Source: Stieleria maiorica (GTDB lineage Bacteria > Planctomycetota > Planctomycetia > Pirellulales > Pirellulaceae). Taken from it: 64,000 nt of DNA. Below the pieces are notes generated by a model. That model did not search any database and was not told where the DNA came from. It saw only the letters and a list, made by a program, of their open reading frames with translations. How positions within the stretch are numbered: position 1 is the stretch's first letter; each line of letters starts with the position of its first letter. Location: positions 8,694,428-8,758,427 of the forward strand of contig NZ_CP036264.1 in NCBI RefSeq assembly GCF_008035925.1, in the 5' to 3' direction. Positions 1-64,000 of this stretch are shown in pieces. A program made the position numbers and the translations under genes.

Positions 1-16
1 CGACTGTGGCAATAGG

Positions 17-400
17 TCATCCATCGAAATGATGGATCGCGTACTTGCCGTCGACCTGTCGCTGAACCGCAAAACGAAACGTCGACTTTTTGTGACTGGC
101 CGATTGCCGATCGCTCGGCTTGCTGCCGCCGCGCGACCAGATGTCGTACGCGGCGCGACTGACGTACATCGAGTGCGGCCCCGCGTTAGCAAATTCGGTC
201 TGACGGTTGTGGATTTCGCCGGCAAGTGACGTCAATTCGGCTCGGGTCAAACAGATCACCGAACTGATCCGCACGCTCCGTCGCTGAAAAACGATCTCGG
301 CCTTCTTCTTGCTCAGTTCGTTGCCGATGAAGACATGGTCCTTCCAGAACTTCGACGTGAAATAGGTTTGCGCATCGCTGGGATTGAATCGATCGGCCAT
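17..400 (-). CDS. Hypothetical protein, 127 aa
   Basis: No family is recognised. The protein is soluble, moderately basic and has no signal peptide or membrane segment. The ATG start lies 3 bases after the stop of the gene at 404-895, so the two are probably co-transcribed, with this one second. The composition (few rare residues, balanced charge) looks like a real protein rather than a shadow frame, but nothing in it points to a function. Confidence 0.55.
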   Translation of the reverse strand: MADRFNPSDAQTYFTSKFWKDHVFIGNELSKKKAEIVFQRRSVRISSVICLTRAELTSLAGEIHNRQTEFANAGPHSMYVSRAAYDIWSRGGSKPSDRQSASHKKSTFRFAVQRQVDGKYAIHHFDG

Positions 401-403
401 GGT

Positions 404-895
404 TCAGGCCTCGTCTTTGGGAATCGGGTTGTCTTTCAGCCGCTGCCAAATCATTAGCGACGGCTTGCCCTTGTCATCGGGCAACATCCCGTGCACTTCA
501 TAGAAGCGATCACCATCGATGCGGAAGATATACGCCGACTCCCGTTCATCTTTGGCACCCGCATTAGGTCCGACCAGCACGACTTTGTTGCGATAGCGAA
601 AGACGGGCACCGCACCACTGGTATCGATGCGGTATTCGGACCGATGCGATTGGATCGGATGCTTGTTCGGGTCATAGGTCGTCACCACCGTATGATCCCC
701 GCGATGCACTTTGATCGTCATGTACTTGCCATTGGGCGTTTCGCGATACAGCACCCACTCCCCCTTGATCGTCTCGCCAACCGTCGGCTCTCCGGCGTCT
801 GCCGGCTGCGACTCCTCGACTTGTCCGACTGCGACAAGCGACATGAAGCTGACGGGGACCCAAACGAACACGACTGCGAAAAGAAACCGGTACAT
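404..895 (-). CDS. Hypothetical secreted protein, 163 aa
   Basis: The N-terminus is a clear signal peptide: a short basic start (MYR), a hydrophobic core over residues 4-22, and a likely cleavage after the VAVGQ region near residue 25. The mature part (about 138 residues) is rich in beta-prone stretches such as GEWVLYRETPNGKYMTIKV and resembles the small secreted TIGR03067/lipocalin-like proteins that planctomycetes carry in many copies; I could not assign it to a family by eye. It probably acts in the periplasm. First gene of a two-gene unit with 17-400. Confidence 0.65.
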   Translation of the reverse strand: MYRFLFAVVFVWVPVSFMSLVAVGQVEESQPADAGEPTVGETIKGEWVLYRETPNGKYMTIKVHRGDHTVVTTYDPNKHPIQSHRSEYRIDTSGAVPVFRYRNKVVLVGPNAGAKDERESAYIFRIDGDRFYEVHGMLPDDKGKPSLMIWQRLKDNPIPKDEA

Positions 896-944
896 GGTAC
901 ATCCCGTTCGAACGAAGGTGAGACGATTGGTTGACTAGCGGCCG

Positions 945-1268
945 TCAGTCCGACCGCATTCCGTCCAGACCGGGATCAATCCGCGACGAGGACGCCAGCG
1001 CCCGGAAGGTTCTCCAAAAACCGAATGCGGAAAGCGTCGCAAATGCCGTCCAGATAACGATGTTAAACATTAACTGGCTGACGGGCCAACCGGGCATTGG
1101 AACAAAGAGCATCCAGCAATACAGCAAGGAAACAGCGGCAAAGTACAAGAATGCGACCGCCGTTATCAGAATGCCGATGAGACACACGATCAATCTCAAG
1201 AACGAAGTGCGTTGCGATCCTATCAATCTCGTCGGCTTGTAGGGATTAACGTTCGGGCGCTCGGGCAT
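945..1268 (-). CDS. Small integral membrane protein, 107 aa
   Basis: Hydrophobic segments at about residues 24-57 (LRLIVCLIGILITAVAFLYF and on, long enough for two helices) and 67-90 indicate two or three membrane helices with a basic N-terminus. An upstream in-frame start would add 17 residues; the ATG at 1268 (MPERPNVNPY) is preferred because the extra residues look like translated leader. No domain recognised. It is divergent from the flgM-like gene and 50 bases from the secreted protein at 404-895, possibly the same operon. Confidence 0.6.
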   Translation of the reverse strand: MPERPNVNPYKPTRLIGSQRTSFLRLIVCLIGILITAVAFLYFAAVSLLYCWMLFVPMPGWPVSQLMFNIVIWTAFATLSAFGFWRTFRALASSSRIDPGLDGMRSD

Positions 1269-1801
1269 CGGCTTGAGGCGAAGGGTGTGAGCGGTGAGAC
1301 GAGACCCTTGGCCTTCCAAGCGAAGATCCCAGCCTGCGTTTTATCCGTGGGTACGCTCTGCCATCCGTGGGTTGATGCGAATTCGGCACTCGATCCAACT
1401 TAATCGAACCGGTAGCCCGAGACCAGTTGAACGGTTCTCGACAGATTCCCTTGCATCGGGGTCGGTGACTTTGCTACTGTCGGCGTGAATGTCCCGGGTT
1501 TGCCCCCAAAAAGTTTACGAATGGACTCAACTGACGCGGACCTGCGAGCCGAAAGCTATTACTGTTTCCGCCCGCTTCGCGCTTAGCAAAAGTCTCTTCA
1601 AAGCTGTACGGATTGCATCCTGGGACACGGATCGCGGCGCTGACGGCCGATGCGGAAATGACTGATTTGTCGGTGGGGCTTGCCCCATCGGTCCGGTCCG
1701 GCCTACGTCGCCTAAATCCCCTAATCACGGCAAGACCACCCCTGTTGGGGCAAATCAGCCGGTGATTGGGTTGTCCATTTTGTCTTCGGAGCATCGCTCA
1801 A
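1269..1801. other. Intergenic region without a supported gene
   Basis: Open frames here lack coding character. A short hairpin (CGGTGGGGCTTGCCCCATCG) sits at 1671-1690. The divergent promoters of the membrane protein (945-1268) and of the FlgM-like gene should lie here; no convincing FliA-type promoter could be identified by eye. A purine-rich stretch (CTTCGGAG) lies about 13 bases before the ATG at 1802. Confidence 0.5.
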
Positions 1802-2122
1802 ATGCAGATTTACGGTCCCTATCGGGTTTCCACCACGCAATCCGCTTCCAACGTCCAAGCCACCTCGCAAGTCGATCGCAGTTCCGCTGCGTCCAAAGTC
1901 GATCAAGCCCCGTCGTCCTCACCGGCCGGCCCGGTGGACCAATTGGACCTCAGCCAAGCGGCCACGTCGGCCAATCGCATCGAGGGCAATGCGGCGGTCG
2001 CCGGAGAAGGCATCCGGTTCGAACGCGTCGCCGAACTGCGACGTCAAATCGCCGACGGCTCCTACGACACCCCCGAACGAATGGACGCGGCCCTGGATCG
2101 CTTCCTGGACCTGCTGGGTTAG
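1802..2122 (+). CDS. flgM: FlgM-like anti-sigma-28 factor, 106 aa
   Basis: FlgM binds the flagellar sigma factor FliA and keeps late flagellar genes off until the hook is built. The planctomycete type starts with MQIYGP and has a disordered Ser/Ala/Gln-rich first half (residues 10-65). The conserved C-terminal helix pair is visible at residues 71-106: IRFERVAELRRQIADGSY, then a DTPERMDAALDRFLDLL helix. Size is normal for the family. A longer in-frame start 12 codons upstream was rejected because MQIYGP is the usual beginning. No other flagellar gene is in the window, so it is a single regulatory gene here. Confidence 0.75.
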   Translation: MQIYGPYRVSTTQSASNVQATSQVDRSSAASKVDQAPSSSPAGPVDQLDLSQAATSANRIEGNAAVAGEGIRFERVAELRRQIADGSYDTPERMDAALDRFLDLLG

Positions 2123-2189
2123 CGGCTTGTTGATTTGCTCGCCCGCGCCACGGGCGAGGGACGCAGCTCAATTTGCGGGCTGCCGGTCC

Positions 2190-2285
2190 GTTCCAAGCGT
2201 CGCCGTGTTCTCCGAACTCGGCGGATCGCAATAGCGAAGCTTTGCCCCGCGCCGGCCTCGGAGCGGACGGCGACTGTCCGGCCCG
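2190..2285. repeat. Dispersed intergenic repeat R1, copy 1
   Basis: About 95 bp containing an outward pair of related arms: GTCGCCGTGTTCTCCGAACT near the left and GAGCGGACGGCGACTGTCC near the right, joined by a segment with AGCGAAGCTTTGCCCCGCGC. The same element recurs at 4650-4763 and, in inverted and partly multiplied form, at 43598-43752. It fills most of the space between the flgM-like and fur-like genes. The rest of 2123-2487 holds nothing else recognisable. Confidence 0.8.
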
Positions 2286-2487
2286 ATCGAAAACGAAACT
2301 CTCGGCGAGTTCCGTTACCGCTGGCCGAATGCCGCCTCGGGGCGACCGCAATCGCCCGCCCGCCAGAGACAGCGATTGACCAGTCGTGTAGACTTCTTAC
2401 ATGACCGGAACTCGTCGACACAGCGTCTCGAGAGGGCGCTCGCCCCACGCTGACGGGGTGATGCTTTCTTTTCTCTGACCTCCCATC

Positions 2488-3036
2488 ATGGCTGAATTGT
2501 CGGAATCGACCTCCGAAACCGCGAAATCAAGCTCCGAAACGGTTGCGACCAAGGTCCAACCGCTGGAGACGTCGCTGTCACCCCAGGAACGCTTCAGCGA
2601 GTACCTGCAATCGCGCGGCCTGCGCCAAACCAGCCAGCGAAAATTCTTGATCGAACAAGTGTTCAGCCAGCACGAGCATTTTGATGCCGAAGAGCTGATC
2701 GAGCGACTCCCCCGACGGGGGGAAGACAACTACGTCAGCACCGCGACGGTGTATCGCACGCTGCGGGAATGTGTCGACGCCGGACTGCTGAACAGTTTTC
2801 AACTCGATGGCCGGACAGTTTACGACCACGATTACGGTTACCCCGAGCACGATCACCTGTACTGCACCCGCTGCAGGAAACTGCTGGAGTTCCAGAGCGA
2901 TGAACTGGTCGCGATCCGGGACCAAATGGCGGCATTGCACGGTTTTCGCGTCGAAAGCCACAAGATGATCATCAACGGCGTGTGCCGCGAATGCTCGCGT
3001 CGACGGCGGAAAAAACGCAAGCAAGACTTGGTTTAG
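2488..3036 (+). CDS. Fur-family metal-responsive repressor, 182 aa
   Basis: Fur proteins are dimeric winged-helix repressors that bind DNA when loaded with Fe, Zn, Mn or after peroxide sensing. Residues 1-30 are a Ser/Glu-rich extension, unusual in length for the family. The winged helix spans about 35-108 (RGLRQTSQRKFLIEQVFSQ, VSTATVYRTL). Metal ligands are visible: H62/H64 region, H121 and H123 (YPEHDHLYC), Cys126-X2-Cys129 and Cys166-X2-Cys169, so the structural zinc site is complete. Which metal it senses (Fur, Zur or PerR) cannot be told. Its stop overlaps the convergent gene at 3033-3473 by 4 bases. Confidence 0.9.
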   Translation: MAELSESTSETAKSSSETVATKVQPLETSLSPQERFSEYLQSRGLRQTSQRKFLIEQVFSQHEHFDAEELIERLPRRGEDNYVSTATVYRTLRECVDAGLLNSFQLDGRTVYDHDYGYPEHDHLYCTRCRKLLEFQSDELVAIRDQMAALHGFRVESHKMIINGVCRECSRRRRKKRKQDLV

Positions 3037-3473
3037 CCGGCGTCGGCGATCTGTTTCAAGATCGCGGCAAACACCGGTTCGTTCTTGTCAAAATCGCGGC
3101 TTTCGGCCTGCATCTGGACCAGCAACACGTCGTCTGGGCTGGAATCATTGCCCTGTTTTAGGACCGCGATCCGGCTGATGATCAGCAAGTCCAGGTAATA
3201 AAACCTGAGATCCGTCACGGCAGTCCCAGCGGGCAAGACGTCCAAGGTGACATCCTCGCGTTCCAGGTCTTCGTAGTCGGCCGCAATCGTGCTGACAATT
3301 CGGTCGATCAGCGGACCGACCGCCTCGGCGCCGGTCAATTCGAGCGAGAAAAACCCACCCCCGGGAAAATCCAGCGTCGCCCCCTGATCCCCTTCGTCCT
3401 CGCCGCGATCGGCGACGGACCAGTTGTCGGGGTACAGGAATCGAATACCGAAGGAATCAAATTGAGCAGGCAT
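3033..3473 (-). CDS. Hypothetical protein, 146 aa
   Basis: Start chosen at MPAQFDSFGIRFLYPDNW; an upstream ATG would add 13 residues without similarity to a leader. The opening FGIRFLYPDNWS followed by ATLDFPGGGFFSLE resembles the beginning of PsbP/DUF1795-like domains, in which a beta-sheet core follows a YP-x-x-W motif; this is a tentative resemblance only. No signal peptide with this start, so cytoplasmic. Convergent with the Fur-family gene, with overlapping stops. Confidence 0.6.
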   Translation of the reverse strand: MPAQFDSFGIRFLYPDNWSVADRGEDEGDQGATLDFPGGGFFSLELTGAEAVGPLIDRIVSTIAADYEDLEREDVTLDVLPAGTAVTDLRFYYLDLLIISRIAVLKQGNDSSPDDVLLVQMQAESRDFDKNEPVFAAILKQIADAG

Positions 3474-3712
3474 GAAACTGATGGGGAGGACCGGGGGATG
3501 AAAAAGACGCAATTGCAGCGGAACGCATTTCGCTGGTATTTCTCACTGCTGTCAATGAGTCGCGGTGCCGAAGAACAACTCCGACTCGTTGTAGTTTGAC
3601 CGCGCGACGGCGCGAACACACAGTCCCCCCACACTGCCGGGTGACCCGCGTGCGCTTGAGCATCCGCTCTCTAACGCTCTTTCAACGTCCCGCGAACGCA
3701 TGCGCCCATCGC

Positions 3713-4627
3713 ATGACGCGCCGCCTGGCGGCCTGGGCCTGCGTCCTGTCGTTGTTGTGCTGCACATCGGTCGGCTGCCGCGCGATTCAGGGGATCGGGG
3801 AAAGCCGACAGTCGATCGCCGCACGCAAACTGTCGCGACAGGGCTTGCAGAAAATGCGGGTGGGAAAGTGGACCGACGCGGAGCAACTTTTCGGAGAAGC
3901 GTTGGCGCTGTCGGACAAAGACGACCACGCCCATCGCGGGTTGGCCGAAGCGTACTGGAACCGCGGGCAGCGAGTTTCCGCGATCGAGCACATGGAGAAA
4001 GCGGTTGCATTGAGCGCGGGTGACCCGCGATTGGTCGGACGGCTGGGCGAAATGTACTTGCAAGAAGGGCACTTGGAGAAAGCCGAACGACAGAGCGAAA
4101 TCGCGTTGGCGTCCGAACGAGGCTCCGCTGAAATCTGGACCCTCCGCGGCGATTGTCTGCGGCAAAAAGGCACCGAACAGGAAGCGCTTGCCGCCTACCA
4201 CCGCGCCCTCGCCCTGCAGCCGGATTTCATCGACGCCAAGCTGCAAGTCGCCGAACTGTACCTCAACAGCAATCAGTACGATCGCATCGTCGCGACGCTC
4301 GACCAGCTTGACCCGACCGGCGACGAATCGGCCGCGCCGACCAGGGTGCACATGCTGCGTGGGATCGCGATGCGCAATCTGAACCGACCCGAAATCGCAG
4401 TCAAACACTTCGCCAAGGCCGCCGAAAGCGATCCTCAACGCGCCGAACCGCATCTGCAAATCGCCGCCATCGAACTGGAAAAGGGCAGGGCGGATCTGGC
4501 CAGCCGGTCGGTCGCACGTGCTCTGGAACTCGATCGCCGACTGGTCGAATCGAGCGGTTGGAGCCAGTACCTGCTGACGCCCGAACAATTGGCTGCCCAG
4601 CAGGCCGATCAAGGGACGCGCCGCTAG
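3713..4627 (+). CDS. TPR-repeat lipoprotein, 304 aa
   Basis: The start at 3713 gives a lipoprotein signal: MTRRLAAWACVLSLLCCTSV followed by Gly-Cys at the lipobox. The mature protein is a chain of tetratricopeptide repeats from about residue 40 to 280, with typical units such as GLQKMRVGKWTDAEQLFGEA, GLAEAYWNRGQRVSAIEHM and AYHRALALQPDFIDAKLQV. TPR arrays bind partner proteins; here it would act at the inner or outer membrane facing the periplasm. A longer in-frame start at 3596 is possible but would bury the signal. No operon partner. Confidence 0.8.
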   Translation: MTRRLAAWACVLSLLCCTSVGCRAIQGIGESRQSIAARKLSRQGLQKMRVGKWTDAEQLFGEALALSDKDDHAHRGLAEAYWNRGQRVSAIEHMEKAVALSAGDPRLVGRLGEMYLQEGHLEKAERQSEIALASERGSAEIWTLRGDCLRQKGTEQEALAAYHRALALQPDFIDAKLQVAELYLNSNQYDRIVATLDQLDPTGDESAAPTRVHMLRGIAMRNLNRPEIAVKHFAKAAESDPQRAEPHLQIAAIELEKGRADLASRSVARALELDRRLVESSGWSQYLLTPEQLAAQQADQGTRR

Positions 4628-4649
4628 GGCGAGGTCAACTTCTAAACTT

Positions 4650-4763
4650 AGGCTGCCGATCCGCTCGAACAGTCGCCGTGTTCTCCGAACTCGGCGCACG
4701 CGCAAGAGCGAAGCTTCGCCCCGCGCCGGCCTCGGAGAGGACGGCGACTGTCCGGCCCAACGG
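4650..4763. repeat. Dispersed intergenic repeat R1, copy 2
   Basis: Near-copy of 2190-2285: CAGTCGCCGTGTTCTCCGAA on the left, GAGAGGACGGCGACTGTCC on the right. The remaining part of the gap up to 5069 shows no gene; an in-frame reading through it only reproduces the repeat-derived peptide. Confidence 0.8.
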
Positions 4764-5069
4764 GAAACGATGCGGCAGTCGACGGAACGTTCTCTCGATT
4801 GTTCCGATTGTCCGGCCCGGATCCCGCGGGCGGCCCCCGCATTCGGAACCCAGAACGCACCAGCGGGTTTTCCCCGTGAATAGCCGGTAGGTTTTTCAGG
4901 CTCTCGCACCGCGCCACCCCCGCGAATGAACTACGGTTGAGTGACGAACTGCGCGGGACAGGGCGCACACGATCGAACAGCAGTGTCCTCGATTCCCACA
5001 TTAACGACACCGAGCGGAAGATCCGTCGCCCGATCCGTCAACAGTCCCTTCCAAGAATGAGAGCTCTTC

Positions 5070-5462
5070 ATGTCGCTATTCAACGCTTCCAGCCCAACGC
5101 CATCAAGTGAATTCCCGACCGCGCCGATCGTTCCCCCGGTCACCGGCCCGCGTCAGGACTCACCGGTCCATCAGGGCTCACAGGGCCAGATCGAACAGGG
5201 CCAGATCGAACAGGGCCAGATCGCAGAAGGCCAGATCTCACAGGGCCCGGGCAGCGAAGGTTTTGTCGATCGACGTCGCCAAGGCGGATCGAAAGCTGGC
5301 GCAGAGCGACGACAGTTCGGCAGCTCCCATGACGGACTCTCCGAAGCCGGGCGTGAATTGGCGTTGGCGATCGACCAATACAAACTGGAACACCATCGTC
5401 GTTACATCACGTGTGACGAAATGCTGATGGTGATCACCAACCTGGGTTACAGCAAATCGTAG
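5070..5462 (+). CDS. Hypothetical protein with GQIEQ repeats, 130 aa
   Basis: Residues 1-30 are Pro/Ser-rich; residues 35-60 carry four consecutive five-residue repeats of the form GQIxQ encoded by a 15-bp tandem repeat (5174-5245), then a short conserved-looking C-terminal domain (about residues 90-130) with LALAIDQYKLEHHRRYIT and EMLMVITNLGYSK. The C-terminal part resembles a small domain common in planctomycete proteins; no function is known to me. The tandem repeat is expected to vary in copy number between strains. Confidence 0.65.
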   Translation: MSLFNASSPTPSSEFPTAPIVPPVTGPRQDSPVHQGSQGQIEQGQIEQGQIAEGQISQGPGSEGFVDRRRQGGSKAGAERRQFGSSHDGLSEAGRELALAIDQYKLEHHRRYITCDEMLMVITNLGYSKS

Positions 5463-5472
5463 TCTGCATTTC

Positions 5473-5555
5473 CCGTAGCGGAACTCGCCAAGAGTTTCGC
5501 ACTGGGGCGGCGACGCCACATGGCGTGTCGAAAGCCTTGGCGGCTTCCGCTACAC
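5473..5555. repeat. Dispersed palindromic repeat R2, complete copy
   Basis: Two inverted arms: GTAGCGGAACTCGCCAAGAG (with TTTCG) at 5475-5499 and CGAAAGCCTTGGCGGCTTCC (with GCTAC) at 5529-5553. Related arms occur at 24961-24985, 29846-29870, 30137-30162 and 59682-59704. Confidence 0.75.
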
Positions 5556-5572
5556 CCTGAACCTGCGGTTTC

Positions 5573-6517
5573 TTACTTCGTCATCGCCCGCAACAGCTGC
5601 CGACGGGTGACGACGTGGCGGACATCGTCGTTCTCGTCACACAGCAGCGCGACCTCGCTCGCTTCGTCATAGAGTTTCAGCAACGTGGTCAGGTGGCGTT
5701 CGGTCAGCGGGACTCGGATCACCGGTCGAATCTCCACCTGGGCCTTGCCGGTCGCCAGCTCGGAATACCTCAGGTAGCCGACGATTCTCTTTTTCTGTTG
5801 GACCAGCACGATCGCGTGATTCTGGCGTCGCGCCGCCGCTGCGGTCGCGTCTTTATCGATCGGCAACTCCACCGTCGCCAATCGGTTCAACGGGACTGCG
5901 AAGGAGACGGCCAGTTCGCTGCCCAGCTCGAACAATTGACCGGCAAGCGAACGCTGGCCGGAGTGCAGGATCCCGGCTTCCTCGCCGGCGCGAAACAGTT
6001 GCGTCAGTTCCCCGCGAGCCATGGCGACGGAGATTCGGAATGGCGCTTGGCCGGTCAATGCGCCCAACGCGGCGGCCAGCACCCCCAAGAAGACGGACAC
6101 CGGCAAAAACAACACGGTCGCCAGCAACAACACCGGCCGCACCAGTGTCAACAACCGGTAGGGAGCTTGAAAGAACCAGTGCTTGGGCAAAAGTTCGCCA
6201 AACACAAACACGACCGGGGTCATCAGAACCGGTCCGACAAGCTCCGCCGCCGAGGAGTCGCCGAACAGCGCGATGACCGCCAGCACGATTGCGAAACTGG
6301 TTAAAAAATTCGCCAGGTTGTTTCCCACCAACGCCGTGGCGACGAACAGCGCGGGTCGATTGAGCACCCAGATCAGTGCCCGCGCGCTGCGTGAGCCGTC
6401 CAGACCGTCGAGCACCAGACGGGTTCGGGAGACCCGATACATTCCGGTCTCGCTGCCACTGAAGAACGCGCTCAGGACCAGGCCGAACAAGAACAAGAGG
6501 ATCGCGAAAAAGATCAT
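5573..6517 (-). CDS. CNNM-domain (DUF21) membrane protein with CBS pair, 314 aa
   Basis: CNNM/CorB-type proteins are membrane proteins implicated in divalent cation (Mg/Co) transport. Residues 1-190 form the DUF21 domain: MIFFAILLFLFGLVLSAFFS with the family's FFSGSETGMYR motif, further helices near 55-75, 95-120 and 125-150. Residues about 205-314 fit a pair of degenerate CBS domains. There is no C-terminal CorC/HlyC domain, unlike its neighbour. It overlaps the upstream gene 6514-7806 by 4 bases (ATGA), so the two are translationally coupled and may form a heteromer. Confidence 0.85.
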   Translation of the reverse strand: MIFFAILLFLFGLVLSAFFSGSETGMYRVSRTRLVLDGLDGSRSARALIWVLNRPALFVATALVGNNLANFLTSFAIVLAVIALFGDSSAAELVGPVLMTPVVFVFGELLPKHWFFQAPYRLLTLVRPVLLLATVLFLPVSVFLGVLAAALGALTGQAPFRISVAMARGELTQLFRAGEEAGILHSGQRSLAGQLFELGSELAVSFAVPLNRLATVELPIDKDATAAAARRQNHAIVLVQQKKRIVGYLRYSELATGKAQVEIRPVIRVPLTERHLTTLLKLYDEASEVALLCDENDDVRHVVTRRQLLRAMTK

Positions 6518-7806
6518 CGGGCGTCCCTCCCGTCGTTCCAGCCCGAGGGGTCGGCCGGCCTGTGGCGCCGGACTTCGATCCTGAGCGTGCCCTCAATCTC
6601 TTCGAGCACCGTCAATACATAGTCTTCCAACGTGGCTTGATCGCCCAGCCGTGGCAGGCGTTCGTTATGGCGTTGAATGAACCCGGCGACCGTCGCCACC
6701 GATCCATCGGGAACGTTGACGGCCAATTGTTTGGCCAGCTGCCGCAGCGAAATGCCGCCGGCGACGTGATAAAGGTCGGGTTCGATCTGCTCGATCGCCG
6801 CCGAATCGGCATCATCTTCAAACTGGTCGTGCTCGGGAGCCAGCATTCGTCGAAAGATCCGGTCGATCGACAGCGCGCCGATCCCGTCCCCGTATTCGTC
6901 CACCACAATCGCAACACTCAGGTCGTTCTCCTTGAGCTGATCCAAAACCCGGGCGACCGGTGCGGACCAGGGGACATAGATCACCGGTTCGACCAAGTCT
7001 TCGAAATGATCGATCTGACTCGGGCGCAGCATCCTCACCCCCAGCGCCCCGACCATCGTCTCGCCGGACTGGTCGGTAATGATCGCGTAGCCGCCCGGGG
7101 GCGATTGAGAAAAGAGTTCGTCGGCTTGGATCGGTGATTCGACCAGGTGCAAGCGACTGCGGGGTCGCATCAATTCACTTGCCCGCATTTCCGCAATGGC
7201 GACCAGATTCTGCAACGCCAATCGCTCTCGGGCCATCAACGCCGCGTCGTCGGTGCCGAGTTCGACGGCCCGTTCGATGTCCGCCAAATCGATCTCGTTC
7301 TCCGGCTGAAACGACGGCCACAGCAACCGTCCGGCCAACAGATTGGATGTCTTGATGATCGGCAACAGCGGACTGACCAAACGCACCGCCAAGTTCAATG
7401 CCGGCGCGAGCAACACCGAAGCCTGCATCGGGGCCAGCAACGCCAAACTCTTGGGCAGCATCTCGCTGAAGAAAATGATCGCCAACAAACTGGCCGACGT
7501 GAACAGCAAGGCGACACTGGCCCCGGCATCGGCCGACGCATCCAGGCGGCTGGCAACGATCGACGCGATCGCAAAGTACGTCATGTTGATCAGCAGATTC
7601 CAGAACAGGATCGCCGAGAGCAGCTTTTCCGAATCGCCGAGCATCCGATCGGCGATTCGACCGCCCACACCGCTGCGCCGAAGTTGCCGGCGCTGTCGCA
7701 ACGTCAACGAGAACAGGGCCGCCTCGCTGCCGCTGAACAACGCACTCAGCAACACCAAAACCGCCATCGGCACCAACCAGCCGACATACTGCATCAGCTC
7801 GCTCAA
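6514..7806 (-). CDS. CNNM/CorC (HlyC) family cation transporter-like protein, 430 aa
   Basis: Full-length architecture: DUF21/CNNM membrane domain (residues 1-190, with ALFSGSEAALFSLT), CBS pair (about 215-340; VVDEYGDGIGAL in the second CBS), and the C-terminal CorC_HlyC domain (about 345-425; IEPDLYHVAGGISLRQLAKQ). The first codon may be TTG at 7806 or ATG at 7794 (MQYVGWLVPM); TTG abuts the stop of the ABC permease directly. Second gene of a three-gene unit (permease, this, second CNNM protein). Confidence 0.88.
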   Translation of the reverse strand: MSELMQYVGWLVPMAVLVLLSALFSGSEAALFSLTLRQRRQLRRSGVGGRIADRMLGDSEKLLSAILFWNLLINMTYFAIASIVASRLDASADAGASVALLFTSASLLAIIFFSEMLPKSLALLAPMQASVLLAPALNLAVRLVSPLLPIIKTSNLLAGRLLWPSFQPENEIDLADIERAVELGTDDAALMARERLALQNLVAIAEMRASELMRPRSRLHLVESPIQADELFSQSPPGGYAIITDQSGETMVGALGVRMLRPSQIDHFEDLVEPVIYVPWSAPVARVLDQLKENDLSVAIVVDEYGDGIGALSIDRIFRRMLAPEHDQFEDDADSAAIEQIEPDLYHVAGGISLRQLAKQLAVNVPDGSVATVAGFIQRHNERLPRLGDQATLEDYVLTVLEEIEGTLRIEVRRHRPADPSGWNDGRDAR

Positions 7807-9573
7807 TCAGCCATTTCCCTCGGCCCCTCGATCGCGTTCGAGCGACACATCGAATTCGCTGAGTGCGGGGATCATCAAAGCGGCGATCGTAAAACCATAA
7901 CCGACCGCCATCGAAAAGAAGACGAACAGGTGGTCGGTTTGCAGCAAGAACTGAGTGATCGAATAAAACGTGATCAACGGCAACGTGAACGAGGCTAGAA
8001 AAATCGCCGAGGACGGATTCCGCCAACCCAACGACGCGAACAACGCCGCACCGCCGCCCAAGATCATGACCAAGAACGGGGCCAATTGCAGCTGAAAGGC
8101 GCCGCGAAAACTGACCATGATCGTCATGCAAATCGCGATCCCGACACACAGAAAAAACACCGTCCCCAAACTGGCCAGCGTTGCCGTGCGCCCGGCCACG
8201 TAATTCAAACCCGCGTGGATCCCCAACATCGCCACGAACACGTACAAGATCGCCGAGCCGAGCATCGCATAGACCATGTTCTCAAACGTCATCACCCCGT
8301 TGGCCGCCAAGAACAACAACATCCCCAACGGCAACAGAATCATCTCCTTGCCGACATACAACACCCCCAGCAACTTGCCGAACACAAATTCGCGGGGACT
8401 CAAATCCGTGACCAACAACAGGTCCAACGCCAACCCGTCCCGTTCACCGGTCACCGCATTGACGGCCAACGCGTTGATCAACACCAAACTGACCACGCCG
8501 ATCGCGGCGACCGGTAACGTCGCCGCCGGCAACGCCCGGCCGATCCTGGCCGCCGGCTCGTACGCCGTCCCGTTTTGCATCTGGCCGTAAATCACCGCCG
8601 CACCCAACAGGAACAACGCCGCGAACGCCAACCGAATCACGACCACCTTACGCCCATAGGCCCACGTGCGGACCTCACGCCAAAGGATCGGATTCTTCCA
8701 AACCTGACGCGGCGCGCGGACCTTCCAACTGCTCGGCGCCTCCAGTGTCTCCAAATCCTCGCTCGTCTCCGGCTCGGGGGCTTTCAGCCGAACCTCCCGC
8801 GACGGGTTCCAAATCCGCACCCGTGCGACACCGATGCCCAACACCACGACCGATCCCGCCAGGGTGAGCGCCGTGAACAACCACACCCCAAGCGACGTCT
8901 GCTGCGAAAGACTCGCCAGCGGCGAGGCCGCCGCCCCCAGGGCACGCACCGGGCTGAGCGCCAGCGACACCGCCTCGGGCAGGTTCGCCAGCGCGATCAG
9001 GATTTCCCCGGCACCGACCAGCATCAATAACGTCAGCACCGTCAACGCGATCGCCTGGAACGTCTTCTCACGCCACAACCCGACCACCGTGCCGACCGAA
9101 CCGGAAAACACCACCGTCGCGGCGGTCACCAGAAACACCGAAAACACCTGACCGGGAGAAACACCGCCCAGCAGCGGAAGCACCAAAAAAAACGGCAACG
9201 CCGCTAACAGCATCGCCAGCGGTCCGAGCAGCGTCGCCGCCAACTTCCCCACAACGACCTCGAACCCGCTCAAACGCGTCATCAACAACAACAGCAACGT
9301 CCGCCGATCTTTCTCCTGCGCCACGCTGGCCGCCGACCCCACCGCCGCCAAACTGGACAGCACCAGCAATTGCAGCGGGGCGAGCAACAGGAACATCCAG
9401 CCGCCGAACCGAGCCGAATCGGACACCGTCGCCAGCGAACGCGAACCGTCCAACACCAGGTAGCCGGTGCAGAGCAATCCGAACAGTGCGATCAAATACA
9501 AACCGCGCGCCAAATACGTCTTGGGACGCTTGGGAACGACGGTCGCCTCGCGATTGAATACTGGACCGATCAT
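7807..9573 (-). CDS. ABC-2 type transporter permease, duplicated, 588 aa
   Basis: Start taken at MIGPVFNREATVVPKRP; a further upstream ATG would add 52 basic, Cys-rich residues that look non-coding. The protein has about 12 hydrophobic segments arranged as two similar halves: each has the ABC-2 signature of a charged turn followed by a leucine stretch (EKDRRTLLLLLMTRLSGFEV near residue 90 and ERDGLALDLLLVTDLSPREF near residue 400). It is therefore a single-chain fused permease. No ABC ATPase is adjacent, so its partner must be elsewhere. Leads the operon with the two CNNM proteins; a link to export or to metal homeostasis is only suggested by context. Confidence 0.8.
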   Translation of the reverse strand: MIGPVFNREATVVPKRPKTYLARGLYLIALFGLLCTGYLVLDGSRSLATVSDSARFGGWMFLLLAPLQLLVLSSLAAVGSAASVAQEKDRRTLLLLLMTRLSGFEVVVGKLAATLLGPLAMLLAALPFFLVLPLLGGVSPGQVFSVFLVTAATVVFSGSVGTVVGLWREKTFQAIALTVLTLLMLVGAGEILIALANLPEAVSLALSPVRALGAAASPLASLSQQTSLGVWLFTALTLAGSVVVLGIGVARVRIWNPSREVRLKAPEPETSEDLETLEAPSSWKVRAPRQVWKNPILWREVRTWAYGRKVVVIRLAFAALFLLGAAVIYGQMQNGTAYEPAARIGRALPAATLPVAAIGVVSLVLINALAVNAVTGERDGLALDLLLVTDLSPREFVFGKLLGVLYVGKEMILLPLGMLLFLAANGVMTFENMVYAMLGSAILYVFVAMLGIHAGLNYVAGRTATLASLGTVFFLCVGIAICMTIMVSFRGAFQLQLAPFLVMILGGGAALFASLGWRNPSSAIFLASFTLPLITFYSITQFLLQTDHLFVFFSMAVGYGFTIAALMIPALSEFDVSLERDRGAEGNG

Positions 9574-9829
9574 CGAAACTGGGGTTGAAGGGGAAGGAGC
9601 CCGCAACAGGGTAAAACGCGGGCCCACCGATGACAATGCGCAGGCTGCCCCGTGTCGACACGCCGGGCAATCCGAATGGACGTTCCAATCCCTACCGCAG
9701 CGCCACCGGCAGCGCGATTGGCCACCCAAAAAGTGTACGTATTGGCAGTGAGTACGCAGGTTTCTGGCCTATGTTTCATCGGCTGTGCCTTTTCCCCGAG
9801 AAAACCGACCAAAAAGATATATCCCCACC

Positions 9830-10024
9830 ATGACTAAGCAAGACGAACTCCCCGAGCGAAAGTCGCTGTGGCGGGATGAGGAGGGCACAACGGCGGTTGA
9901 ATACGCCGTTATGCTCGCCCTGATCATCGCCGTTTGCATCGGCTCGGTCGCCACGTTGACCTCCGAGACCCAAAAAAGCTTCGACAAGTCCGGAGCCGCG
10001 ATCGCCGGCGCCATGGGCAACTAA
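9830..10024 (+). CDS. Flp/Fap family type IVb pilin, 64 aa
   Basis: Flp pilins form the adhesive fibre of tad systems. The pattern is typical: short charged leader with Trp-Arg, then DEEGTTAVEYAVMLALIIAV, i.e. a prepilin peptidase site before the TTAVEYAV stretch with the conserved Glu at mature position 5 or nearby and a hydrophobic helix over residues 22-45, then a short polar tail. The start at 9830 (MTKQDELPE) is chosen over one 15 codons upstream. No tad genes are in the window; it stands alone. Confidence 0.9.
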   Translation: MTKQDELPERKSLWRDEEGTTAVEYAVMLALIIAVCIGSVATLTSETQKSFDKSGAAIAGAMGN

Positions 10025-10564
10025 CCTGCTCTCCCCCCGGGCCTCGCCGGCCCATTGCCGCAACGATCGAGTGCAACCAGGGGCTCCGACGCCGACGCCG
10101 AAGGCCAGACGCCGCGATGCGTTCTGAACCGTTTGGCGCCATCCGGTGGGCCCGACATCCACTCCGACGTCGATTGAAACGGCACGCCGCGACCACCCGG
10201 CGGGAACACCGTTTAGCCCCTCCTCACCGCTCTTTCCTCTCCACATCACTTCTCTCCATCGCACAACCGCCCCCGCAGGCAGCTCGAACAAATCCGACGC
10301 TGCGACTGCTCGAGGCGGTTGTTTGCTGCGCGGTCAAGCGTTTGAATAATGCGAGGTAGAATCCGACCACCGTATTGCGTCACCGGCTTGCGGGCCGGTT
10401 AATTTCATCAGCCGTTTGGCGCGAGCCTACGGACCCTGGAGACGTTTCCTCGGTGAGTAAGGCCCGTACGCTTGCGCGAAACGGCTAATCCCACTTGCGA
10501 TCCAGATCAATCAACAAAACGCAAGTGAGTGGCCCCGACATCCTCCCATCACCGCAACCCTCCG
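10025..10564. other. Intergenic region with a palindromic repeat
   Basis: No coding frame is convincing. At 10409-10490 lies an imperfect palindrome with arms GCCGTTTGGCGCGAGCCTAC (left, then GG) and CCGTACGCTTGCGCGAAACG (right, then GC), an element type common in Rhodopirellula-like intergenic DNA. A GC-rich inverted repeat just after the pilin stop (GGGCCTCGCCGGCCC, 10039-10053) could act as a transcription end but lacks a T run. Confidence 0.55.
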
Positions 10565-11470
10565 ATGCGAATTGCAATCACCGGCGGAACCGGCTTCCTG
10601 GGCCGCCACCTGATCGGCCACCTGATCGACCAAGGTCACGAAGTCACCGCGTGGTATCGCACCCTGGCCGCGTCCATGCCCGAATCCACCCACGTGCATT
10701 GGGTCGAAGGTGAGTTGGGAAACTTGACGCAAGCCGAACACCTGGTCGCCGGAGCCGACGCCGTGATCCACGCCGGGTTGTTTCGCGGCGGAGACTCCTT
10801 CATGGACAGCGGCGATGACCCGCTGAAATACTGGCATCGCAATGCGACCGGATCGCTGCAGTTGCTCGACGCCGCCGAGCGGTCCGGCGTGAAGAAGTTT
10901 ATCTTCATTTCCTCCGGCACCGTCCACGACACGGTGCTGAGCGACCGCCCGCTGGACGAAACCCACCCGCTGCTGCCGTCGACCCTGTACGGTGCTTGTA
11001 AGGCATCGATCGAAACCGTGGTGCACCATTACGGCGCGAGCGGAAAACTGGTCGCGGCCAACCTCCGTCCGCCCTCGATCTACGGCGTAGCCCAACCGAT
11101 CAGCCAATCGCGCTGGTACGACCTGGTCGCCGGGATCTGCGCCGGACGATCGGTCGACGCCCGCGGCGGTGGCAAAGCCGTCCACGCCCACGACGTCGCC
11201 AAAGCCGCGCTGCTGTTGCTCAACCACGACGAATCGATCGCCGGGGAAACCTACAATTGCTGCGACCGGATGATCAGCGATTTCGAAGTCGCCGGAATCG
11301 CCAAACGGCTCGCCGACAGCCCCTCGGAAATCACCGGCCCGGCCAAAACGGCCAAGAATCAAATCGTCACTGAAAAGATTCGGGCCCTGGGCATGCAATT
11401 CGGAGACACCGAGCTGCTCGAACAGACCATCGCCGAACTCGTCGCGGCGATCCGCAGCGCCGACCGATGA
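10565..11470 (+). CDS. NAD-dependent epimerase/dehydratase (extended SDR), 301 aa
   Basis: Extended short-chain dehydrogenase. The N-terminus is the Rossmann motif MRIAITGGTGFLGRHLIGHL (residues 1-20). The catalytic Tyr-X3-Lys is at about residues 142-146 (LYGACKAS) with the preceding Ser near 120 (ISSGTVHD). NAD or NADP probably serves as cofactor in modification of a sugar nucleotide or other carbonyl substrate; the substrate cannot be inferred. A 12-residue longer start is rejected because the motif begins directly at 10565. Stands alone. Confidence 0.85.
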   Translation: MRIAITGGTGFLGRHLIGHLIDQGHEVTAWYRTLAASMPESTHVHWVEGELGNLTQAEHLVAGADAVIHAGLFRGGDSFMDSGDDPLKYWHRNATGSLQLLDAAERSGVKKFIFISSGTVHDTVLSDRPLDETHPLLPSTLYGACKASIETVVHHYGASGKLVAANLRPPSIYGVAQPISQSRWYDLVAGICAGRSVDARGGGKAVHAHDVAKAALLLLNHDESIAGETYNCCDRMISDFEVAGIAKRLADSPSEITGPAKTAKNQIVTEKIRALGMQFGDTELLEQTIAELVAAIRSADR

Positions 11471-11478
11471 GTCGTGAA

Positions 11479-11507
11479 AGTGGGACAGGCTAGAAGCCTA
11501 TCCCGCG
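11479..11507. repeat. Dispersed repeat R3 (GGGATAGGCTTCTAGCCTGTC), single copy
   Basis: Reads GTGGGACAGGCTAGAAGCCT followed by ATCCCGC. Further copies are at 20234-20296 (as an inverted pair) and 39972-39997. Confidence 0.7.
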
Positions 11508-11514
11508 TCGTCCT

Positions 11515-12336
11515 TCAGCGACGACGCCTTCGTAAGCAACCGACGCCACCGACCAATAATAGAAAACCAAACGCCGTCGGTTCGGGAACGGCGGTGACCG
11601 AATACTGCAAGTTGTCGATGAACAGGTACTTCGGTGTATTGATCCCAAACTGGCCCGAGTCACTGGACTGGAACGTCAACCCGATCGAACGCGCATCGCC
11701 CAACGTCGTCAAGTCCTCAGCGACCTGCCAAGTGTTGACGATGTAGTCCTGGCTGCCATCGGCGAAGGTGAAATCAGCCAAGGTCAACGTCACCGCGCCG
11801 GTCGTCGCGCCCCCGCGATCGACGTCACTGTAGCCGGTCAGGACCACACGAAAAAAGTCCTCGTCGGTTCCACCGGGACCGCCAAACTGCTTTGCAAAGT
11901 CGTCACCGTTGAGCATCGAATAATAAGAATACGCCCCGTTGGTCCAATCGACACTTTGAACCATCGCGCCGGTCGGCAGGTTGATGGTCGCGCTGTCGTC
12001 AAATGCCAACGCGTAAGTGCCTCCACTGACCGCTCCACCCAGCCCGTCACTTCCACCGCCGGCGATCGCGGAATGTTCGTTGGTAAATCCCGACGTGACG
12101 GTGTCCGTCGTGTTGCTGTAGGCCCAACCGCTCCAGTATCCCGGGAAAGTCGTTTGGTTGCTGAATTCAACACCATCGACGGTCCAAGGATCACTATTAA
12201 TCTGTGACGTGTCGCCTTTGTAATAGGTGTCCGGTGCGGCCAGCAGATTCTCAAACGTCACGGTTGCGGCCGCGGCCGACGAAGCGAGCGAACCGACCGT
12301 GAAAAGCGAGAGTAAAAAGGATCGAAAACGTTTCAT
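11515..12336 (-). CDS. DUF4465-like PEP-CTERM exported protein, 273 aa
   Basis: N-terminal signal peptide (MKRFRSFLLSLFTVGSLASS, cleavage after the Ala cluster near residue 24). The mature domain over about 30-245 has the DUF4465 look: TVTFENL at the start, WSGWAYSNTTD near residue 70, a Gly/Ser-rich sheet region and SIGLTFQSSD towards the end. The C-terminus is a textbook PEP-CTERM sorting signal: VPEPTAFGFLLLVGGVGC followed by five Arg. It should be handed to an exosortase and anchored or released at the cell surface. A hairpin (GCGTCGTC / GACGACGC) overlaps the stop. It follows the DUF1559 gene by 57 bases. Confidence 0.88.
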   Translation of the reverse strand: MKRFRSFLLSLFTVGSLASSAAAATVTFENLLAAPDTYYKGDTSQINSDPWTVDGVEFSNQTTFPGYWSGWAYSNTTDTVTSGFTNEHSAIAGGGSDGLGGAVSGGTYALAFDDSATINLPTGAMVQSVDWTNGAYSYYSMLNGDDFAKQFGGPGGTDEDFFRVVLTGYSDVDRGGATTGAVTLTLADFTFADGSQDYIVNTWQVAEDLTTLGDARSIGLTFQSSDSGQFGINTPKYLFIDNLQYSVTAVPEPTAFGFLLLVGGVGCLRRRRR

Positions 12337-12393
12337 GTGAATTTCAAAATCTTGGTTGTAAAGTCATGAAGCCCAGATTGCTCGCACGGACAC

Positions 12394-13176
12394 CTACCAC
12401 GCATCTGCCGGAATCATTTCGCCACCGGCCCGCGTGATCATTCCGCCGAGCACGATTTCGTCGAGCGATTCGTTCAACAGGTGCACGCTGCCGTCGAGAA
12501 ACAGCACCATCGCGCCGGCCGGATGCAGCGATCGGATTTCGTTGTCGCCGACCCAGGCCGAATCGTCGTTGATCGGATGCGATTGGACGAACACGTTCCC
12601 TCCGTTGATCCATTCGCTGTCCGGCCCGACCATGTCTTCACCGGTCGCCATCGTGTTGGACAGACCATCCAGACAATCGCGAAAACGGATCCGCTGTTCG
12701 TACAAGAACACACCGTCATCGGGCCGCCGGTCGATCAGACGTTCGCCGAACAAGCCGCCATAGCTGATCTCGCCGCGTCCGTTGGTCCCCTGAGGCACCT
12801 CGGTGGGGCACAGGTACGATTCGACCACCACTGCGGCGGCTTCCGCGTTGCGCGGATGATCAAACGCATAATCAAAGTCGATCGCGTCGTACAGCGCCTG
12901 TTCACCCATTTGCGGCAGCAGGAATGCCGACCACGCCAAATTCTTTCGCGTGCTCGGCTGGCCCCAAAACCGCCACTCCAAACATCCGATCGGTAACGAA
13001 CGATGCATGTTGTGGTACGCGTGCAACGCCACACCGATCTGGTGCTGGTGGTTGCGGCAATTGGTCTGCCGAGCCGCCTCGCGGGCAAATTGCACCGCCG
13101 GCAACAACAACGCCACCATGATGCCGATGATGGCGATCACCACCAGCAGTTCGACCAACGTGAATCCCGCTCGCAT
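12394..13176 (-). CDS. DUF1559 pseudopilin-like protein, 260 aa
   Basis: Planctomycete DUF1559 proteins carry a type II secretion/type IV pilin-like leader and are often present in dozens of copies. Start chosen at MRAGFTLVELLVVIAIIGIM, the canonical prepilin cleavage motif (G/FTLVE) and membrane helix. The family's next motif PAVQFAREAARQTNCRNHQ follows, and H(P)AGAMVLFLDGSVHLL near residue 230 matches the conserved C-terminal signature for the family. An in-frame ATG at 13257 would add 27 residues in front of the prepilin leader and is less likely. Probably co-transcribed with the downstream PEP-CTERM protein. Confidence 0.85.
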   Translation of the reverse strand: MRAGFTLVELLVVIAIIGIMVALLLPAVQFAREAARQTNCRNHQHQIGVALHAYHNMHRSLPIGCLEWRFWGQPSTRKNLAWSAFLLPQMGEQALYDAIDFDYAFDHPRNAEAAAVVVESYLCPTEVPQGTNGRGEISYGGLFGERLIDRRPDDGVFLYEQRIRFRDCLDGLSNTMATGEDMVGPDSEWINGGNVFVQSHPINDDSAWVGDNEIRSLHPAGAMVLFLDGSVHLLNESLDEIVLGGMITRAGGEMIPADAW

Positions 13177-13727
13177 CGGACCAGCGGTGGATCCCGCGAC
13201 GGGCGCAGCAAGCGACCTGGCAACGATGCCATCGTGTCGGCGTTGGCGGTAGCGCATGACCAGACTCGGGGTGCCGGCAGCAGCAAACTCTATAGTGAAC
13301 AGACCCATCTCGCGTCTCCGTGACCGCTTTTGACGGCGAAGAGAACCAGTGCGGTGCGAGCCAATCTGTTGACGCCGACCTCACCCTGGAAGGTCCCTGA
13401 AGCGTCCGTTTCGTGGTAGGTCTTCTGACTTCCGATTCTCGTCGCCCACTTCGCCTTCTCGTCATTCGGTCACCTTGCGTCAAGCAGGATGATCCGCGGA
13501 CAATGGCCAAAAGAGTGAAGTGTGGACGGCTGATCGACGCGCCGGCACCCAGGCCAACGAGACAATCAACAGCATCGGTTACAGCGGCCGGGCCGTCTTG
13601 GAGTTTCACCAAAGTTCCCTGTTTCCGCCGACGATTCCTTATCGCCCGACGGCACCACCAAACGTTGGATGCGAAAGGTAGACCCGCCCGCACCGACTGT
13701 CAACCGTTTTCCCCGAGACGCCCACCG
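13177..13727. other. Divergent intergenic region without a gene
   Basis: Separates the DUF1559 gene (minus) from kdsB (plus). A frame continuous with kdsB upstream of 13728 is open but encodes a basic low-complexity stretch and begins well before the conserved KdsB N-terminus, so I treat it as non-coding. No clear promoter or RNA structure is seen. Confidence 0.5.
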
Positions 13728-14546
13728 ATGCCCGACACCCAAATCGTGCTGCCCGCACGACTTGCCTCGACCCGCCTGCCGGAAAAACTGCTGCAAAAAG
13801 TCGCCGGCAAAACGGTGCTGCAACACACCTATGAAGCGGCGTCGCGGGCTGCCGCCGCCTCGGCCGGCGTGATCGTGGCGGTCGACAATCCGCGGATCGC
13901 CGAGGCGGTCGATGCGTTCGGAGGCCGCTGGGTCATGACCCCCAGCGATTGCCCCAGCGGAACCGACCGAATCGCCGTCGTCGCCGAACATTTCCCCGAG
14001 ACTGAAATCTTCATCAACGTCCAAAGCGACGAACCCGAGATCGATCCGGCCGCGATCGACGCGGTCGCCGAAACACTCGCCGGTGACCCCGAGGCCGACA
14101 TGGCGACCGCCGGCACGCCGATCCGAACCGCCGCGGCGCTGCAGGACCCGGCGATCGTGAAAATCGTGATGACAGGCATGAGCATCAGAGCAGGGCAGGG
14201 ACACAGAGCAGGGCAGGGACACGGAGCAGGGCAGGGCAGGGCGATCTACTTCAGCCGAGCCTGTGTGCCGTACCGCCGCGAAGGGGAGCCCGCCGAATTG
14301 CTGGACGTCGACCCGCCGATTTACTGGCACCACCTGGGACTGTACGCCTACCGCCGCGACTTCTTGTCATGGTTCGCCGGCTCGCCCCCCAGTCCGCTGG
14401 AGCAAACCGAAAAGCTGGAGCAGTTGCGGGCGATCGAAGCGGGAAAAAAAATCGTCGTCGCCGCCGTCGGCCCGGCCATGCCCGGAATCGACACCCCGGA
14501 GGATCTTGCCGCGTTTCGCCGCCGTCTTGAGACGTCCGCCTCCTGA
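13728..14546 (+). CDS. kdsB: CMP-KDO synthetase (3-deoxy-manno-octulosonate cytidylyltransferase), 272 aa
   Basis: KdsB activates KDO with CTP for lipopolysaccharide core synthesis in the cytoplasm. The start is fixed by the N-terminal nucleotide-binding loop: MPDTQIVLPARLASTRLPEK (residues 1-20), then LLQKVAGKTVLQHTYEA. Other family marks are SDCPSGTDRI, INVQSDEPEID (metal-binding Asp) and YFSRACVPY. Between KIVM and AIYFSR, where other family members have a short loop, about 20 extra residues (RAGQGH units) are encoded by an 18-bp tandem repeat, making the protein longer than the usual 245-260 aa. Upstream of pyrG by 65 bases, probably co-transcribed. Confidence 0.92.
   Translation: MPDTQIVLPARLASTRLPEKLLQKVAGKTVLQHTYEAASRAAAASAGVIVAVDNPRIAEAVDAFGGRWVMTPSDCPSGTDRIAVVAEHFPETEIFINVQSDEPEIDPAAIDAVAETLAGDPEADMATAGTPIRTAAALQDPAIVKIVMTGMSIRAGQGHRAGQGHGAGQGRAIYFSRACVPYRREGEPAELLDVDPPIYWHHLGLYAYRRDFLSWFAGSPPSPLEQTEKLEQLRAIEAGKKIVVAAVGPAMPGIDTPEDLAAFRRRLETSAS
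14187..14241 (+). repeat. In-frame 18-bp tandem repeat inside kdsB
   Basis: Unit AGAGCAGGGCAGGGACAC, two perfect copies and a third diverged copy ending in GGGCAGGGCAGG. Each unit encodes RAGQGH. A related GGGCAGGGCAGAGCAGGGC string occurs non-coding at 30845-30866. Confidence 0.9.
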
Positions 14547-14611
14547 GAACATCGTCGCATTGAGGCTCACGGCACTTCCGGTTTTTCCTCAGCGCGGTAT
14601 CATCCGCGTCC

Positions 14612-16252
<1,641 letters not shown>

Positions 16253-16257
16253 ATCCG

Positions 16258-16659
16258 ATGTCAGAAAACAAAGAAGAACCGGAATTGGTCGTCGACACCG
16301 ACTGGAAATCTCAAGTCGAAAAAGAGAAAGAAACCGCCGCCGAGGACACGCCCAGCGCCGCGGATCAACCCTCCGGTGGTGCCGCCACAGCCGGCGACCC
16401 CACCGGCGACCTGCCGCCGGCATCCTTGGCCATGCTGATCAGCACCTTCTACAGCCAAGCCATGATGGCACTCGGCGTGATGGAAAACCCCTCAACCGGC
16501 GAAAAAAGCACCGACCTGCGCGTCGCCAAACACTTCATCGACACCCTTGAAATGCTCCAAGAAAAAACCAAGGGCAACACCGACAAGGATGAAGACAAGA
16601 TGTTCGACGAAGTCCTGCACCTGCTGCGAATGGCCTTCGTCGGCGCCCAAAAAGCGTAA
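16258..16659 (+). CDS. DUF1844 domain protein, 133 aa
   Basis: Residues 1-50 are acidic and Ala/Gly-rich (probably disordered); residues about 53-130 form the DUF1844 domain: LAMLISTFYSQAMMALGVME, then DLRVAKHFIDTLEMLQEKT and DEVLHLLRMAFV. The domain is all-helical, common in planctomycetes, acidobacteria and deltaproteobacteria, and of unknown role. Only 5 bases separate it from pyrG, so they share a transcript. Confidence 0.85.
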   Translation: MSENKEEPELVVDTDWKSQVEKEKETAAEDTPSAADQPSGGAATAGDPTGDLPPASLAMLISTFYSQAMMALGVMENPSTGEKSTDLRVAKHFIDTLEMLQEKTKGNTDKDEDKMFDEVLHLLRMAFVGAQKA

Positions 16660-16781
16660 CCAATGCCAGCGGGACGCGTCAGCGAGCGGCCCCATACACC
16701 AGCGGGACGCCTCAACGAAACGTCCACGCCCGCCAGCGCCCGCCACTGGCTCACGCCACGTGCTGGCATCTGCAACACCCG
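16660..16781. other. Short intergenic with AGCGGGACGC repeats
   Basis: Contains two copies of CCAGCGGGACGC (16676 and 16699 regions), a frequent intergenic word in Rhodopirellula-like genomes. It lies between convergent genes. No T-run terminator is seen. Confidence 0.5.
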
Positions 16782-17249
16782 CTACCCCGCCGGGTACAAC
16801 TGATACAGCATCAGATAAACCAGCACTCCGGTCACCGACACATACATCCAGACCGGAAACGCGTATCGCACCAGTTTCTTGTGCGCGACGATCCGGCCCT
16901 TCATCGCCAGATAAACCGCCCGCAGCGCCAAGAACGGCACGGCGATCGCCAGCAACAGGTGCGTCCCCAGAATCGCATAGTACGTGTAGCGTGCCGCCAG
17001 CGGAGCGACCTCAGGGTCCGTCGGGAACCGCGTATTCGGCTCACCGGTCGTCTGGTACAGCGCCACCTTGTGCAACAGGTACAGCACCAAGAACGCCGCA
17101 CTGATCCCCAGCGCCGTCAGCATCATCTTCTTGTGCCCGCGCGGGTTGCCCTGGCGTATCTTGATCAGCCCGGCCGCCAACACGCCCGTCGCCGCGGCGT
17201 TCAATAACGCCGTGCAATGCGGCAAATAATCCGCCAATAATTGCCACAT
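16782..17249 (-). CDS. DUF420 membrane protein (oxidase assembly/CtaM-like), 155 aa
   Basis: DUF420 proteins (such as Bacillus YozB/CtaM) help assemble heme-copper oxidases. Four to five helices: about 2-24, 42-64 (MMLTALGISAAFLVLYLLHK), 84-108 (YYAILGTHLLLAIAVPFLAL), 125-150. Conserved histidines that are typical of the family are visible: H10, H40, H61, H92, and H117 in IVAHKK. It is the last gene of the oxidase-assembly run and is separated from SCO by a repeat-filled gap of 219 bases. Confidence 0.85.
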   Translation of the reverse strand: MWQLLADYLPHCTALLNAAATGVLAAGLIKIRQGNPRGHKKMMLTALGISAAFLVLYLLHKVALYQTTGEPNTRFPTDPEVAPLAARYTYYAILGTHLLLAIAVPFLALRAVYLAMKGRIVAHKKLVRYAFPVWMYVSVTGVLVYLMLYQLYPAG

Positions 17250-17329
17250 ACTTCTCTTAAGTTCCGAGTCTCAGGTTTTAGGCGACCATTTTCTTGTCAC
17301 CCATTTTCTTGTCCAAAGAGGCGCGCGGG

Positions 17330-17436
17330 GAATCGGCTAAAGCCTAGACACCAGCGCTGGTTGGTGTCTAGCCTTTAGGCGATTTCCCGTCGCTGCGAAG
17401 CAGCGACATTGGCGACTAAAGCCTGGACACCAGCGC
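17330..17436. repeat. Long palindrome of GGCTAAAGCCTAGACACC type
   Basis: Arms GGCTAAAGCCTAGACACCAG (17335-17354) and TTGGTGTCTAGCCTTTAGGC (17361-17380) form a near-perfect hairpin, extended by GGGGAATC / GATTTCCC. A third partial arm, GACTAAAGCCTGGACACCAG, is at 17414-17433. The CATTTTCTTGTC doublet at 17287-17313 belongs to another repeat family seen at 33770-33841. No gene is in this gap. Confidence 0.75.
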
Positions 17437-17468
17437 GATCCATTATTCTGTCACCCGCCCACTGCCTC

Positions 17469-18137
17469 TCACAGCATCTCGCTGATCGCCGACTGCAACT
17501 TTTCAAACTGCTTCGACTCGGGCCAACTATAAAACCCTTCGATCTTGCCTTCCGCGTCGACCAGCACAAACTTCTCGGTATGAAAGCCCTTGTCGACCGG
17601 CTGCTGAAAGATCTCGCCACCGATGCGGCGGATGTAGGTCAGATCACCGGTTAAAAACAGCCACTGATCTTCGTCGGCTCCGAAGCGGGCGGCATACTCG
17701 CGCAACACCTCGGGCGTGTCACGCTCCGGATCCACGGAGATGGACAGGAACACGACGTCTTCGCCTTCGAATCGATCCTGCAACTGCTTGATCTTTTGAT
17801 TCTGTTGCGGGCACACACTCGGGCAGTTGGTGAAGAAAAAACTGACCACGTAGGGCTGGCCCAACAAGTCTTCACTCTTGACCAACTCGCCGCTGCGTTC
17901 GGTCAACTCGAAACGGCTCAACCAAGCCTCATCTTCCGGCGGCCGGGCGACTTCTTCATTGGCAATCTCAGAACTGTCCGAGACCACCGGCTCCTCGCCA
18001 GGCGCCACCTCGGAAGTGTAGACCACTTCATCAGGGCTCGGACCGGAAGAGGCCGATCGCTGGCGCAGCGTGCGTCCCACCAGTCCCAAGACGACACCCA
18101 CCAACAAAATCGCGGCTAAATTGGACGCGGTTCTCAT
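17469..18137 (-). CDS. SCO1/SenC-type copper chaperone, 222 aa
   Basis: Delivers copper to the CuA site of cytochrome c oxidase. N-terminal membrane anchor over residues 5-22 (NLAAILLVGVVLGLVG), acidic linker to about 85, then the thioredoxin-fold domain with the copper ligands: Cys-X3-Cys in TNCPSVCPQQNQK and the distal His in KGFHTEKFVLVD. All three ligands are present. It begins 4 bases after ctaB ends and belongs to the same operon. Confidence 0.9.
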   Translation of the reverse strand: MRTASNLAAILLVGVVLGLVGRTLRQRSASSGPSPDEVVYTSEVAPGEEPVVSDSSEIANEEVARPPEDEAWLSRFELTERSGELVKSEDLLGQPYVVSFFFTNCPSVCPQQNQKIKQLQDRFEGEDVVFLSISVDPERDTPEVLREYAARFGADEDQWLFLTGDLTYIRRIGGEIFQQPVDKGFHTEKFVLVDAEGKIEGFYSWPESKQFEKLQSAISEML

Positions 18138-18140
18138 AGC

Positions 18141-19202
18141 TCACCAAAACACACGGATCGTAACGACCGCCAACACGGCGGGCAGCACCAGCAACGACGA
18201 TCGCAGCAATCGACGTGCTGTCACATCGTTTCGGTCGCGGGCAAATCGCAGCGAAGCCTTTAACATCGGGACCGTGGCCAACAGCACCGCGAAACTTCCG
18301 ATCACTGCCGGAACCATACCCGGCGCCAGCCAACACAGTGCGACACCGCAGCCGATCACTGACAATGACCCGACAATGCTTTGCACCGCCGCGGAAATCC
18401 CCGTCGGCTCGACCGTCGTCGACATGCAAAAACCGGCCTGCTCATATTGCCGGCGGTAAAGCCACGCGATGGCCATGAAATGGGGATACTGCCACGCCGC
18501 CAAGACGCCGAACAACAACCATCCTGTGCCGTCGGCCAGCGAACCGCCCAGGGCGGTGTATCCGATCAACATCGGCAACGCACCGGCGATCGCGCCGACC
18601 GTGGTGTTCCATGACGTCCGGGTCTTCATCGGCGTGTACAGAAACACGTACAACAACCACGTGGCCAAACCGACGGCCGCCGGCACAATGGAAAATCCCA
18701 TCCATAGAATCGCCAACCCCAACGTGCCCATCGACGCGGTAAACGCTGTCGCCACGGCCGTCGACATCCGAGCGGCCGGCAGCGGACGAACCGCCGTGCG
18801 GGGCATGTTGCGGTCGATCACCCGCTCCCAAATCTGATTCGCCCCGCCGGCGCTGCCGGCGACCATTCCGGTGCCCAACAGCAACAACGCAAGCTGACCC
18901 AGTGACACCAAACCGCCGGCGGCAATCATCGCGGTGGCGACCGTCGTCACCAGGATCATCACGACGATCCGAGGCTTGGTCAGCTGAATCAGGTCCGAGA
19001 CCAACACGCGTAGCGAAACCTCCGCTTTGTCCAACCGTCCACTCGATGCCGGCGGTGCCTGGGCCATCGCTTCCCTGCGCTGTGGTACATCCCTGCGATG
19101 GGCCGGCATTTCGAGTACCGCCACCCCCAATCCAGACTCGACGCCAACACCGTGGCGATCGGTTTCATAGCGGGAATCGGTGACGAGGACGTTGCTGGAC
19201 AT
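18141..19202 (-). CDS. ctaB: Heme O synthase (protoheme IX farnesyltransferase), 353 aa
   Basis: UbiA-type prenyltransferase that adds farnesyl to heme b. Eight to nine helices from about residue 80. The prenyl-diphosphate motif region reads NQIWERVIDRNMPRTAVRPL: the second Asp is present but the first Asp of the usual DxxxD is replaced by Glu. The second conserved block WQYPHFMAIAWLYRRQYEQA matches family members. The N-terminal 45 residues are extra; ATG at 19067 (MAQAPPASSGRL) would give the common size of about 308 aa and may be the true start. Between ctaA and SCO. Confidence 0.88.
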   Translation of the reverse strand: MSSNVLVTDSRYETDRHGVGVESGLGVAVLEMPAHRRDVPQRREAMAQAPPASSGRLDKAEVSLRVLVSDLIQLTKPRIVVMILVTTVATAMIAAGGLVSLGQLALLLLGTGMVAGSAGGANQIWERVIDRNMPRTAVRPLPAARMSTAVATAFTASMGTLGLAILWMGFSIVPAAVGLATWLLYVFLYTPMKTRTSWNTTVGAIAGALPMLIGYTALGGSLADGTGWLLFGVLAAWQYPHFMAIAWLYRRQYEQAGFCMSTTVEPTGISAAVQSIVGSLSVIGCGVALCWLAPGMVPAVIGSFAVLLATVPMLKASLRFARDRNDVTARRLLRSSLLVLPAVLAVVTIRVFW

Positions 19203-19208
19203 AACTGA

Positions 19209-20222
19209 TTAAACGTGGGTGGCAAGCGTTCGCTGACGTAAAACTTGAACCAAGACGACCGCCGATGTCGCCAAAATCAGCGACCCGACCGCAACGTGCG
19301 CGGTCACGATGATCGAATCCAGGAATCCCTTTGAGCGAACCAAAAAGCCTTCGCCAAACGGAAGAAACTCCAAAACGCTCGGCCAACCGTAATTGACAAT
19401 CCAGGTCCCGGTCCCGAGCAAGATTTGACAGCCCACAAACCATATCAGCCAACCCGCCGGCCTGGACAGCGTCAAATCGCCGCAGCGACGTACCAAAAGG
19501 AACAAAACCGGCGTCAACAGCCACAATCCGAACGCGGTGACGATGTGGACCGCCACAATCAACGTGAACGTCCCCGGCGTGGTCAGGGGCTGTACGTGCC
19601 GCAGTTGTGCCCCCAGGACCAACTGCAAATAGCTCAACAGCACGGGCAGCGTCGCCATCGCCAACGCCACACCACCCAGCGGCTTTGTCGGTTGCGTCGA
19701 CGCTGCGGCCAGCGGCCGATCCCACCAGCGGCGGCTGGTTACCGATGCGGCAACGCAGCACAGCACAAACACCACCGGTCCGAAACAACCGTGAATCATC
19801 GCCGTCGTCCGATCGCTCAACAACACTCGGACGCCGCCGAGCGCCCCTTGCGAAATCACGGCGACCAGAATCACCACCGTCAGCCACAACACCCATCGGC
19901 GATCTTCGCGGCGGATCGCGGCGACCACCATCGCGATCGCCACCAATCCGACGACAGCACCCAACAGACGGTGCCCGTGTTCGATGAACAGGTCAAACGG
20001 CCCATAGACCCACGTCGACAGGGGATACAGAAACAGGTTGTAGCCGTACGTCCCGGGCCAATCCGGAACCGCCATCCCCGCGTCGTAGGTGGTCACCAGA
20101 CCGCCGACCCAGATCAGCGGCCAGACCAGACACACCGACAGCACCGCCAAACGATGCAATAACTTCGATCGCTCGTCGGCAGGGTTCGGGTTCGTTTCGC
20201 TCGGTTCGTTTTCGCTCATCAA
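19209..20222 (-). CDS. ctaA: Heme A synthase (COX15/CtaA), 337 aa
   Basis: Oxidises heme O to heme A in the membrane. Eight helices. Motifs: GGLVTTYDAGMAVPDWPGTY (residues 41-60), the heme-binding His in EHGHRLLGA (about 82-90), QGALGGVRVL, and IHGCFGPV, with second-half histidines in VAHIVTAFG-like and ITVTAHVAVG regions. Starts MMSEN, so the ATG at 20219 is an alternative. It is spaced 6 bases from ctaB. The presence of ctaA and ctaB means the organism makes an aa3-type oxidase, whose subunits are outside the window. Confidence 0.93.
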   Translation of the reverse strand: MMSENEPSETNPNPADERSKLLHRLAVLSVCLVWPLIWVGGLVTTYDAGMAVPDWPGTYGYNLFLYPLSTWVYGPFDLFIEHGHRLLGAVVGLVAIAMVVAAIRREDRRWVLWLTVVILVAVISQGALGGVRVLLSDRTTAMIHGCFGPVVFVLCCVAASVTSRRWWDRPLAAASTQPTKPLGGVALAMATLPVLLSYLQLVLGAQLRHVQPLTTPGTFTLIVAVHIVTAFGLWLLTPVLFLLVRRCGDLTLSRPAGWLIWFVGCQILLGTGTWIVNYGWPSVLEFLPFGEGFLVRSKGFLDSIIVTAHVAVGSLILATSAVVLVQVLRQRTLATHV

Positions 20223-20233
20223 TCTCTTCTTGC

Positions 20234-20296
20234 CTGTGGGATAGGCTTCTAGCCTGTCGTCCCCTGACGTTGACAGGCTAGAAGCCTATCCCACGG
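20234..20296. repeat. R3 repeat as inverted pair (hairpin)
   Basis: TGTGGGATAGGCTTCTAGCC (left arm, then TGTC) and GACAGGCTAGAAGCCTATCC (right arm, then CACGG) form a stem of more than 20 bp between ctaA and the small membrane protein gene. It could end or protect a transcript but has no T run. Confidence 0.75.
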
Positions 20297-20306
20297 CGCT
20301 ACCCCG

Positions 20307-20483
20307 CTACTTTCGATTTCTCAGCCCGTGCGTCTTTTCGCCCAGGATGCCGCCGGCCAAGGCCCCGCCGGCGCCGAAGATCGCCCCCGGCACCACGCCG
20401 CTTTGCCCTAACAGCGTCATCAGCACGATCCCCAGGCCCAACCCCAGGATCGCCCCGATGCTGCGATAACCTTCACGACTCAT
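20307..20483 (-). CDS. Small glycine-rich membrane protein, 58 aa
   Basis: MSREGYRSIGAILGLGLGIV and on: one or two short helices with Gly-X3-Gly spacing (glycine-zipper pattern) over residues 8-48, ending in a basic tail (HGLRNRK). The ATG overlaps the stop of the diheme cytochrome gene (ATGA, 4 bases), which strongly supports it as a real, translationally coupled gene. Too short for a family assignment. Confidence 0.6.
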   Translation of the reverse strand: MSREGYRSIGAILGLGLGIVLMTLLGQSGVVPGAIFGAGGALAGGILGEKTHGLRNRK

Positions 20484-21712
20484 CGTTTTGCCTCGCCGAG
20501 TGACTTCACGTAATGAACGATGTCCCAAACCTGATCGCCGGTCAGCCCCGTTGCTGACGGCTCGCCCGACAGGCTGATCCCGGCCATGGGCGTGCCCGCG
20601 ATGCCGGCGACGATCCGGCGATACAGCGTCTCGGGATCCCCGCCGCCGCGATAGACCCCGTCGGTCAGCCTGCGCGGATGAATCTGCCGGGGCCGCAAGG
20701 CGCCCGCCGTTCGAAACGGACGCACCGCCTCTCGATCGGTCGGCGTCACCGCAATCCCCTCGGTAAACTCCTTGGTCCAATCGTCAAAGTCGAACGTGAC
20801 CAGATCCCCACCGCCTTGCTTTCCGTGACAGCCGGCGCAATTGGCGATTCGCCCATGAAACAACGCGTCGCCACGCGCGATCGACGCATCGTCGGCGGGC
20901 GCTTCCTCAGGGACAGGAATCACCGACTGATCGGCGTCGACCCATTGTCCGGTGATTCGGTCGAGCGTCTCGCGGGCCACTTCCACGGCGAATGCTTGCG
21001 GATCCATGGAAGCCAGCGTCAACAAACTCGCATCATCGTCCGGACGCGTTTCCTCGTACCCCAGCTCCACCACCGCTTCGGTCAACATCCGGCGTTCAAA
21101 TTCACCGCGGACGGACAGGTAAATGACGTAGTCGACCAACGCGGCCAAGTCATCCTCGGACAGACGCTCGAACGATGGCATCGCCGTCCCGGGCGCCCCA
21201 TGACGCAAGATTGCCAACAAGTCCTGGCGAGTCGGTTTTGCTCCCCGCTGGGTCGACTTCCACTTGTACACGCCGGCACGAAAGTCGCGCGGGTAGGGGT
21301 TTTGCAGCAGCGACGCGGGCCCATTTCCGCCGCCGGAGACCCCGTGGCAGGTGACACAGTGTTCGTTGAAAAGCCCGAAGTGCCGGTTGGACTGGTCGCT
21401 GTAGACCGGCCCAGCGGCCCGCTGCAGGTTCTCCAGACCGACCAGCGTCTTGGCTTCATCGTGCGACATCTGGTCGACCGGCCACCGCGGCTCGATCGGA
21501 GTCCCGAACCAGGCCTCCAGCGCCGCCGTCGTGTCTTCGGCCGCCAGCTCAGTCGGCACGTCCAGCTTGGCCGAAACGACCAACGAATAGACTCGGTTGG
21601 GTGGATAATGCTCCACCGGGGCATCGCAGCCGCACAAGAAAACTGCGACAAGCATCGGCGCCGTAAGAATCGGCAGCTTTGAAAAGGGCGTTTTGTCGAC
21701 GGTTGATCTCAT
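20480..21712 (-). CDS. Diheme cytochrome c lipoprotein, 410 aa
   Basis: Two heme-attachment sites are visible: CVTCHG (about residue 121-126) and CAGCHG (about 285-290). Candidate axial Met residues are in GTAMPSFERLS and GTPMAGISL. The N-terminus MRSTVDK... LVAVFLCGCDAP is a signal with a lipobox-like CGC, so it is probably lipid-anchored in the periplasm. Start at 21712; an ATG 12 codons upstream gives a less typical leader. It should carry electrons to the oxidase whose assembly genes follow. Each half looks like one cytochrome c domain. Confidence 0.88.
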   Translation of the reverse strand: MRSTVDKTPFSKLPILTAPMLVAVFLCGCDAPVEHYPPNRVYSLVVSAKLDVPTELAAEDTTAALEAWFGTPIEPRWPVDQMSHDEAKTLVGLENLQRAAGPVYSDQSNRHFGLFNEHCVTCHGVSGGGNGPASLLQNPYPRDFRAGVYKWKSTQRGAKPTRQDLLAILRHGAPGTAMPSFERLSEDDLAALVDYVIYLSVRGEFERRMLTEAVVELGYEETRPDDDASLLTLASMDPQAFAVEVARETLDRITGQWVDADQSVIPVPEEAPADDASIARGDALFHGRIANCAGCHGKQGGGDLVTFDFDDWTKEFTEGIAVTPTDREAVRPFRTAGALRPRQIHPRRLTDGVYRGGGDPETLYRRIVAGIAGTPMAGISLSGEPSATGLTGDQVWDIVHYVKSLGEAKR

Positions 21713-21883
21713 TGCAGCAGCGTAACCGAACGCCGCGGCCTGGACCAACCGAATGAATTGTCGCAGTTTGGCAGCCGCGGCATCGCCCTGGGCTTATCCG
21801 TTCCCAACGGGAACGCTACCGATTCGCCCAACCGTTCGGGCCCAAACGTTCGGGCCAAACGTTTTTCATCCGCTGGAGAAATC

Positions 21884-21972
21884 AGGTAAGAAGATTTCGG
21901 GGGTAAGAAAATGGTTGAATGTCTTCTCCAATTCGACTTGGCTAATTTTCCTACCCCATCAATCTTCCTACC
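21884..21972. repeat. Dispersed 90-bp repeat R4, copy 1
   Basis: GGTAAGAAGATTTCGGGGGT (left, then AAGAAAATGG) and GCTAATTTTCCTACCCCATC (right, then AATCTTCCTACC), each arm itself a doublet. An inverted copy with the same order of motifs is at 40220-40311. No gene lies in the remaining gap 21713-22108. Confidence 0.8.
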
Positions 21973-22047
21973 AGCCCAGTCCGAGGACTTGTCACCGATC
22001 TCTCCCCATCAACCCCCGCATGTCGCAGGCGTTCTCAATTTCCCGCT

Positions 22048-22083
22048 TGTTCCCGGCCACAGCCCCCAGGAACAAGCGGGATA
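22048..22083. terminator. Hairpin downstream of the cupredoxin-like gene
   Basis: CCCGCTTGTTCC and GGAACAAGCGGG form a perfect 12-bp stem with a 12-base loop, 26 bases after the stop of the minus-strand gene at 22109. There is no T run after it, so it is a terminator-like or RNA-stabilising hairpin rather than a proven terminator. Confidence 0.5.
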
Positions 22084-22108
22084 GAGGGTTTGACAGAAGC
22101 GCGGTCGC

Positions 22109-22912
22109 TCAGCCGCCGAACGCGTCGACCGGGATTTCGATCGTTCCCATGTCGTTCATGCCGGGCTTGATTTCAACCTCGAACTTGCTGCTTCGCCATT
22201 CGGTTTCTTCGCCGTCGATGATCACATCCTTCAGTGACCCGTTCTCGTGGTTGGCCCGAAAAACGACTTCGTCACCGACGGGCAACCCCTTGATCTCCAG
22301 CACGCCATCTTCATCGCTGACCGCCGCAAAGGGGTGATCGAGCACGACGACCTGGGCCTTCATCCAGTTATGGATATTGCAAGCGACCGGAATCGGCGCC
22401 GGCTCGTCCTCTTTCAGCTCAATCTCGACCGACCCACCGGCGGGGACCGTCAGGTTCTGCTGGGTGTTGTTGAAGAACTGGAAATTCGCGTTGTGGCCGA
22501 CCTTATCCGGGTTGGTGACCTTGATCGTGTCGCCCTTCTTAGCGATCAACACGTGGGGCTCGAACCGGCAATCCAGGTTGGCCAACTCGTGAGTTTCCGG
22601 CTTCAATTCCATTTCCGGCAACTCCGTCCCGCGACGTCCCGTGTATACGTAGACGATCACGTTCTTGATGCCGCTGTTCTTGGGATTCACGACCAGGGTT
22701 TCATCCGGAATCTCCTTCAATCCGCAAAACGCCTGATCCACGTTGGGGGCGATCGGCGGAAAGGATTTCGCCGCCCCTTTCAATTTGAACGTCATCCGCA
22801 GCGTGCCCGTTTCTTGGGCCTGGGCGGGTGGGCTGGCCACCAGCATCGCGCAAACGGCGATCGCGGCGGCCGAAGGAACAAACAATCGGGTCAAAGATAC
22901 AAAGTGGTTCAC
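22109..22912 (-). CDS. Cupredoxin-like secreted copper protein, 267 aa
   Basis: GTG start at 22912 is preceded by TAGGAG seven bases upstream, which decides the start. Signal peptide over residues 1-32 (FVPSAAAIAVCAMLVASPPA, cleavage at AQA-QE). Residues about 110-190 form a cupredoxin domain with the ligand set His (VGHNANFQF), Cys-X2-His-X2-Met (VACNIHNWMKAQV). The C-terminal part (about 195-265) fits a carboxypeptidase-regulatory-like beta sandwich. Such proteins occur beside planctomycete respiratory clusters and may carry electrons or copper. Leads the oxidase-assembly region, 396 bases before the cytochrome c gene. Confidence 0.85.
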   Translation of the reverse strand: MNHFVSLTRLFVPSAAAIAVCAMLVASPPAQAQETGTLRMTFKLKGAAKSFPPIAPNVDQAFCGLKEIPDETLVVNPKNSGIKNVIVYVYTGRRGTELPEMELKPETHELANLDCRFEPHVLIAKKGDTIKVTNPDKVGHNANFQFFNNTQQNLTVPAGGSVEIELKEDEPAPIPVACNIHNWMKAQVVVLDHPFAAVSDEDGVLEIKGLPVGDEVVFRANHENGSLKDVIIDGEETEWRSSKFEVEIKPGMNDMGTIEIPVDAFGG

Positions 22913-23056
22913 ACGTAAACTCCTACAGGGGTGGATGCCTCGAACGCGTCGAGTGTAATTGGTCCGCGGGGCGAGATTAAGACCGCGTCCGGCAGCGACA
23001 TCAAAAGCGAGTGACATCGAAAGCTTTCTCACAAAGCCTGGTTCAAGACGAGCAAA

Positions 23057-23107
23057 GAAAAAGGCGGCGGCCGAACCAGAGCGGGGAACTCAGCCGGCCG
23101 CCGCCTT
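23057..23107 (-). terminator. Intrinsic terminator of the candidate small RNA
   Basis: On the minus strand, AAGGCGGCGGCCG pairs with CGGCCGCCGCCTT (13 bp), followed by TTTCTTT. It is the strongest Rho-independent terminator seen in the window. Confidence 0.8.
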
Positions 23108-23194
23108 CTCAAAAACTAGTCGTCGGGAACCGCGTCGCCACTGGGGGTGGGGTGGGGTAAAGCGGGCGACAGAAACACGATTCCCGGGGGGTCG
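23057..23194 (-). ncRNA. Candidate small RNA with C-rich loop
   Basis: A near-consensus promoter (23201-23228) would start transcription near 23194 on the minus strand, and an intrinsic terminator ends it at about 23057, giving about 138 nt. The 5' half folds as GGGAA...GTCGCC / GGCGAC...TTCCC, presenting a 25-base loop with three C runs (ACCCCACCCCACCCCC). A linker GACGACTAGTTTTTGAG separates it from the terminator stem. C-rich loops of sRNAs in other bacteria pair with Shine-Dalgarno sequences. No known RNA family (SRP, 6S, tmRNA) is recognised. The alternative is a leader with an attenuator for the gene at 22109-22912. Confidence 0.5.
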
Positions 23195-23200
23195 AGTGGA

Positions 23201-23228
23201 ATTATACGCATAAAGGAGAAAATGTCTA
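23201..23228 (-). promoter_or_regulatory. Near-consensus sigma-70 promoter
   Basis: Minus strand: -35 TAGACA (23228-23223), 16-bp spacer, -10 TATAAT (23206-23201). Five and six matches of six to the consensus, far above the background of this GC-rich sequence. Confidence 0.75.
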
Positions 23229-23471
23229 CCGCTAAAGCGCCGTAAAGACCCGCGAAGTTCCGTCGGCCGGGTTGGATTCGTCGTGACCGAGCCTCTCGGA
23301 TCGCCGTAGCTACGCTCGCCAGAGCGTGGAAAACCCCGCTGATCCACCTTCTGGCGAAGGTAGCTACGTTTGTCCAGCCAACCCGCTGCACCATCTGCCA
23401 TCCTTTCCGCCGAACAATTACATTGCCGCATCAGCGATCCGTTTGGTTGAACCCTTCCCGTGGTGAATGTG

Positions 23472-24761
23472 ATGAAAGTATTGGTGGTCGGTAACGGTGG
23501 ACGCGAACATGCCCTCGCGTGGAAACTCGGACAAAGCCCGAAGGTGACGGAGGTCTTCGTCGCACCGGGCAATGCAGGAACCGCCATCGAAGCGACCAAC
23601 GTCGACATCGCGGCGACCGACGTCGACGACCTGGTCCAGTTTGCCAAGCAGCACGCCATCGACCTGACCGTCGTCGGCCCCGAAGCCCCGCTGGTGCTGG
23701 GTCTGGTCGACGCACTCGAAGAAGCCGGCTTGCGCGTCTTCGGCCCCACCGCCGCCGCGGCCGAACTCGAAGGCAGCAAGGTGTTCTGCAAGAACCTGCT
23801 GCACACCGCCGACATCCCCACCGCCGATTACCGCACCTTCCGAAACGCCGACGACGCCTCGCGATACATCAAAGACAAGTACAGCGAACCGACCGATCAG
23901 GTCCCCGTGGTGGTCAAAGCCGACGGACTGGCCGCCGGCAAAGGCGTGATCGTCTGCGAGACCCGCAGCGACGCCCTGCAAGCGATCGACCGCATCGCCG
24001 GCCAAAAGGAATTCGGCGAAGCGGGCAACGAACTGATCATCGAAGAAAAATTGATCGGCCAAGAAGCCAGCGTGCTGGCGATCACCGACGGCGAAACCAT
24101 CATCTCACTGCCGGCCGCCCAAGATCACAAACCAGCCTACGACGGAGACACCGGCCCCAACACCGGCGGCATGGGCGCGTACTGCCCGACGCCGATCGTC
24201 GACGAAGCGATGTTCGCGAAAATCGAATCCGACGTCCTGGTCCCCGTCGTCCACGCGATGAAACGCGCGCGAAAACCCTTCAAAGGCGTCTTGTACGCCG
24301 GGCTGATGCTGACCGCCGCCGGCCCCAAAGTCCTGGAATTCAACGTCCGGTTCGGTGACCCGGAGTGCCAGCCGCTGCTGATGCGGCTGAAATCGGACCT
24401 GTTCGACGTCCTGGTCGCCGCGGCCGACGGAAAACTCTCCGAAATCGAACCGCTCGAGTGGGATGACCGCCCCAGCCTGTGTGTCGTGATGGCCAGCGAA
24501 GGCTACCCGGGCAGCTACGAAAAAGGCCGCGTGATCACGGGTTTGGAAGACGCCGCCGAAGTCGAAGACGTCAAAGTCTTTCACGCCGGAACGACCACCG
24601 TCGACGGCAACGTCGTCAACGCCGGAGGACGGGTGTTGGGCGTCACCGCGATCGGCAACACCATCAGCGCCGCAAAACTCAAGGCCTACACCGCCGTCCA
24701 AAAAATCCGCTGGCCCGGCGCCTGGTGCCGCAAAGACATCAGCGACAAGGCGCTGGGGTAG
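23472..24761 (+). CDS. purD: Phosphoribosylamine-glycine ligase (GARS), 429 aa
   Basis: Second step of purine synthesis: joins glycine to phosphoribosylamine with ATP. Start at ATG 23472 (MKVLVVGNGGREHALAWKLG), the invariant N-terminal motif; two or three GTG codons just upstream are in frame. ATP-grasp marks follow: VKADGLAAGKGVIVC (about 140-155), EEKLIGQEASVLAITDG, and the phosphate/substrate block QDHKPAYDGDTGPNTGGMGA. Full length for the family. Single gene, no operon partner visible. Confidence 0.96.
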   Translation: MKVLVVGNGGREHALAWKLGQSPKVTEVFVAPGNAGTAIEATNVDIAATDVDDLVQFAKQHAIDLTVVGPEAPLVLGLVDALEEAGLRVFGPTAAAAELEGSKVFCKNLLHTADIPTADYRTFRNADDASRYIKDKYSEPTDQVPVVVKADGLAAGKGVIVCETRSDALQAIDRIAGQKEFGEAGNELIIEEKLIGQEASVLAITDGETIISLPAAQDHKPAYDGDTGPNTGGMGAYCPTPIVDEAMFAKIESDVLVPVVHAMKRARKPFKGVLYAGLMLTAAGPKVLEFNVRFGDPECQPLLMRLKSDLFDVLVAAADGKLSEIEPLEWDDRPSLCVVMASEGYPGSYEKGRVITGLEDAAEVEDVKVFHAGTTTVDGNVVNAGGRVLGVTAIGNTISAAKLKAYTAVQKIRWPGAWCRKDISDKALG

Positions 24762-24800
24762 TTTTCGAGATGCACACGCATACGGCGTGAGACGCACGCA

Positions 24801-24843
24801 CCCGGAAAACCTGGCGAGCTTCAGCGAGTCAGGTTTTCCGGGG
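24801..24843. repeat. Hairpin after purD
   Basis: CCCGGAAAACCTG and CAGGTTTTCCGGGG form a 13-bp stem about 40 bases after the purD stop; no T run follows. It may serve as a transcript end. Confidence 0.5.
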
Positions 24844-24884
24844 GAGAGGGAGCCATGGTAATTTATATCGACGTCAATGATATG

Positions 24885-24987
24885 GGAGAGACGGCGTTTG
24901 CGCAGCAAGCAAACGCCAGAGCGGGCTCGCGCTAGAAAAGCCGCTTCGGCCGCCTGAAAACGAAAGTCTTGGCGACTTCCGCTACGA
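24885..24987. repeat. Composite dispersed repeat R5+R2
   Basis: GGGAGAGACGGCGTTTGCGC (then AGCAAGCAAACGCCAGAG) is followed 40 bases on by the R2 arm CGAAAGTCTTGGCGACTTCC. The same pair in inverted order and orientation is at 59682-59757, so this is one composite element of about 100 bp. Confidence 0.75.
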
Positions 24988-25104
24988 ACTAATCCGTCAC
25001 GTCAACAAGTTTGTCCATGGCCGTTGGCCAATCGGGTTCAAATTCCTACGGAGACCTTGGGCGATGCCCAAGGCTATGGGTGTGCACGGCCTTTGGCCGT
25101 ACTT

Positions 25105-25164
25105 CCAACTTCCAACTCCCAACTCCCAACTCCCAACTCCCAACTCCCAACTCCCAACTCCCAA
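25105..25164. repeat. 7-bp tandem repeat (CCAACTC)n
   Basis: Eight copies of CCAACTC/T in a row just downstream of the minus-strand gene ending at 25169. A short-unit repeat likely to slip; no coding role. Confidence 0.9.
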
Positions 25165-25168
25165 CCGC

Positions 25169-26212
25169 TTACTGAGCCACCGACCGCGTCCCGCCGCCGG
25201 CGAAGTTCACGTAGATCGGGCTGCCGTCCTTGATCGGCCGCGCCGCCGATGCGTATCCCTTGGCATAGATCTTTTCGCGCAGCTTGCGAAACGAACCGTA
25301 ACTGTCGGGATAGACCGCAACCGTCACCGTCGTCGTCTCGGCCGGGTAACGCGACAGTTCGACATCCAACCAATCATCGTTGGCCAACACCTGCTCGATC
25401 GGAGTGCCATGCGGTTCCTGGAGCGGTTCGAATGACGCGACGACCACCCGCGCGCGACTCATCCTGGCGATCGCATTGCCGTCGCTGACCAGTTCATTGC
25501 TGCGGCTGAGCACATACCGAGCGACATAGCCCCGCACCGGCCCGACCGCCGCATCGCTGACGCCTTCGCGAAGGCTTCCCGAGGTTCGTCGAAAATTCCG
25601 TCCAATCTCTTCGGTCAGCAACTTGAACGGGATCACCGACAACCGATCATTCTTTAAACGAAAATAGACCTCCTCTCCGAACACGGTCTTGGCCATCGGC
25701 GTCGGTAAATGCGAGATCGCGACGACCGGCGGCTGTTCGGTTTCCAGTTGGGCGCGTGCACCGACCAGTTCGGTCAACTCGCTCTTCAACGCCTCCGCTT
25801 CGGCGTTGCGAAGGGCCGCATCGCGGCGGGCATCGTCCAACTTGGCTTGCTCGTCTTCCCAAGCCGCCTCGGCTTCGGTCAACAACGTCAACAGAATTGT
25901 CCGCCGTTCGGCTTGCTGTGCGATCTTGGAATCCAACAGCTTGATCGTGCGTTCCAGTCGCATCGAATCCGCCTGCGCCGACGCCGCCCGTGCAGCCACC
26001 GTGGCCAGCGTTTCCATTTCGACCTGCCCGGCGATTCGCGCCTTGGGATCGACCGGCTGGACCGTCTTCGGCTTGGCCTCGCGCAGGATCGCCTCCGACT
26101 GTGCCCCCAGCACCACGACCAAGATGATCAGGATGCCGACCAGGTTGGCGACGATGTCCAAAAAGGCATCGTGTCCGACCGAAACTCCTTCTCTGCGTCG
26201 TCGTCCGCTCAT
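25169..26212 (-). CDS. Membrane-anchored coiled-coil protein, 347 aa (ExbD/MotB-like position)
   Basis: Starts [20 protein letters not shown], then one membrane helix over about 22-43 ([19 protein letters not shown]) with Asp just before it, as in ExbD/MotB-type proteins. Residues about 60-160 are a Glu/Ala/Leu-rich coiled coil; 175-340 form a separate periplasmic domain. No OmpA peptidoglycan-binding motif was seen. Its start overlaps the stop of the upstream gene by 4 bases; it is the last of a three-gene unit headed by a MotA/TolQ/ExbB protein, so it is probably part of a proton-driven complex. Confidence 0.75.
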
Positions 26213-28272
26213 TTGAAATCACCTTGCGGGTTGGTTTCTGCGTGGCGGTATCCGTCACCTTGATCGCCGCCGACACGCTGGATCGGCAGCCCGCTGCCGA
26301 TCATCAGCCGGCTCCATTGTTCGTATTGCTGCTCCGCACCGGGCATCACGTCGACCTTCAATTGCGGTGACCAGCGGGCACCGGGCGCTGCGGCCCCCCA
26401 ACGCTCGATCCGGTCGCGAACACTGGTCGCCAATTCCAGCGTCGCCTGGTTGACGCCGTCCGGGCCGACCGCAAATGTTTCGCCCCTTCGGCTGACCGCG
26501 TCGGGTAACAACACAAAACGATCGGGATAGATCTCCAGCCGCACCGAACGAACGATCTCATTCCCGCGGCCCAAGGCCACACTGCTCGGCAGCGCCCAAT
26601 CGGCCCCGCGTCGCTGGACCATGCGGCGAGGGTTTTGGGACGAATTGGATGGCGACGAAGCAGGGTTCTGGTTTTCGGCATCACTCTGGCCATCGGTCGG
26701 CACATTGGCTTTCATGCGCTCAGACACCTTGGGCTGGTTCATCGCTTGCATTCCCACCGATGCACCGGCCAACGGGCCGATCCCGCCTGGGTTATCTTGG
26801 GTTTGCCTGCTCGCCTTGCCAATGACACGTTGACGACCACCGGAATCCGCATTGCCTTGGGCCAACACGGCCGATGCCGATTGTTCATCACCGCTGCTTG
26901 GTAACTGCATCCCGGCGGTGTCGCGATGGGAGCCATCCGCATCGCTCGCGCCGGCGATCTGGCCGACCGCCGTCGTGGCCGCCTGATTCAGCTGGTTGTC
27001 GTTGGCTTCCGATTCGGCCAACAGCGACGCCGACTCTTGCAGCTGCCGCTCCAATCTTTGCTTGGCCGCCTCGGGCGTCAGTGGTGTCGGATTCCCCGAG
27101 CCACCGCCGCCGTAAGTTCGAGTGGGGAACATCCGATGATCGCGGTATCCACTCTGCCGGCCCTGGCGATCCATTTGTGATACAGACAACCGCGGCACCT
27201 TTGTCGGCGAAGGCGATTCGTCGGCGGAACTCGGCGGCATCTGCCCTTCGGTCGCCGCGACCGATCCGCCGGCTCCCGTTCCACGCTGAAAGTTTCCACC
27301 GTTGCCCACCGGCCCGTCGTGATAGCGGCCTTCGGGATGGCGGCTACCGGATCCACGAATGGATCGCACGATCGACTGTTTGGTCATTCGATCAAGCGCC
27401 TGGTTGATCGCGTACTCCATCCGCTGGCGCATCACCGGATCAGAATTGGGATAGGCCAGATTCACATCCGCCGGCACCAGTTCGTATCCGAATTGATCGT
27501 CCCAATCCATCATCGCCGCGCGGGCCGCGTAATAGCTGTCCACGCCGCCGGGACGGACCAACAACATCGGGTATGGCGGAATCGTGTCACCGTATTGCTG
27601 CATCGCGTGATAACGTGCGGCGCGGAGGGCGTCATCCAGCGGATTGGCCGTGGACGAGGATTGTTCCAACTGGTTCCGCGTGATCGTGACGCCTTCGGGC
27701 CAAATCGTCACGCCCTTGGCCGTGCATTCCAGATAGATCGGTCGCCGGTCAGTGCCGTTGGGTCCCTGGTGGGGAACGATCACGAAACGCGGCTTGGCGG
27801 TCTCGATTTCTTCACGCAGCTTCTTCACGACCAACTGCTCTTTGACCAGTTGCTCTTTCAGGTCCTTCACCTCTGCGGCCGTCGCCGCCGGCATCGGGTC
27901 CTGGGACATCGCCTGCTCCATCGCTTGGCTGATCTGTTTCAGCCGCTCACGAATGCGTCGCATGTGATCTTCGACGTGAGCCAGTTGGTCACGCCGGTCT
28001 TCCAGATCGCCCGTTTGTGCGTCGCGAAAGGAAACCAATTCGCCCAAGCGAAACTCTTCCTCTTCGACCAACAACTCGACGTCACCGACGGTCAATTGTC
28101 CCGGATCGTGTGGCGGCGGCTCGGCCGCCGTCTCGGCAATCTGCTGCGCCGCATCGGACGTGTTTTGTGCCACCAACGCCAACAGCAAGATCAACGTCCC
28201 CAGGGTGCAAACCAAGACGGCCAGGAACGGGAACAGTGTCGGCGACAGGGTCTGGCGTCGACGCCCGCTCAT
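26209..28272 (-). CDS. Membrane-anchored coiled-coil protein, 687 aa
   Basis: N-terminus MSGRRRQTLSPTLFPFLAVL is similar to that of the downstream gene (MSGRRR) and continues into a single helix over about 13-36 (LVCTLGTLILLLALVAQN). Residues 60-165 are coiled coil; about 170-310 a folded part; 320-540 low-complexity Gly/Ser/Gln/Asn-rich; the last 120 residues are folded again. It overlaps both neighbours by 4 bases. In the ExbB-like operon it takes the place of a second ExbD/TolR partner. The organisation is common in planctomycetes but its cargo is not known to me. Confidence 0.75.
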   Translation of the reverse strand: MSGRRRQTLSPTLFPFLAVLVCTLGTLILLLALVAQNTSDAAQQIAETAAEPPPHDPGQLTVGDVELLVEEEEFRLGELVSFRDAQTGDLEDRRDQLAHVEDHMRRIRERLKQISQAMEQAMSQDPMPAATAAEVKDLKEQLVKEQLVVKKLREEIETAKPRFVIVPHQGPNGTDRRPIYLECTAKGVTIWPEGVTITRNQLEQSSSTANPLDDALRAARYHAMQQYGDTIPPYPMLLVRPGGVDSYYAARAAMMDWDDQFGYELVPADVNLAYPNSDPVMRQRMEYAINQALDRMTKQSIVRSIRGSGSRHPEGRYHDGPVGNGGNFQRGTGAGGSVAATEGQMPPSSADESPSPTKVPRLSVSQMDRQGRQSGYRDHRMFPTRTYGGGGSGNPTPLTPEAAKQRLERQLQESASLLAESEANDNQLNQAATTAVGQIAGASDADGSHRDTAGMQLPSSGDEQSASAVLAQGNADSGGRQRVIGKASRQTQDNPGGIGPLAGASVGMQAMNQPKVSERMKANVPTDGQSDAENQNPASSPSNSSQNPRRMVQRRGADWALPSSVALGRGNEIVRSVRLEIYPDRFVLLPDAVSRRGETFAVGPDGVNQATLELATSVRDRIERWGAAAPGARWSPQLKVDVMPGAEQQYEQWSRLMIGSGLPIQRVGGDQGDGYRHAETNPQGDFK

Positions 28273-29699
28273 GCAGCCCGCCTCGCATCGTGGTTGATGT
28301 TCGACTTGACCGCCACCATCTCGCGCGTCAGCACGTCCACGGCACGCGCCAGCACGATCATCGCGTCGGCCATGCCCTGGCCGGCCGCCGCGCCCATGTT
28401 CTCATCGATGCGACGGTTCGTTTCGTCCAACAGGTTCAAGTTCGCCGCCAACGTTTGCTGCAGATTCAGCACCGAACTGGCTTGCTCGCGGACCAACGCC
28501 GCCTGATCGACTTGGTCCAACATCACCGCGTGCTGTTTCGTCATCGCGTCGGCACCGGCCACGATGGTTTCTTGCCACGCCGCAAGTTGCAATTGCCATT
28601 GGTCGAATTGATGCTCAAGCTGTTCGCGATTTCGCTGCGTCGAACGCTCCATCTGTTGGGCATGGTCACGCAGTGCAGGCGTCAGGGTTTGCTCCACCGC
28701 ATCAACAAAGCTTTGCGATTGCACGTTGTGGGCTTGCTGCCAGTACCCCTGGGCTTCGTCAATTGTTTGCCGCCACAACGTCGTCTGATTGCTCAACGAT
28801 TCTGCAACCGCCGCACGAACTCCCTCGCACAACTGGGCCAGCAATTCGAATTGGTTGTCGGCGACTTCGTCACCCGGCAGATGCAACCCGGTCAGATAAC
28901 CCACGCGTTCGTCGATTGCAGCTAACAACTGCTGCTCGCTTCGTTCGACGGGGAACTGCAAGAAGATCGCCACGATCGAAAGCACCAGCCCCAACGCCGT
29001 GGTGTCAAACGCCACGTACAACCCGCTCTTCAAGTTGTCGACCGCGGCGTTGCCGTTGGAAAAATCCAAACCGCCCAACGTTTGCGTGATCCCGATCACG
29101 GTCCCCAAAAAACCCAACATCGGAATCGCCCAGACGATGATCCGGACCAAGGCGAACGAGTCGTGCGCCGAATCGGCATCGCGGGACGAAAGCTCGCGCA
29201 GGTCGTCGGCCAAATGCTTGGTGGTCCCGCGGCCGGATTGGCGCATCAGAACTTCGCGGAGCCGGACAACGAGCTGGCAACGCGCCACCTCGCGAGGCAG
29301 TTTTGCCAAATCACTCGACCAGGTCTGGGCGACAAACCCGGCATCGTGACGGTCACGGAATTCCTGTGTCGGCGAGTCGAGTTGTCGTTTGGGCGACAGG
29401 GCCGCATCGTCGGCACGCCGCAGCAACGCCCATTGCAATCGCGTCGCCCAGGCCTTCAGCCCTAAGATGCAAACCGCGATGCAAAATAAGATGGTCGCCG
29501 CGATCGCCACCGGGTGCCCGAGAAAGTAGCGTTCCAGCGGTCCCCACGAGGTCGCGTAGACCACCCCATAAAAGAGGCCCGCCAACACGCCCCCACCGGC
29601 CACCGCGAGGATGCCGCTCAGCCGATCGCGGTGGTCCGCGACTCGACTGTCCTGATTGCTATCAAACTTGCCTGCGTTTTGCGACTCAGTTTTGCTCAC
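28269..29699 (-). CDS. MotA/TolQ/ExbB proton-channel family protein, 476 aa
   Basis: The GTG at 29699 (VSKTESQNAGK) is preferred over TTG at 29729 because AAGGA stands at a good distance before it. Helices near residues 30-52 and 60-82, then the MotA/ExbB core over about 165-265: FALVRIIVWAIPMLGFLGTV followed by IGITQTLGG and TTALGLVLSIVAIFLQFPVE. After that a long (200-residue) cytoplasmic coiled-coil tail, longer than in ExbB. It should use the proton gradient to move the two MSGRRR proteins encoded downstream with 4-base overlaps. Confidence 0.85.
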   Translation of the reverse strand: MSKTESQNAGKFDSNQDSRVADHRDRLSGILAVAGGGVLAGLFYGVVYATSWGPLERYFLGHPVAIAATILFCIAVCILGLKAWATRLQWALLRRADDAALSPKRQLDSPTQEFRDRHDAGFVAQTWSSDLAKLPREVARCQLVVRLREVLMRQSGRGTTKHLADDLRELSSRDADSAHDSFALVRIIVWAIPMLGFLGTVIGITQTLGGLDFSNGNAAVDNLKSGLYVAFDTTALGLVLSIVAIFLQFPVERSEQQLLAAIDERVGYLTGLHLPGDEVADNQFELLAQLCEGVRAAVAESLSNQTTLWRQTIDEAQGYWQQAHNVQSQSFVDAVEQTLTPALRDHAQQMERSTQRNREQLEHQFDQWQLQLAAWQETIVAGADAMTKQHAVMLDQVDQAALVREQASSVLNLQQTLAANLNLLDETNRRIDENMGAAAGQGMADAMIVLARAVDVLTREMVAVKSNINHDARRAA

Positions 29700-29845
29700 G
29701 CCTGCGTCCTTGCCGAGGGAGGAATCCAATTGTTGGACCGGTGTCCAAGCACAATCCTTACCACCCCATCGTCTTTCCCCTCAGGCCATCTTCACCCAAT
29801 CCGCAGAATTCAACAGCGGCCCATCGACCAGCGCACAAACGTCCC

Positions 29846-30162
29846 GTAGCGGACCTCGCCAAGAGTTTCGCCGGAAGCGGCGTGATTGCGTGGCGGGGCG
29901 CGAATTGCGCGGCGCGAATCGGGAATTGTGCCACCCACCAAACAGGCGTGCGGTGAACGGGCGTGTGATGGCGACCGGGCGGGTGGCCAGAAAGGACCAA
30001 CAGGACAGATGCGACCGATAGGACATCACCGCCCCAGTCACACCTCCGTCCCATGTGTCCTATTGGTCGTATTGGTCCTATTTTTCACTTGCGCCCCACT
30101 GCGGAGTTCCGTCCCGGCGTCGTTCACCTGGAGCGCCGAAAGCCTTGGCGGCTTCCGCTACG
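29846..30162. repeat. R2 arms split by a nested repeat
   Basis: Left R2 arm GTAGCGGACCTCGCCAAGAG at 29846-29865 and right arm CGAAAGCCTTGGCGGCTTCC at 30138-30157, 270 bases apart instead of 30 as at 5473-5555. Inside, at 29993-30083, lies another palindrome: GGACCAACAGGACAGATGCG on the left and TGTCCTATTGGTCGTATTGG on the right. It looks like one repeat inserted in another. No gene is in 29700-30169. Confidence 0.65.
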
Positions 30163-30169
30163 ACGTTAA

Positions 30170-30874
30170 TCAACGCACGCGACTTGCCGCCACAGCAACG
30201 AACTCCTTCGATGTGACCGTCAATTGGTTCAGTCCGAACGAATCGATCGTTGTGACACGGCCGTCGACGGAACTCGCCTCGACCGCGTACACCATCAAGA
30301 AACTCGACGCGGATTTGATCGGCACATGCTCTTCATGATGCCATTCTTCGGCCGGCACGCAAACAAACGCAGGCTTTCCAGGCGTGGGTTCGGGCAACGC
30401 CAACGAATCGACGTCGACGATTTCGAAGGCGATGAAATGGTCCAACGATTCCGGAACCTCGGCCGGCGGGCCGTCGGCGACCGTCTGGGCGGGGATCAAA
30501 TAAAAGGCGGGCTGCCCCAACCGCACACCGAACGACTGCGACCCGCTATAGGTGTCTCGCAACTGGATCGTTTTGACCGCCTCAGAATCGGGTTTGCGGA
30601 TGGAGTACCAATTCAAGTAGCTCGGCCGCGCGTCGTCAGCTTGACTCTTGTCCCGCGGAGACGAGTACAATTTCGGACCGCGAAAATTGATCCAGCGACG
30701 CTTTTCGTCCAACTCCGTCTTCACCTCTAGTCCGTGCAGCACCGGATTGGACGCCGCAACCGACACCACGTCGTGGGGTGATTCCGCGACCGTTTGCGGC
30801 ACCGATGCGAGTGCAATCAAGACGGCGGGCAACAAGACGCGGAAGGGCAGGGCAGAGCAGGGCAGGACAGACAT
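30170..30874 (-). CDS. Hypothetical secreted protein, 234 aa
   Basis: Start chosen at MSVLPCSALPFRVLLPAVLI, which gives a signal peptide of about 30 residues ending in PQTVA-ES. The mature part has no recognised domain; it contains LNWYSIRKPDSEAVKTIQLR and a His/Glu-rich stretch WHHEEHVP. Probably periplasmic or surface. It lies 97 bases after the prenyltransferase-repeat membrane protein on the same strand and could be the last gene of that operon. A GGGCAGGGCAGAGCAGGGC repeat overlaps its signal-peptide codons. Confidence 0.65.
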   Translation of the reverse strand: MSVLPCSALPFRVLLPAVLIALASVPQTVAESPHDVVSVAASNPVLHGLEVKTELDEKRRWINFRGPKLYSSPRDKSQADDARPSYLNWYSIRKPDSEAVKTIQLRDTYSGSQSFGVRLGQPAFYLIPAQTVADGPPAEVPESLDHFIAFEIVDVDSLALPEPTPGKPAFVCVPAEEWHHEEHVPIKSASSFLMVYAVEASSVDGRVTTIDSFGLNQLTVTSKEFVAVAASRVR

Positions 30875-30971
30875 GATCAAGAGTCCGGTAAACGGAAGCG
30901 GACGAAGGAACACGGGGCGTGTGCTTCATTATCGCCTGCCGTCTAGGGATCAGTCGTTCGGCCGTCCACCG

Positions 30972-33722
30972 TCACTTGGCGGCGGTGTCCTCATAAATCG
31001 GCAGATGCCGATAGTAGACTTCCAAATTCAGCAGGTTCATCGTGGTCACGTACAGCCGGCCGGCGTGCGCGCTCCAACGGTCGGGGATCGGCAGTTCGGG
31101 GTCCCAGGAACCGGCTTCCGGGCCGACCTTGATTTGCGTTTCCAGCAACAGCGGATTCAGGAATTGATTCCAGCGGTCCCAATAGTCGCCGCCCATGTGA
31201 AACATGAACTGGGTGGCGTAGTACCAGTAGTACCCGTCGCGCAACGGGCGGCGTCGCTCACCCAACTGCGGCGGGTACTTCAACAGATACTCCGCGGCCG
31301 ACTGCATCTCGGGTTGCTCGCGACTCCACCCGTTGTACATCCGCATCAGCATGCCCACGGCGGTCATGGTCGGTGTCGGCAAACGCCCGTGTCGCTGTTG
31401 GGGCGTGTCGGCCGCAAACGGGTTGTACCGGTAACGATCCAATTGCTCCGGTCCGTCGCCCCGTGCGAGCGACAACCAGTGATCGATCCCGTCATAAGCG
31501 GCCTGTGACACGTCCAACCCGGATAGGTCGCCGCTTTTAAGTGCCATCATCATCCAACCGGTGACACTCGTGTCGCTGCTGACCTGGGGCGAATAACGCC
31601 ATCCGCCGTAGCTGCGGTGCTGGGTTGCCATGATGTAGTTCAGTGATTCCTGAGCGCCCTGACGCAGCTCGCGGTCCTGGGTCATGCCGTAGGCTTCACA
31701 CAACGCCAGGGCGGCGATCCCGTGGCTGTAAAACATCACGTTGCGATCGCTCAGTTCGTTTTCGCTGCGGTACAGGTTCCCGCTGGTGCGTTGGTTGTCC
31801 AGCAAGAACTTCAACCCCTTGCTGACCGTGCCGGCGTATTGGTGCTGGGTGTGCGTGTAGCCGGCGCCCTGGAAGGCCAACAAACACAATCCGGTCGCCG
31901 CGGTGTCGCTTCGCAAAATGACGCGGTCCCCGTGCCCCTGCAACGACCAGCTGCCGTCTTCGTTCTGGACGCTCGCCAAGTAGGCCAATCCCCGCTCGAT
32001 CGCCTCCTCGGTCGCAGGTCCTCCCATGCCGGGGGCGCTGGACGCTGCGCCGCCGCTGGTTCGCATCACACGTCGAGAAAACGATTCCACGGCGGCGATC
32101 TTGGTGCCCGCCGGGGTGGCCGGACCGCCGACTTGGCGCCTGGGCCTTGCTTCGCGCGGCAATTCCATTGCCGCGATCTCCGGTTGCGCGTCGCTGGGGA
32201 TCAATCCGGCCGACGGTGCGAGTGTGTCGCTGATCCCGACCGGCCCGATGTCGGCCAAAAGATCCAACGCCATCGCCGGCGCCCCGGCGGGCGCCAACTC
32301 GGTCGTCGCCGCCCCACCGGATTCGCCTTCTCGTCCGACCGCTGCATCGCTCGCGCCCAACCGATCATCCAGCTGATCCGATGGTGCCGCACCGGCGATT
32401 CCCGCGGCACTGGCCGGCACCGACTCGGCCGGCGTCATTGTTCCCATCGGGGAGGATCCGCGGACCACGTTCATGCGACGACCGCGTCCCGGCGCCTGTG
32501 TCGCCGGTCCGGCGTTCACGTTGGGCGCCCCGACCGCTGCCGAGAGCGTGTTGCGAGCGACCCGCGCGCCGCCGGTCGGACTAACTGGAGCGGTCTCGGT
32601 CATGAAGCTGGGCGCCGGGCCGAGCGTGATCTGTGCCCCGGTCGTTTCGCCTCGCGTCTCGGTCGGGATGTCGGTCGGCGAGAGCATCAGCGAGGCGTCT
32701 TCGCTGGACCGTGCCACCGAAACGACGACGGGTGCCGGCGCGGCACCGGCGACTGCAGACGGCTGGGCGATGGTGCGCGAACGCCTGGATCGCGCCAGCC
32801 CCGCATCGCCGATCGTCGGCATCGATTCGTTTGCGCTCAACGACGTGGCCGCAGGCATCGCCCGCGGCGTCTGAATCGATTCACTCGGCCGAGGCACCAC
32901 GGCCGGCATGTCCAAGCGTGCCGCCGCCTGTCGCGATGCACTCGGCGTGCCGTTGTCGGCCAACTTGCGCTCGGCCGGTGCGGCCGGAACGGGACTGGTC
33001 ATCTCTTGGGCCGGTGAGGGCACCTCGATCGACTCGGCTTGCGGCTTGGGCGCCGGCGTGTTGCTCTCCCGCCGCGCCAGTTTCCCCGGCGCATCGGCCG
33101 GCATCGGTTCGCTAGCGCTGGCCTGATTCCGCTCCATCAAAAACTTCTGCATCGGTTGGTTTTCAGGCTGCCGCGGCTTGGGAACCTCCAACCGCGGTTG
33201 CGATCGTTCCACCGGCGGCAATTGACGCTGCTCTTTGGGGATCTCGCGTGACTTGGTTTCCGCGTCGACCGGCTTGGACCAGTCCGGCGTTTCTTTGGAT
33301 TCCTTGGGTGCCTGAAAGATGTGTTCGGGAACGGTTTTTCGGATCGGCGTCCGCTCGCGTTTTTCGCCCTTGGAAGCAAGCGGCTGGTAGGCCGCGAACA
33401 CGACGTAGTGGATCGCAAAAATCAACAGCAACAGGTGCACGGAGATGCTGAACAGCAGCCCCAGCAGGATCGCTTTTCGTAGGAAGCGTGACGTGATCGC
33501 CCGCAGGACCAACGAAAGAATCACGGCGACGCAGATGATCCCCACCAGGTACGTCGTCGCGTTGTACAACAGACGCGGGTCATCAAACCGGAACGGGGTC
33601 GCGATCAGAAACAGGACCAAACCGGCCAGCGTGACCACCGACAAATCCAGCGGCCACATCCGCGCCGAATCGGTCGGCGTGCTTTCGACACGAGGACGGT
33701 CATAGTCAGATTCAAATCGCAA
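30972..33722 (-). CDS. Membrane protein with prenyltransferase/squalene-cyclase-like repeats, 916 aa
   Basis: Three N-terminal helices (about 27-46, 54-78, 88-117), then a Pro/Ala/Arg-rich linker of about 450 residues, then an alpha/alpha-barrel domain from about 590: ERGLAYLASVQNEDGSWSLQ, GLKFLLDNQRTSGN, SLNYIMATQHRSYGGWRYSP, which are QW-type repeats of the squalene cyclase / prenyltransferase fold. The DxDD catalytic motif of class II cyclases is not seen, so it is likely a binding rather than catalytic domain. The layout (TonB-like Pro-rich linker after a membrane anchor, directly downstream of ExbB/ExbD) suggests an energy-coupled transducer; that is inference. Confidence 0.8.
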   Translation of the reverse strand: MRFESDYDRPRVESTPTDSARMWPLDLSVVTLAGLVLFLIATPFRFDDPRLLYNATTYLVGIICVAVILSLVLRAITSRFLRKAILLGLLFSISVHLLLLIFAIHYVVFAAYQPLASKGEKRERTPIRKTVPEHIFQAPKESKETPDWSKPVDAETKSREIPKEQRQLPPVERSQPRLEVPKPRQPENQPMQKFLMERNQASASEPMPADAPGKLARRESNTPAPKPQAESIEVPSPAQEMTSPVPAAPAERKLADNGTPSASRQAAARLDMPAVVPRPSESIQTPRAMPAATSLSANESMPTIGDAGLARSRRSRTIAQPSAVAGAAPAPVVVSVARSSEDASLMLSPTDIPTETRGETTGAQITLGPAPSFMTETAPVSPTGGARVARNTLSAAVGAPNVNAGPATQAPGRGRRMNVVRGSSPMGTMTPAESVPASAAGIAGAAPSDQLDDRLGASDAAVGREGESGGAATTELAPAGAPAMALDLLADIGPVGISDTLAPSAGLIPSDAQPEIAAMELPREARPRRQVGGPATPAGTKIAAVESFSRRVMRTSGGAASSAPGMGGPATEEAIERGLAYLASVQNEDGSWSLQGHGDRVILRSDTAATGLCLLAFQGAGYTHTQHQYAGTVSKGLKFLLDNQRTSGNLYRSENELSDRNVMFYSHGIAALALCEAYGMTQDRELRQGAQESLNYIMATQHRSYGGWRYSPQVSSDTSVTGWMMMALKSGDLSGLDVSQAAYDGIDHWLSLARGDGPEQLDRYRYNPFAADTPQQRHGRLPTPTMTAVGMLMRMYNGWSREQPEMQSAAEYLLKYPPQLGERRRPLRDGYYWYYATQFMFHMGGDYWDRWNQFLNPLLLETQIKVGPEAGSWDPELPIPDRWSAHAGRLYVTTMNLLNLEVYYRHLPIYEDTAAK

Positions 33723-33769
33723 AACAAATCGGCCCGCGGAGGAAATGAAGTTTTAGGTTAGAAGGCAGG

Positions 33770-33841
33770 TGACAGAAAAATGGGGGGCAGAAAAATAGCG
33801 GTGGGGAAAGAGGAGACAAGAAAATGGGTGACATGAAAACA
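33770..33841. repeat. CAGAAAAATGG-type repeat
   Basis: GACAGAAAAATGGGGGGCAG then AAAAATAG, and GACAAGAAAATGGGTGACAT then GAAAAC: paired doublets of the R4 kind. It fills the 157-base gap between exbD and the prenyltransferase-repeat gene. Confidence 0.65.
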
Positions 33842-33879
33842 GATGGAACTGACTCAAAACTCAAAATTTGAAACCACTC

Positions 33880-34299
33880 TCACTCGGGGCCTTCCAGCGT
33901 CGTCACGGAATAATCGCTGATTCCGCTTCGATTACAAACATCCATCACGCTGACGACCGGTTGGAACGACGATTCACGATCGGCTCGGATCACGGCGGAC
34001 TGGTTGGTCGGGTTGGACGCGACGCTGGCCTTGAGCAATTTTTCCAGATCCGGTAGCGACGTCGCTTGTCCGCGCAGGTAGATCTCGCCGGCCTTGTCGA
34101 TGTCGATCACGATTTCGCGAGGCTTGCCGATCATCGGCACGGCGCTGGTGGCCGTCGGCAACACGATGTCCAATCGACGCTCCTCCTCCTCAAACTCGCT
34201 GGTGACCAGGAAGAAGATCAGCAGCAAGAACACGACGTCGATCAGCGGCGTCAGACTGAGCGTCCCGGCGACGCTGGAGCGTTTGATTTGAACGGCCAT
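33880..34299 (-). CDS. exbD: ExbD/TolR biopolymer transport protein, 139 aa
   Basis: One membrane helix with the family's key Asp: LTPLIDVVFLLLIFFLVTSE (about residues 16-35). The periplasmic domain follows with IVIDIDKAGEIYLRGQ and VIRADRESSFQPVVSVMDVC typical of ExbD. Full length. It is 3 bases from the exbB-like gene upstream, in the same operon, and should form the stator of a proton-driven motor with it. Confidence 0.93.
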   Translation of the reverse strand: MAVQIKRSSVAGTLSLTPLIDVVFLLLIFFLVTSEFEEEERRLDIVLPTATSAVPMIGKPREIVIDIDKAGEIYLRGQATSLPDLEKLLKASVASNPTNQSAVIRADRESSFQPVVSVMDVCNRSGISDYSVTTLEGPE

Positions 34300-34302
34300 C
34301 GC

Positions 34303-35313
34303 TCAACTCGCCTTGGCCGGATTGCCGCTGTCCGAAACGCTATCCGCGACGGCGGCATGTGGAGGCGCATGCGACGGTGGGGGTGGAGGCGGTGGGGTGA
34401 CGTTGCCTGCCGATCCGTCGACGTATTGGATCGGGATCAACGTGCCATCGCTGTCCAACCGTCGCCGGCCGTCGAATCGGGCCAACCCGGGTGCCAGGTC
34501 GAACACGAGTTGTTCAACGCTGTGAAACAGTTTTGCGATTCGATTTTCCAAGTACTGGGCAAAGATCGCCGCCGGGATCGCGACGGCCAAACCGGCCAGC
34601 GTGGTGACCAATGCGGTGTAGATCCCCTCGGACAGTTGCTCGCTGCGAGAGCGATCGGCCGACAGCGACGTCGACTCGTGAAAGGCAACGATCATGCCCC
34701 AGACCGTCCCCAGCAATCCCATCAACGGGGTCGCCGCGGCGGCCAGCGTCAACCAGCGGACCGGCGACGCGTAGCGGTCGGCTTCGCGCCCGATCGTCTC
34801 GGTCGCGGTGCGTTCGATTTCCCCCAGCGGCTGGCCGGTCCGCATCAACATCGCGCCGACGATGCTGGCCGTCGGCGAGGGGTGCTGCAAACACGCCTGA
34901 TACGCCGTCGGCGGGTCGAAGGATTCGACCGGATCGGCCAGTCGGCGGAGCTCGCGGACCAGACGACGCGGCATGACTTTCCCGCGTCGCAGACTGAGCA
35001 TCCGTTCGACCGCCAGCGTGACCACCAACAGACTCATCAACCCGATCGGGATCATGAAGCGACCGCCGCGCAAGATTAGCGACAACATGTCGATCCCCGT
35101 CGGTTCGGCGACCGCTTGCGGTTCGTCGCCGACCGGTTCGGCATTCATGACCGATTGGATGTCGGACGCGTTGACCGGCGGCCCGAGGTCGTCTTGTGCC
35201 CAAGTGCGAGCCGGGTCTGTCACGCCGCACCACCACGCCACACAAAGACCGACGACCAAGCAGACCATCGTGATTCGTTTTTGCCTGGCGCCGCCGTCGC
35301 GACGCGGGTTCAT
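34303..35313 (-). CDS. exbB: ExbB/TolQ proton-channel protein, 336 aa
   Basis: Start at MNPRRDGGARQKRITMVCLV, which yields a signal peptide/first helix (about 14-33, cleavage near AQD) followed by a periplasmic segment, as in planctomycete ExbB proteins. Helices at about 80-105 and the MotA/ExbB core: WLTLAAAATPLMGLLGTVWG and ALVTTLAGLAVAIPAAIFAQ. C-terminus is Pro/His-rich. It is 17 bases after the TPR gene and 3 bases before exbD; a Tol/Ton-like function coupled to the TPR protein is likely. Confidence 0.9.
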   Translation of the reverse strand: MNPRRDGGARQKRITMVCLVVGLCVAWWCGVTDPARTWAQDDLGPPVNASDIQSVMNAEPVGDEPQAVAEPTGIDMLSLILRGGRFMIPIGLMSLLVVTLAVERMLSLRRGKVMPRRLVRELRRLADPVESFDPPTAYQACLQHPSPTASIVGAMLMRTGQPLGEIERTATETIGREADRYASPVRWLTLAAAATPLMGLLGTVWGMIVAFHESTSLSADRSRSEQLSEGIYTALVTTLAGLAVAIPAAIFAQYLENRIAKLFHSVEQLVFDLAPGLARFDGRRRLDSDGTLIPIQYVDGSAGNVTPPPPPPPSHAPPHAAVADSVSDSGNPAKAS

Positions 35314-35330
35314 CTGATTGGAAGTCACGA

Positions 35331-38300
35331 CTACTGCAACGCCTCCAGACGCTCGGCGGATTTCTTCGCCAGTTCGTGTCCGGCATGCTTCTGGACGACG
35401 TACTGATAAAACTGTGTCGCGAACTGACGCGACCGATTCTTTGCATCCTGTGTCCTGGCGGACTGCATCAGCAACTCGCTGCAGCGTCCCGCTTCGAACC
35501 CACTTTTGGCTTGCCAATTCTTGATCTCCGCCGGCGCGTTGTCTCCGCCGAAACCGAACATCACACTTTGAAACTCCGGGATCGCTTTGTCGAATTGCTT
35601 TTCACCGAAATAGATTTCGCCCATCATGAATCGAGCCCGCGCGCCGACTTCGCGACGGCGATACTGCTCGGCGACTTGACCGAAGTACTTCAGCGCCTGC
35701 GGCAGGTCGTTTTTCTGTTGGTAGGCGAACCCGGTTTCGTAAAAGACTTGCGGCAGGTAAGCGGTCGCGGGGAACCGTTGTTTCAATTCGTCGTACCAAC
35801 CGATCGCTTCGTCCCAGCGTTTCAGCTGCGCCGCCGACTGACCGCCGTGCAACAGGATCAATTCACGGACCTGACGTTCGGCCGCGTCACGCAGGGTGTT
35901 AGCGTTCTCGTCGGCATCGCGAATCTTTTGCCGGCCGATCGCATAGGACCGCAGCGCCTCTTCGAACGCTTCCTGTTTAAACAAACACTCCCCGACCATC
36001 ATCCGCGCGTCGATCGCCAGGTTTCCCCCGGGATGTTTCTCCGCCTGTTTGGCGAACGCCTGTTTCGCCTCGTCCAGCTTGGATTCTTTGAACAACGACC
36101 ATCCCAGGCGATACAGCGCCTTTTCGCTCATCGCATCATCGGCCGTCTTGTCGGCGGCGATTCGAAAGTAATTCACCGCGGTCGGCCAATCACTCGCCGA
36201 ATAACTTTGCTGGCCGACAAAGTAGGCCGCCTCGGCCGCCAATGACGTCTCGGGATACTCGCTCAGCAGACGGCGGAACTGCTCGACCGCTTGCGGCTCC
36301 TTGCCCGATTCACGCAACGACCAGCCGAGTTCGTAGAGCACCTTGTCCATCGCGGGGTAGCCCGCGACCTCGTCGTCAAGCCGCTGCAGTTTTTCCGCCG
36401 CGTCACCGGGGCGGCCTTGCTTTTGATCCACCAACGCCAGCTCGTACAACGCATGGCCCAGGTTGACACCGGTCGGCCCGAGTTCCAAGTACCGTTGCAA
36501 ATCCGCTTGGGCGGATTCCAGATCTCCGAGGGTGCGATGCGAAATCCCACGCGCGATCAAGGCATCGTCACTGAGTGCATGGCCGGGCGACTGATTCAGG
36601 ATCACGTCGAGCGACTTGAGGGCTTCGCGGTGATCCCCCTGTTGCATGTGTGACCAGCCGCGACCGTAAAGTGCATACGGGATCAGACCTTGGTCGCGTC
36701 CGGCGTCGATGACCTGGCTATACAACTTCACCGCCTGGGCGTAGTCGCCCGCTTTGCTTGCCAGCTGCCCCAACTTGTAACGTGCCTGGTCCGCCATCGT
36801 CGACGAAGGGTCTCGGTCGATCAACGCTTCCCACGCGGCTTTCGCCTGGTCGGACTTTCCTGCCGAAAGCAACGCGGTCCCCTGCAGCAGGCGAGCTTCC
36901 CCGGCGCGCGACCACTCCGGTGCGACCTCCGCCACTCGCCCGAACGACTCCGCCGCGTCGGCTGGACGATCAGACATCAAGTGGGCTTGACCGACCAGAA
37001 ACTGTGCTTCCGCTTTGTGCGACGCTTGCTCCAAACTCTCATACTCCGTTTTCAACAGCGCGACGGCATCGTCGAACGCCTTCATGGAGTTCATCGCGAC
37101 GGCGGTTCGCAAGACCCACACCGGTCGCTGCACGTTGTCATCCGCCGCGGTATTGAGCAGTGTCCGGTAGCTGTCGACCGCCGCCTGTGTCTTGCCGGTA
37201 AACAGTTGGCTTTCGGCGACAATAAAGCGGACGTCGCTCTCCAGCGGGTCGGACGCAAAGTGGTTCAAGAATTCGCCGGCCAGCTTCCCCGCCTTTTCAT
37301 AGTCGTTCAGCTGCAAAGCGGAGAACGCGGCGTTGTAGAGTGCCCGCGGGGCCAAGGGATCATTCGGCGCGTCGCGGTAAACTTGCTCGGCCACACCGAT
37401 CGATTCGGCGACGGTCGCCGGGGTCATCGACAACGCCTCGGCCAGATCGACGCGCAGATCGATCGCAAAGTCTCCTTCGACTCCAGAATTTAACCGTTGC
37501 TTGGCGATCGCAACGGCCGCTGCGGCGTCGCCCTTTGCCAGTTTGATTCGCACCAGCCAGTGGGCCGCTTCGGTCGCCGCGACCGGGTTGTTCTGTGTCA
37601 GCACCGTCTCGAACCGAGCGGCGGCCTGTTCGATCTGGCCACCGCGATACAGGCTTTGCCCGGAAGCCAACGTCGCGTTGGCGGCATAGGGTGACGTGGG
37701 AAACTCGCGTTGCAATCGATCGTACCCGGCGGCGGCTTCGGTCGGCTTGCCGTCTTGCACGAGCGCGTACGAACGACGAAAGATCGCATAACTCGTGTCG
37801 GCATCCCCGGTCGATGCCGCGATCGCTTTGTCGAACGAGGTGACGGCGGCGGGATAATCCCGCTGCACGATCATCAGATCGCCCAGTCGCAAATGAACAT
37901 CGACGACCAACGGGTTGTCCGCACATCCGGCCAACAGCTTCTCGAAGGTCTCGACGGCCTTGGCGGTCTGGTCCAGCTCTTCGTGGGCGATGCCCAACGC
38001 GTACAAGGCATCGCACCGCAGCGGTGAATCCTTGGCCGACGGCAGCGACAAAAAACGGTGGTAAAATTCGATCGCCTTCGCACGATCGCCCAATCCATAA
38101 GCCGCTTCGCCGCTGTAAAAATAGGCGCGGTCGATGTAGGCACTCTTCGCGTTTTCTTTGCGCAACGTTTCGAAGGTCTCGATCGTTTTTTGCAAACGCG
38201 ACCGGTCACGCTGGGGACCGTCCCCGGCCGACGCGTAAAAACACCACCCGCGATTGGCAAGACTCTCCTCACGCAGCTCATACTTCTTGTCTTCCAACGC

Positions 38301-38741
38301 CACCCCGAACGCCTCGGCCGCGGCGACGTAGTCCGGGTTTTCTTTCTGCATGTAACAGACGCCCAGATAGTGCGCCGCCTTGGAGGCCAGATCGTCGTCC
38401 GGGTACATCTCCAAAAACTTCTTCCAGTTCTGGATCGCCAATTCGATCGCACCGCCGGTTTGAAAATTAGCCGCGTCGGCATACAACGCAATCGACTGCT
38501 CGGTCGACTCGGCCGCCATCAGCCGATCGCCGCTCGAGAACCCGAGCAGGGTCGTCAGGGTGATCGCCAAACCACAGCAGCATCGCACAACCGCCGCAGC
38601 AACACTCGGGCAGACCACAATCGCACGGGGCAGGAACGCAAAGGCCGGCGTCGTACAGGCCGGGGATCGAACAAAAGAATCAGAACGCACGGCGATGTTT
38701 GGGGGCAAAGGAGTCCGGGTGACAGACGGGACATCAGCCAC
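35331..38741 (-). CDS. Large TPR-repeat secreted protein, 1136 aa
   Basis: The first codon is GTG at 38741; the hydrophobic stretch VAAAVVRCCCGLAITLTTLL at about 47-66 with LMAAES after it is the export signal, so the true start may be one of the later GTG/TTG codons. From about residue 80 to the end it is an unbroken array of some 25-30 TPR units (for example ALYADAANFQTGGAIELAIQ, AHYLGVCYMQKENPDYVAAA, ALYELGWSLRESGKEPQAVE). Such YbgF/CpoB-like TPR proteins accompany Tol systems. First gene of the TPR-ExbB-ExbD operon; probably a periplasmic scaffold. Confidence 0.82.
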   Translation of the reverse strand: MADVPSVTRTPLPPNIAVRSDSFVRSPACTTPAFAFLPRAIVVCPSVAAAVVRCCCGLAITLTTLLGFSSGDRLMAAESTEQSIALYADAANFQTGGAIELAIQNWKKFLEMYPDDDLASKAAHYLGVCYMQKENPDYVAAAEAFGVALEDKKYELREESLANRGWCFYASAGDGPQRDRSRLQKTIETFETLRKENAKSAYIDRAYFYSGEAAYGLGDRAKAIEFYHRFLSLPSAKDSPLRCDALYALGIAHEELDQTAKAVETFEKLLAGCADNPLVVDVHLRLGDLMIVQRDYPAAVTSFDKAIAASTGDADTSYAIFRRSYALVQDGKPTEAAAGYDRLQREFPTSPYAANATLASGQSLYRGGQIEQAAARFETVLTQNNPVAATEAAHWLVRIKLAKGDAAAAVAIAKQRLNSGVEGDFAIDLRVDLAEALSMTPATVAESIGVAEQVYRDAPNDPLAPRALYNAAFSALQLNDYEKAGKLAGEFLNHFASDPLESDVRFIVAESQLFTGKTQAAVDSYRTLLNTAADDNVQRPVWVLRTAVAMNSMKAFDDAVALLKTEYESLEQASHKAEAQFLVGQAHLMSDRPADAAESFGRVAEVAPEWSRAGEARLLQGTALLSAGKSDQAKAAWEALIDRDPSSTMADQARYKLGQLASKAGDYAQAVKLYSQVIDAGRDQGLIPYALYGRGWSHMQQGDHREALKSLDVILNQSPGHALSDDALIARGISHRTLGDLESAQADLQRYLELGPTGVNLGHALYELALVDQKQGRPGDAAEKLQRLDDEVAGYPAMDKVLYELGWSLRESGKEPQAVEQFRRLLSEYPETSLAAEAAYFVGQQSYSASDWPTAVNYFRIAADKTADDAMSEKALYRLGWSLFKESKLDEAKQAFAKQAEKHPGGNLAIDARMMVGECLFKQEAFEEALRSYAIGRQKIRDADENANTLRDAAERQVRELILLHGGQSAAQLKRWDEAIGWYDELKQRFPATAYLPQVFYETGFAYQQKNDLPQALKYFGQVAEQYRRREVGARARFMMGEIYFGEKQFDKAIPEFQSVMFGFGGDNAPAEIKNWQAKSGFEAGRCSELLMQSARTQDAKNRSRQFATQFYQYVVQKHAGHELAKKSAERLEALQ

Positions 38742-38972
38742 AGTTTAGCGGTGTGTCGTTGGAGTCGATAGTTCGCCCTCGGGATTGCCCAGTCCGAAAA
38801 GTCGCCGCAGGAGCGTGAGGATCCCCGCAGATACCGGCCAAAATGTCGCATTTCCGGCGGTTTCCGCACCACAACCCCTTCCCAGCGAACCGTTCCAGTC
38901 CCTCGTGACGTATCAGTTAGCTCCGCAACGGTCGTGCAGGACACCTATACAATTTCACAGTGAAAGTTAGAC

Positions 38973-39980
38973 GTGACGCAACTCAGCCCCTCTGGCAAGA
39001 CCCATCTGATCACCGGCGGTGCCGGATTCATCGGCTCGCACCTCGCTCAACGACTGCTCGCGCGGGGGGAACGGGTCCTGATCGTCGATGACCTGTCGAC
39101 CGGTCAACGCAAGAACTTGGATCCGATTCTGGACCACGAGAACCTGGAGTACATCGAGGGATCGGTTGAAGACGATCGCTTGGTGGCCGAAGTCGTCGGC
39201 CGCGCCGACAGCGTGTACCACTTGGCCGCCGCCGTGGGCGTCGCGCTGATCGCCAAGCAGCCGATCCAGACGATCGAACGCAACGTCTATCCCACGCAAT
39301 TGATCCTGGACCGGCTGGGCGAACGGGCGCGGCGTGGGGCACACGTGCCATGCTTCATCGCCAGCACCAGCGAAGTGTATGGCAAGAACCCCAAAGAAGT
39401 CTGGTCGGAAGAAGACGACTTGGTGTTCGGTGCGACGACCAAGCCGCGTTGGAGCTATGGGGTGTCCAAGGCGATCGACGAATTCTTGGCGTTGGCTTTC
39501 TACAAGGAACAACAACTGCCGGTCGTCGTCGGGCGGTTCTTCAACGTCGTCGGGCCACGCCAAACCGGCGCCTACGGCATGGTGCTGCCGCGGTTCGTCG
39601 AAGCGGCCATGAAAGGCGAGAAACTGATCGTCCACGACGACGGCGCGCAAATCCGATGCTTCGCACACGTCGATGATGTCGTCGGTGCGGTGATCAGGCT
39701 GGTCGACACGCCGGCCGCCCACGGACGCGTTTACAACATCGGCAGCGACACCCCGGTGACGATCCTGGAGCTCGCCAAACGCGTCATCGAGCGAGTCAAT
39801 CCGAAGGCAGAGATCGACTTCCGTTCTTATGCCGACGCCTACGACGAAACCTTCGAAGACATCCGCCGCCGTGTCCCCGACCTGGCACGGATCGCCGAAA
39901 CGATCGGCTACGCTGCCACGAAAGACCTGGACGCCATCATCGACTCGGTCGCCCAGTCCATGCGCCCCACCGTGGGATAG
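38973..39980 (+). CDS. UDP-sugar epimerase/decarboxylase family SDR, 335 aa
   Basis: GTG start (MTQLSPSGKTHLITGGAGFI). Extended SDR with Gly motif TGGAGFIGSHL at residues 14-24, SVYHLAAAVGV, catalytic Ser in STSEVYGKNP, Tyr-X3-Lys in WSYGVSKAIDEF, and GRFFNVVGPRQTG, a pattern shared by UDP-glucose 4-epimerases and UDP-glucuronate decarboxylases. It probably makes a sugar nucleotide for cell-surface glycans. The exact substrate cannot be told. Single gene. Confidence 0.88.
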   Translation: MTQLSPSGKTHLITGGAGFIGSHLAQRLLARGERVLIVDDLSTGQRKNLDPILDHENLEYIEGSVEDDRLVAEVVGRADSVYHLAAAVGVALIAKQPIQTIERNVYPTQLILDRLGERARRGAHVPCFIASTSEVYGKNPKEVWSEEDDLVFGATTKPRWSYGVSKAIDEFLALAFYKEQQLPVVVGRFFNVVGPRQTGAYGMVLPRFVEAAMKGEKLIVHDDGAQIRCFAHVDDVVGAVIRLVDTPAAHGRVYNIGSDTPVTILELAKRVIERVNPKAEIDFRSYADAYDETFEDIRRRVPDLARIAETIGYAATKDLDAIIDSVAQSMRPTVG

Positions 39981-39997
39981 GCTTTCTGCCTGTCAAT
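39972..39997. repeat. R3 repeat overlapping the epimerase stop
   Basis: GTGGGATAGGCTTTCTGCCT then GTCAATG; the repeat supplies the last codons and the TAG stop of the epimerase gene. Confidence 0.65.
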
Positions 39998-40141
39998 GCT
40001 CCCTCGCCTCCTTTAACTCGTTCCAAGGCTCCGTCTTGGCTGCGTAACAACCTTGCAATTCGAATGAGTTTTCGATTGTGGGGTTTTGGAGGTCTCGAAT
40101 ACGCGGAGCCCTCTCGAAATCAGCCGCCTGCCTAGGGGCGT

Positions 40142-40311
40142 TTAATCATTCTGCCCCGAATCATTCTGCCATCCGTCACCTGATCTCCGTCACCTGATCT
40201 CCGTCACCGTGACAGGTGGAGAGGTAGGAAAATTTTGGAGGTAGGAAAATTGGCGAAATCGAATGGATGGTGCGATTCATCATTTTCTTACCCCCGAAAT
40301 TTTCTTACCCA
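40142..40311. repeat. Dispersed repeats including R4 copy 2
   Basis: 40145-40202: doublets AATCATTCTGCC and CCGTCACCTGATCT. 40220-40311: inverted copy of R4, GGTAGGAAAATTTTGGAGGT on the left and CATTTTCTTACCCCCGAAAT on the right, related to 21884-21972. The stretch 39981-40453 holds no gene besides these. Confidence 0.75.
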
Positions 40312-40453
40312 AAAACCACTTGCCGGCTCACGACAATGGGTGCACGAGAAAACAACCTCGGTGAAACAGTGTCGCCGCGATTCATCCCCTGCTGACGGAT
40401 GTTTGTCAGCACGCCGCCACGCTGTTCATCACACCCGTTTGTGGAGAATTTCG

Positions 40454-40954
40454 ATGCGTAAGTTTGTAGCAATGGCGTTGGCAGTGGTCTTGGCAGGTTC
40501 GTTCAGTGCGTCGGCCATGGCCGGTTGCGGAACGTGCGACAAGACGATCGTCGAGAACGCTGTCGCGGCCAAGTCCTTCAACACCCTCGTCGCCGCCGTC
40601 AAGGCTGCCGGATTGGCTGAAACGCTTTCCGGCAAGGGCCCGTTCACCGTCTTCGCCCCGACCGACGAGGCGTTCGCCAAGCTGCCCGAAGGCACCGTGG
40701 AAAGCCTGCTGAAGCCCGAGAACAAAGAAAAGCTGGTCAGCATCCTGACCTACCACGTCGTCCCCGCAAAGGTGATGGCCAAGCAGGTCGTCGGGCTCGA
40801 TGAGGCCAAGACTGTACAAGGCTCGGCCGTCAAGATCGAAGTCAAGGACGGCAGCGTGATCCTGAACGGCAAGTCCAAGGTCGTTAAAACCGACATCAAC
40901 TCCTCCAACGGGGTGATCCACGTCATCGACACCGTGATCCTGCCCAAGAGCTGA
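40454..40954 (+). CDS. Fasciclin-domain secreted protein, 166 aa
   Basis: Signal peptide [20 protein letters not shown] (cleavage at AMA-GC). One complete fasciclin (FAS1) domain: [20 protein letters not shown], the H1 motif [25 protein letters not shown], and the H2 end [16 protein letters not shown]1 domains mediate adhesion or matrix binding. GGAG eight bases before the ATG fixes the start at 40454. Followed by a terminator, single gene. Confidence 0.93.
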
Positions 40955-41001
40955 ATCTAATTCGCCCGTCGCTCGTCCCGCCACCTGCGAAGACGAAAGC
41001 G

Positions 41002-41038
41002 AACTCCGCTGGCGCGCATCACGCGCCGGCGGAGTTTT
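41002..41038 (+). terminator. Terminator of the fasciclin gene
   Basis: AACTCCGCTGGCGCG pairs with CGCGCCGGCGGAGTT, followed by TTCG; a strong stem but only a short T run. Confidence 0.65.
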
Positions 41039-41156
41039 CGGTCGTTCTCAGGACAGCCCTTGCCGAATCGGGGCTCGATTGCCTATCTTGTGGGGCTTCG
41101 CGGTTCTGTACGCCAGCCAGGCCCGCTTGCATCCTAGAAACAACGAGAGAAATGCC

Positions 41157-41399
41157 ATGAAAGAAGGCATCCACCCGAAGTACGAAGCGACCACGATCTC
41201 CTGCGGTTGCGGCAATTCCTTTGAAACCCGAACCGTCCGTGGCGGCGAGCTGAAGGTCGATATTTGCAACGCCTGCCATCCGTTTTACACCGGGAAGCTG
41301 AAATTCGTCGACACCGCCGGCCGGATCGATAAATTCCAGAAGAAGTTCGCCGCCGGTTCCTACGGCAGCTTGCAGAAGAAAGGCAAAAAGAAGAAATAG
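41157..41399 (+). CDS. rpmE: Ribosomal protein bL31, 80 aa
   Basis: [20 protein letters not shown] and on. The zinc-binding (C+) type: Cys16 and Cys18 in SCGCG, and Cys-X2-Cys in [17 protein letters not shown]. The C-terminal tail is Lys-rich. The start is at the conserved M-K-x-x-I-H-P; a frame upstream of it is not conserved. Located just before prfA, as in many bacteria, and with its own terminator. Confidence 0.95.
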
Positions 41400-41475
41400 C
41401 CGGTTCATCTCCGCCGCCAGACCACTCCGCCCCGACCATCCGGGTGCCCCAAGTGATCTGACGCCAGGCTACGCT

Positions 41476-41518
41476 AACCGCATGGTCCTTGCAGCTCGCA
41501 GGAACATGCGGTTTTTTT
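41476..41518 (+). terminator. Intrinsic terminator after rpmE
   Basis: AACCGCATG / CATGCGGTT with an inner pairing TCCTTGCAGCTCGCAGGA, followed by seven T residues. A clear Rho-independent terminator. Confidence 0.85.
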
Positions 41519-41578
41519 CGTCGATTCCCTGCATTCCGCCACAGCCCCCCCGACGTACCCAACGAACCGCTTGCGACC

Positions 41579-42658
41579 ATGAGTTCCATCCGCAGCCTGC
41601 TGGAAGAAAAACTGGACCGATTCGAGCAACTTGAACGCGACATGTCCGACCCGGAGGTGCTCGGCGACGGGGCACGGATGAGCGCGACCGCACGCGAACA
41701 CGGCGGCTTGGCCCGGCTGGCCGGCAAGTATCGCGAATTCAAACGGATGAGCAACGAGATCCAGGGCTGCAAGGAGATGGCCGAGGCAGCCGAGGACAGC
41801 GAAGAGCGCGAAATGGCCGAAACGGAGATGGCCGACCTGCGGCATCAACGCGAATCGCTGTGGGAAGACCTGTTGTCGATGACCATCGGCGGCGAAGACA
41901 GCCATCGCACCCGATGCGTGATGGAAATCCGCGCCGGCACCGGCGGTGAAGAAGCCGCGCTGTTCGCCCGCGATCTGTTTGAAATGTATCGCCGCTATGC
42001 CGAACTGAAAAAATGGAAAGTCGAGCTGATGGACAGCAGCCCCAGCGACATGGGCGGCTTCAAAGACATCACGCTGACACTCGAAGGCGACAGCGTCTAC
42101 CGCGACCTGGCCTATGAATCCGGCGGACACCGCGTCCAGCGTGTCCCGGAAACGGAAACCCAAGGCCGTGTCCACACCAGTGCCGCGACCGTCGCCGTCA
42201 TGCCCGAACCGGAAGACGTCGAAATCGACTTGAAAGCCGACGACTATCGCGTCGACAAATTCGGCGCCTCCGGACCCGGCGGCCAACACGTCAACAAGAC
42301 CGAATCGGCGATCCGATTGACCCACCACGAAACCGGCATCGTCGTCCAGTGCCAAGACGAAAAAAGCCAGCACAAGAATCTGGCCAAAGCACTGCGAGTG
42401 CTCAAGGCGCGGATCTATGAAAAGAAACGCGAAGAGGAAGCCGCCAAACAGGCCGAACAACGAAAGGGTCTGATCGGATCGGGCGACCGCAGCCAACGCA
42501 TCCGCACCTACAACTTTCCCCAGAACCGGCTGACCGACCACCGCATCAACCTGACACTTTATAAACTGGATCAGATCCTCGCCGGCGACCTGTCCCCCGT
42601 GACCGAGGCTTTGATCGAATACGATCGAGATCAACTCCGCGGAGACATGGTGGATTGA
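41579..42658 (+). CDS. prfA: Peptide chain release factor 1, 359 aa
   Basis: RF1 reads UAA/UAG stop codons. [20 protein letters not shown] starts the N-terminal coiled domain; the recognition region [20 protein letters not shown] holds the P-x-T tripeptide (PET); the catalytic GGQ is in [18 protein letters not shown]. Length is normal. The stop TGA overlaps the ATG of prmC by one base, so the substrate and its methylase are translationally coupled. Confidence 0.97.
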
Positions 42659-43569
42659 TGTCTGACTCCCCAACCTCTCGATCGCAAACCGCCGATCAGC
42701 CGTGGACCGTCTTGCGGCTGCTGCAATGGACGACCGAGTTCTTTCAAAAACGCGGCAGCGACTCGGCCCGGCTGGAAGCGGAAATCCTGCTCGCCCACGC
42801 CCGTCAGTGCAGCCGCATCGAACTGTACACGGCGTTCGAGCAAGAACCCGATGAAGAACAGCGCGCCGCGTTTCGCGAACTCGTCCGCCGCCGGGGCGAA
42901 GGCACCCCGGTCGCACAACTGGTCGGGTACAAAGAATTCTATTCGCTGCGATTCCGAGTCAACGAGCACACGTTGATCCCGCGTCCGGAAACCGAGCACC
43001 TGGTGATCGAAGCACTCGACTGTGCCAAAGCGATGTCGATCAGCGATCGCCCTTCGCGGATCGCCGATGTCGGTACCGGATCGGGTGCGATCGCCGTCGC
43101 CCTCGCGCTGCACTTGCCCGGCGCCCAGGTCACCGCGACCGATCTGAGCGAACCGGCGCTGGAAGTCGCTCGCTGGAACGCCGACAAACACGAGGTTTCC
43201 GATCGCGTCGACTTTGTCTGCTGCGATCTGTTGGCGGGCATCGATCAGCCCGCGACGTTTGACCTGATCTGCAGCAACCCGCCGTATGTCAGCGAAAGCG
43301 AATTCGAACAGCTCGACCGCTCGGTCCGCGAACACGAACCGAAATCGGCCTTGGTCGCCGGGGAGGACGGGACGGAGGTGATCAAGCGGCTGATGGCCGA
43401 AGCGTATCCGCGGCTGGAACCCGGCGGCCGGCTGATCATCGAACTCAGCCCGATGATCGCCGACGCCTGCGAAGATCTGGCCGAACACATCAGCGAGCTC
43501 GGGGATCTGCGATTCATCAAAGACCTGGCCGGACACCGACGCATCCTGTCGCTGGGACGAATGGACTAG
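42658..43569 (+). CDS. prmC: Release-factor glutamine methyltransferase, 303 aa
   Basis: Methylates the Gln of the GGQ motif in RF1/RF2. N-terminal helical domain (about 15-95), AdoMet-binding motif ADVGTGSGAIAVALALHLPG (about 137-156) and the catalytic NPPY in LICSNPPYVSESEFEQ. RIIKDLAGHRR-like end (FIKDLAGHRRILSLGRMD). Overlaps prfA by one base. Confidence 0.96.
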   Translation: MSDSPTSRSQTADQPWTVLRLLQWTTEFFQKRGSDSARLEAEILLAHARQCSRIELYTAFEQEPDEEQRAAFRELVRRRGEGTPVAQLVGYKEFYSLRFRVNEHTLIPRPETEHLVIEALDCAKAMSISDRPSRIADVGTGSGAIAVALALHLPGAQVTATDLSEPALEVARWNADKHEVSDRVDFVCCDLLAGIDQPATFDLICSNPPYVSESEFEQLDRSVREHEPKSALVAGEDGTEVIKRLMAEAYPRLEPGGRLIIELSPMIADACEDLAEHISELGDLRFIKDLAGHRRILSLGRMD

Positions 43570-43597
43570 GCTACCGCGGCTTCGTTTTTGATGTGGC

Positions 43598-43752
43598 AGG
43601 ACAGTCGCCGTCCTCTCCGAGGTCGGCGCGGGGAAAGCTTCGCTTTTTCGCGCTCGCCGAGTTCGGAGAACACGGCGACTTTTTCGCTCGCCGAGTTCGG
43701 AAAACACGGCGACTTTTTCGCTCGCCGAGTTCAGAGAACACGGCGACGGTCG
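43598..43752. repeat. Dispersed repeat R1, copy 3, inverted and expanded
   Basis: GACAGTCGCCGTCCTCTCCG on the left, then three tandem arms of CGCCGAGTTCGGAGAACACG type (43659-43752), each about 36 bp. A frame open through the repeat joins the ATP-grasp gene but is repeat-encoded peptide. Confidence 0.8.
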
Positions 43753-43877
43753 GAATGCGGCGCAGGGGCACCGCATATGCCCTGTATCCCGTCCAAATTG
43801 GCATTTTCCCGGGGGGTGACGACCGATCATCGGCCGCGCGCGACACCGTTCCCATCGACGATCCATCGCTGGCGGCT

Positions 43878-46502
43878 ATGATGTATCGGCTCGAATGGCT
43901 TGGGAACGATTCCCAGGCGGCAACCGAACCTCCACCCGGCCCGGAAACGGATCGATTGAACACAACGCTCCAATCTAACGCCTTGTGGAACGACACCACG
44001 CTCGACGCCGACGGTTTCTACGAGCGCTGCGACGCCGAGGGAGCAGTGCGCCCCCACTGGGCGATGGTCAGCGAGGAGATCAACAGCTTGGGCCGCCAAG
44101 CGCTCCAAGAACGCTCGGCGGCGATTGAACGCTTCTGTCGCGAGAACGGCGTCACCTTTCACGCCGCCGAAACCCCCGAGGAAACCAATCGCCCGTGGCA
44201 ACTGTCGGTCGTCCCCTTCGTGATCGGTGCCGGCGAATGGAGCGACCTGTCGGCCGCACTGGCCGGACGGACGCGACTGTTGGAAACCGTGCTGGCCGAC
44301 TTGCTGGGACCGCAACGGTTGATCCGTGAAGGCGTCGTTCCGGGCGAGCTGTTGTGGGCCAACCCGTCCTTTAAACGTACCTACCACAGCCTGGAAAAGC
44401 CCCAACAGCACCTGCACGTCACCGCAACGGACTTGGCGCGCGATGCCGACGGAGTCTGGCATGTCACCGGCGACCGCACGCGAGCCCCGAGCGGACTGGG
44501 CTACCTGCTGGAAAATCGAATCATCACCAGTCGCGTCATGCCGACGCTGATCCGGCACAGCAACACGCTGCGGCTGGCGTCGTTCTTTGAATCACTCAAG
44601 GAACACTTGTATTCGTTGGCGGCCAGCCATCGTGACAACCCACGCGTGGTCTTGCTGACGCCGCCCAGCGGCAGCTACCGCGAGTTCGAAGACAACTACC
44701 TGGCGCGTTATCTCGGATTTACGCTCGTCCAAGGAAGCGACTTGGCCGTCCGCAACGGCGAGCTGAATCTGAAAACGCTGGGCGGATTACAGCCGATCCA
44801 AGTCCTGTGGCGACACGTGTCGGACCGCCGCTGCGACCCACTGGAACTGGACCCGACGACCCGCGAAGGCGTCACCGGTCTGCTGCGTTGTGTGCGTCGT
44901 CGCAGCGTCGAGGTGGTCAACGCGATCGGCAGCGTGCTGGTCCAAACACCCGCGCTGCTGCCTTACCTGGACCAGGCCCATCGCTTCTTTTTCGGCGATG
45001 AATTGAAATTGACGTCGGCGAAAACCTATTGGTGCGGCGACCCGGATCACCGCGCCTACGTGATGCAGCACCTCGACTCGCTGAACTTTCGCAACGCGTT
45101 CGCCGTCTCCGGCGGATCGGCGATCACGCTGAACCAGTTGTCACAGAATGATCGCGAAGCTTTCCTGCGACGACTGCATGCGAAACCATCGGACTACGTC
45201 GCACAGCAGCGGTTACAGTTCAGCAAGACTCCGGTGTGGACCGGCAACCAGATCGAACCTCAAAAGGCCACGCTGCGATCGTTTCAATTGCTGACCCCCG
45301 GCGGCGTGACGGTGCTGCCCGGTGCACTGGCCCGTGTCGGTCATGACCAATTGGAACTCTCTCGCTCGCCCGTCAGCGGACAGATGACCCAGGACTGCTG
45401 GGTCACCAGCGACACGCCGGTCGACGAAACCAAGACGTTGCTGCCGGATTCGGAAACCGTGATCAAATTGCGTCGCGGCGGCGACGAATTACCCAGCCGC
45501 GTCGCCGAACACCTCTATTGGCTCGGCCGCTATGCCGAACGCGCCGAAGCGATCTCGCGCGTCATGCGGACCACGCTGGCACGAATCGCCGGCGAGGAAA
45601 ACTGGGACACGCTGACCGAAGTCCAGCGGTTGGTGCGCACCTTGGCTTCGATGGGTCAGATCGAAGCGAGTTTTGCCGTCGAACCCTTCGTCGCCAATCT
45701 GCCGCACGTCGAACAAACCCTGCCCGCATCGGTCCTGGACCGCGACCAACCGCGCGGGCTCGTTCGCACGCTGGAATCGGTGATGCACAACACGATCGCC
45801 GTCCGCGGCCGCCTGTCCTCCGAAGCCTATCGGATCGTGCATCGCGCCACCGCCGAACTGACCAATTCGACCACCGCCTCGGGCGCAAGTTCGATCGGCA
45901 TCGGCGAAGCCATCGAACGGGTCGACCGGCTGATCGTCGACCTGTTGGCGCTGGCCGGATTGACCAGCGAAAGCCTGGTCCGCACCCACGCCTGGCAGTT
46001 TCTGGAATTGGGCCGCCGGATCGAGCGTGCCGAACACCTGTGCGAACTTCTGGTCACGACACTGTGCCCGGCGACGGAAAACGGCAAACCGGTTTGCGAA
46101 GCCGTCCTGGAAGTCACCGACAGCATCGTCACCTACCGGTCACGCTACAAGAACCTGGTCCGCTTGGCACCTGTGATCGACCTGCTGGTGACCGACGAAA
46201 CCAATCCCCGTTCGCTGCGATTCCAACTCGATCACATCGCCGCCCTGGTCGAAAAACTACCCACCGTCGAAGGCCCCGTCGGACTCGATGCGATCAAACG
46301 GATCGTGCTGGACCTGCAGTACCGCATCACCACCGCCGATCCGATCCAATTGTCCGACACCGGCGACGACGGCACGCTCGCACAACTGCAGTCCGTGCTC
46401 GAGCAGGTCGCCGAGGACCTGCCCCGACTGGCCGAAGGCATCAACGCCCGCTATCTGATCCATACCGAAGCGAGACAAATCCTGACCGGGACGGGGCGAT
46501 GA
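43878..46502 (+). CDS. Circularly permuted ATP-grasp / alpha-E fusion protein, 874 aa
   Basis: Start at ATG ATG 43878/43881 (MMYRLEWLGNDS); an open frame back to 43593 translates the R1 repeat. Residues about 60-510 are the circularly permuted ATP-grasp domain (DUF404/407): PWQLSVVPFVIGAGEWSDLS, RTYHSLEKPQQHLHVTATDL, SGLGYLLENRIITSRVMPTL, GSYREFEDNYLARYLGFTLV. Residues about 535-870 are an alpha-E (DUF403) domain: SRVAEHLYWLGRYAERAEAI, HAWQFLELGRRIERAEHLCE. Comparative genomics links these with transglutaminases in a predicted peptide-ligating/modifying system. The two are separate genes in most bacteria. Overlaps the next gene by 4 bases. Confidence 0.9.
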   Translation: MMYRLEWLGNDSQAATEPPPGPETDRLNTTLQSNALWNDTTLDADGFYERCDAEGAVRPHWAMVSEEINSLGRQALQERSAAIERFCRENGVTFHAAETPEETNRPWQLSVVPFVIGAGEWSDLSAALAGRTRLLETVLADLLGPQRLIREGVVPGELLWANPSFKRTYHSLEKPQQHLHVTATDLARDADGVWHVTGDRTRAPSGLGYLLENRIITSRVMPTLIRHSNTLRLASFFESLKEHLYSLAASHRDNPRVVLLTPPSGSYREFEDNYLARYLGFTLVQGSDLAVRNGELNLKTLGGLQPIQVLWRHVSDRRCDPLELDPTTREGVTGLLRCVRRRSVEVVNAIGSVLVQTPALLPYLDQAHRFFFGDELKLTSAKTYWCGDPDHRAYVMQHLDSLNFRNAFAVSGGSAITLNQLSQNDREAFLRRLHAKPSDYVAQQRLQFSKTPVWTGNQIEPQKATLRSFQLLTPGGVTVLPGALARVGHDQLELSRSPVSGQMTQDCWVTSDTPVDETKTLLPDSETVIKLRRGGDELPSRVAEHLYWLGRYAERAEAISRVMRTTLARIAGEENWDTLTEVQRLVRTLASMGQIEASFAVEPFVANLPHVEQTLPASVLDRDQPRGLVRTLESVMHNTIAVRGRLSSEAYRIVHRATAELTNSTTASGASSIGIGEAIERVDRLIVDLLALAGLTSESLVRTHAWQFLELGRRIERAEHLCELLVTTLCPATENGKPVCEAVLEVTDSIVTYRSRYKNLVRLAPVIDLLVTDETNPRSLRFQLDHIAALVEKLPTVEGPVGLDAIKRIVLDLQYRITTADPIQLSDTGDDGTLAQLQSVLEQVAEDLPRLAEGINARYLIHTEARQILTGTGR

Positions 46503-47401
46503 GCGAAGACAACGGCGCAAAGATCCGCTACCGAATCCGACACCTGACGGAATACCGCTACAGCAACAATGTTGCCGTCTGCCAGAATCAAGTGCGGATG
46601 CAACCGGTCAGCGGAGGCAACGTGACCTGCGAGCGGACGGAATTGAAGATCGCGCCGGAACCGACCAGCCGAGACGAACATGTCGATTACTTCGGCAATC
46701 GCGTGATCACGTTTTCGATCGAAGCGATCCACAAGTCGCTGGCCGTCGACGTGGAAAGCGTCGTCGCCGTCGCAGCCAATCCGACCGACGACAAGACACA
46801 ATCACCGAACTGGGAATCGCTGTTGGCGACCAGCCCGGACCAGATGCGACATCCCAAGATCGATGAACATCGCTTCGGCTCGCCACGCATCACCCCGGCC
46901 GAGACGTTTCGCCAATACGCCGAAAGCTCCTTCACGCCGCAACGCGAAATCGTCGACGCGGCCTTGGATCTGACGCGTCGCATCCACGACGAATTCAAGT
47001 ACGACACCACGGCCACCACCGTCGAAACCACCACCAAGGAAGCGTTTTCACTGCGTGCCGGCGTCTGCCAAGACTTCGCCCACGTCGAAATCGCTTGCCT
47101 GCGATCGATGGGACTGGCCGCACGCTACGTCAGCGGCTACCTGCGGACGTTGCCGCCGCCGGGAAAAGAACGGCTGGTCGGCGCCGATGAATCCCACGCC
47201 TGGGTCGAGGTCTATGCCGGTGACGAGATCGGTTGGTTGGGGCTGGACCCGACCAACGCCTGTCTGGTCGGGACCGACCACATCCCGGTGTGCATCGGCC
47301 GCGACTACGACGACGTCAGCCCGATGCGCGGCGTCGTCCTCGGCGGCGGCACCAACACCCTCAAAGTCAGCGTCGACGTCGAACCGATCGCCGACGTGTA
47401 G
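46499..47401 (+). CDS. Transglutaminase-like cysteine protease family protein, 300 aa
   Basis: N-terminal beta domain (IRYRIRHLTEYRYSNNVAVC, about 8-90), then the transglutaminase core with catalytic Cys in RAGVCQDFAHVEIACLRSMG, His in ADESHAWVEVYAGDEIGWLG, and Asp in LDPTNACLVG. All three catalytic residues are present. ATG overlaps the stop of the ATP-grasp/alpha-E gene (4 bases), so they act together. The stop codon lies in the first unit of a 19-bp tandem repeat. Confidence 0.93.
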   Translation: MSEDNGAKIRYRIRHLTEYRYSNNVAVCQNQVRMQPVSGGNVTCERTELKIAPEPTSRDEHVDYFGNRVITFSIEAIHKSLAVDVESVVAVAANPTDDKTQSPNWESLLATSPDQMRHPKIDEHRFGSPRITPAETFRQYAESSFTPQREIVDAALDLTRRIHDEFKYDTTATTVETTTKEAFSLRAGVCQDFAHVEIACLRSMGLAARYVSGYLRTLPPPGKERLVGADESHAWVEVYAGDEIGWLGLDPTNACLVGTDHIPVCIGRDYDDVSPMRGVVLGGGTNTLKVSVDVEPIADV

Positions 47402-47471
47402 AACCGCTGTCCCAGTGTAGAACCGCTGTCCCAGTGTAGAACCGTTGTCCCAGTGTAGAACCGTTGTCCCC
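47396..47471. repeat. 19-bp tandem repeat at the end of the transglutaminase gene
   Basis: Four units of GTGTAGAACCGCTGTCCCA (units 3 and 4 have TT for CT). The first unit contains the TAG stop of the transglutaminase. The rest of the gap up to 47579 has a CCTCTCAG / CTGAGAGG hairpin (47512-47535) and no gene. Confidence 0.92.
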
Positions 47472-47579
47472 AACTGTTCCCCCCTGACCGCCACGCGGTC
47501 ACCCGTCCAATCCTCTCAGCCAAGCGACTGAGAGGAGAACAATTGAGGACAATGGTTCTACAATCAGCATCCCAGCGAC

Positions 47580-48572
47580 TCAAACCAACCCCAGCCGATC
47601 CGAGGGGCTGGTCACGGCCAGACCGGGTCGGTTCATGACGTGGGTATAGATCATCGTCGTTTTGACATCCTTGTGCCCGAGCAATTCCTGCACGGTACGA
47701 ATGTCCGCCCCGTCTTCGGGGCATGTGGGTGGCAAAGCTGTGCCGGAGCGTGTGCGGCACGGCGTTTTTTACGATTTCCGTTCGCTTCATTGCCGCTTTG
47801 AATCGGACCGCAAACGTTTTTTCGTGCAGGTGATGGCGTCGCACTCTTCCACTTCGAGGATCTTTGGATAGTTTTGGCGAGGGAAACAGGTATTGCCAGC
47901 CGAAGTCACGCTGTGCGTTTGGATATTTTCGTGCCAGCGCGAACGGCAGGTAGACCTCACCGAAACCATCTGCCAAATCGCACTGGTGTAGCGCGCGGAC
48001 GTTTGCGATTTGTTCTTGTAGCAATCCATGCGAATTCTGCCGAATCGCTCAAGCCGATCGTCGTCCAGGTGTCGGATAAATTTTTTGATTTGCCCAACGT
48101 ACGTGTCCTCGGTGCTTTTGGGGTGATGAAGTCGGCGCATCGTTGCCCGCATCCGTTGGATGCATTCCGGCTCGGATTGATCGATGACACCTGCATTACC
48201 CTCGCCGGCGACCAGATTGGCGTCCTGTTGATCTTGAATCACAGCTCCACTGGATTGTCGCCTGACCAGCTGCTGCAAAGTTTCCCGAATCGGCCGAAAA
48301 TCGACTTCGCTCGTTTGGAGCACGGTTCCTTGGTAGGCCTCGATCGCACGGGCAGCCTGCAATCGCCTCCAAGCCTCGATCTTGCGGTCTCGGAGGCTCT
48401 GTAGAAACGCGATCACCAACTCGCGTTTGACGGTGTGATTGGGTGCCGCCGACTGATCGGCGACGACAGAGGGGAAGTCGGCATAGGCTTTCATCCAGCG
48501 AGGAAACCACTCCCGTTCCTTTGCTGGCAAATTCAAGAATCCCAAGCAAGCGTCATACCGTTGGAGTGTCAT
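47580..48572 (-). pseudogene. intI: Integron integrase intI, decayed
   Basis: Tyrosine recombinase of integrons. The N-terminus starts MTLQRYDACLGFLNLPAKER; the SAM-like DNA-binding part (STEDTYVGQIKKFIRHLDDD) is intact to about 48050. There it jumps in another frame to LQEQIANVRALHQCDLADGF, FGEVYLPFALARKYPNA and RRHHLHEKTF, typical IntI-specific segments. The part between, with the catalytic Arg of box I, is missing (about 120-130 residues). After [13 protein letters not shown] (box II, H-x-x-R) a second frame change at about 47725 leads to [20 protein letters not shown] with the catalytic Tyr in YTHV, and SPSDRLGLV at the end. Non-functional as read. Confidence 0.88.
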
Positions 48573-48601
48573 GATCGATTTCTCCCTCGTGTGATTCCAG
48601 T

Positions 48602-48745
48602 GACCTCTCGATCTTAATCGTTGGCGGCGGTATTGCATAGCCCATTCGGGCCCCGTACAATCGGGTGGTTCCCATTATCGGCAGTCCGACTGCTGATAAT
48701 ATGCGTAGATCACGGCAGTCCGACTGCCAAGAATTCATCGTTACC
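48602..48745 (+). promoter_or_regulatory. attI: Presumed attI site of the integron
   Basis: Between the intI start and the first cassette. Two 14-bp direct repeats, GGCAGTCCGACTGC, at 48680-48693 and 48714-48727, each itself nearly palindromic, recall the IntI-binding direct repeats of known attI sites. The likely crossover is the GTT at 48740-48742 (TTCATCGTTACCC), after which cassette 1 begins. The cassette promoter Pc cannot be assigned by eye. Confidence 0.65.
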
Positions 48746-48808
48746 CGTGACAGGAGCCGTGCACCCTGATGTCAGCTACTGTAACTTGATCGAAGACGAG
48801 AAGTGTCC

Positions 48809-49147
48809 ATGGACAAATTCGCCGCTGGATTGCTCGTCGGGTGCGTAATGACCTTCATAGCGATGCGTCTTTTGGAGTTTCTTAGGATTCTCTGGCCATG
48901 GCAGCGTGCGATGATGTCCGGTGCCCAAGTGAGTCTTGTTTCAATCCTGCGTATGCGTCTTAAGGGATGCCCAGTGCCATTTCTCGTAGATGCCCATTCT
49001 GCCTTGGTTCACTCGGGTGACAAGATAGAAATGGATCAAGTTGAGGCGTGCTATCTTGCCCATAAGCACGAAGTGAATGAAGATGATATGGGGGAGTTCC
49101 TCACCATGGTGAGAGACTTCAAGAGACGTGGAAGTGGGAACGTATAA
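48809..49147 (+). CDS. FloA/flotillin-like mini-protein in cassette 1, 112 aa
   Basis: One membrane helix over about 4-26 (AAGLLVGCVMTFIAMRLLEF) and then a cytoplasmic part whose pattern VSLVSILRMRLKGCPVPFLV, ALVHSGDKIEMDQVEACYLA matches the start of the FloA (UPF0365) flotillin-like family (xGMRLRxVPPxxIV, DxxxLEAHYLAGG). The SPFH domain is absent, so it is only the N-terminal module. FloA organises membrane microdomains; a short version might modulate it. The start could also be GTG 48803. Codon use is more AT-rich than in the flanking genes. attC1 begins 3 bases after the stop. Confidence 0.55.
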   Translation: MDKFAAGLLVGCVMTFIAMRLLEFLRILWPWQRAMMSGAQVSLVSILRMRLKGCPVPFLVDAHSALVHSGDKIEMDQVEACYLAHKHEVNEDDMGEFLTMVRDFKRRGSGNV

Positions 49148-49150
49148 CGG

Positions 49151-49237
49151 GTAACCAACGGATGCACGACAAGCGGCGAAATCAAGTTGGTTGGAGTGGA
49201 TGATCTTTCGTCGCCGCCGCGTGATCCTTACCGTTCA
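49151..49237 (+). repeat. attC1
   Basis: GTAACCAACGGATGCACG on the left pairs with CGCGTGATCCTTACCGTTC on the right (GGATGCACG/CGTGATCC; GCGGCGA/TCGCCGC). Crossover GTT 49233-49235. Confidence 0.85.
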
Positions 49238-49696
49238 CGCTTCCAACCGACGCGTGACACGCCAGTCACTACGATTCGTGTCATTCGAGTGATTCGTGGA
49301 CAAATCTCTTCTCCGCTATGCGCATTCTGGTCCAACGCCTGACATCCCGACTGCGATTGGTGCGCTCGAATTGCGCTCATCGGATTTCATCAGACCTCTA
49401 TTTCTTGGGATTCGCTCCTGACGTCATCGTTCGAGCGGTGCGCGGTCGACTCGGCAGACGATGACAAACCGACGCCTGACGATTGCAACGCTGACAACCG
49501 ACACCCGAAGTGCTGACCGCAGATTGGGACGCTCGATTTCCCTTGGCCATTCCGATCGAGTACATTGGCCATCAGCGACGATGGCTCAAGCTGTCGTCGT
49601 GGCCGATCCGCGTGAACCAAGTGGTGCACCGCAGTCGGCGAGTCGAGTTTGTTTTTGAGTTCCGGTCCATCGCGCCGACGCGGTGACCACAGGCCG
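49234..49696 (+). mobile_element. ORF-less cassette a (463 bp)
   Basis: Begins TTCACGCTTCCAACCGACGC, carries the widespread word GATTCGTGTCATTCGAGTGA, then the conserved module (49354-49600) with CGGATTTCATCAGACCTC, CGCGGTCGACTCGGC, ACAAACCGACGCCTGACG and the ATCGAGTACATTGG element. No plausible coding frame. Confidence 0.75.
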
Positions 49697-49700
49697 TTCA
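49613..49700 (+). repeat. attC2
   Basis: GTGAACCAAGTGGTGCACCG pairs with CGCGGTGACCACAGGCCGTT; inner stem GTCGGCG / CGCCGAC. Crossover GTT 49696-49698. Near-copies at attC6, attC10 and attC19. Confidence 0.85.
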
Positions 49701-50130
49701 CGCTGCTAACCGACGCCTGACAACAACGGCCCACGTCTTCTCTGTGTCCCTCCGTGACCTCTGTGGTTGATCATTCGTCCACGGTTTGATTGGTGCGCTC
49801 GAATGGCGCCCATCGGATTTCATCAGACCTCCATTTCCTCGGATTCGCTCCCGATGTCACGGTTCGATAGGTGCGAGGTCGACTCGGCTGACGATGACAA
49901 ACCGACGCCTGACGATTGCAACGCTGACGCCCCACGTCCGAAGTGCCTTCCGTAGATCGGGATGCCGAATTTCCCTTGGCGATTCCGATCGAGTACATTG
50001 GCCATCAGCGACGATGGCACGTGCTGTCGTCGTGGCCCGACGCGTGAACCATCCGTTGCACACGCAGGCACGGAGTCGGCGTCAATCGAAAACACAATGT
50101 CGTTCGCCGTGCCGCGGTGAACGGCGGACG
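49697..50130 (+). mobile_element. ORF-less cassette b (434 bp)
   Basis: Left part TTCACGCTGCTAACCGACGC plus the common word TTCTCTGTGTCCCTCCGTGA, then the module (49790-50030) including ATTTCCCTTGGCGATTCCGA and TCGAGTACATTGG. The minus-strand frame here is open but not conserved between cassettes. Confidence 0.75.
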
Positions 50131-50134
50131 TTCG
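50044..50134 (+). repeat. attC3
   Basis: GTGAACCATCCGTTGCACAC pairs with GCGGTGAACGGCGGACGTTC; inner stem GCACGG / CCGTGC. Crossover GTT 50130-50132. Confidence 0.85.
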
Positions 50135-50561
50135 CGGCGGTAGACTTGGCTGCGATGGTCCGGCGCCTGTCGTCCATGCTGCTGACGGGTGCGCTCGAAT
50201 TTGGCCCACTTGATGTCGTCGAACCTCCGTTTCCTGGGATTCGCTCTTGATGTCACGGTATGACGGGTGCGCGGTCGACTCGGCTGACGAAGACAAACCG
50301 ACGCCTGACGACTTCAATGCTGAAAACCGACGCCTGAAATGCTGACTGGAGATTGGGAGGTTCGAATTTCCCGTGGCGATTCGAATCGAGTACATTGGCA
50401 AACCGCGACGATGTTTCAAGCCGGCGTGCCGACCGGCGCCACGAACCGGGCGATGCACCCCAGCACACTCATTGTTGCGAGACGCAAACTTTTACCCGAT
50501 TCGGTCATCACGCTCACGCCATCTCAATCGTAAAGGTCCGTGTGCGAGGTGATCGCTGATG
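50131..50561 (+). repeat. 431-bp ORF-less cassette A, copy 1
   Basis: Exactly 431 bp from TT after one crossover to G of the next. Contains the conserved module (CGAATTTGGCCCACTTGATG, ACGACTTCAATGCTGAAAAC, TTTCCCGTGGCGATTCGAAT, GAGTACATTGG) and attC4. It differs from copy 2 at about one base in the part compared. The 3' end GAGGTGATCGCTGATG supplies an SD-like site and an ATG to the next cassette. Confidence 0.9.
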
Positions 50562-50565
50562 TTCG
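50442..50565 (+). repeat. attC4 (124 bp, cassette A type)
   Basis: CGAACCGGGCGATGCACCCC pairs with AGGTGATCGCTGATGTTCG; inner stem AGCACAC / GTGTGCG. Crossover GTT 50561-50563, where the G is also the G of an ATG. Confidence 0.88.
50550..50563 (+). promoter_or_regulatory. Start codon on the recombination junction
   Basis: GAGGTGATCGCTG-ATG/TTC: the SD-like GAGGTG (50546-50551 region) is about seven bases before ATG 50559-50561. The ATG belongs to cassette A1, the following TTC to the DUF4303-like cassette. Confidence 0.6.
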
Positions 50566-51092
50566 CCGAAATAAAGCACTTGGACAACACCGAACTCTTA
50601 ACCAAATTACAGAACGCGTTGCGCGTTGCGATTTCGTCGCACTTCGCTGAACTTACGCGTCAATTTGACGATGTCTGCGGGTACGCCGTTTGTGCTCCAG
50701 CAACTTTCGAGCACGTCTTTCCCGCGTACCAATTGACATCGGAGTTGGAGGCCAACGCGCCAGGCTCGGTTGGCCTCGCAACGTACTTCCCACCGGAATG
50801 GCAATCATTTGGAACGATACTTTTTGACGATAGTGTTAATTCGCTGGTGTCGGAGATCGCCAATCGGTGTTGGGGCGACGATAACCTCGAATCAAACATG
50901 ATATATGACGCAATGCTTGACGTCTTGATCGATCTAAAGCGGGACGGCCTATTCGGTGAACGAGCGATCAACCGTTTTGTTACCATGTGGGATGTTGGTG
51001 GTGACGAATCAATGATCATCGCAGCATCCGAAAAACTGAATTCTCCTGATGTTCACACTTGCGTTCGATCCACATTCGGGCGAAACGCATAG
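50559..51092 (+). CDS. DUF4303-like protein in a cassette, 177 aa
   Basis: No signal or helix; acidic. The arrangement (N-terminal helix LLTKLQNALRVAISSHFAEL, CGYAVCAPATFEHVFPAYQL, then EWQSFGTILFDDSVNSL, and DALIDLKRDGLFGERAINRF near residue 130) resembles DUF4303/SMI1-associated immunity-type proteins; tentative. The start at the attC junction ATG is favoured: there is an SD-like site at the right distance and no other ATG before residue 115. Codon 1 comes from the upstream 431-bp cassette. Followed by attC5 8 bases after the stop. Confidence 0.7.
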   Translation: MFAEIKHLDNTELLTKLQNALRVAISSHFAELTRQFDDVCGYAVCAPATFEHVFPAYQLTSELEANAPGSVGLATYFPPEWQSFGTILFDDSVNSLVSEIANRCWGDDNLESNMIYDAMLDVLIDLKRDGLFGERAINRFVTMWDVGGDESMIIAASEKLNSPDVHTCVRSTFGRNA

Positions 51093-51099
51093 GAATCGG

Positions 51100-51187
51100 C
51101 GAACCATGGGATGCAACGGAGCGGCGGTGGTGCGGTTTTTAGTGAGATCAACGTCAACTCCCGCCGCCCGCTGATCCCCGACGTTCG
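51100..51187 (+). repeat. attC5
   Basis: CGAACCATGGGATGCAACGG pairs with CCCGCTGATCCCCGACGTTC; inner stem GCGGCGG / CCGCCGC. Crossover GTT 51183-51185. Confidence 0.85.
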
Positions 51188-51719
51188 CGCTGCTAACCGA
51201 CGCCCGGCAGCGACGGCCCACCTCTTCTCTGTGTCCCTCTGCGACCTCAGTGATTGTTGATTCATCCACGGTTTAATTGGTGCGCCCGAAGTGGAAGATG
51301 TGGCAGACGAATGATTGGCAGACGAATAGGAGAGAATCGATCAACGTCGGCAGAACGAGCTGCAATCATTCGTCTGCCATCCATTCGTTTGCCACATGGC
51401 TTGACATCGAAGGAAAGGCCCAGCCTTCTGTGCCTCAAGGTTTTCGATGCATCGGACGGTGTTCCATTGTGTTTGTCAGAAGAGACCAGCCAGCATCCAA
51501 TGGGGCACGTTCCGAGGCAATCCGACGTCCAAAATGCCGGCCGCAAATTGGGTCACTGGATGCCCCACGGCGACTCCAATCGAGTACATTGGCCATCAGC
51601 GGCGCTGGTTTTCACGGTCGTCGTGGCCGATGCGCGTGAACTAAGTGGTGCACCGCAGTCGGCGAGTCGAGTTTGTTTTTGAGTTCCGGTCGATCGCGCC
51701 GACGCGGTGACCACTGACG
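51184..51719 (+). mobile_element. ORF-less cassette d (536 bp), interrupted module
   Basis: Left part as in cassette b. The module is broken after AATTGGTGCGCCCGAAG by a palindromic insertion at 51298-51402 (GGCAGACGAATGATTGGCAG / ATTCGTCTGCCATCCATTCG) and some unrelated DNA; it resumes near 51520 with CGACTCCAATCGAGTACATT. So an R4-like repeat has entered an ORF-less cassette. Confidence 0.7.
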
Positions 51720-51723
51720 TTCG
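51636..51723 (+). repeat. attC6
   Basis: GTGAACTAAGTGGTGCACCG pairs with CGCGGTGACCACTGACGTTC. Crossover GTT 51719-51721. Very similar to attC2 and attC10. Confidence 0.85.
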
Positions 51724-52150
51724 CGGCGGTAGACTTGGCTGCGATGGTCCGGCGCCTGTCGTCCATGCTGCTGACGGGTGCGCTCGAATTTGGCCCACTT
51801 GATGTCGTCGAACCTCCGTTTCCTGGGATTCGCTCTTGATGTCACGGTATGACGGGTGCGCGGTCGACTCGGCTGACGAAGACAAGCCGACGCCTGACGA
51901 CTTCAATGCTGAAAACCGACGCCTGAAATGCTGACTGGAGATTGGGAGGTTCGAATTTCCCGTGGCGATTCGAATCGAGTACATTGGCAAACCGCGACGA
52001 TGTTTCAAGCCGGCGTGCCGACCGGCGCCACGAACCGGGCGATGCACCCCAGCACACTCATTGTTGCGAGACGCAAACTTTTACCCGATTCGGTCATCAC
52101 GCTCACGCCATCTCAATCGTAAAGGTCCGTGTGCGAGGTGATCGCTGATG
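51720..52150 (+). repeat. 431-bp ORF-less cassette A, copy 2
   Basis: 431 bp, essentially identical to copy 1 (one difference noted, AGACAAGCC for AGACAAACC). Includes attC7 (52031-52154) and ends GAGGTGATCGCTGATG. Confidence 0.9.
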
Positions 52151-52154
52151 TTCG
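52031..52154 (+). repeat. attC7 (cassette A type)
   Basis: Same sequence as attC4. Crossover GTT 52150-52152; ATG 52148-52150 ends on it. Confidence 0.88.
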
Positions 52155-52648
52155 TCCACAGAGATAAGATGACTCCTTCGTACTGCGCGGTCTGCGGACG
52201 CTGTTTTCAAAACCAATACTTCCACATTCAGGAAGGCGGACGGCTCGTGCATTTCTCGGACTTTGATGATTCCGCCGCCAAGCGTGGCTATTGCCCCGGC
52301 GTCGTAGGCGCGGCATGGATTTGCGAAGAACACCTTTCGATTGCTCTTGAATGCATTGACTTACCTGTTGAAACCGCAATCGCCGAACTCCGACGACAGA
52401 TTGGTGTGCAAAGATACTCCGTCACAGAAGGACGTGATGAACCTCATCTGTTTATCGACCGTATCGGCCCGAATCGACCAAAAGTATTCGCGATACTCCG
52501 TGCTGCAACACAAATGACACCAACTCAAGCGAAAGAGGCAATTGAACACCTCCCCGTGTTTGTCTCAAAGGGATGGCCCGCAGAATTCATGAATTGGAAA
52601 AAGCAACTCGAAGAATGTGGTGCAACTATGCGAATCGCATGGGATTGA
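52148..52648 (+). CDS. Cys-rich protein with L7/L12-like C-terminal domain in a cassette, 166 aa
   Basis: The N-terminal half has a possible zinc site: Cys-X2-Cys (YCAVCGRCFQ) and Cys...Cys-X2-His (YCPGVVGAAWICEEH). The C-terminal part, about 98-166, reads LFIDRIGPNRPKVFAILRAA, TPTQAKEAIEHLPVFVSKG and LEECGATMRIAWD, the pattern of the ribosomal L7/L12 C-terminal domain (beta, VIK-xxRxxTGLxLKEAK, helix, LxxxGAxxxI). Stand-alone copies of this fold occur in other bacteria with unknown roles. Start is at the attC junction ATG or at the ATG 7 codons on (MTPSYCAVC). Confidence 0.7.
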   Translation: MFVHRDKMTPSYCAVCGRCFQNQYFHIQEGGRLVHFSDFDDSAAKRGYCPGVVGAAWICEEHLSIALECIDLPVETAIAELRRQIGVQRYSVTEGRDEPHLFIDRIGPNRPKVFAILRAATQMTPTQAKEAIEHLPVFVSKGWPAEFMNWKKQLEECGATMRIAWD

Positions 52649-52655
52649 ACCAGGA

Positions 52656-52743
52656 CGAACCATGCGTTGGACGCGGAGCCGCCGATCGCGTCTTTTTTGA
52701 AGTCAACGTTGGTTGGCGGCGGCCCGGTCAACGCCAACGTTCA
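52656..52743 (+). repeat. attC8
   Basis: CGAACCATGCGTTGGACGCG pairs with CCCGGTCAACGCCAACGTTC; inner stem GCCGCCG / CGGCGGC. Crossover GTT 52739-52741. Confidence 0.85.
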
Positions 52744-53220
52744 CGCTGCCAAATCGTGCTCGTACTCAGGCGTCAGCCGGTACTCGTACTCGTACTCGAA
52801 ACAGCCGCAAGCAAACCAACGCCATTCGTCGATGCCGCTGATTGGTGCGCTCGAAGTGCGCCCAACTGAATTCATCAGACCTCCGTTCCCCGGGATTCGC
52901 TACTGATGTCATCGTTCGAATGGTGCGCGGTCGACTCGGCCGAAGAAGTCAAACCGACGCCTGTCGATCGAGTGCGAGCACGAGTACCGCGTTGCTGAGT
53001 ACGAGTACGATCCAAGACAATCCGACGCCCGAATGTCGGCTGCTGATTGGGGCACTGGATTTCCCTTGGCGATTTCGATCAGTTACATTGGCTGTCAGCG
53101 GCGCTGGCACGTGCTGTCGTCGTGGCCGGACGCGCGAACCATCCGTTGCACACGCAGGCACGGAGTCGGCGTCAACCGAAAACACAATGTCGTTCGCCGT
53201 GCCGCGGTGAACGATGGCCG
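52740..53220 (+). mobile_element. ORF-less cassette f (481 bp)
   Basis: Carries a (GTACTC)n stretch, GGTACTCGTACTCGTACTCG at 52780-52800, and an inverse GAGTACGAGTACGATCC near 53000, so a short-word repeat flanks part of the module. Module words present: TTCATCAGACCTCC, CGGTCGACTCGGCCG, TTTCCCTTGGCGATTTCGAT. Confidence 0.7.
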
Positions 53221-53224
53221 TTCA
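53135..53224 (+). repeat. attC9
   Basis: CGAACCATCCGTTGCACACG pairs with GCGGTGAACGATGGCCGTTC; near-copy of attC3. Crossover GTT 53220-53222. Confidence 0.85.
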
Positions 53225-53682
53225 CGCTGCTAACCGACGCCTGGCAGCAACGGCACATCGATTCGTGTCATTCGAGTGATTCGTGGACAAATCTCTTCTG
53301 CGCTGTTCGCATCCTTGTCCAACGCCTGACATCCCGGCTGCGACTGGTACGCTCGAATTGCGCCCAGCGGATTTCGTCAGACCTCTGTTTCCTGAAATTC
53401 GCTCCTGACTTCACGGTTCGATAGGTCCGCGGTCGACTCGGCCGAAGAAGACAAACCGACGCCTGTCAAATGCAACGCTGACAACCGACGCCTGACATGC
53501 CGACTGCTGATTGGAATACTGAATTTCCCTTGGCGATTCCGATCGAGTACATTGGCAACCAGCGATGGTGGCACGGGCTGTCGTCGTGGCCGATCCGCGT
53601 GAACCTAGTGGTGCACCGCAGTCGGCGAGTCGAGTTTGTTTTTGAGTTCCGGTCCATCGCGCCGACGCGGTGACCACCGACG
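53221..53682 (+). mobile_element. ORF-less cassette g (462 bp)
   Basis: Closely related to cassette a over its full length (GATTCGTGTCATTCGAGTGA, CCAACGCCTGACATCCCG, module, ATTTCCCTTGGCGATTCCGA). No coding frame. Confidence 0.75.
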
Positions 53683-53686
53683 TTCG
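53599..53686 (+). repeat. attC10
   Basis: GTGAACCTAGTGGTGCACCG pairs with CGCGGTGACCACCGACGTTC. Crossover GTT 53682-53684. Confidence 0.85.
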
Positions 53687-54113
53687 TAGCGGTAGACGTG
53701 GCTGCGATGGTCCGGCGCCTGTCGTCCGTGCTGCTGACGGGGGCGCTCGAATTTGGCCCACTTGATGTCGTCCAACCTCTGTTGCCTAAGATTCGCTTTT
53801 GATGTCACGGTTTGACGGGTGCGCGGTCGATTCGGCTGACGAAGACTAACCAACGCCTGTCGACTTCGATGCTGACGACCGACGCCTGACGTGCCGACTG
53901 GAGATTGGGACACCGGAATTTCCCGCGGCAATTCACATCGAGTACACTGGCAAGCCGCGACGATGCTTCTACCCGGCGTGCCGACCGACGCCACGAACCC
54001 GGCGATGCACCCCAGCACACTCATTGTTGCGAGACGCAAACTTTTACCCGATTCGGTCATCACGCTCACGCCATCTCAATCGTAAAGGTCCGTGTGCGAG
54101 GTGATCGCTGATG
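53683..54113 (+). repeat. 431-bp ORF-less cassette A', copy 3
   Basis: 431 bp, same length and layout as A but with roughly 30 substitutions and no indel (TTTCCCGCGGCAATTCACAT, GAGTACACTGG, GACGATGCTTCTACCCGG). Contains attC11. Identical to copy 4 as far as compared. Ends GAGGTGATCGCTGATG. Confidence 0.9.
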
Positions 54114-54117
54114 TTAC
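53994..54117 (+). repeat. attC11 (cassette A' type)
   Basis: CGAACCCGGCGATGCACCCC pairs with AGGTGATCGCTGATGTTACC. Crossover GTT 54113-54115; ATG 54111-54113 opens a 4-codon frame (MLPD, stop 54123-54125). Confidence 0.88.
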
Positions 54118-54134
54118 CCGACTGAATTGCATCC

Positions 54135-54821
54135 ATGACGTATCGTGGCACTCAACAGGAATCGCGAAAGCGCTACCTTGCGACTTGCGACGCCGAGGAG
54201 GCGTCGAAATACGACGCATGGGTCAATGCAATGACCTCTGCGGATCACGACGCTTGTGTTGCTGATCTCAATCGCTGCATCGCATTTTTTGACGGCATGA
54301 CTGTTCTCGACGCTGGTAGTGGCACCGGTGCGTTGTGTCTGGCGTTAGTTCGCGTTTCCGGTCTTCGCATCACCGCTCTCGAACCATGCGCAACGATGAG
54401 CAAGTTGCTTGACTCGAAGCCCGACCTGAAGTGCGTGTCGACCGTTCGGGGCTTCTGCGACCACGCGGATGATCAATCGCACTTCGACGCGGGGTCTTTC
54501 GACATGATTGCCTCGCGGCAACTTGCAAATTGCCTATTCGATCCACTTGCCGCATTTCGAAACTGGCATTTTTGGCTCCGCCCGGGTGGTACAGTTGTCG
54601 TGTTGGACGGTCTTTTTGACCGCCATGACTGGTCTGGCAGATGGGACGGCCTTGTGGACACGCTTCCACTCGCTGCTTGCCGAACTACTGCGACTGTTCC
54701 ATACTTGCTCGAACAAATCGGTTTCCGCATCGACTTTGTGGGACTGATGGACCACACGAACGCTTTGCCCTCGACGCGTACGCAGCGTTTCATGGTTGCG
54801 GCTACCAAACCGAACGGGTAA
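54135..54821 (+). CDS. Class I SAM-dependent methyltransferase in a cassette, 228 aa
   Basis: Rossmann methyltransferase: motif I VLDAGSGTGALCLALVRVSG (about 57-76), motif II acidic residue in LRITALEPCATM, motif IV region FDMIASRQLANCLFDPLAAF, and a post-IV LRPGGTVVVLDGLFDRHDW. The methyl acceptor is unknown. The start lies 9 bases after the stop of the mini-frame launched from the A' ATG, so reinitiation is possible. The stop TAA overlaps attC12. Confidence 0.85.
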   Translation: MTYRGTQQESRKRYLATCDAEEASKYDAWVNAMTSADHDACVADLNRCIAFFDGMTVLDAGSGTGALCLALVRVSGLRITALEPCATMSKLLDSKPDLKCVSTVRGFCDHADDQSHFDAGSFDMIASRQLANCLFDPLAAFRNWHFWLRPGGTVVVLDGLFDRHDWSGRWDGLVDTLPLAACRTTATVPYLLEQIGFRIDFVGLMDHTNALPSTRTQRFMVAATKPNG

Positions 54822-54903
54822 CCACCGGTTGCAACGGAGGCCGCGATCCAAGTCCAACGAAGTGGTGAGTCATTCGCGCGGCCCCGCTGAACCCTATCGT
54901 TCG
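54818..54903 (+). repeat. attC12
   Basis: GTAACCACCGGTTGCAACGG pairs with CCCCGCTGAACCCTATCGTT; inner stem GGCCGCG / CGCGCGGCC. Crossover GTT 54899-54901. Confidence 0.85.
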
Positions 54904-54938
54904 CCGACAGGTGTTGACTCAAGCCTTACACGGATGCA

Positions 54939-55247
54939 TTGAACTTGGAACGCAAACGCATCATCTACATTGATGTTGACGACACGCTAATTCGAACGTT
55001 TGGAGCCAAGCAAATTCCGATGACGTCGTGTGTGGAGTATGTCCGCAGAATGCATGCCGATGGACACCAACTTTATTGCTGGAGTCGCGGTGGGGCGGAG
55101 TATTCGCGTGGCGTTGCAGATTCTCTTGGCATTACTGAGTGCTTTTTGGCGTTCCTCCCGAAACCCGAAGTTGTGCTTGACGACCTTGGTGCAGACCTAT
55201 TGGACTACTGCGAGTTCATCCTTCCTTCGAATGCATCGAATCACTGA
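54939..55247 (+). CDS. Minimal HAD-superfamily phosphatase in a cassette, 102 aa
   Basis: HAD motifs: I, YIDVDDTLIRT (nucleophile and acid Asp, residues 10-14 region); II, Ser in LYCWSRGGAEYSRGVADSLG; III, Lys in LPKPEVV; IV, VVLDDLG. So all four motifs fit into 102 residues, with no cap domain. Substrate unknown, likely a small phosphate ester. Start is TTG at 54939 (LNLERKRIIYIDV); an ATG at 54934 is out of frame. 80 bases of non-coding DNA precede attC13. Confidence 0.75.
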   Translation: MNLERKRIIYIDVDDTLIRTFGAKQIPMTSCVEYVRRMHADGHQLYCWSRGGAEYSRGVADSLGITECFLAFLPKPEVVLDDLGADLLDYCEFILPSNASNH

Positions 55248-55326
55248 CGCGCGGATTGAGGGGACGGTATGATTGTCGATAGCTTGTTGACTGAAACGCA
55301 CGCGATGTCTCGGCTCGGAAATGCGG

Positions 55327-55412
55327 CGAACCAGGTGATGAACGGGAGTTGCGGACTCCATCTTTCCTGAGTTCACATCGTCTGGCCGCAACCCCGTTAT
55401 CACTATCGTTCG
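55327..55412 (+). repeat. attC13
   Basis: CGAACCAGGTGATGAACGGG (with AGTTGCGG) pairs with CCGCAACCCCGTTATCACTA (then TCGTTC). Crossover GTT 55408-55410. Confidence 0.85.
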
Positions 55413-55839
55413 TAGCGGTAGACGTGGCTGCGATGGTCCGGCGCCTGTCGTCCGTGCTGCTGACGGGGGCGCTCGAATTTGGCCCACTTGATGTCGTCCA
55501 ACCTCTGTTGCCTAAGATTCGCTTTTGATGTCACGGTTTGACGGGTGCGCGGTCGATTCGGCTGACGAAGACTAACCAACGCCTGTCGACTTCGATGCTG
55601 ACGACCGACGCCTGACGTGCCGACTGGAGATTGGGACACCGGAATTTCCCGCGGCAATTCACATCGAGTACACTGGCAAGCCGCGACGATGCTTCTACCC
55701 GGCGTGCCGACCGACGCCACGAACCCGGCGATGCACCCCAGCACACTCATTGTTGCGAGACGCAAACTTTTACCCGATTCGGTCATCACGCTCACGCCAT
55801 CTCAATCGTAAAGGTCCGTGTGCGAGGTGATCGCTGATG
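55409..55839 (+). repeat. 431-bp ORF-less cassette A', copy 4
   Basis: 431 bp, indistinguishable from copy 3 in the comparison I made. Includes attC14 and ends GAGGTGATCGCTGATG. Confidence 0.9.
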
Positions 55840-55843
55840 TTCG
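55720..55843 (+). repeat. attC14 (cassette A' type)
   Basis: As attC11. Crossover GTT 55839-55841; the ATG 55837-55839 opens an 88-codon frame that is not the gene of this cassette. Confidence 0.88.
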
Positions 55844-55954
55844 TTGGACTTCGTAATCGATTCCAGCGAATGGTACCCGATCGTCCATTGATTTGCTCGT
55901 TGACTTTTGAGTACGGTTTGTGGTGGTCTCGAACCACTCTTCGCGGGGAATGTC

Positions 55955-56626
55955 ATGGATCGATCAGGTTTTCGCTCAATCTCAGTCCCGGGATTTGTTG
56001 CATTCTGTCTTGCCGTGAGCTCGGCAACGGTAGATGCACAAGAAAGCCAGCATTTCGACGATCCTCGCGGTCAGTTGAAGCACGCAAGGGAATTGTTCGA
56101 TAAAGGCAAACACATTGCCGCAATTGATGTTGTAAATGATGTTATTGACCATCATCCATCCGTAGCAGAAGCCTACGCCACTCGCGGCAGTTTGCGACAA
56201 CAAGCCAAGAAACATGAGGAAGCCGTCGAAGACCTCTCGAAAGCAATTTTCCTTGGAATGTCACGTAGCGAGATATACGTGACGAGGGCTATTTCGAAAA
56301 CCGAATTGGGTGATTTTACCGGAGCAATTGCGGATTGTTCAACGGGAATCAACCTTACCAGCGATTCGAGTTTTGCATACGCTATCCGTGGCTTCGTACG
56401 ATTAAGGCAGCACGAGTACAAGCGGGCAACTGCCGATGCGGAGATGGCCATAATACTGGACGACAAGTGCGAGATGGCATATCTGTGTCGGGCAATCTGT
56501 AGACTGAAGGAAGGTGACGATGTCGGTGCGGCTGAGGACTTCCGGAAACACAAAAATCTAGAAACCGAATCTCGTGGTAATGATGGTTACCGAGCATACG
56601 ATGGACAGCCGTTCCCAGCGAAATAG
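55955..56626 (+). CDS. TPR-repeat secreted protein in a cassette, 223 aa
   Basis: Start MDRSGFRSISVPGFVAFCLA with GGGGAA before it; signal peptide cleaved near VDAQ-ES (about residue 28). Then four to five TPR units: GQLKHARELFDKGKHIAAID, AYATRGSLRQQAKKHEEAVE, IYVTRAISKTELGDFTGAIA, SFAYAIRGFVRLRQHEYKRA. It resembles Sel1/TPR periplasmic binding proteins. Its leader from 55840 contains 115 bases without a function that I can see. AT-richer codons than the core genes. Confidence 0.82.
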   Translation: MDRSGFRSISVPGFVAFCLAVSSATVDAQESQHFDDPRGQLKHARELFDKGKHIAAIDVVNDVIDHHPSVAEAYATRGSLRQQAKKHEEAVEDLSKAIFLGMSRSEIYVTRAISKTELGDFTGAIADCSTGINLTSDSSFAYAIRGFVRLRQHEYKRATADAEMAIILDDKCEMAYLCRAICRLKEGDDVGAAEDFRKHKNLETESRGNDGYRAYDGQPFPAK

Positions 56627-56630
56627 CCAA

Positions 56631-56716
56631 CGAACCATGGCATGAACCGAAGACGCGGAGTCAAGTTTTTTGAAGTGGTGAGACGTTCGCCGCGTCTCGG
56701 ATATGCCCGATGTTCG
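56631..56716 (+). repeat. attC15
   Basis: CGAACCATGGCATGAACCGA pairs with CTCGGATATGCCCGATGTTC; inner stem AGACGCGG / CCGCGTCT. Crossover GTT 56712-56714. Confidence 0.85.
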
Positions 56717-57143
56717 CGGCGGTAGACTTGGCTGCGATGGTCCGGCGCCTGTCGTCCATGCTGCTGACGGGTGCGCTCGAATTTGGCCCACTTGATGTCG
56801 TCGAACCTCCGTTTCCTGGGATTCGCTCTTGATGTCACGGTATGACGGGTGCGCGGTCGACTCGGCTGACGAAGACAAACCGACGCCTGACGACTTCAAT
56901 GCTGAAAACCGACGCCTGAAATGCTGACTGGAGATTGGGAGGTTCGAATTTCCCGTGGCGATTCGAATCGAGTACATTGGCAAACCGCGACGATGTTTCA
57001 AGCCGGCGTGCCGACCGGCGCCACGAACCGGGCGATGCACCCCAGCACACTCATTGTTGCGAGACGCAAACTTTTACCCGATTCGGTCATCACGCTCACG
57101 CCATCTCAATCGTAAAGGTCCGTGTGCGAGGTGATCGCTGATG
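56713..57143 (+). repeat. 431-bp ORF-less cassette A, copy 5
   Basis: 431 bp of the A subtype (as copies 1 and 2). Includes attC16 and ends GAGGTGATCGCTGATG. Confidence 0.9.
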
Positions 57144-57147
57144 TTGG
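57024..57147 (+). repeat. attC16 (cassette A type)
   Basis: As attC4. Crossover GTT 57143-57145; the junction ATG opens an 11-codon frame (MLGGASLLMNR). Confidence 0.88.
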
Positions 57148-57460
57148 GCGGCGCGAGTTTGCTGATGAATCGGTAAAGAAATCAACTGGTAACAAACTAA
57201 GGACCTGAATACGTCATGCTGGACCTCCTAAAGCATGTCGATGATTGCGGGGCGACAACGCACCTCAGGTTCAAGCAGGATCGTTGCAGGATTGCAACTC
57301 CGATTAACTCCGCTACATGCGGCGACACCCTCGCGCCGCCCAACAACGCGTTGCAGTGGACGTGCTCGTTGGCCGCGTGGTTGCGAGATGTGCTAGAATC
57401 ACGTTCTAGTGGTGAATCAAAGAGGCTTGGCACTTCGCCGCACGCCACTGAACGCTCCCG
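57144..57460 (+). mobile_element. Short cassette (317 bp) with doubtful ORF
   Basis: A frame of 85 codons (57216-57473, MLDLLKHVDDCGATTHLRFK) runs through the attC and past the crossover, so it is weak as a gene, though reading into attC is not rare in integron cassettes. Otherwise nothing recognisable. Confidence 0.4.
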
Positions 57461-57464
57461 TTAT
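57339..57464 (+). repeat. attC17
   Basis: CCAACAACGCGTTGCAGTGG pairs with CCACTGAACGCTCCCGTTAT; GACGTG / CACGCC extends it. A perfect CTAGAA/TTCTAG hairpin lies at its centre. Crossover GTT 57460-57462. Of the common environmental AACAACGCGTTGCA type. Confidence 0.85.
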
Positions 57465-57487
57465 GCCGCGTAGGTGATGTTCACACC

Positions 57488-57994
57488 GTGCAGACTTCAA
57501 TCCGTGAATTGCTGATTCTTCCGGTCATGGCGATCGCTGCTGTCCCGTGTGTGACAATTGTCGACGCGATCGGGCTCTGCTTTTCGCCGGAGTGGATGAT
57601 AGACGGCACACTTCGCCGAACCTGGATCGAAGCCGGTCTTCCGGTCTCGATCGCGACCGGTCAGATCTCCTTCTTCTCACTGCAGCTACCCGGGATCATT
57701 TTAATGACGGCGCTCGCAGGCGGTGCGTTTTGTATTCGCGCGCGGGTCGCGGACCTTGCGGTCGCAATGCTCTTCATCTCCATCCCATTTGTGGACGCCA
57801 TCGGTTTCGGAATCTCCTACCTGCGGACTCAAGTCGTGACTGCATTGACGATTGGCCTGGTTCTTGTTTTGTACTTCGTGCTTCGTCGCTTCGTTCCGGT
57901 CAAAAATGACCCACCGACCGACTGGCGATTGACTTATGGCTTGCTTGGATCGTTCACCTTGGTATGCAGCATACTGTATGCTGAATGCTCATAA
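57488..57994 (+). CDS. Integral membrane protein in a cassette, 168 aa
   Basis: GTG start (VQTSIRELLILPVM), with TAGGTGAT about 10 bases upstream. Four helices: about 8-30, 60-82 (FSLQLPGIILMTALAGGAFC), 88-106 and 113-133 (VVTALTIGLVLVLYFVLRRF), with a last one at 147-165. No family recognised. Immediately after the stop TAA the group II intron fragment begins, so its own attC is disrupted. Confidence 0.7.
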   Translation: MQTSIRELLILPVMAIAAVPCVTIVDAIGLCFSPEWMIDGTLRRTWIEAGLPVSIATGQISFFSLQLPGIILMTALAGGAFCIRARVADLAVAMLFISIPFVDAIGFGISYLRTQVVTALTIGLVLVLYFVLRRFVPVKNDPPTDWRLTYGLLGSFTLVCSILYAECS

Positions 57995-58002
57995 CATTGC
58001 CG

Positions 58003-58880
58003 ATCGGGATAGGGACCCGGATTGCTCCGGGTTCCCTCCCACACCACCTAGCATGCGGGTCCGCACTAGGCGGTTCGCCGTTTCGGAGCAAGCTCGCTCC
58101 ATCTTTCTTCGAGCGTGAATAAGCCTTGAGACTGCAGCCAGGTGTTCGAAAGAGCTTGGTGAACGCCAGACGTCGTCGAGAGACGCCATGGACCCTTGCC
58201 CGAGTGGGCCGGAGGGTAGGATTCTTCGTGTGGCACGCCAAGAGCTTGCAACTTCTTCAATCGGGTGCGTGGTAAGCGCCAATTGCTCCAGTAACACGCT
58301 CGGACGCGTCGCCGCAGCCACTTGTCCAGGGTGAGCGTAAAACTCTTGCGTTGTTCTAAGACGAAGTAATCGATCCAACCCCGAAGGTACAGACGAAGTT
58401 CACGAAACCGCTGACGCATCGAGATGCCGCGGTTGCGGGTCAAAATCTCTTTTGCCCGTTGCTTGAACTTCTTGAGACTCTTCGGGCTCACTCGGATCTG
58501 GCCGCCGAAACCGTGGAATTGGTAGCCGAGGAATTCGACACCGGCGGTTCGGCAGATGCAACTTTTGTCGCGGTTGACGACCAGCTTAAGGGTCCCAGTG
58601 AGGTAACGTTCCACCGAGTCAAAGACCCGCCGGGCCGCGCGTTCCGATCGTACGAAGATCAGAAAATCGTCGGCGTAGCGAACAAGACGGAGGCCCCGTT
58701 GTTCGAGAACCTTGTGAAAATCATCCAACAGAATGTTGGCCAACAAGGGAGACAACGGGCCGCCTTGCATCGTGCCTTCGGTGGAAGGTTGGAGGATGCC
58801 ATCGACCATCACGCCCGCGCGCAGGTAGCGGCCGATCAGCTTCAGCAGTACACGGTCGTGGACCTTACGAGACATCCGCC
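58003..58880 (-). mobile_element. 5'-truncated group II intron
   Basis: On the minus strand, downstream of the maturase stop, a domain V-like segment GAACCGCCTAGTGCGGACCC... CTAGGTGGTGTGGGAGGG is followed by a short domain VI-like hairpin (AACCCGG/CCGGGTC) and the intron end TATCCCGAT at about 58003. The 5' ribozyme domains and the GTGCG start are not found. Opposite in direction to the cassettes, as is usual for introns that enter attC sites. Confidence 0.75.
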
Positions 58881-58900
58881 CCGCCTTTCGGGCAAGCCCT
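58066..58900 (-). pseudogene. ltrA: Group II intron reverse transcriptase/maturase, truncated
   Basis: The remaining part starts within RT block 3-4 (RKVHDRVLLKLIGRYLRAGV, GTMQGGPLSPLLANILLDDF), has the catalytic YADDFLIFVRSERAARR, then the thumb/X domain (LGYQFHGFGGQIRVSPKSLK, LRGWIDYFVLEQRKSF) and a C-terminal DNA-binding-like tail (SNWRLPRTRLKKLQALGV). About 130-150 N-terminal residues (RT blocks 0-2) are missing; the frame upstream of about 58880 is unrelated sequence. Not functional. Confidence 0.85.
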
Positions 58901-59116
58901 ACTCGCGGGTACATGTCTGAGATCTCCCCAAATAAGGGGCTCCCGCAAGCGGGAGCATCGTGATCTATCCCTGCCCAAGCTCCTGATTTACCTACGCTAA
59001 GCAATTCTTTTGGGCATCCGCCGGGCTTCCGGTTCGGCTTCGCGGTCAGCAGCCCGCTGGAACGCCTTGGGTCGCTCTGCGACAGGCCTGGAGTCGTCAT
59101 TTTTGACAATGAAAAA

Positions 59117-59151
59117 TCGTTCGCCGCGACTGGGTGAACGGCGGATGTTCA
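59117..59151 (+). repeat. attC18, right half only
   Basis: TCGTTCGCCGCGACTGGGTG, then AACGGCGGATGTTCAC, matches the right arm of attC3/attC9. The left arm next to the membrane-protein gene (ATAACATTG at 57991) is cut short by the intron. Crossover GTT 59147-59149. Confidence 0.65.
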
Positions 59152-59681
59152 CGCTGCTGACCGACGCCTGACGACGGTGCCGATTTCTCTTTCGTGTGAT
59201 TGGCCTGTTTCGTGGTCCCCTCTCTTCCGCGGTTCCCAGCGTTGTCCAACGCCTGACATCCCGACTGCGATTGGTGCGCTCGAATTGCGTCCACCGGATT
59301 TCATCAGACCTTTGTTTCCTGAGATACGCCTCTAGTGTTACGGTTTGATAGGTGCGCTGACGTACTTGCTGGAAGGGGCTCACGCAAGGTCGCCAAGCCG
59401 CAAAGATTTGCACCTGCGCCTTTGCGGCTTGGCGTCTTTGCGTGACTCTTGTCTCACTTGGTGCGCGGTCGACTCGGCCGAATTCGACAAACCGACGCCT
59501 GTCGAATGCAACGGCGACAACCGACGCGCTGACTGCTGACTTGGAGACTCGATTTCACTCGGCGATTTCAATCGAGTACATTGGCAACCAGCGATGATGG
59601 CTCAAACTGTCTTCGTGGCCGATCCGCGTGAACCGAGTGGTGCACGCGGACGTCGATTTTTTGAGTGACGGATTTGATCGC
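59148..59681 (+). mobile_element. ORF-less cassette k, end of the array, truncated
   Basis: The module is recognisable (GTGCGCTCGAATTGCGTCCA, TTCATCAGACCTTTG, GGTCGACTCGGCC, ATCGAGTACATTGG). At 59372-59457 an inverted repeat of the widespread CGCAAAGACGCCAAGCCGCA kind is inserted. Its attC (59628-59681) has only the left arm GTGAACCGAGTGGTGCACGC; the rest is replaced by repeat R2, marking the array end. Confidence 0.7.
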
Positions 59682-59757
59682 AGCGGAAGTCGCCAAGACT
59701 TTCGCAAGCCGTGGGCCCTCTCTGGCGTTTGCTTGCTGCGCAAACGCCGTCTCTCCC
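59682..59757. repeat. Composite repeat R2+R5 at the array end
   Basis: AGCGGAAGTCGCCAAGACTT then TCG, followed by TCTCTGGCGTTTGCTTGCTG then CGCAAACGCCGTCTCTCC. Inverted relative to 24885-24987. From 59758 to 59892 nothing else is seen. Confidence 0.75.
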
Positions 59758-59892
59758 AGAGGGAGAGAATCTAAATTGGTCGCCAAATGCGGCTGTAATA
59801 GAATTGACGTCCCCCGCAGCGACAACGGGCGGATAAAGCCTGCACACCCACACGCGACCCGCCCGGAACGGCATCGTCTCAGGAGAAGCGTG

Positions 59893-62800
59893 TTAGTTTC
59901 GGACCACCTTGCGCAGGTCGAACGTCACGGGGAAGTCGTTGGGCGAATCGACCGGGGGCAGGTCGGGCAGCACCAGGCGGCCGCCGGTCACGGTGCCGGT
60001 GTGGAACCGCGCCGAGCGACGTGTTTCCGCTTCGTTGGCGTTGACCGGATAGATCTCGTGAGCCCGTCCGCTGGGATCGGACACGAAGTAGCGGCATCCA
60101 CCGATCGAGTGCTCGGTGAATCGGTCCACGATGTCGAACTGCAACGGCACATGAACCCCGATCGTCGGGTGCAAACAACGCGGCGGCTGCCAGGCGCGGA
60201 ATTTAATTCCCGCCAAGTACTGCCCGGCCACTTCGCTGGGATGCATCGGGACACGATGACCGTTGCACAGCACGGCGTAACGCGCGGGGTCGAAACCGTC
60301 CAAACTGAGTTGCACCCGCTCCATCGACGAATCGACAAAACGAGCCGTGCCGCCACCGGACGGTTCTTCGCCCATCAGATACCACGGTTCGATCGCCCCG
60401 CGCAATTCCATCCGTGCATCGCCGAGCACGATTTCACCGATCTTGGGAAAACGAAACTCGTAATGCGGCAAGAACCACTCCAGTTTCAAATCGACGCCCA
60501 TCTGACGGAGCACACTGAGCAGTTCGTCGAGATCATTCCAGACAAAATGCGGCAGCATGAAGCGGTCATACAGCGACGTGCCCCAGCGCGCCAGCGGTTG
60601 TTTGTAGGGTTGATTCCAGAATGCGGCGACGATCCCGCGGATCAACAGTTGTTGTGCCAGATTCATCCTCGCGTTGGGCGGCATCTCAAAGCCGCGGAAC
60701 TCCACCAGCCCCAAACGGCCGGTGCTGGAATCGGGCGAATAGAGTTTGTCGATACAGATTTCGGCGCGGTGCGTGTTGCCGGTCAAATCGACCAACAAAT
60801 CTCGGTACAAGCGGTCGACCGTCCAAGGCATGATTTGCTGCCCCTCGCGATAGAACCGCTCCATTTCCACCAGCGCGATCTCCATCTCATGAACGCTGTC
60901 GCGGCGGGCTTCGTCCATCCGCGGTGCCTGGCTGGTCGGCCCGATGAATTTGCCGCTGAACAGATACGACAGGGCAGGGTGGTTGTGCCAGAACCGAATC
61001 ATGCTGGCCAACAAGTCGGGGCGACGGATGAAGGGGCTGTCGGTCGGGGTCTTGCCGCCCAGCACGACGTGGGCACCGCCTCCGGTCCCGGTGTGCATGC
61101 CGTCGATGTCGAACTTCTGTGCCGTCAATCGACTCTCGCGAGCCTCGCGATAAATCGTTTCGGTCAGATCGACCAATTCACGCCACGACGACGTGGGTTG
61201 AACGTTGACTTCGATCACCCCCGGATCGGGCGTGACCTTGAACATTTCGATGCGGTGGTCGTGCGGCGGCAAATAGCCTTCCAAAACCACGGGGAGGTCC
61301 AGATCGACGCAGGTTTCTTCGACGGCCGAGACCAGATCCAAATAGTCTTCCAAGTTTTGCGTCGGCGGCATGAAGACGTGCAGTCGGCCGAAACGACACT
61401 CGACACACAACGCCGTCGGGATCACTTCGGCCTCCAGCGGCCTGTCGTCCTCACGGCGCAGCTGCTCACGGACCTGTTCGATTCGCTGTTGGTCTTGCCG
61501 AATGGTCGGAACCTCCGGCAACGGATTGCGTGGTGCAAACGGATCGTACGGCAGAGAGTCGACCGGAGAGAGCGCGGCGGACTTGGGCAGACTGTCCAGC
61601 GGCAACCGCAGCCCGATCGGCGAGTCACCGGGGATGACAAACACTTTTTCGCCGCGGACCGGCCAACGTCCGCCGATCCACCCCGGGTGTGCTTGCCACC
61701 AGGCGCGTTTGAGCGGCATCACGAACCCGACGGGTTTGTTCAGCCCCTGGGTGAACGTACGGACCATCATCGCCCGTTCGTTGGGGTCTTCCAACTTCGG
61801 GTCGGTCGGTTCGACATCGATCGGCAGCTTCTGTTCTTTCCACAGGTAGTGAAAGGTGTCTTCATAGACCGGCAGCGTGACCTTGGACTCGATCCCCAGC
61901 GTGACGGCCAGGTGTTTGACGAAGCGTTGGGCATCGTCGTGGGTGAACCCGTAATCCTTGCCTTCGTCGGCGATGTACTTGGGGTTTTGCCAAACCGGTT
62001 GTCCGTCTTTGCGCCACAAACAGGTCAGCGCCCAACGCGGCAACGACTCACCGGGGTACCATTTCCCCTGGCCGTAGTGCAGCAGCGCGCCGGGTGCGAC
62101 GGTGTCGCGCAGTTTTAACAGCAAGACGTTGGAGAGCACGCGTTTTTCTTTGCCGACCGCATCGGTGTTCCACTGCGGGTGATCGACGTCGTCGATGGCG
62201 ACGAACGTCGGTTCCCCGCCCATCGTCAGCCGCACGTCGCCGATGGCCAAGGCATCGTCGACGCGGTCGCCGGCCGCCACGATCTCCGACCATTGATGGT
62301 CGGTGTACGGCTTGGTGGTCCGCGGGGCTTCGACGATCCGCGTGACCGTCATCTCGTGCTGGAATTCGACTTCGCACGGTTCGTGTCCGCCGGTGATCGG
62401 TGCCGCATCGCTGTAGTGCGGCGTGCACGCCAACGGGATGTGCCCCTCGCCGGCCATCAAGCCGCTGGTCGGGTCCAAGCCGACCCATCCGGCACCGGGC
62501 AAATACACTTCGGTCCAAGCGTGCAGATCACAAAAATCGGCCGTCGGTCCGGACGGCCCTTCGATCGGTTTCTCATCCGGCGCCAGTTGGATCAGATAGC
62601 CTGAAACGAACCGCGCGGCCATCCCGATATTGCGAAAGGCTTGGACCAGCATCCAGGCCGAATCGCGACACGATCCGCTGGCCAGCTGCAACGTTTCTTC
62701 CGGCGTCTGCACGCCCGGTTCCAGGCGGATCTTGTATTCGATTCGCTGCTGCGCCATGCGATTGACGTCGACCAGAAAATCGATCACCCGCTCGGATTCT

Positions 62801-63207
62801 TTGGGCAATTCCTCGATCCACTCCCCCAACAGCGGCGTCATCGGATCGGCGGCCAGATAGGGCGCCAGCTGACGTTCGATTTCCGGAGCGTACTTGAACG
62901 GCCACGACTCGGCGCTCTCCTCGACGAAAAAATCGAACGGGTTGATCACCGTCATGTCGGCGACCAGATCGACCACGATCGACAATTCACGCGCCCGTTT
63001 GGGGAACACCAAGCGGGCAACGGGATTGGCAAAGGGGTCTTGTTGCCAATTGATGAAATGGTCTTCGGGACGAATGCTCAGATCGTAGGAGACGATTTTG
63101 GTGCGGCCATGGTACGCCGGTCGCAGGCGAACTTTCTGGGGGCCAAGCCCGATCGCGCGGTCGTATTGATACTGAGTCTTGTGGTGGAGAGCGACGCGGA
63201 TGGTCAT
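59893..63207 (-). CDS. Transglutaminase / DUF2126 fusion protein, 1104 aa
   Basis: N-terminal transglutaminase unit over about 1-290: beta domain IRVALHHKTQYQYDRAIGLG, catalytic Cys in LASGSCRDSAWMLVQAFRNI, His in CDLHAWTEVYLPGAGWVGLD, Asp in the same LDPTSGL. The remaining 800 residues are DUF2126: VRLTMGGEPTFVAIDDVDHP, LLHYGQGKWYPGESLPRWAL, GTGGGAHVVLGGKTPTDSPF, LGLVEFRGFEMPPNARMNLA. This long form travels with alpha-E and permuted ATP-grasp genes. It overlaps the alpha-E gene upstream by 4 bases. Convergent with the locus at 43.9-47.4 kb across the integron. Confidence 0.93.
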   Translation of the reverse strand: MTIRVALHHKTQYQYDRAIGLGPQKVRLRPAYHGRTKIVSYDLSIRPEDHFINWQQDPFANPVARLVFPKRARELSIVVDLVADMTVINPFDFFVEESAESWPFKYAPEIERQLAPYLAADPMTPLLGEWIEELPKESERVIDFLVDVNRMAQQRIEYKIRLEPGVQTPEETLQLASGSCRDSAWMLVQAFRNIGMAARFVSGYLIQLAPDEKPIEGPSGPTADFCDLHAWTEVYLPGAGWVGLDPTSGLMAGEGHIPLACTPHYSDAAPITGGHEPCEVEFQHEMTVTRIVEAPRTTKPYTDHQWSEIVAAGDRVDDALAIGDVRLTMGGEPTFVAIDDVDHPQWNTDAVGKEKRVLSNVLLLKLRDTVAPGALLHYGQGKWYPGESLPRWALTCLWRKDGQPVWQNPKYIADEGKDYGFTHDDAQRFVKHLAVTLGIESKVTLPVYEDTFHYLWKEQKLPIDVEPTDPKLEDPNERAMMVRTFTQGLNKPVGFVMPLKRAWWQAHPGWIGGRWPVRGEKVFVIPGDSPIGLRLPLDSLPKSAALSPVDSLPYDPFAPRNPLPEVPTIRQDQQRIEQVREQLRREDDRPLEAEVIPTALCVECRFGRLHVFMPPTQNLEDYLDLVSAVEETCVDLDLPVVLEGYLPPHDHRIEMFKVTPDPGVIEVNVQPTSSWRELVDLTETIYREARESRLTAQKFDIDGMHTGTGGGAHVVLGGKTPTDSPFIRRPDLLASMIRFWHNHPALSYLFSGKFIGPTSQAPRMDEARRDSVHEMEIALVEMERFYREGQQIMPWTVDRLYRDLLVDLTGNTHRAEICIDKLYSPDSSTGRLGLVEFRGFEMPPNARMNLAQQLLIRGIVAAFWNQPYKQPLARWGTSLYDRFMLPHFVWNDLDELLSVLRQMGVDLKLEWFLPHYEFRFPKIGEIVLGDARMELRGAIEPWYLMGEEPSGGGTARFVDSSMERVQLSLDGFDPARYAVLCNGHRVPMHPSEVAGQYLAGIKFRAWQPPRCLHPTIGVHVPLQFDIVDRFTEHSIGGCRYFVSDPSGRAHEIYPVNANEAETRRSARFHTGTVTGGRLVLPDLPPVDSPNDFPVTFDLRKVVRN

Positions 63208-64000
63208 GCAGAGTAAGTTGCGTAAAAGTAGTCTTGTCCGAGTGAATCACCGACGGCGTTGAGTTCAACTTGCAGGCGATCGATGAACTGGTGCATGCCG
63301 CCGGCGATGACTTCTTTGACGTTCGTGTTTTCCAAACGGTGGCGAAGTGCGGCGATCCGCTGCCTGGCCTGGCCGGGCAATTCCGATTCCGATTCGCTTT
63401 CGATCTCGCGAAGTGATCGATCCACGCCGGCGATGCAGGAATAGATGCTGCGTGGAAACGTACGATGAAACAGGAAAAACGCAACGATCTTTTCGATATC
63501 CATCAGCTGATGTTCGCGACGATAGGCTTCGAAACCGCTGATCGCCAGCAGCAACGTGGACCACTGCAGGTCATCCACGGCGGTGCCGACGTCTTCGACG
63601 CGTGGCAGCAGATTGAAATACTTGACGTCCAAAATCCGTGACGTCTTGTCGGCACGCTCCAGTAAACGCCCGATGTTCATGAAGTGCCAGGCCGTGTTGT
63701 GGGCCATCGTGCTGTCCAGCACGCCCGTCCACATCAACGCATAGTCGCGGACCTGATCAAAAAAGTCGGCCGTCGGATCGGTCAACTGCGGCGGGCTGCT
63801 GTCGCGAACGAAATGATAAAAATTGTTCAGCTGTTCGAAGGCCTCGGTCGACAACGCTTCGCGAACGCTCCGCGCGTTCTCACGCGAGGCCCGCAAACAC
63901 GTCAACATCGAACTGTGATACTCACCATCGAATGCCAGAAACTGCACCACATTCTGACACGTCGCTTTGCCGTACTTTTTCTTGAACCACTCGTTGTCCC
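63204..64000 (-). CDS. Alpha-E (DUF403) protein, N-terminus outside the window
   Basis: The reading frame continues to the window edge; before VVQFLAFDGEYHSSMLTCLR it encodes DNEWFKKKYGKATCQN, which fits the family, so the GTG at 63950 is not the start. Marks: RASRENARSVREALSTEAFE, HFMNIGRLLERADKTSRILD, LQWSTLLLAISGFEAYRR, FHRTFPRSIYSCIAGVDRSL. Stand-alone alpha-E proteins have about 310 residues; some 45-50 are missing here. A permuted ATP-grasp gene is expected further upstream. Confidence 0.92.
   Translation of the reverse strand, partial: DNEWFKKKYGKATCQNVVQFLAFDGEYHSSMLTCLRASRENARSVREALSTEAFEQLNNFYHFVRDSSPPQLTDPTADFFDQVRDYALMWTGVLDSTMAHNTAWHFMNIGRLLERADKTSRILDVKYFNLLPRVEDVGTAVDDLQWSTLLLAISGFEAYRREHQLMDIEKIVAFFLFHRTFPRSIYSCIAGVDRSLREIESESESELPGQARQRIAALRHRLENTNVKEVIAGGMHQFIDRLQVELNAVGDSLGQDYFYATYSA

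Follow-up and report, generated by a model that had tools for sequence, protein, structure and literature searches.

Among the small RNAs of the Firmicutes, RoxS and FsrA bind their targets via C-rich regions (PMC8216469), and the C-rich regions of IsrR act on mRNAs independently of Hfq (PMC9410917). The regulatory RNAs of the planctomycetes are scarcely described, and a review table of 2022 holds 8 for the whole PVC group versus 345 for the Proteobacteria (PMC9029176). One candidate RNA of the Planctomycetes, the Rhodopirellula-1 motif, which has no Rfam accession going by its table entry, is given in that entry as an ambiguous RNA, probably cis-regulatory, present in both Proteobacteria and Planctomycetes (Weinberg 2010, PMC2864571).

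The DNA analysed here (the window) comprises 64 kb within the 9.9 Mb single-contig genome of a planctomycete, in which a small-RNA gene with a predicted transcript of approximately 140 nt was delimited on the minus strand, at positions 23054-23194, by means of covariance models (R1-R3). It is considered rather likely that this gene encodes a stand-alone small regulatory RNA that works without Hfq and probably acts in trans, through the pairing of a CCCACC loop with target RNAs.

Promoter, terminator and architecture of the RNA

The preliminary description of this DNA had proposed that the best promoter and the best terminator of the window frame a stretch without a gene, and both assertions were borne out. 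The promoter, TAGACA-16-TATAAT (23228-23201, minus strand), matches the promoter consensus at 11 of 12 bases and is the sole site in the 64 kb with a match of at least 10/12; mononucleotide shuffles lead one to expect 0.1 sites of at least 11/12 per window. The -35 hexamer TAGACA (23223-23228) is part of a conserved block, TTTAGCGGTAGACA (23223-23236), and the -10 hexamer TATAAT lies at 23201-23206, from which a transcription start is predicted at approximately 23194, some 7 nt after the -10 element. The pattern GGTRGACA-N15-18-TANNNT was found in 31 of the 37 aligned loci, and the first T, the second A and the last T of the -10 hexamer are invariant in every one of them, while the promoter block as a whole is degenerate in two genera (g44 and g7). 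This block is rare elsewhere in the genomes of the genus, and its use as a regulon signal was rejected, as GCGGTAGACA-N15-18-TANNNT occurs at no more than one other site per genus genome, which does not exceed the count of a reversed control pattern.

At the opposite end, the 50 nt that precede the T-run at 23062 fold with -32.1 kcal/mol, the most stable of the 232 hairpin-plus-T-run candidates of the window, although this hairpin was missed by a simple terminator scan, apparently through an interruption of the stem near its apex. The segment from 23194 to 23050 folds with -65.2 kcal/mol, compared with -46.5 +/- 3.6 kcal/mol in the shuffled sequences (z -5.1), and when six members were folded as single sequences, each formed two hairpins (z between -3.8 and -10). 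Neither a tRNA nor an Rfam family was located in the stretch 23057-23228.

Hairpin 1 (23125-23186, minus strand) is made up of an outer helix, a one-sided bulge, an inner helix of 6 bp and a C-rich loop, with covariation in both helices. The loop, ACCCCACCCCACCCCC, is unpaired in the fold, just as the preliminary description had it. The bulge, which reads GUUUCUG in this genome (23170-23176), has a conserved UUCUG core, the last G of which pairs in the inner helix, and the hairpin is followed by a conserved single-stranded linker, CUAGUU here (23114-23119), with the consensus CUWRUU; both the bulge core and the linker are kept in most of the 37 loci. The core of the loop, CCCACC (23151-23156), was found in 35 of the 37 loci, the exceptions being two members of genus g53, with CCCUCC and CCCCCC. 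The sequence of the loop around CCCACC drifts while the core stays, and in an alignment of 18 rows made without fitting to the structure, the core stands out as a block of conserved columns in every row.

Hairpin 2 and its U-tract (23054-23108, minus strand) form the intrinsic terminator, as indicated by both fold and covariation. The apex loop, which is UUCCCCG in this genome, is a second C-rich loop that is kept mainly inside the genus. Hairpin 2 itself is retained across the aligned loci, while the U-tract is absent from four of them (L036, L037, L051 and L052), in which termination may differ from that of the other members. In these four loci the 3' hairpin has outlasted the U-tract, and may serve purposes other than termination.

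Conservation and covariation in the Pirellulaceae

A DNA search revealed that the stretch is present in relatives, with the promoter, both hairpins and the C-rich loop retained, and the relatives named at this locus belong to Rhodopirellula, Stieleria, Roseiconus and Rubripirellula. Using the covariance model, a single copy of the RNA was identified in each of 13 of the 14 genus genomes, Rhodopirellula baltica among them; the only genome with no match is 85% complete. In the family Pirellulaceae, the final model returned the RNA in 44 of 241 genomes and in 8 of 68 genera, following earlier rounds in which it had been detected in 14 of 149 sampled family genomes and then in 38 of 241. There is one copy per genome, except for one fragmented assembly that has two.

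Matches within the family score at least 49 bits, versus no more than approximately 30 bits outside it, where the covariance models found the RNA nowhere credible. Among these weak external matches, L054 has neither the promoter nor the neighbouring genes, L055 and L088 cover only the terminator half, and the remainder are presumed by score alone to be due to chance. One further locus, L056, which was left out of the count, has, in the corresponding position, a -10 element together with a hairpin and a terminator, and may be a diverged form of the RNA.

The preliminary description had looked to relatives for conservation of the promoter, the loop and the terminator, and this check was passed, in 8 genera and with strong covariation. 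In the alignment of 37 loci, which was fitted to the covariance model, both positions have changed with pairing retained in 32 of the 34 base pairs, and 92% of the cells pair. Double changes were observed in 233 cells, compared with 64.5 in the shuffled alignments and 18-42 when the alignment was slid, and the observed values were reached by none of 500 shuffles, although these controls ignore the tree, and are thus strong evidence rather than formal probabilities. In the alignment not fitted to the structure, double changes were still found in 17 of 23 pairs, and the same helices were recovered when every possible stem was scanned without such fitting. Stacked helices were scanned because the ranking of single columns by covariation was too noisy. 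The conservation of the promoter, the stems, the loop core and the terminator hairpin over 8 genera is well supported, and the helices have been under selection as RNA.

Function of the RNA and alternative readings

The small RNA proposed in the preliminary description is supported by this same set of conserved elements. In the mechanism envisaged here, the strong promoter would give rise to a discrete RNA of approximately 140 nt, the 5' hairpin of which would present the C-rich loop with its CCCACC core, followed by the unpaired CUWRUU linker and the 3' terminator hairpin. The loop core would pair in trans with GGUGGG sites in the target mRNAs, and this pairing would alter their translation or stability without Hfq, as in the C-rich-loop RNAs of the Firmicutes. 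The pairing would be Hfq-free because a search for Hfq (PF17209) gave no match in any of the 14 genus genomes, whereas the control search detected the protein in both Escherichia coli and Bacillus subtilis.

The preliminary description had suggested that the C-rich loop could pair with G-rich Shine-Dalgarno sites. The conservation of the loop core favours the loop as the functional part, but general pairing with Shine-Dalgarno sites is doubtful, and a blanket blocking of these sites is unlikely, given that, through its conserved A, the core is complementary to GGUGGG, and not to the usual GGAGG. No complementarity of the loop to the leaders of the two neighbouring genes, purD and a cupredoxin-like gene, was found (mean z of +0.2 and +0.6, respectively, versus shuffles), and any RNA target would therefore lie elsewhere. 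A role in cis is conceivable, as the RNA always adjoins one and the same gene and shares its strand.

Instead of pairing, the RNA may bind a protein via the CCCACC loop, the bulge or the linker, and thus act as a sponge or scaffold, which is a tentative reading that draws on the sequence conservation of the loop core, the UUCUG bulge and the CUWRUU linker, beyond what a short pairing seed would need. Binding of the CsrA type involves a GGA motif, however, which the loop does not have, and there is no known candidate protein; the variation of the core to CCCUCC and CCCCCC in the two g53 members also counts against this reading. A combination of the two modes is equally tentative, in which the RNA would be a lineage-specific global regulator of the Pirellulaceae, independent of Hfq, and its CCCACC loop, UUCUG bulge and CUWRUU linker would join a putative RNA-binding protein in a dedicated complex that acts on mRNAs with GGUGGG sites.

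The genomic setting of the RNA bears on a further reading. The cupredoxin-like gene (22109-22912, minus strand; Pfam Cupredoxin_1, E 1e-5, slightly short of the gathering score) lies downstream, on the same strand, in all 37 loci, and its distance from the RNA in this genome, given as 145 bases in the preliminary description, was measured at approximately 142 nt. Upstream, purD (23472-24761, plus strand; Pfam GARS domains) is divergent in nearly all the loci, and is lacking only where the contig stops short of it.

Given this constant position and the strength of the terminator, the RNA could be a 5' leader or attenuator, with the terminator governing read-through to the cupredoxin-like gene, perhaps as copper levels or the redox state change; premature termination with a possible copper response had been suggested in the preliminary description. 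This is improbable on present evidence. In the scan of all possible stems, the known helices have values of 0.14-0.39, against no more than 0.05 for all others, so that no conserved antiterminator, i.e., a covarying alternative helix, was found. The spacer between the RNA and the gene varies from approximately 75 to 350 nt among the loci, and in three subclades it contains a conserved promoter-like block, with TACACT (22952-22957, minus strand) as the candidate -10 element here, by which the cupredoxin-like gene seems to have a promoter of its own past the terminator. Taken together, the lack of a covarying alternative helix, the variable spacer and these promoter-like blocks make attenuation unlikely, albeit not impossible. 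In L081, L083 and L084, furthermore, purD and a cupredoxin-like gene are adjacent without this RNA, which also speaks against attenuation and indicates that the linkage of these two kinds of gene is independent of the RNA.

A number of other features were observed in the window. The cupredoxin-like gene heads a run of consecutive genes on the minus strand (17469-22912), encoding cupredoxin-like, cytochrome c, CtaA-like, CtaB-like and SCO-like proteins, the CtaB-like and SCO-like labels coming from reading the sequence only, and this run looks like a respiratory oxidase assembly cluster. Between purD and the RNA, at 23305-23378, there is a dispersed REP-like repeat with GTAGCTAC ends, of which this genome has approximately 15 other listed copies, and the relatives G013 and G007 have many. 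A cobalamin riboswitch (61.5 bits) lies at 13398-13674 on the minus strand, and a short tandem array of CCAACTC units at 25105-25165.

The two remaining readings fare much worse. A small or leader peptide, for which a GTG frame 20 codons long (VFLSPALPHPTPSGDAVPDD) runs across the loop, is very improbable. Of the 37 loci, 17 have a closed frame through the loop, but they do not agree in frame, length or stop, and the other 20 have no such frame. Many loci have CTTG or CTTA in place of the linker stop (CTAG or CTAA), and no open reading frame is conserved over the 37 loci. The idea that the locus is a DNA G-quadruplex on the plus strand, or a mere promoter and terminator with no functional RNA, deserves almost no credence, since the motif noted in the preliminary description, GGGGGTGGGGTGGGG and a further GGG, is indeed present in this sequence but four runs of at least 3 G are found in only 2 of the 37 homologues, and the RNA helices covary, including those of hairpin 1, which is no terminator, contradicting both versions.

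The genus has no detectable Hfq, and this makes the RNA a suitable starting point for the study of regulation by RNA in a group that has received little attention. The RNA is well delimited and deeply conserved, it occurs in Rhodopirellula baltica, a model species, and its loop is defined and can be mutated, by which the regulation by small RNAs without Hfq becomes testable in this phylum.

Comparison with known RNAs

At the site of the RNA, the Rfam scans at both gathering and relaxed thresholds returned chance matches only. The lowest E-value of the relaxed scan (0.048) was obtained for CcsR1 (RF02791), with 18.7 bits against a gathering score of 65.3, and this match is read as chance because it consists mostly of the GC-rich terminator and lies far under that score. 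Like 6S RNA (RF00013), the RNA is small, conserved and non-coding and has a bulged hairpin, but 6S RNA has one long hairpin with a central bubble, whereas the present RNA has two hairpins and no match to RF00013. An identity with 6S RNA was rejected, as Rfam did not find the latter in the 14 genomes of the genus, and it is a different RNA in the relatives. Three relatives outside the genus (L113, L115 and L116) have 6S-type RNAs of approximately 190-220 nt, in the form of one long hairpin.

No earlier description of the Pirellulaceae RNA was found in the open-licence literature, although Rhodopirellula-1 is the one earlier candidate that could overlap it, and the two may be identical. Judged by its table entry only, Rhodopirellula-1 occurs in two phyla, in contrast with the single family of the present RNA.

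The closest likeness in kind is with RsaE/RoxS, FsrA and IsrR of the Firmicutes, which are likewise short intergenic RNAs with one or more 5' hairpins, single-stranded C-rich regions and an intrinsic terminator at the 3' end. The Pirellulaceae RNA differs from them in its phylum, promoter and neighbouring genes, and it matches no Rfam family at gathering score; as far as these three RNAs have an Rfam model, none of them is in the relaxed list. The RNA is filed as a new family of the C-rich-loop small RNA kind, distinguished from the RNAs of the Firmicutes by one main C-rich loop, with the core CCCACC and its nearly invariant A.
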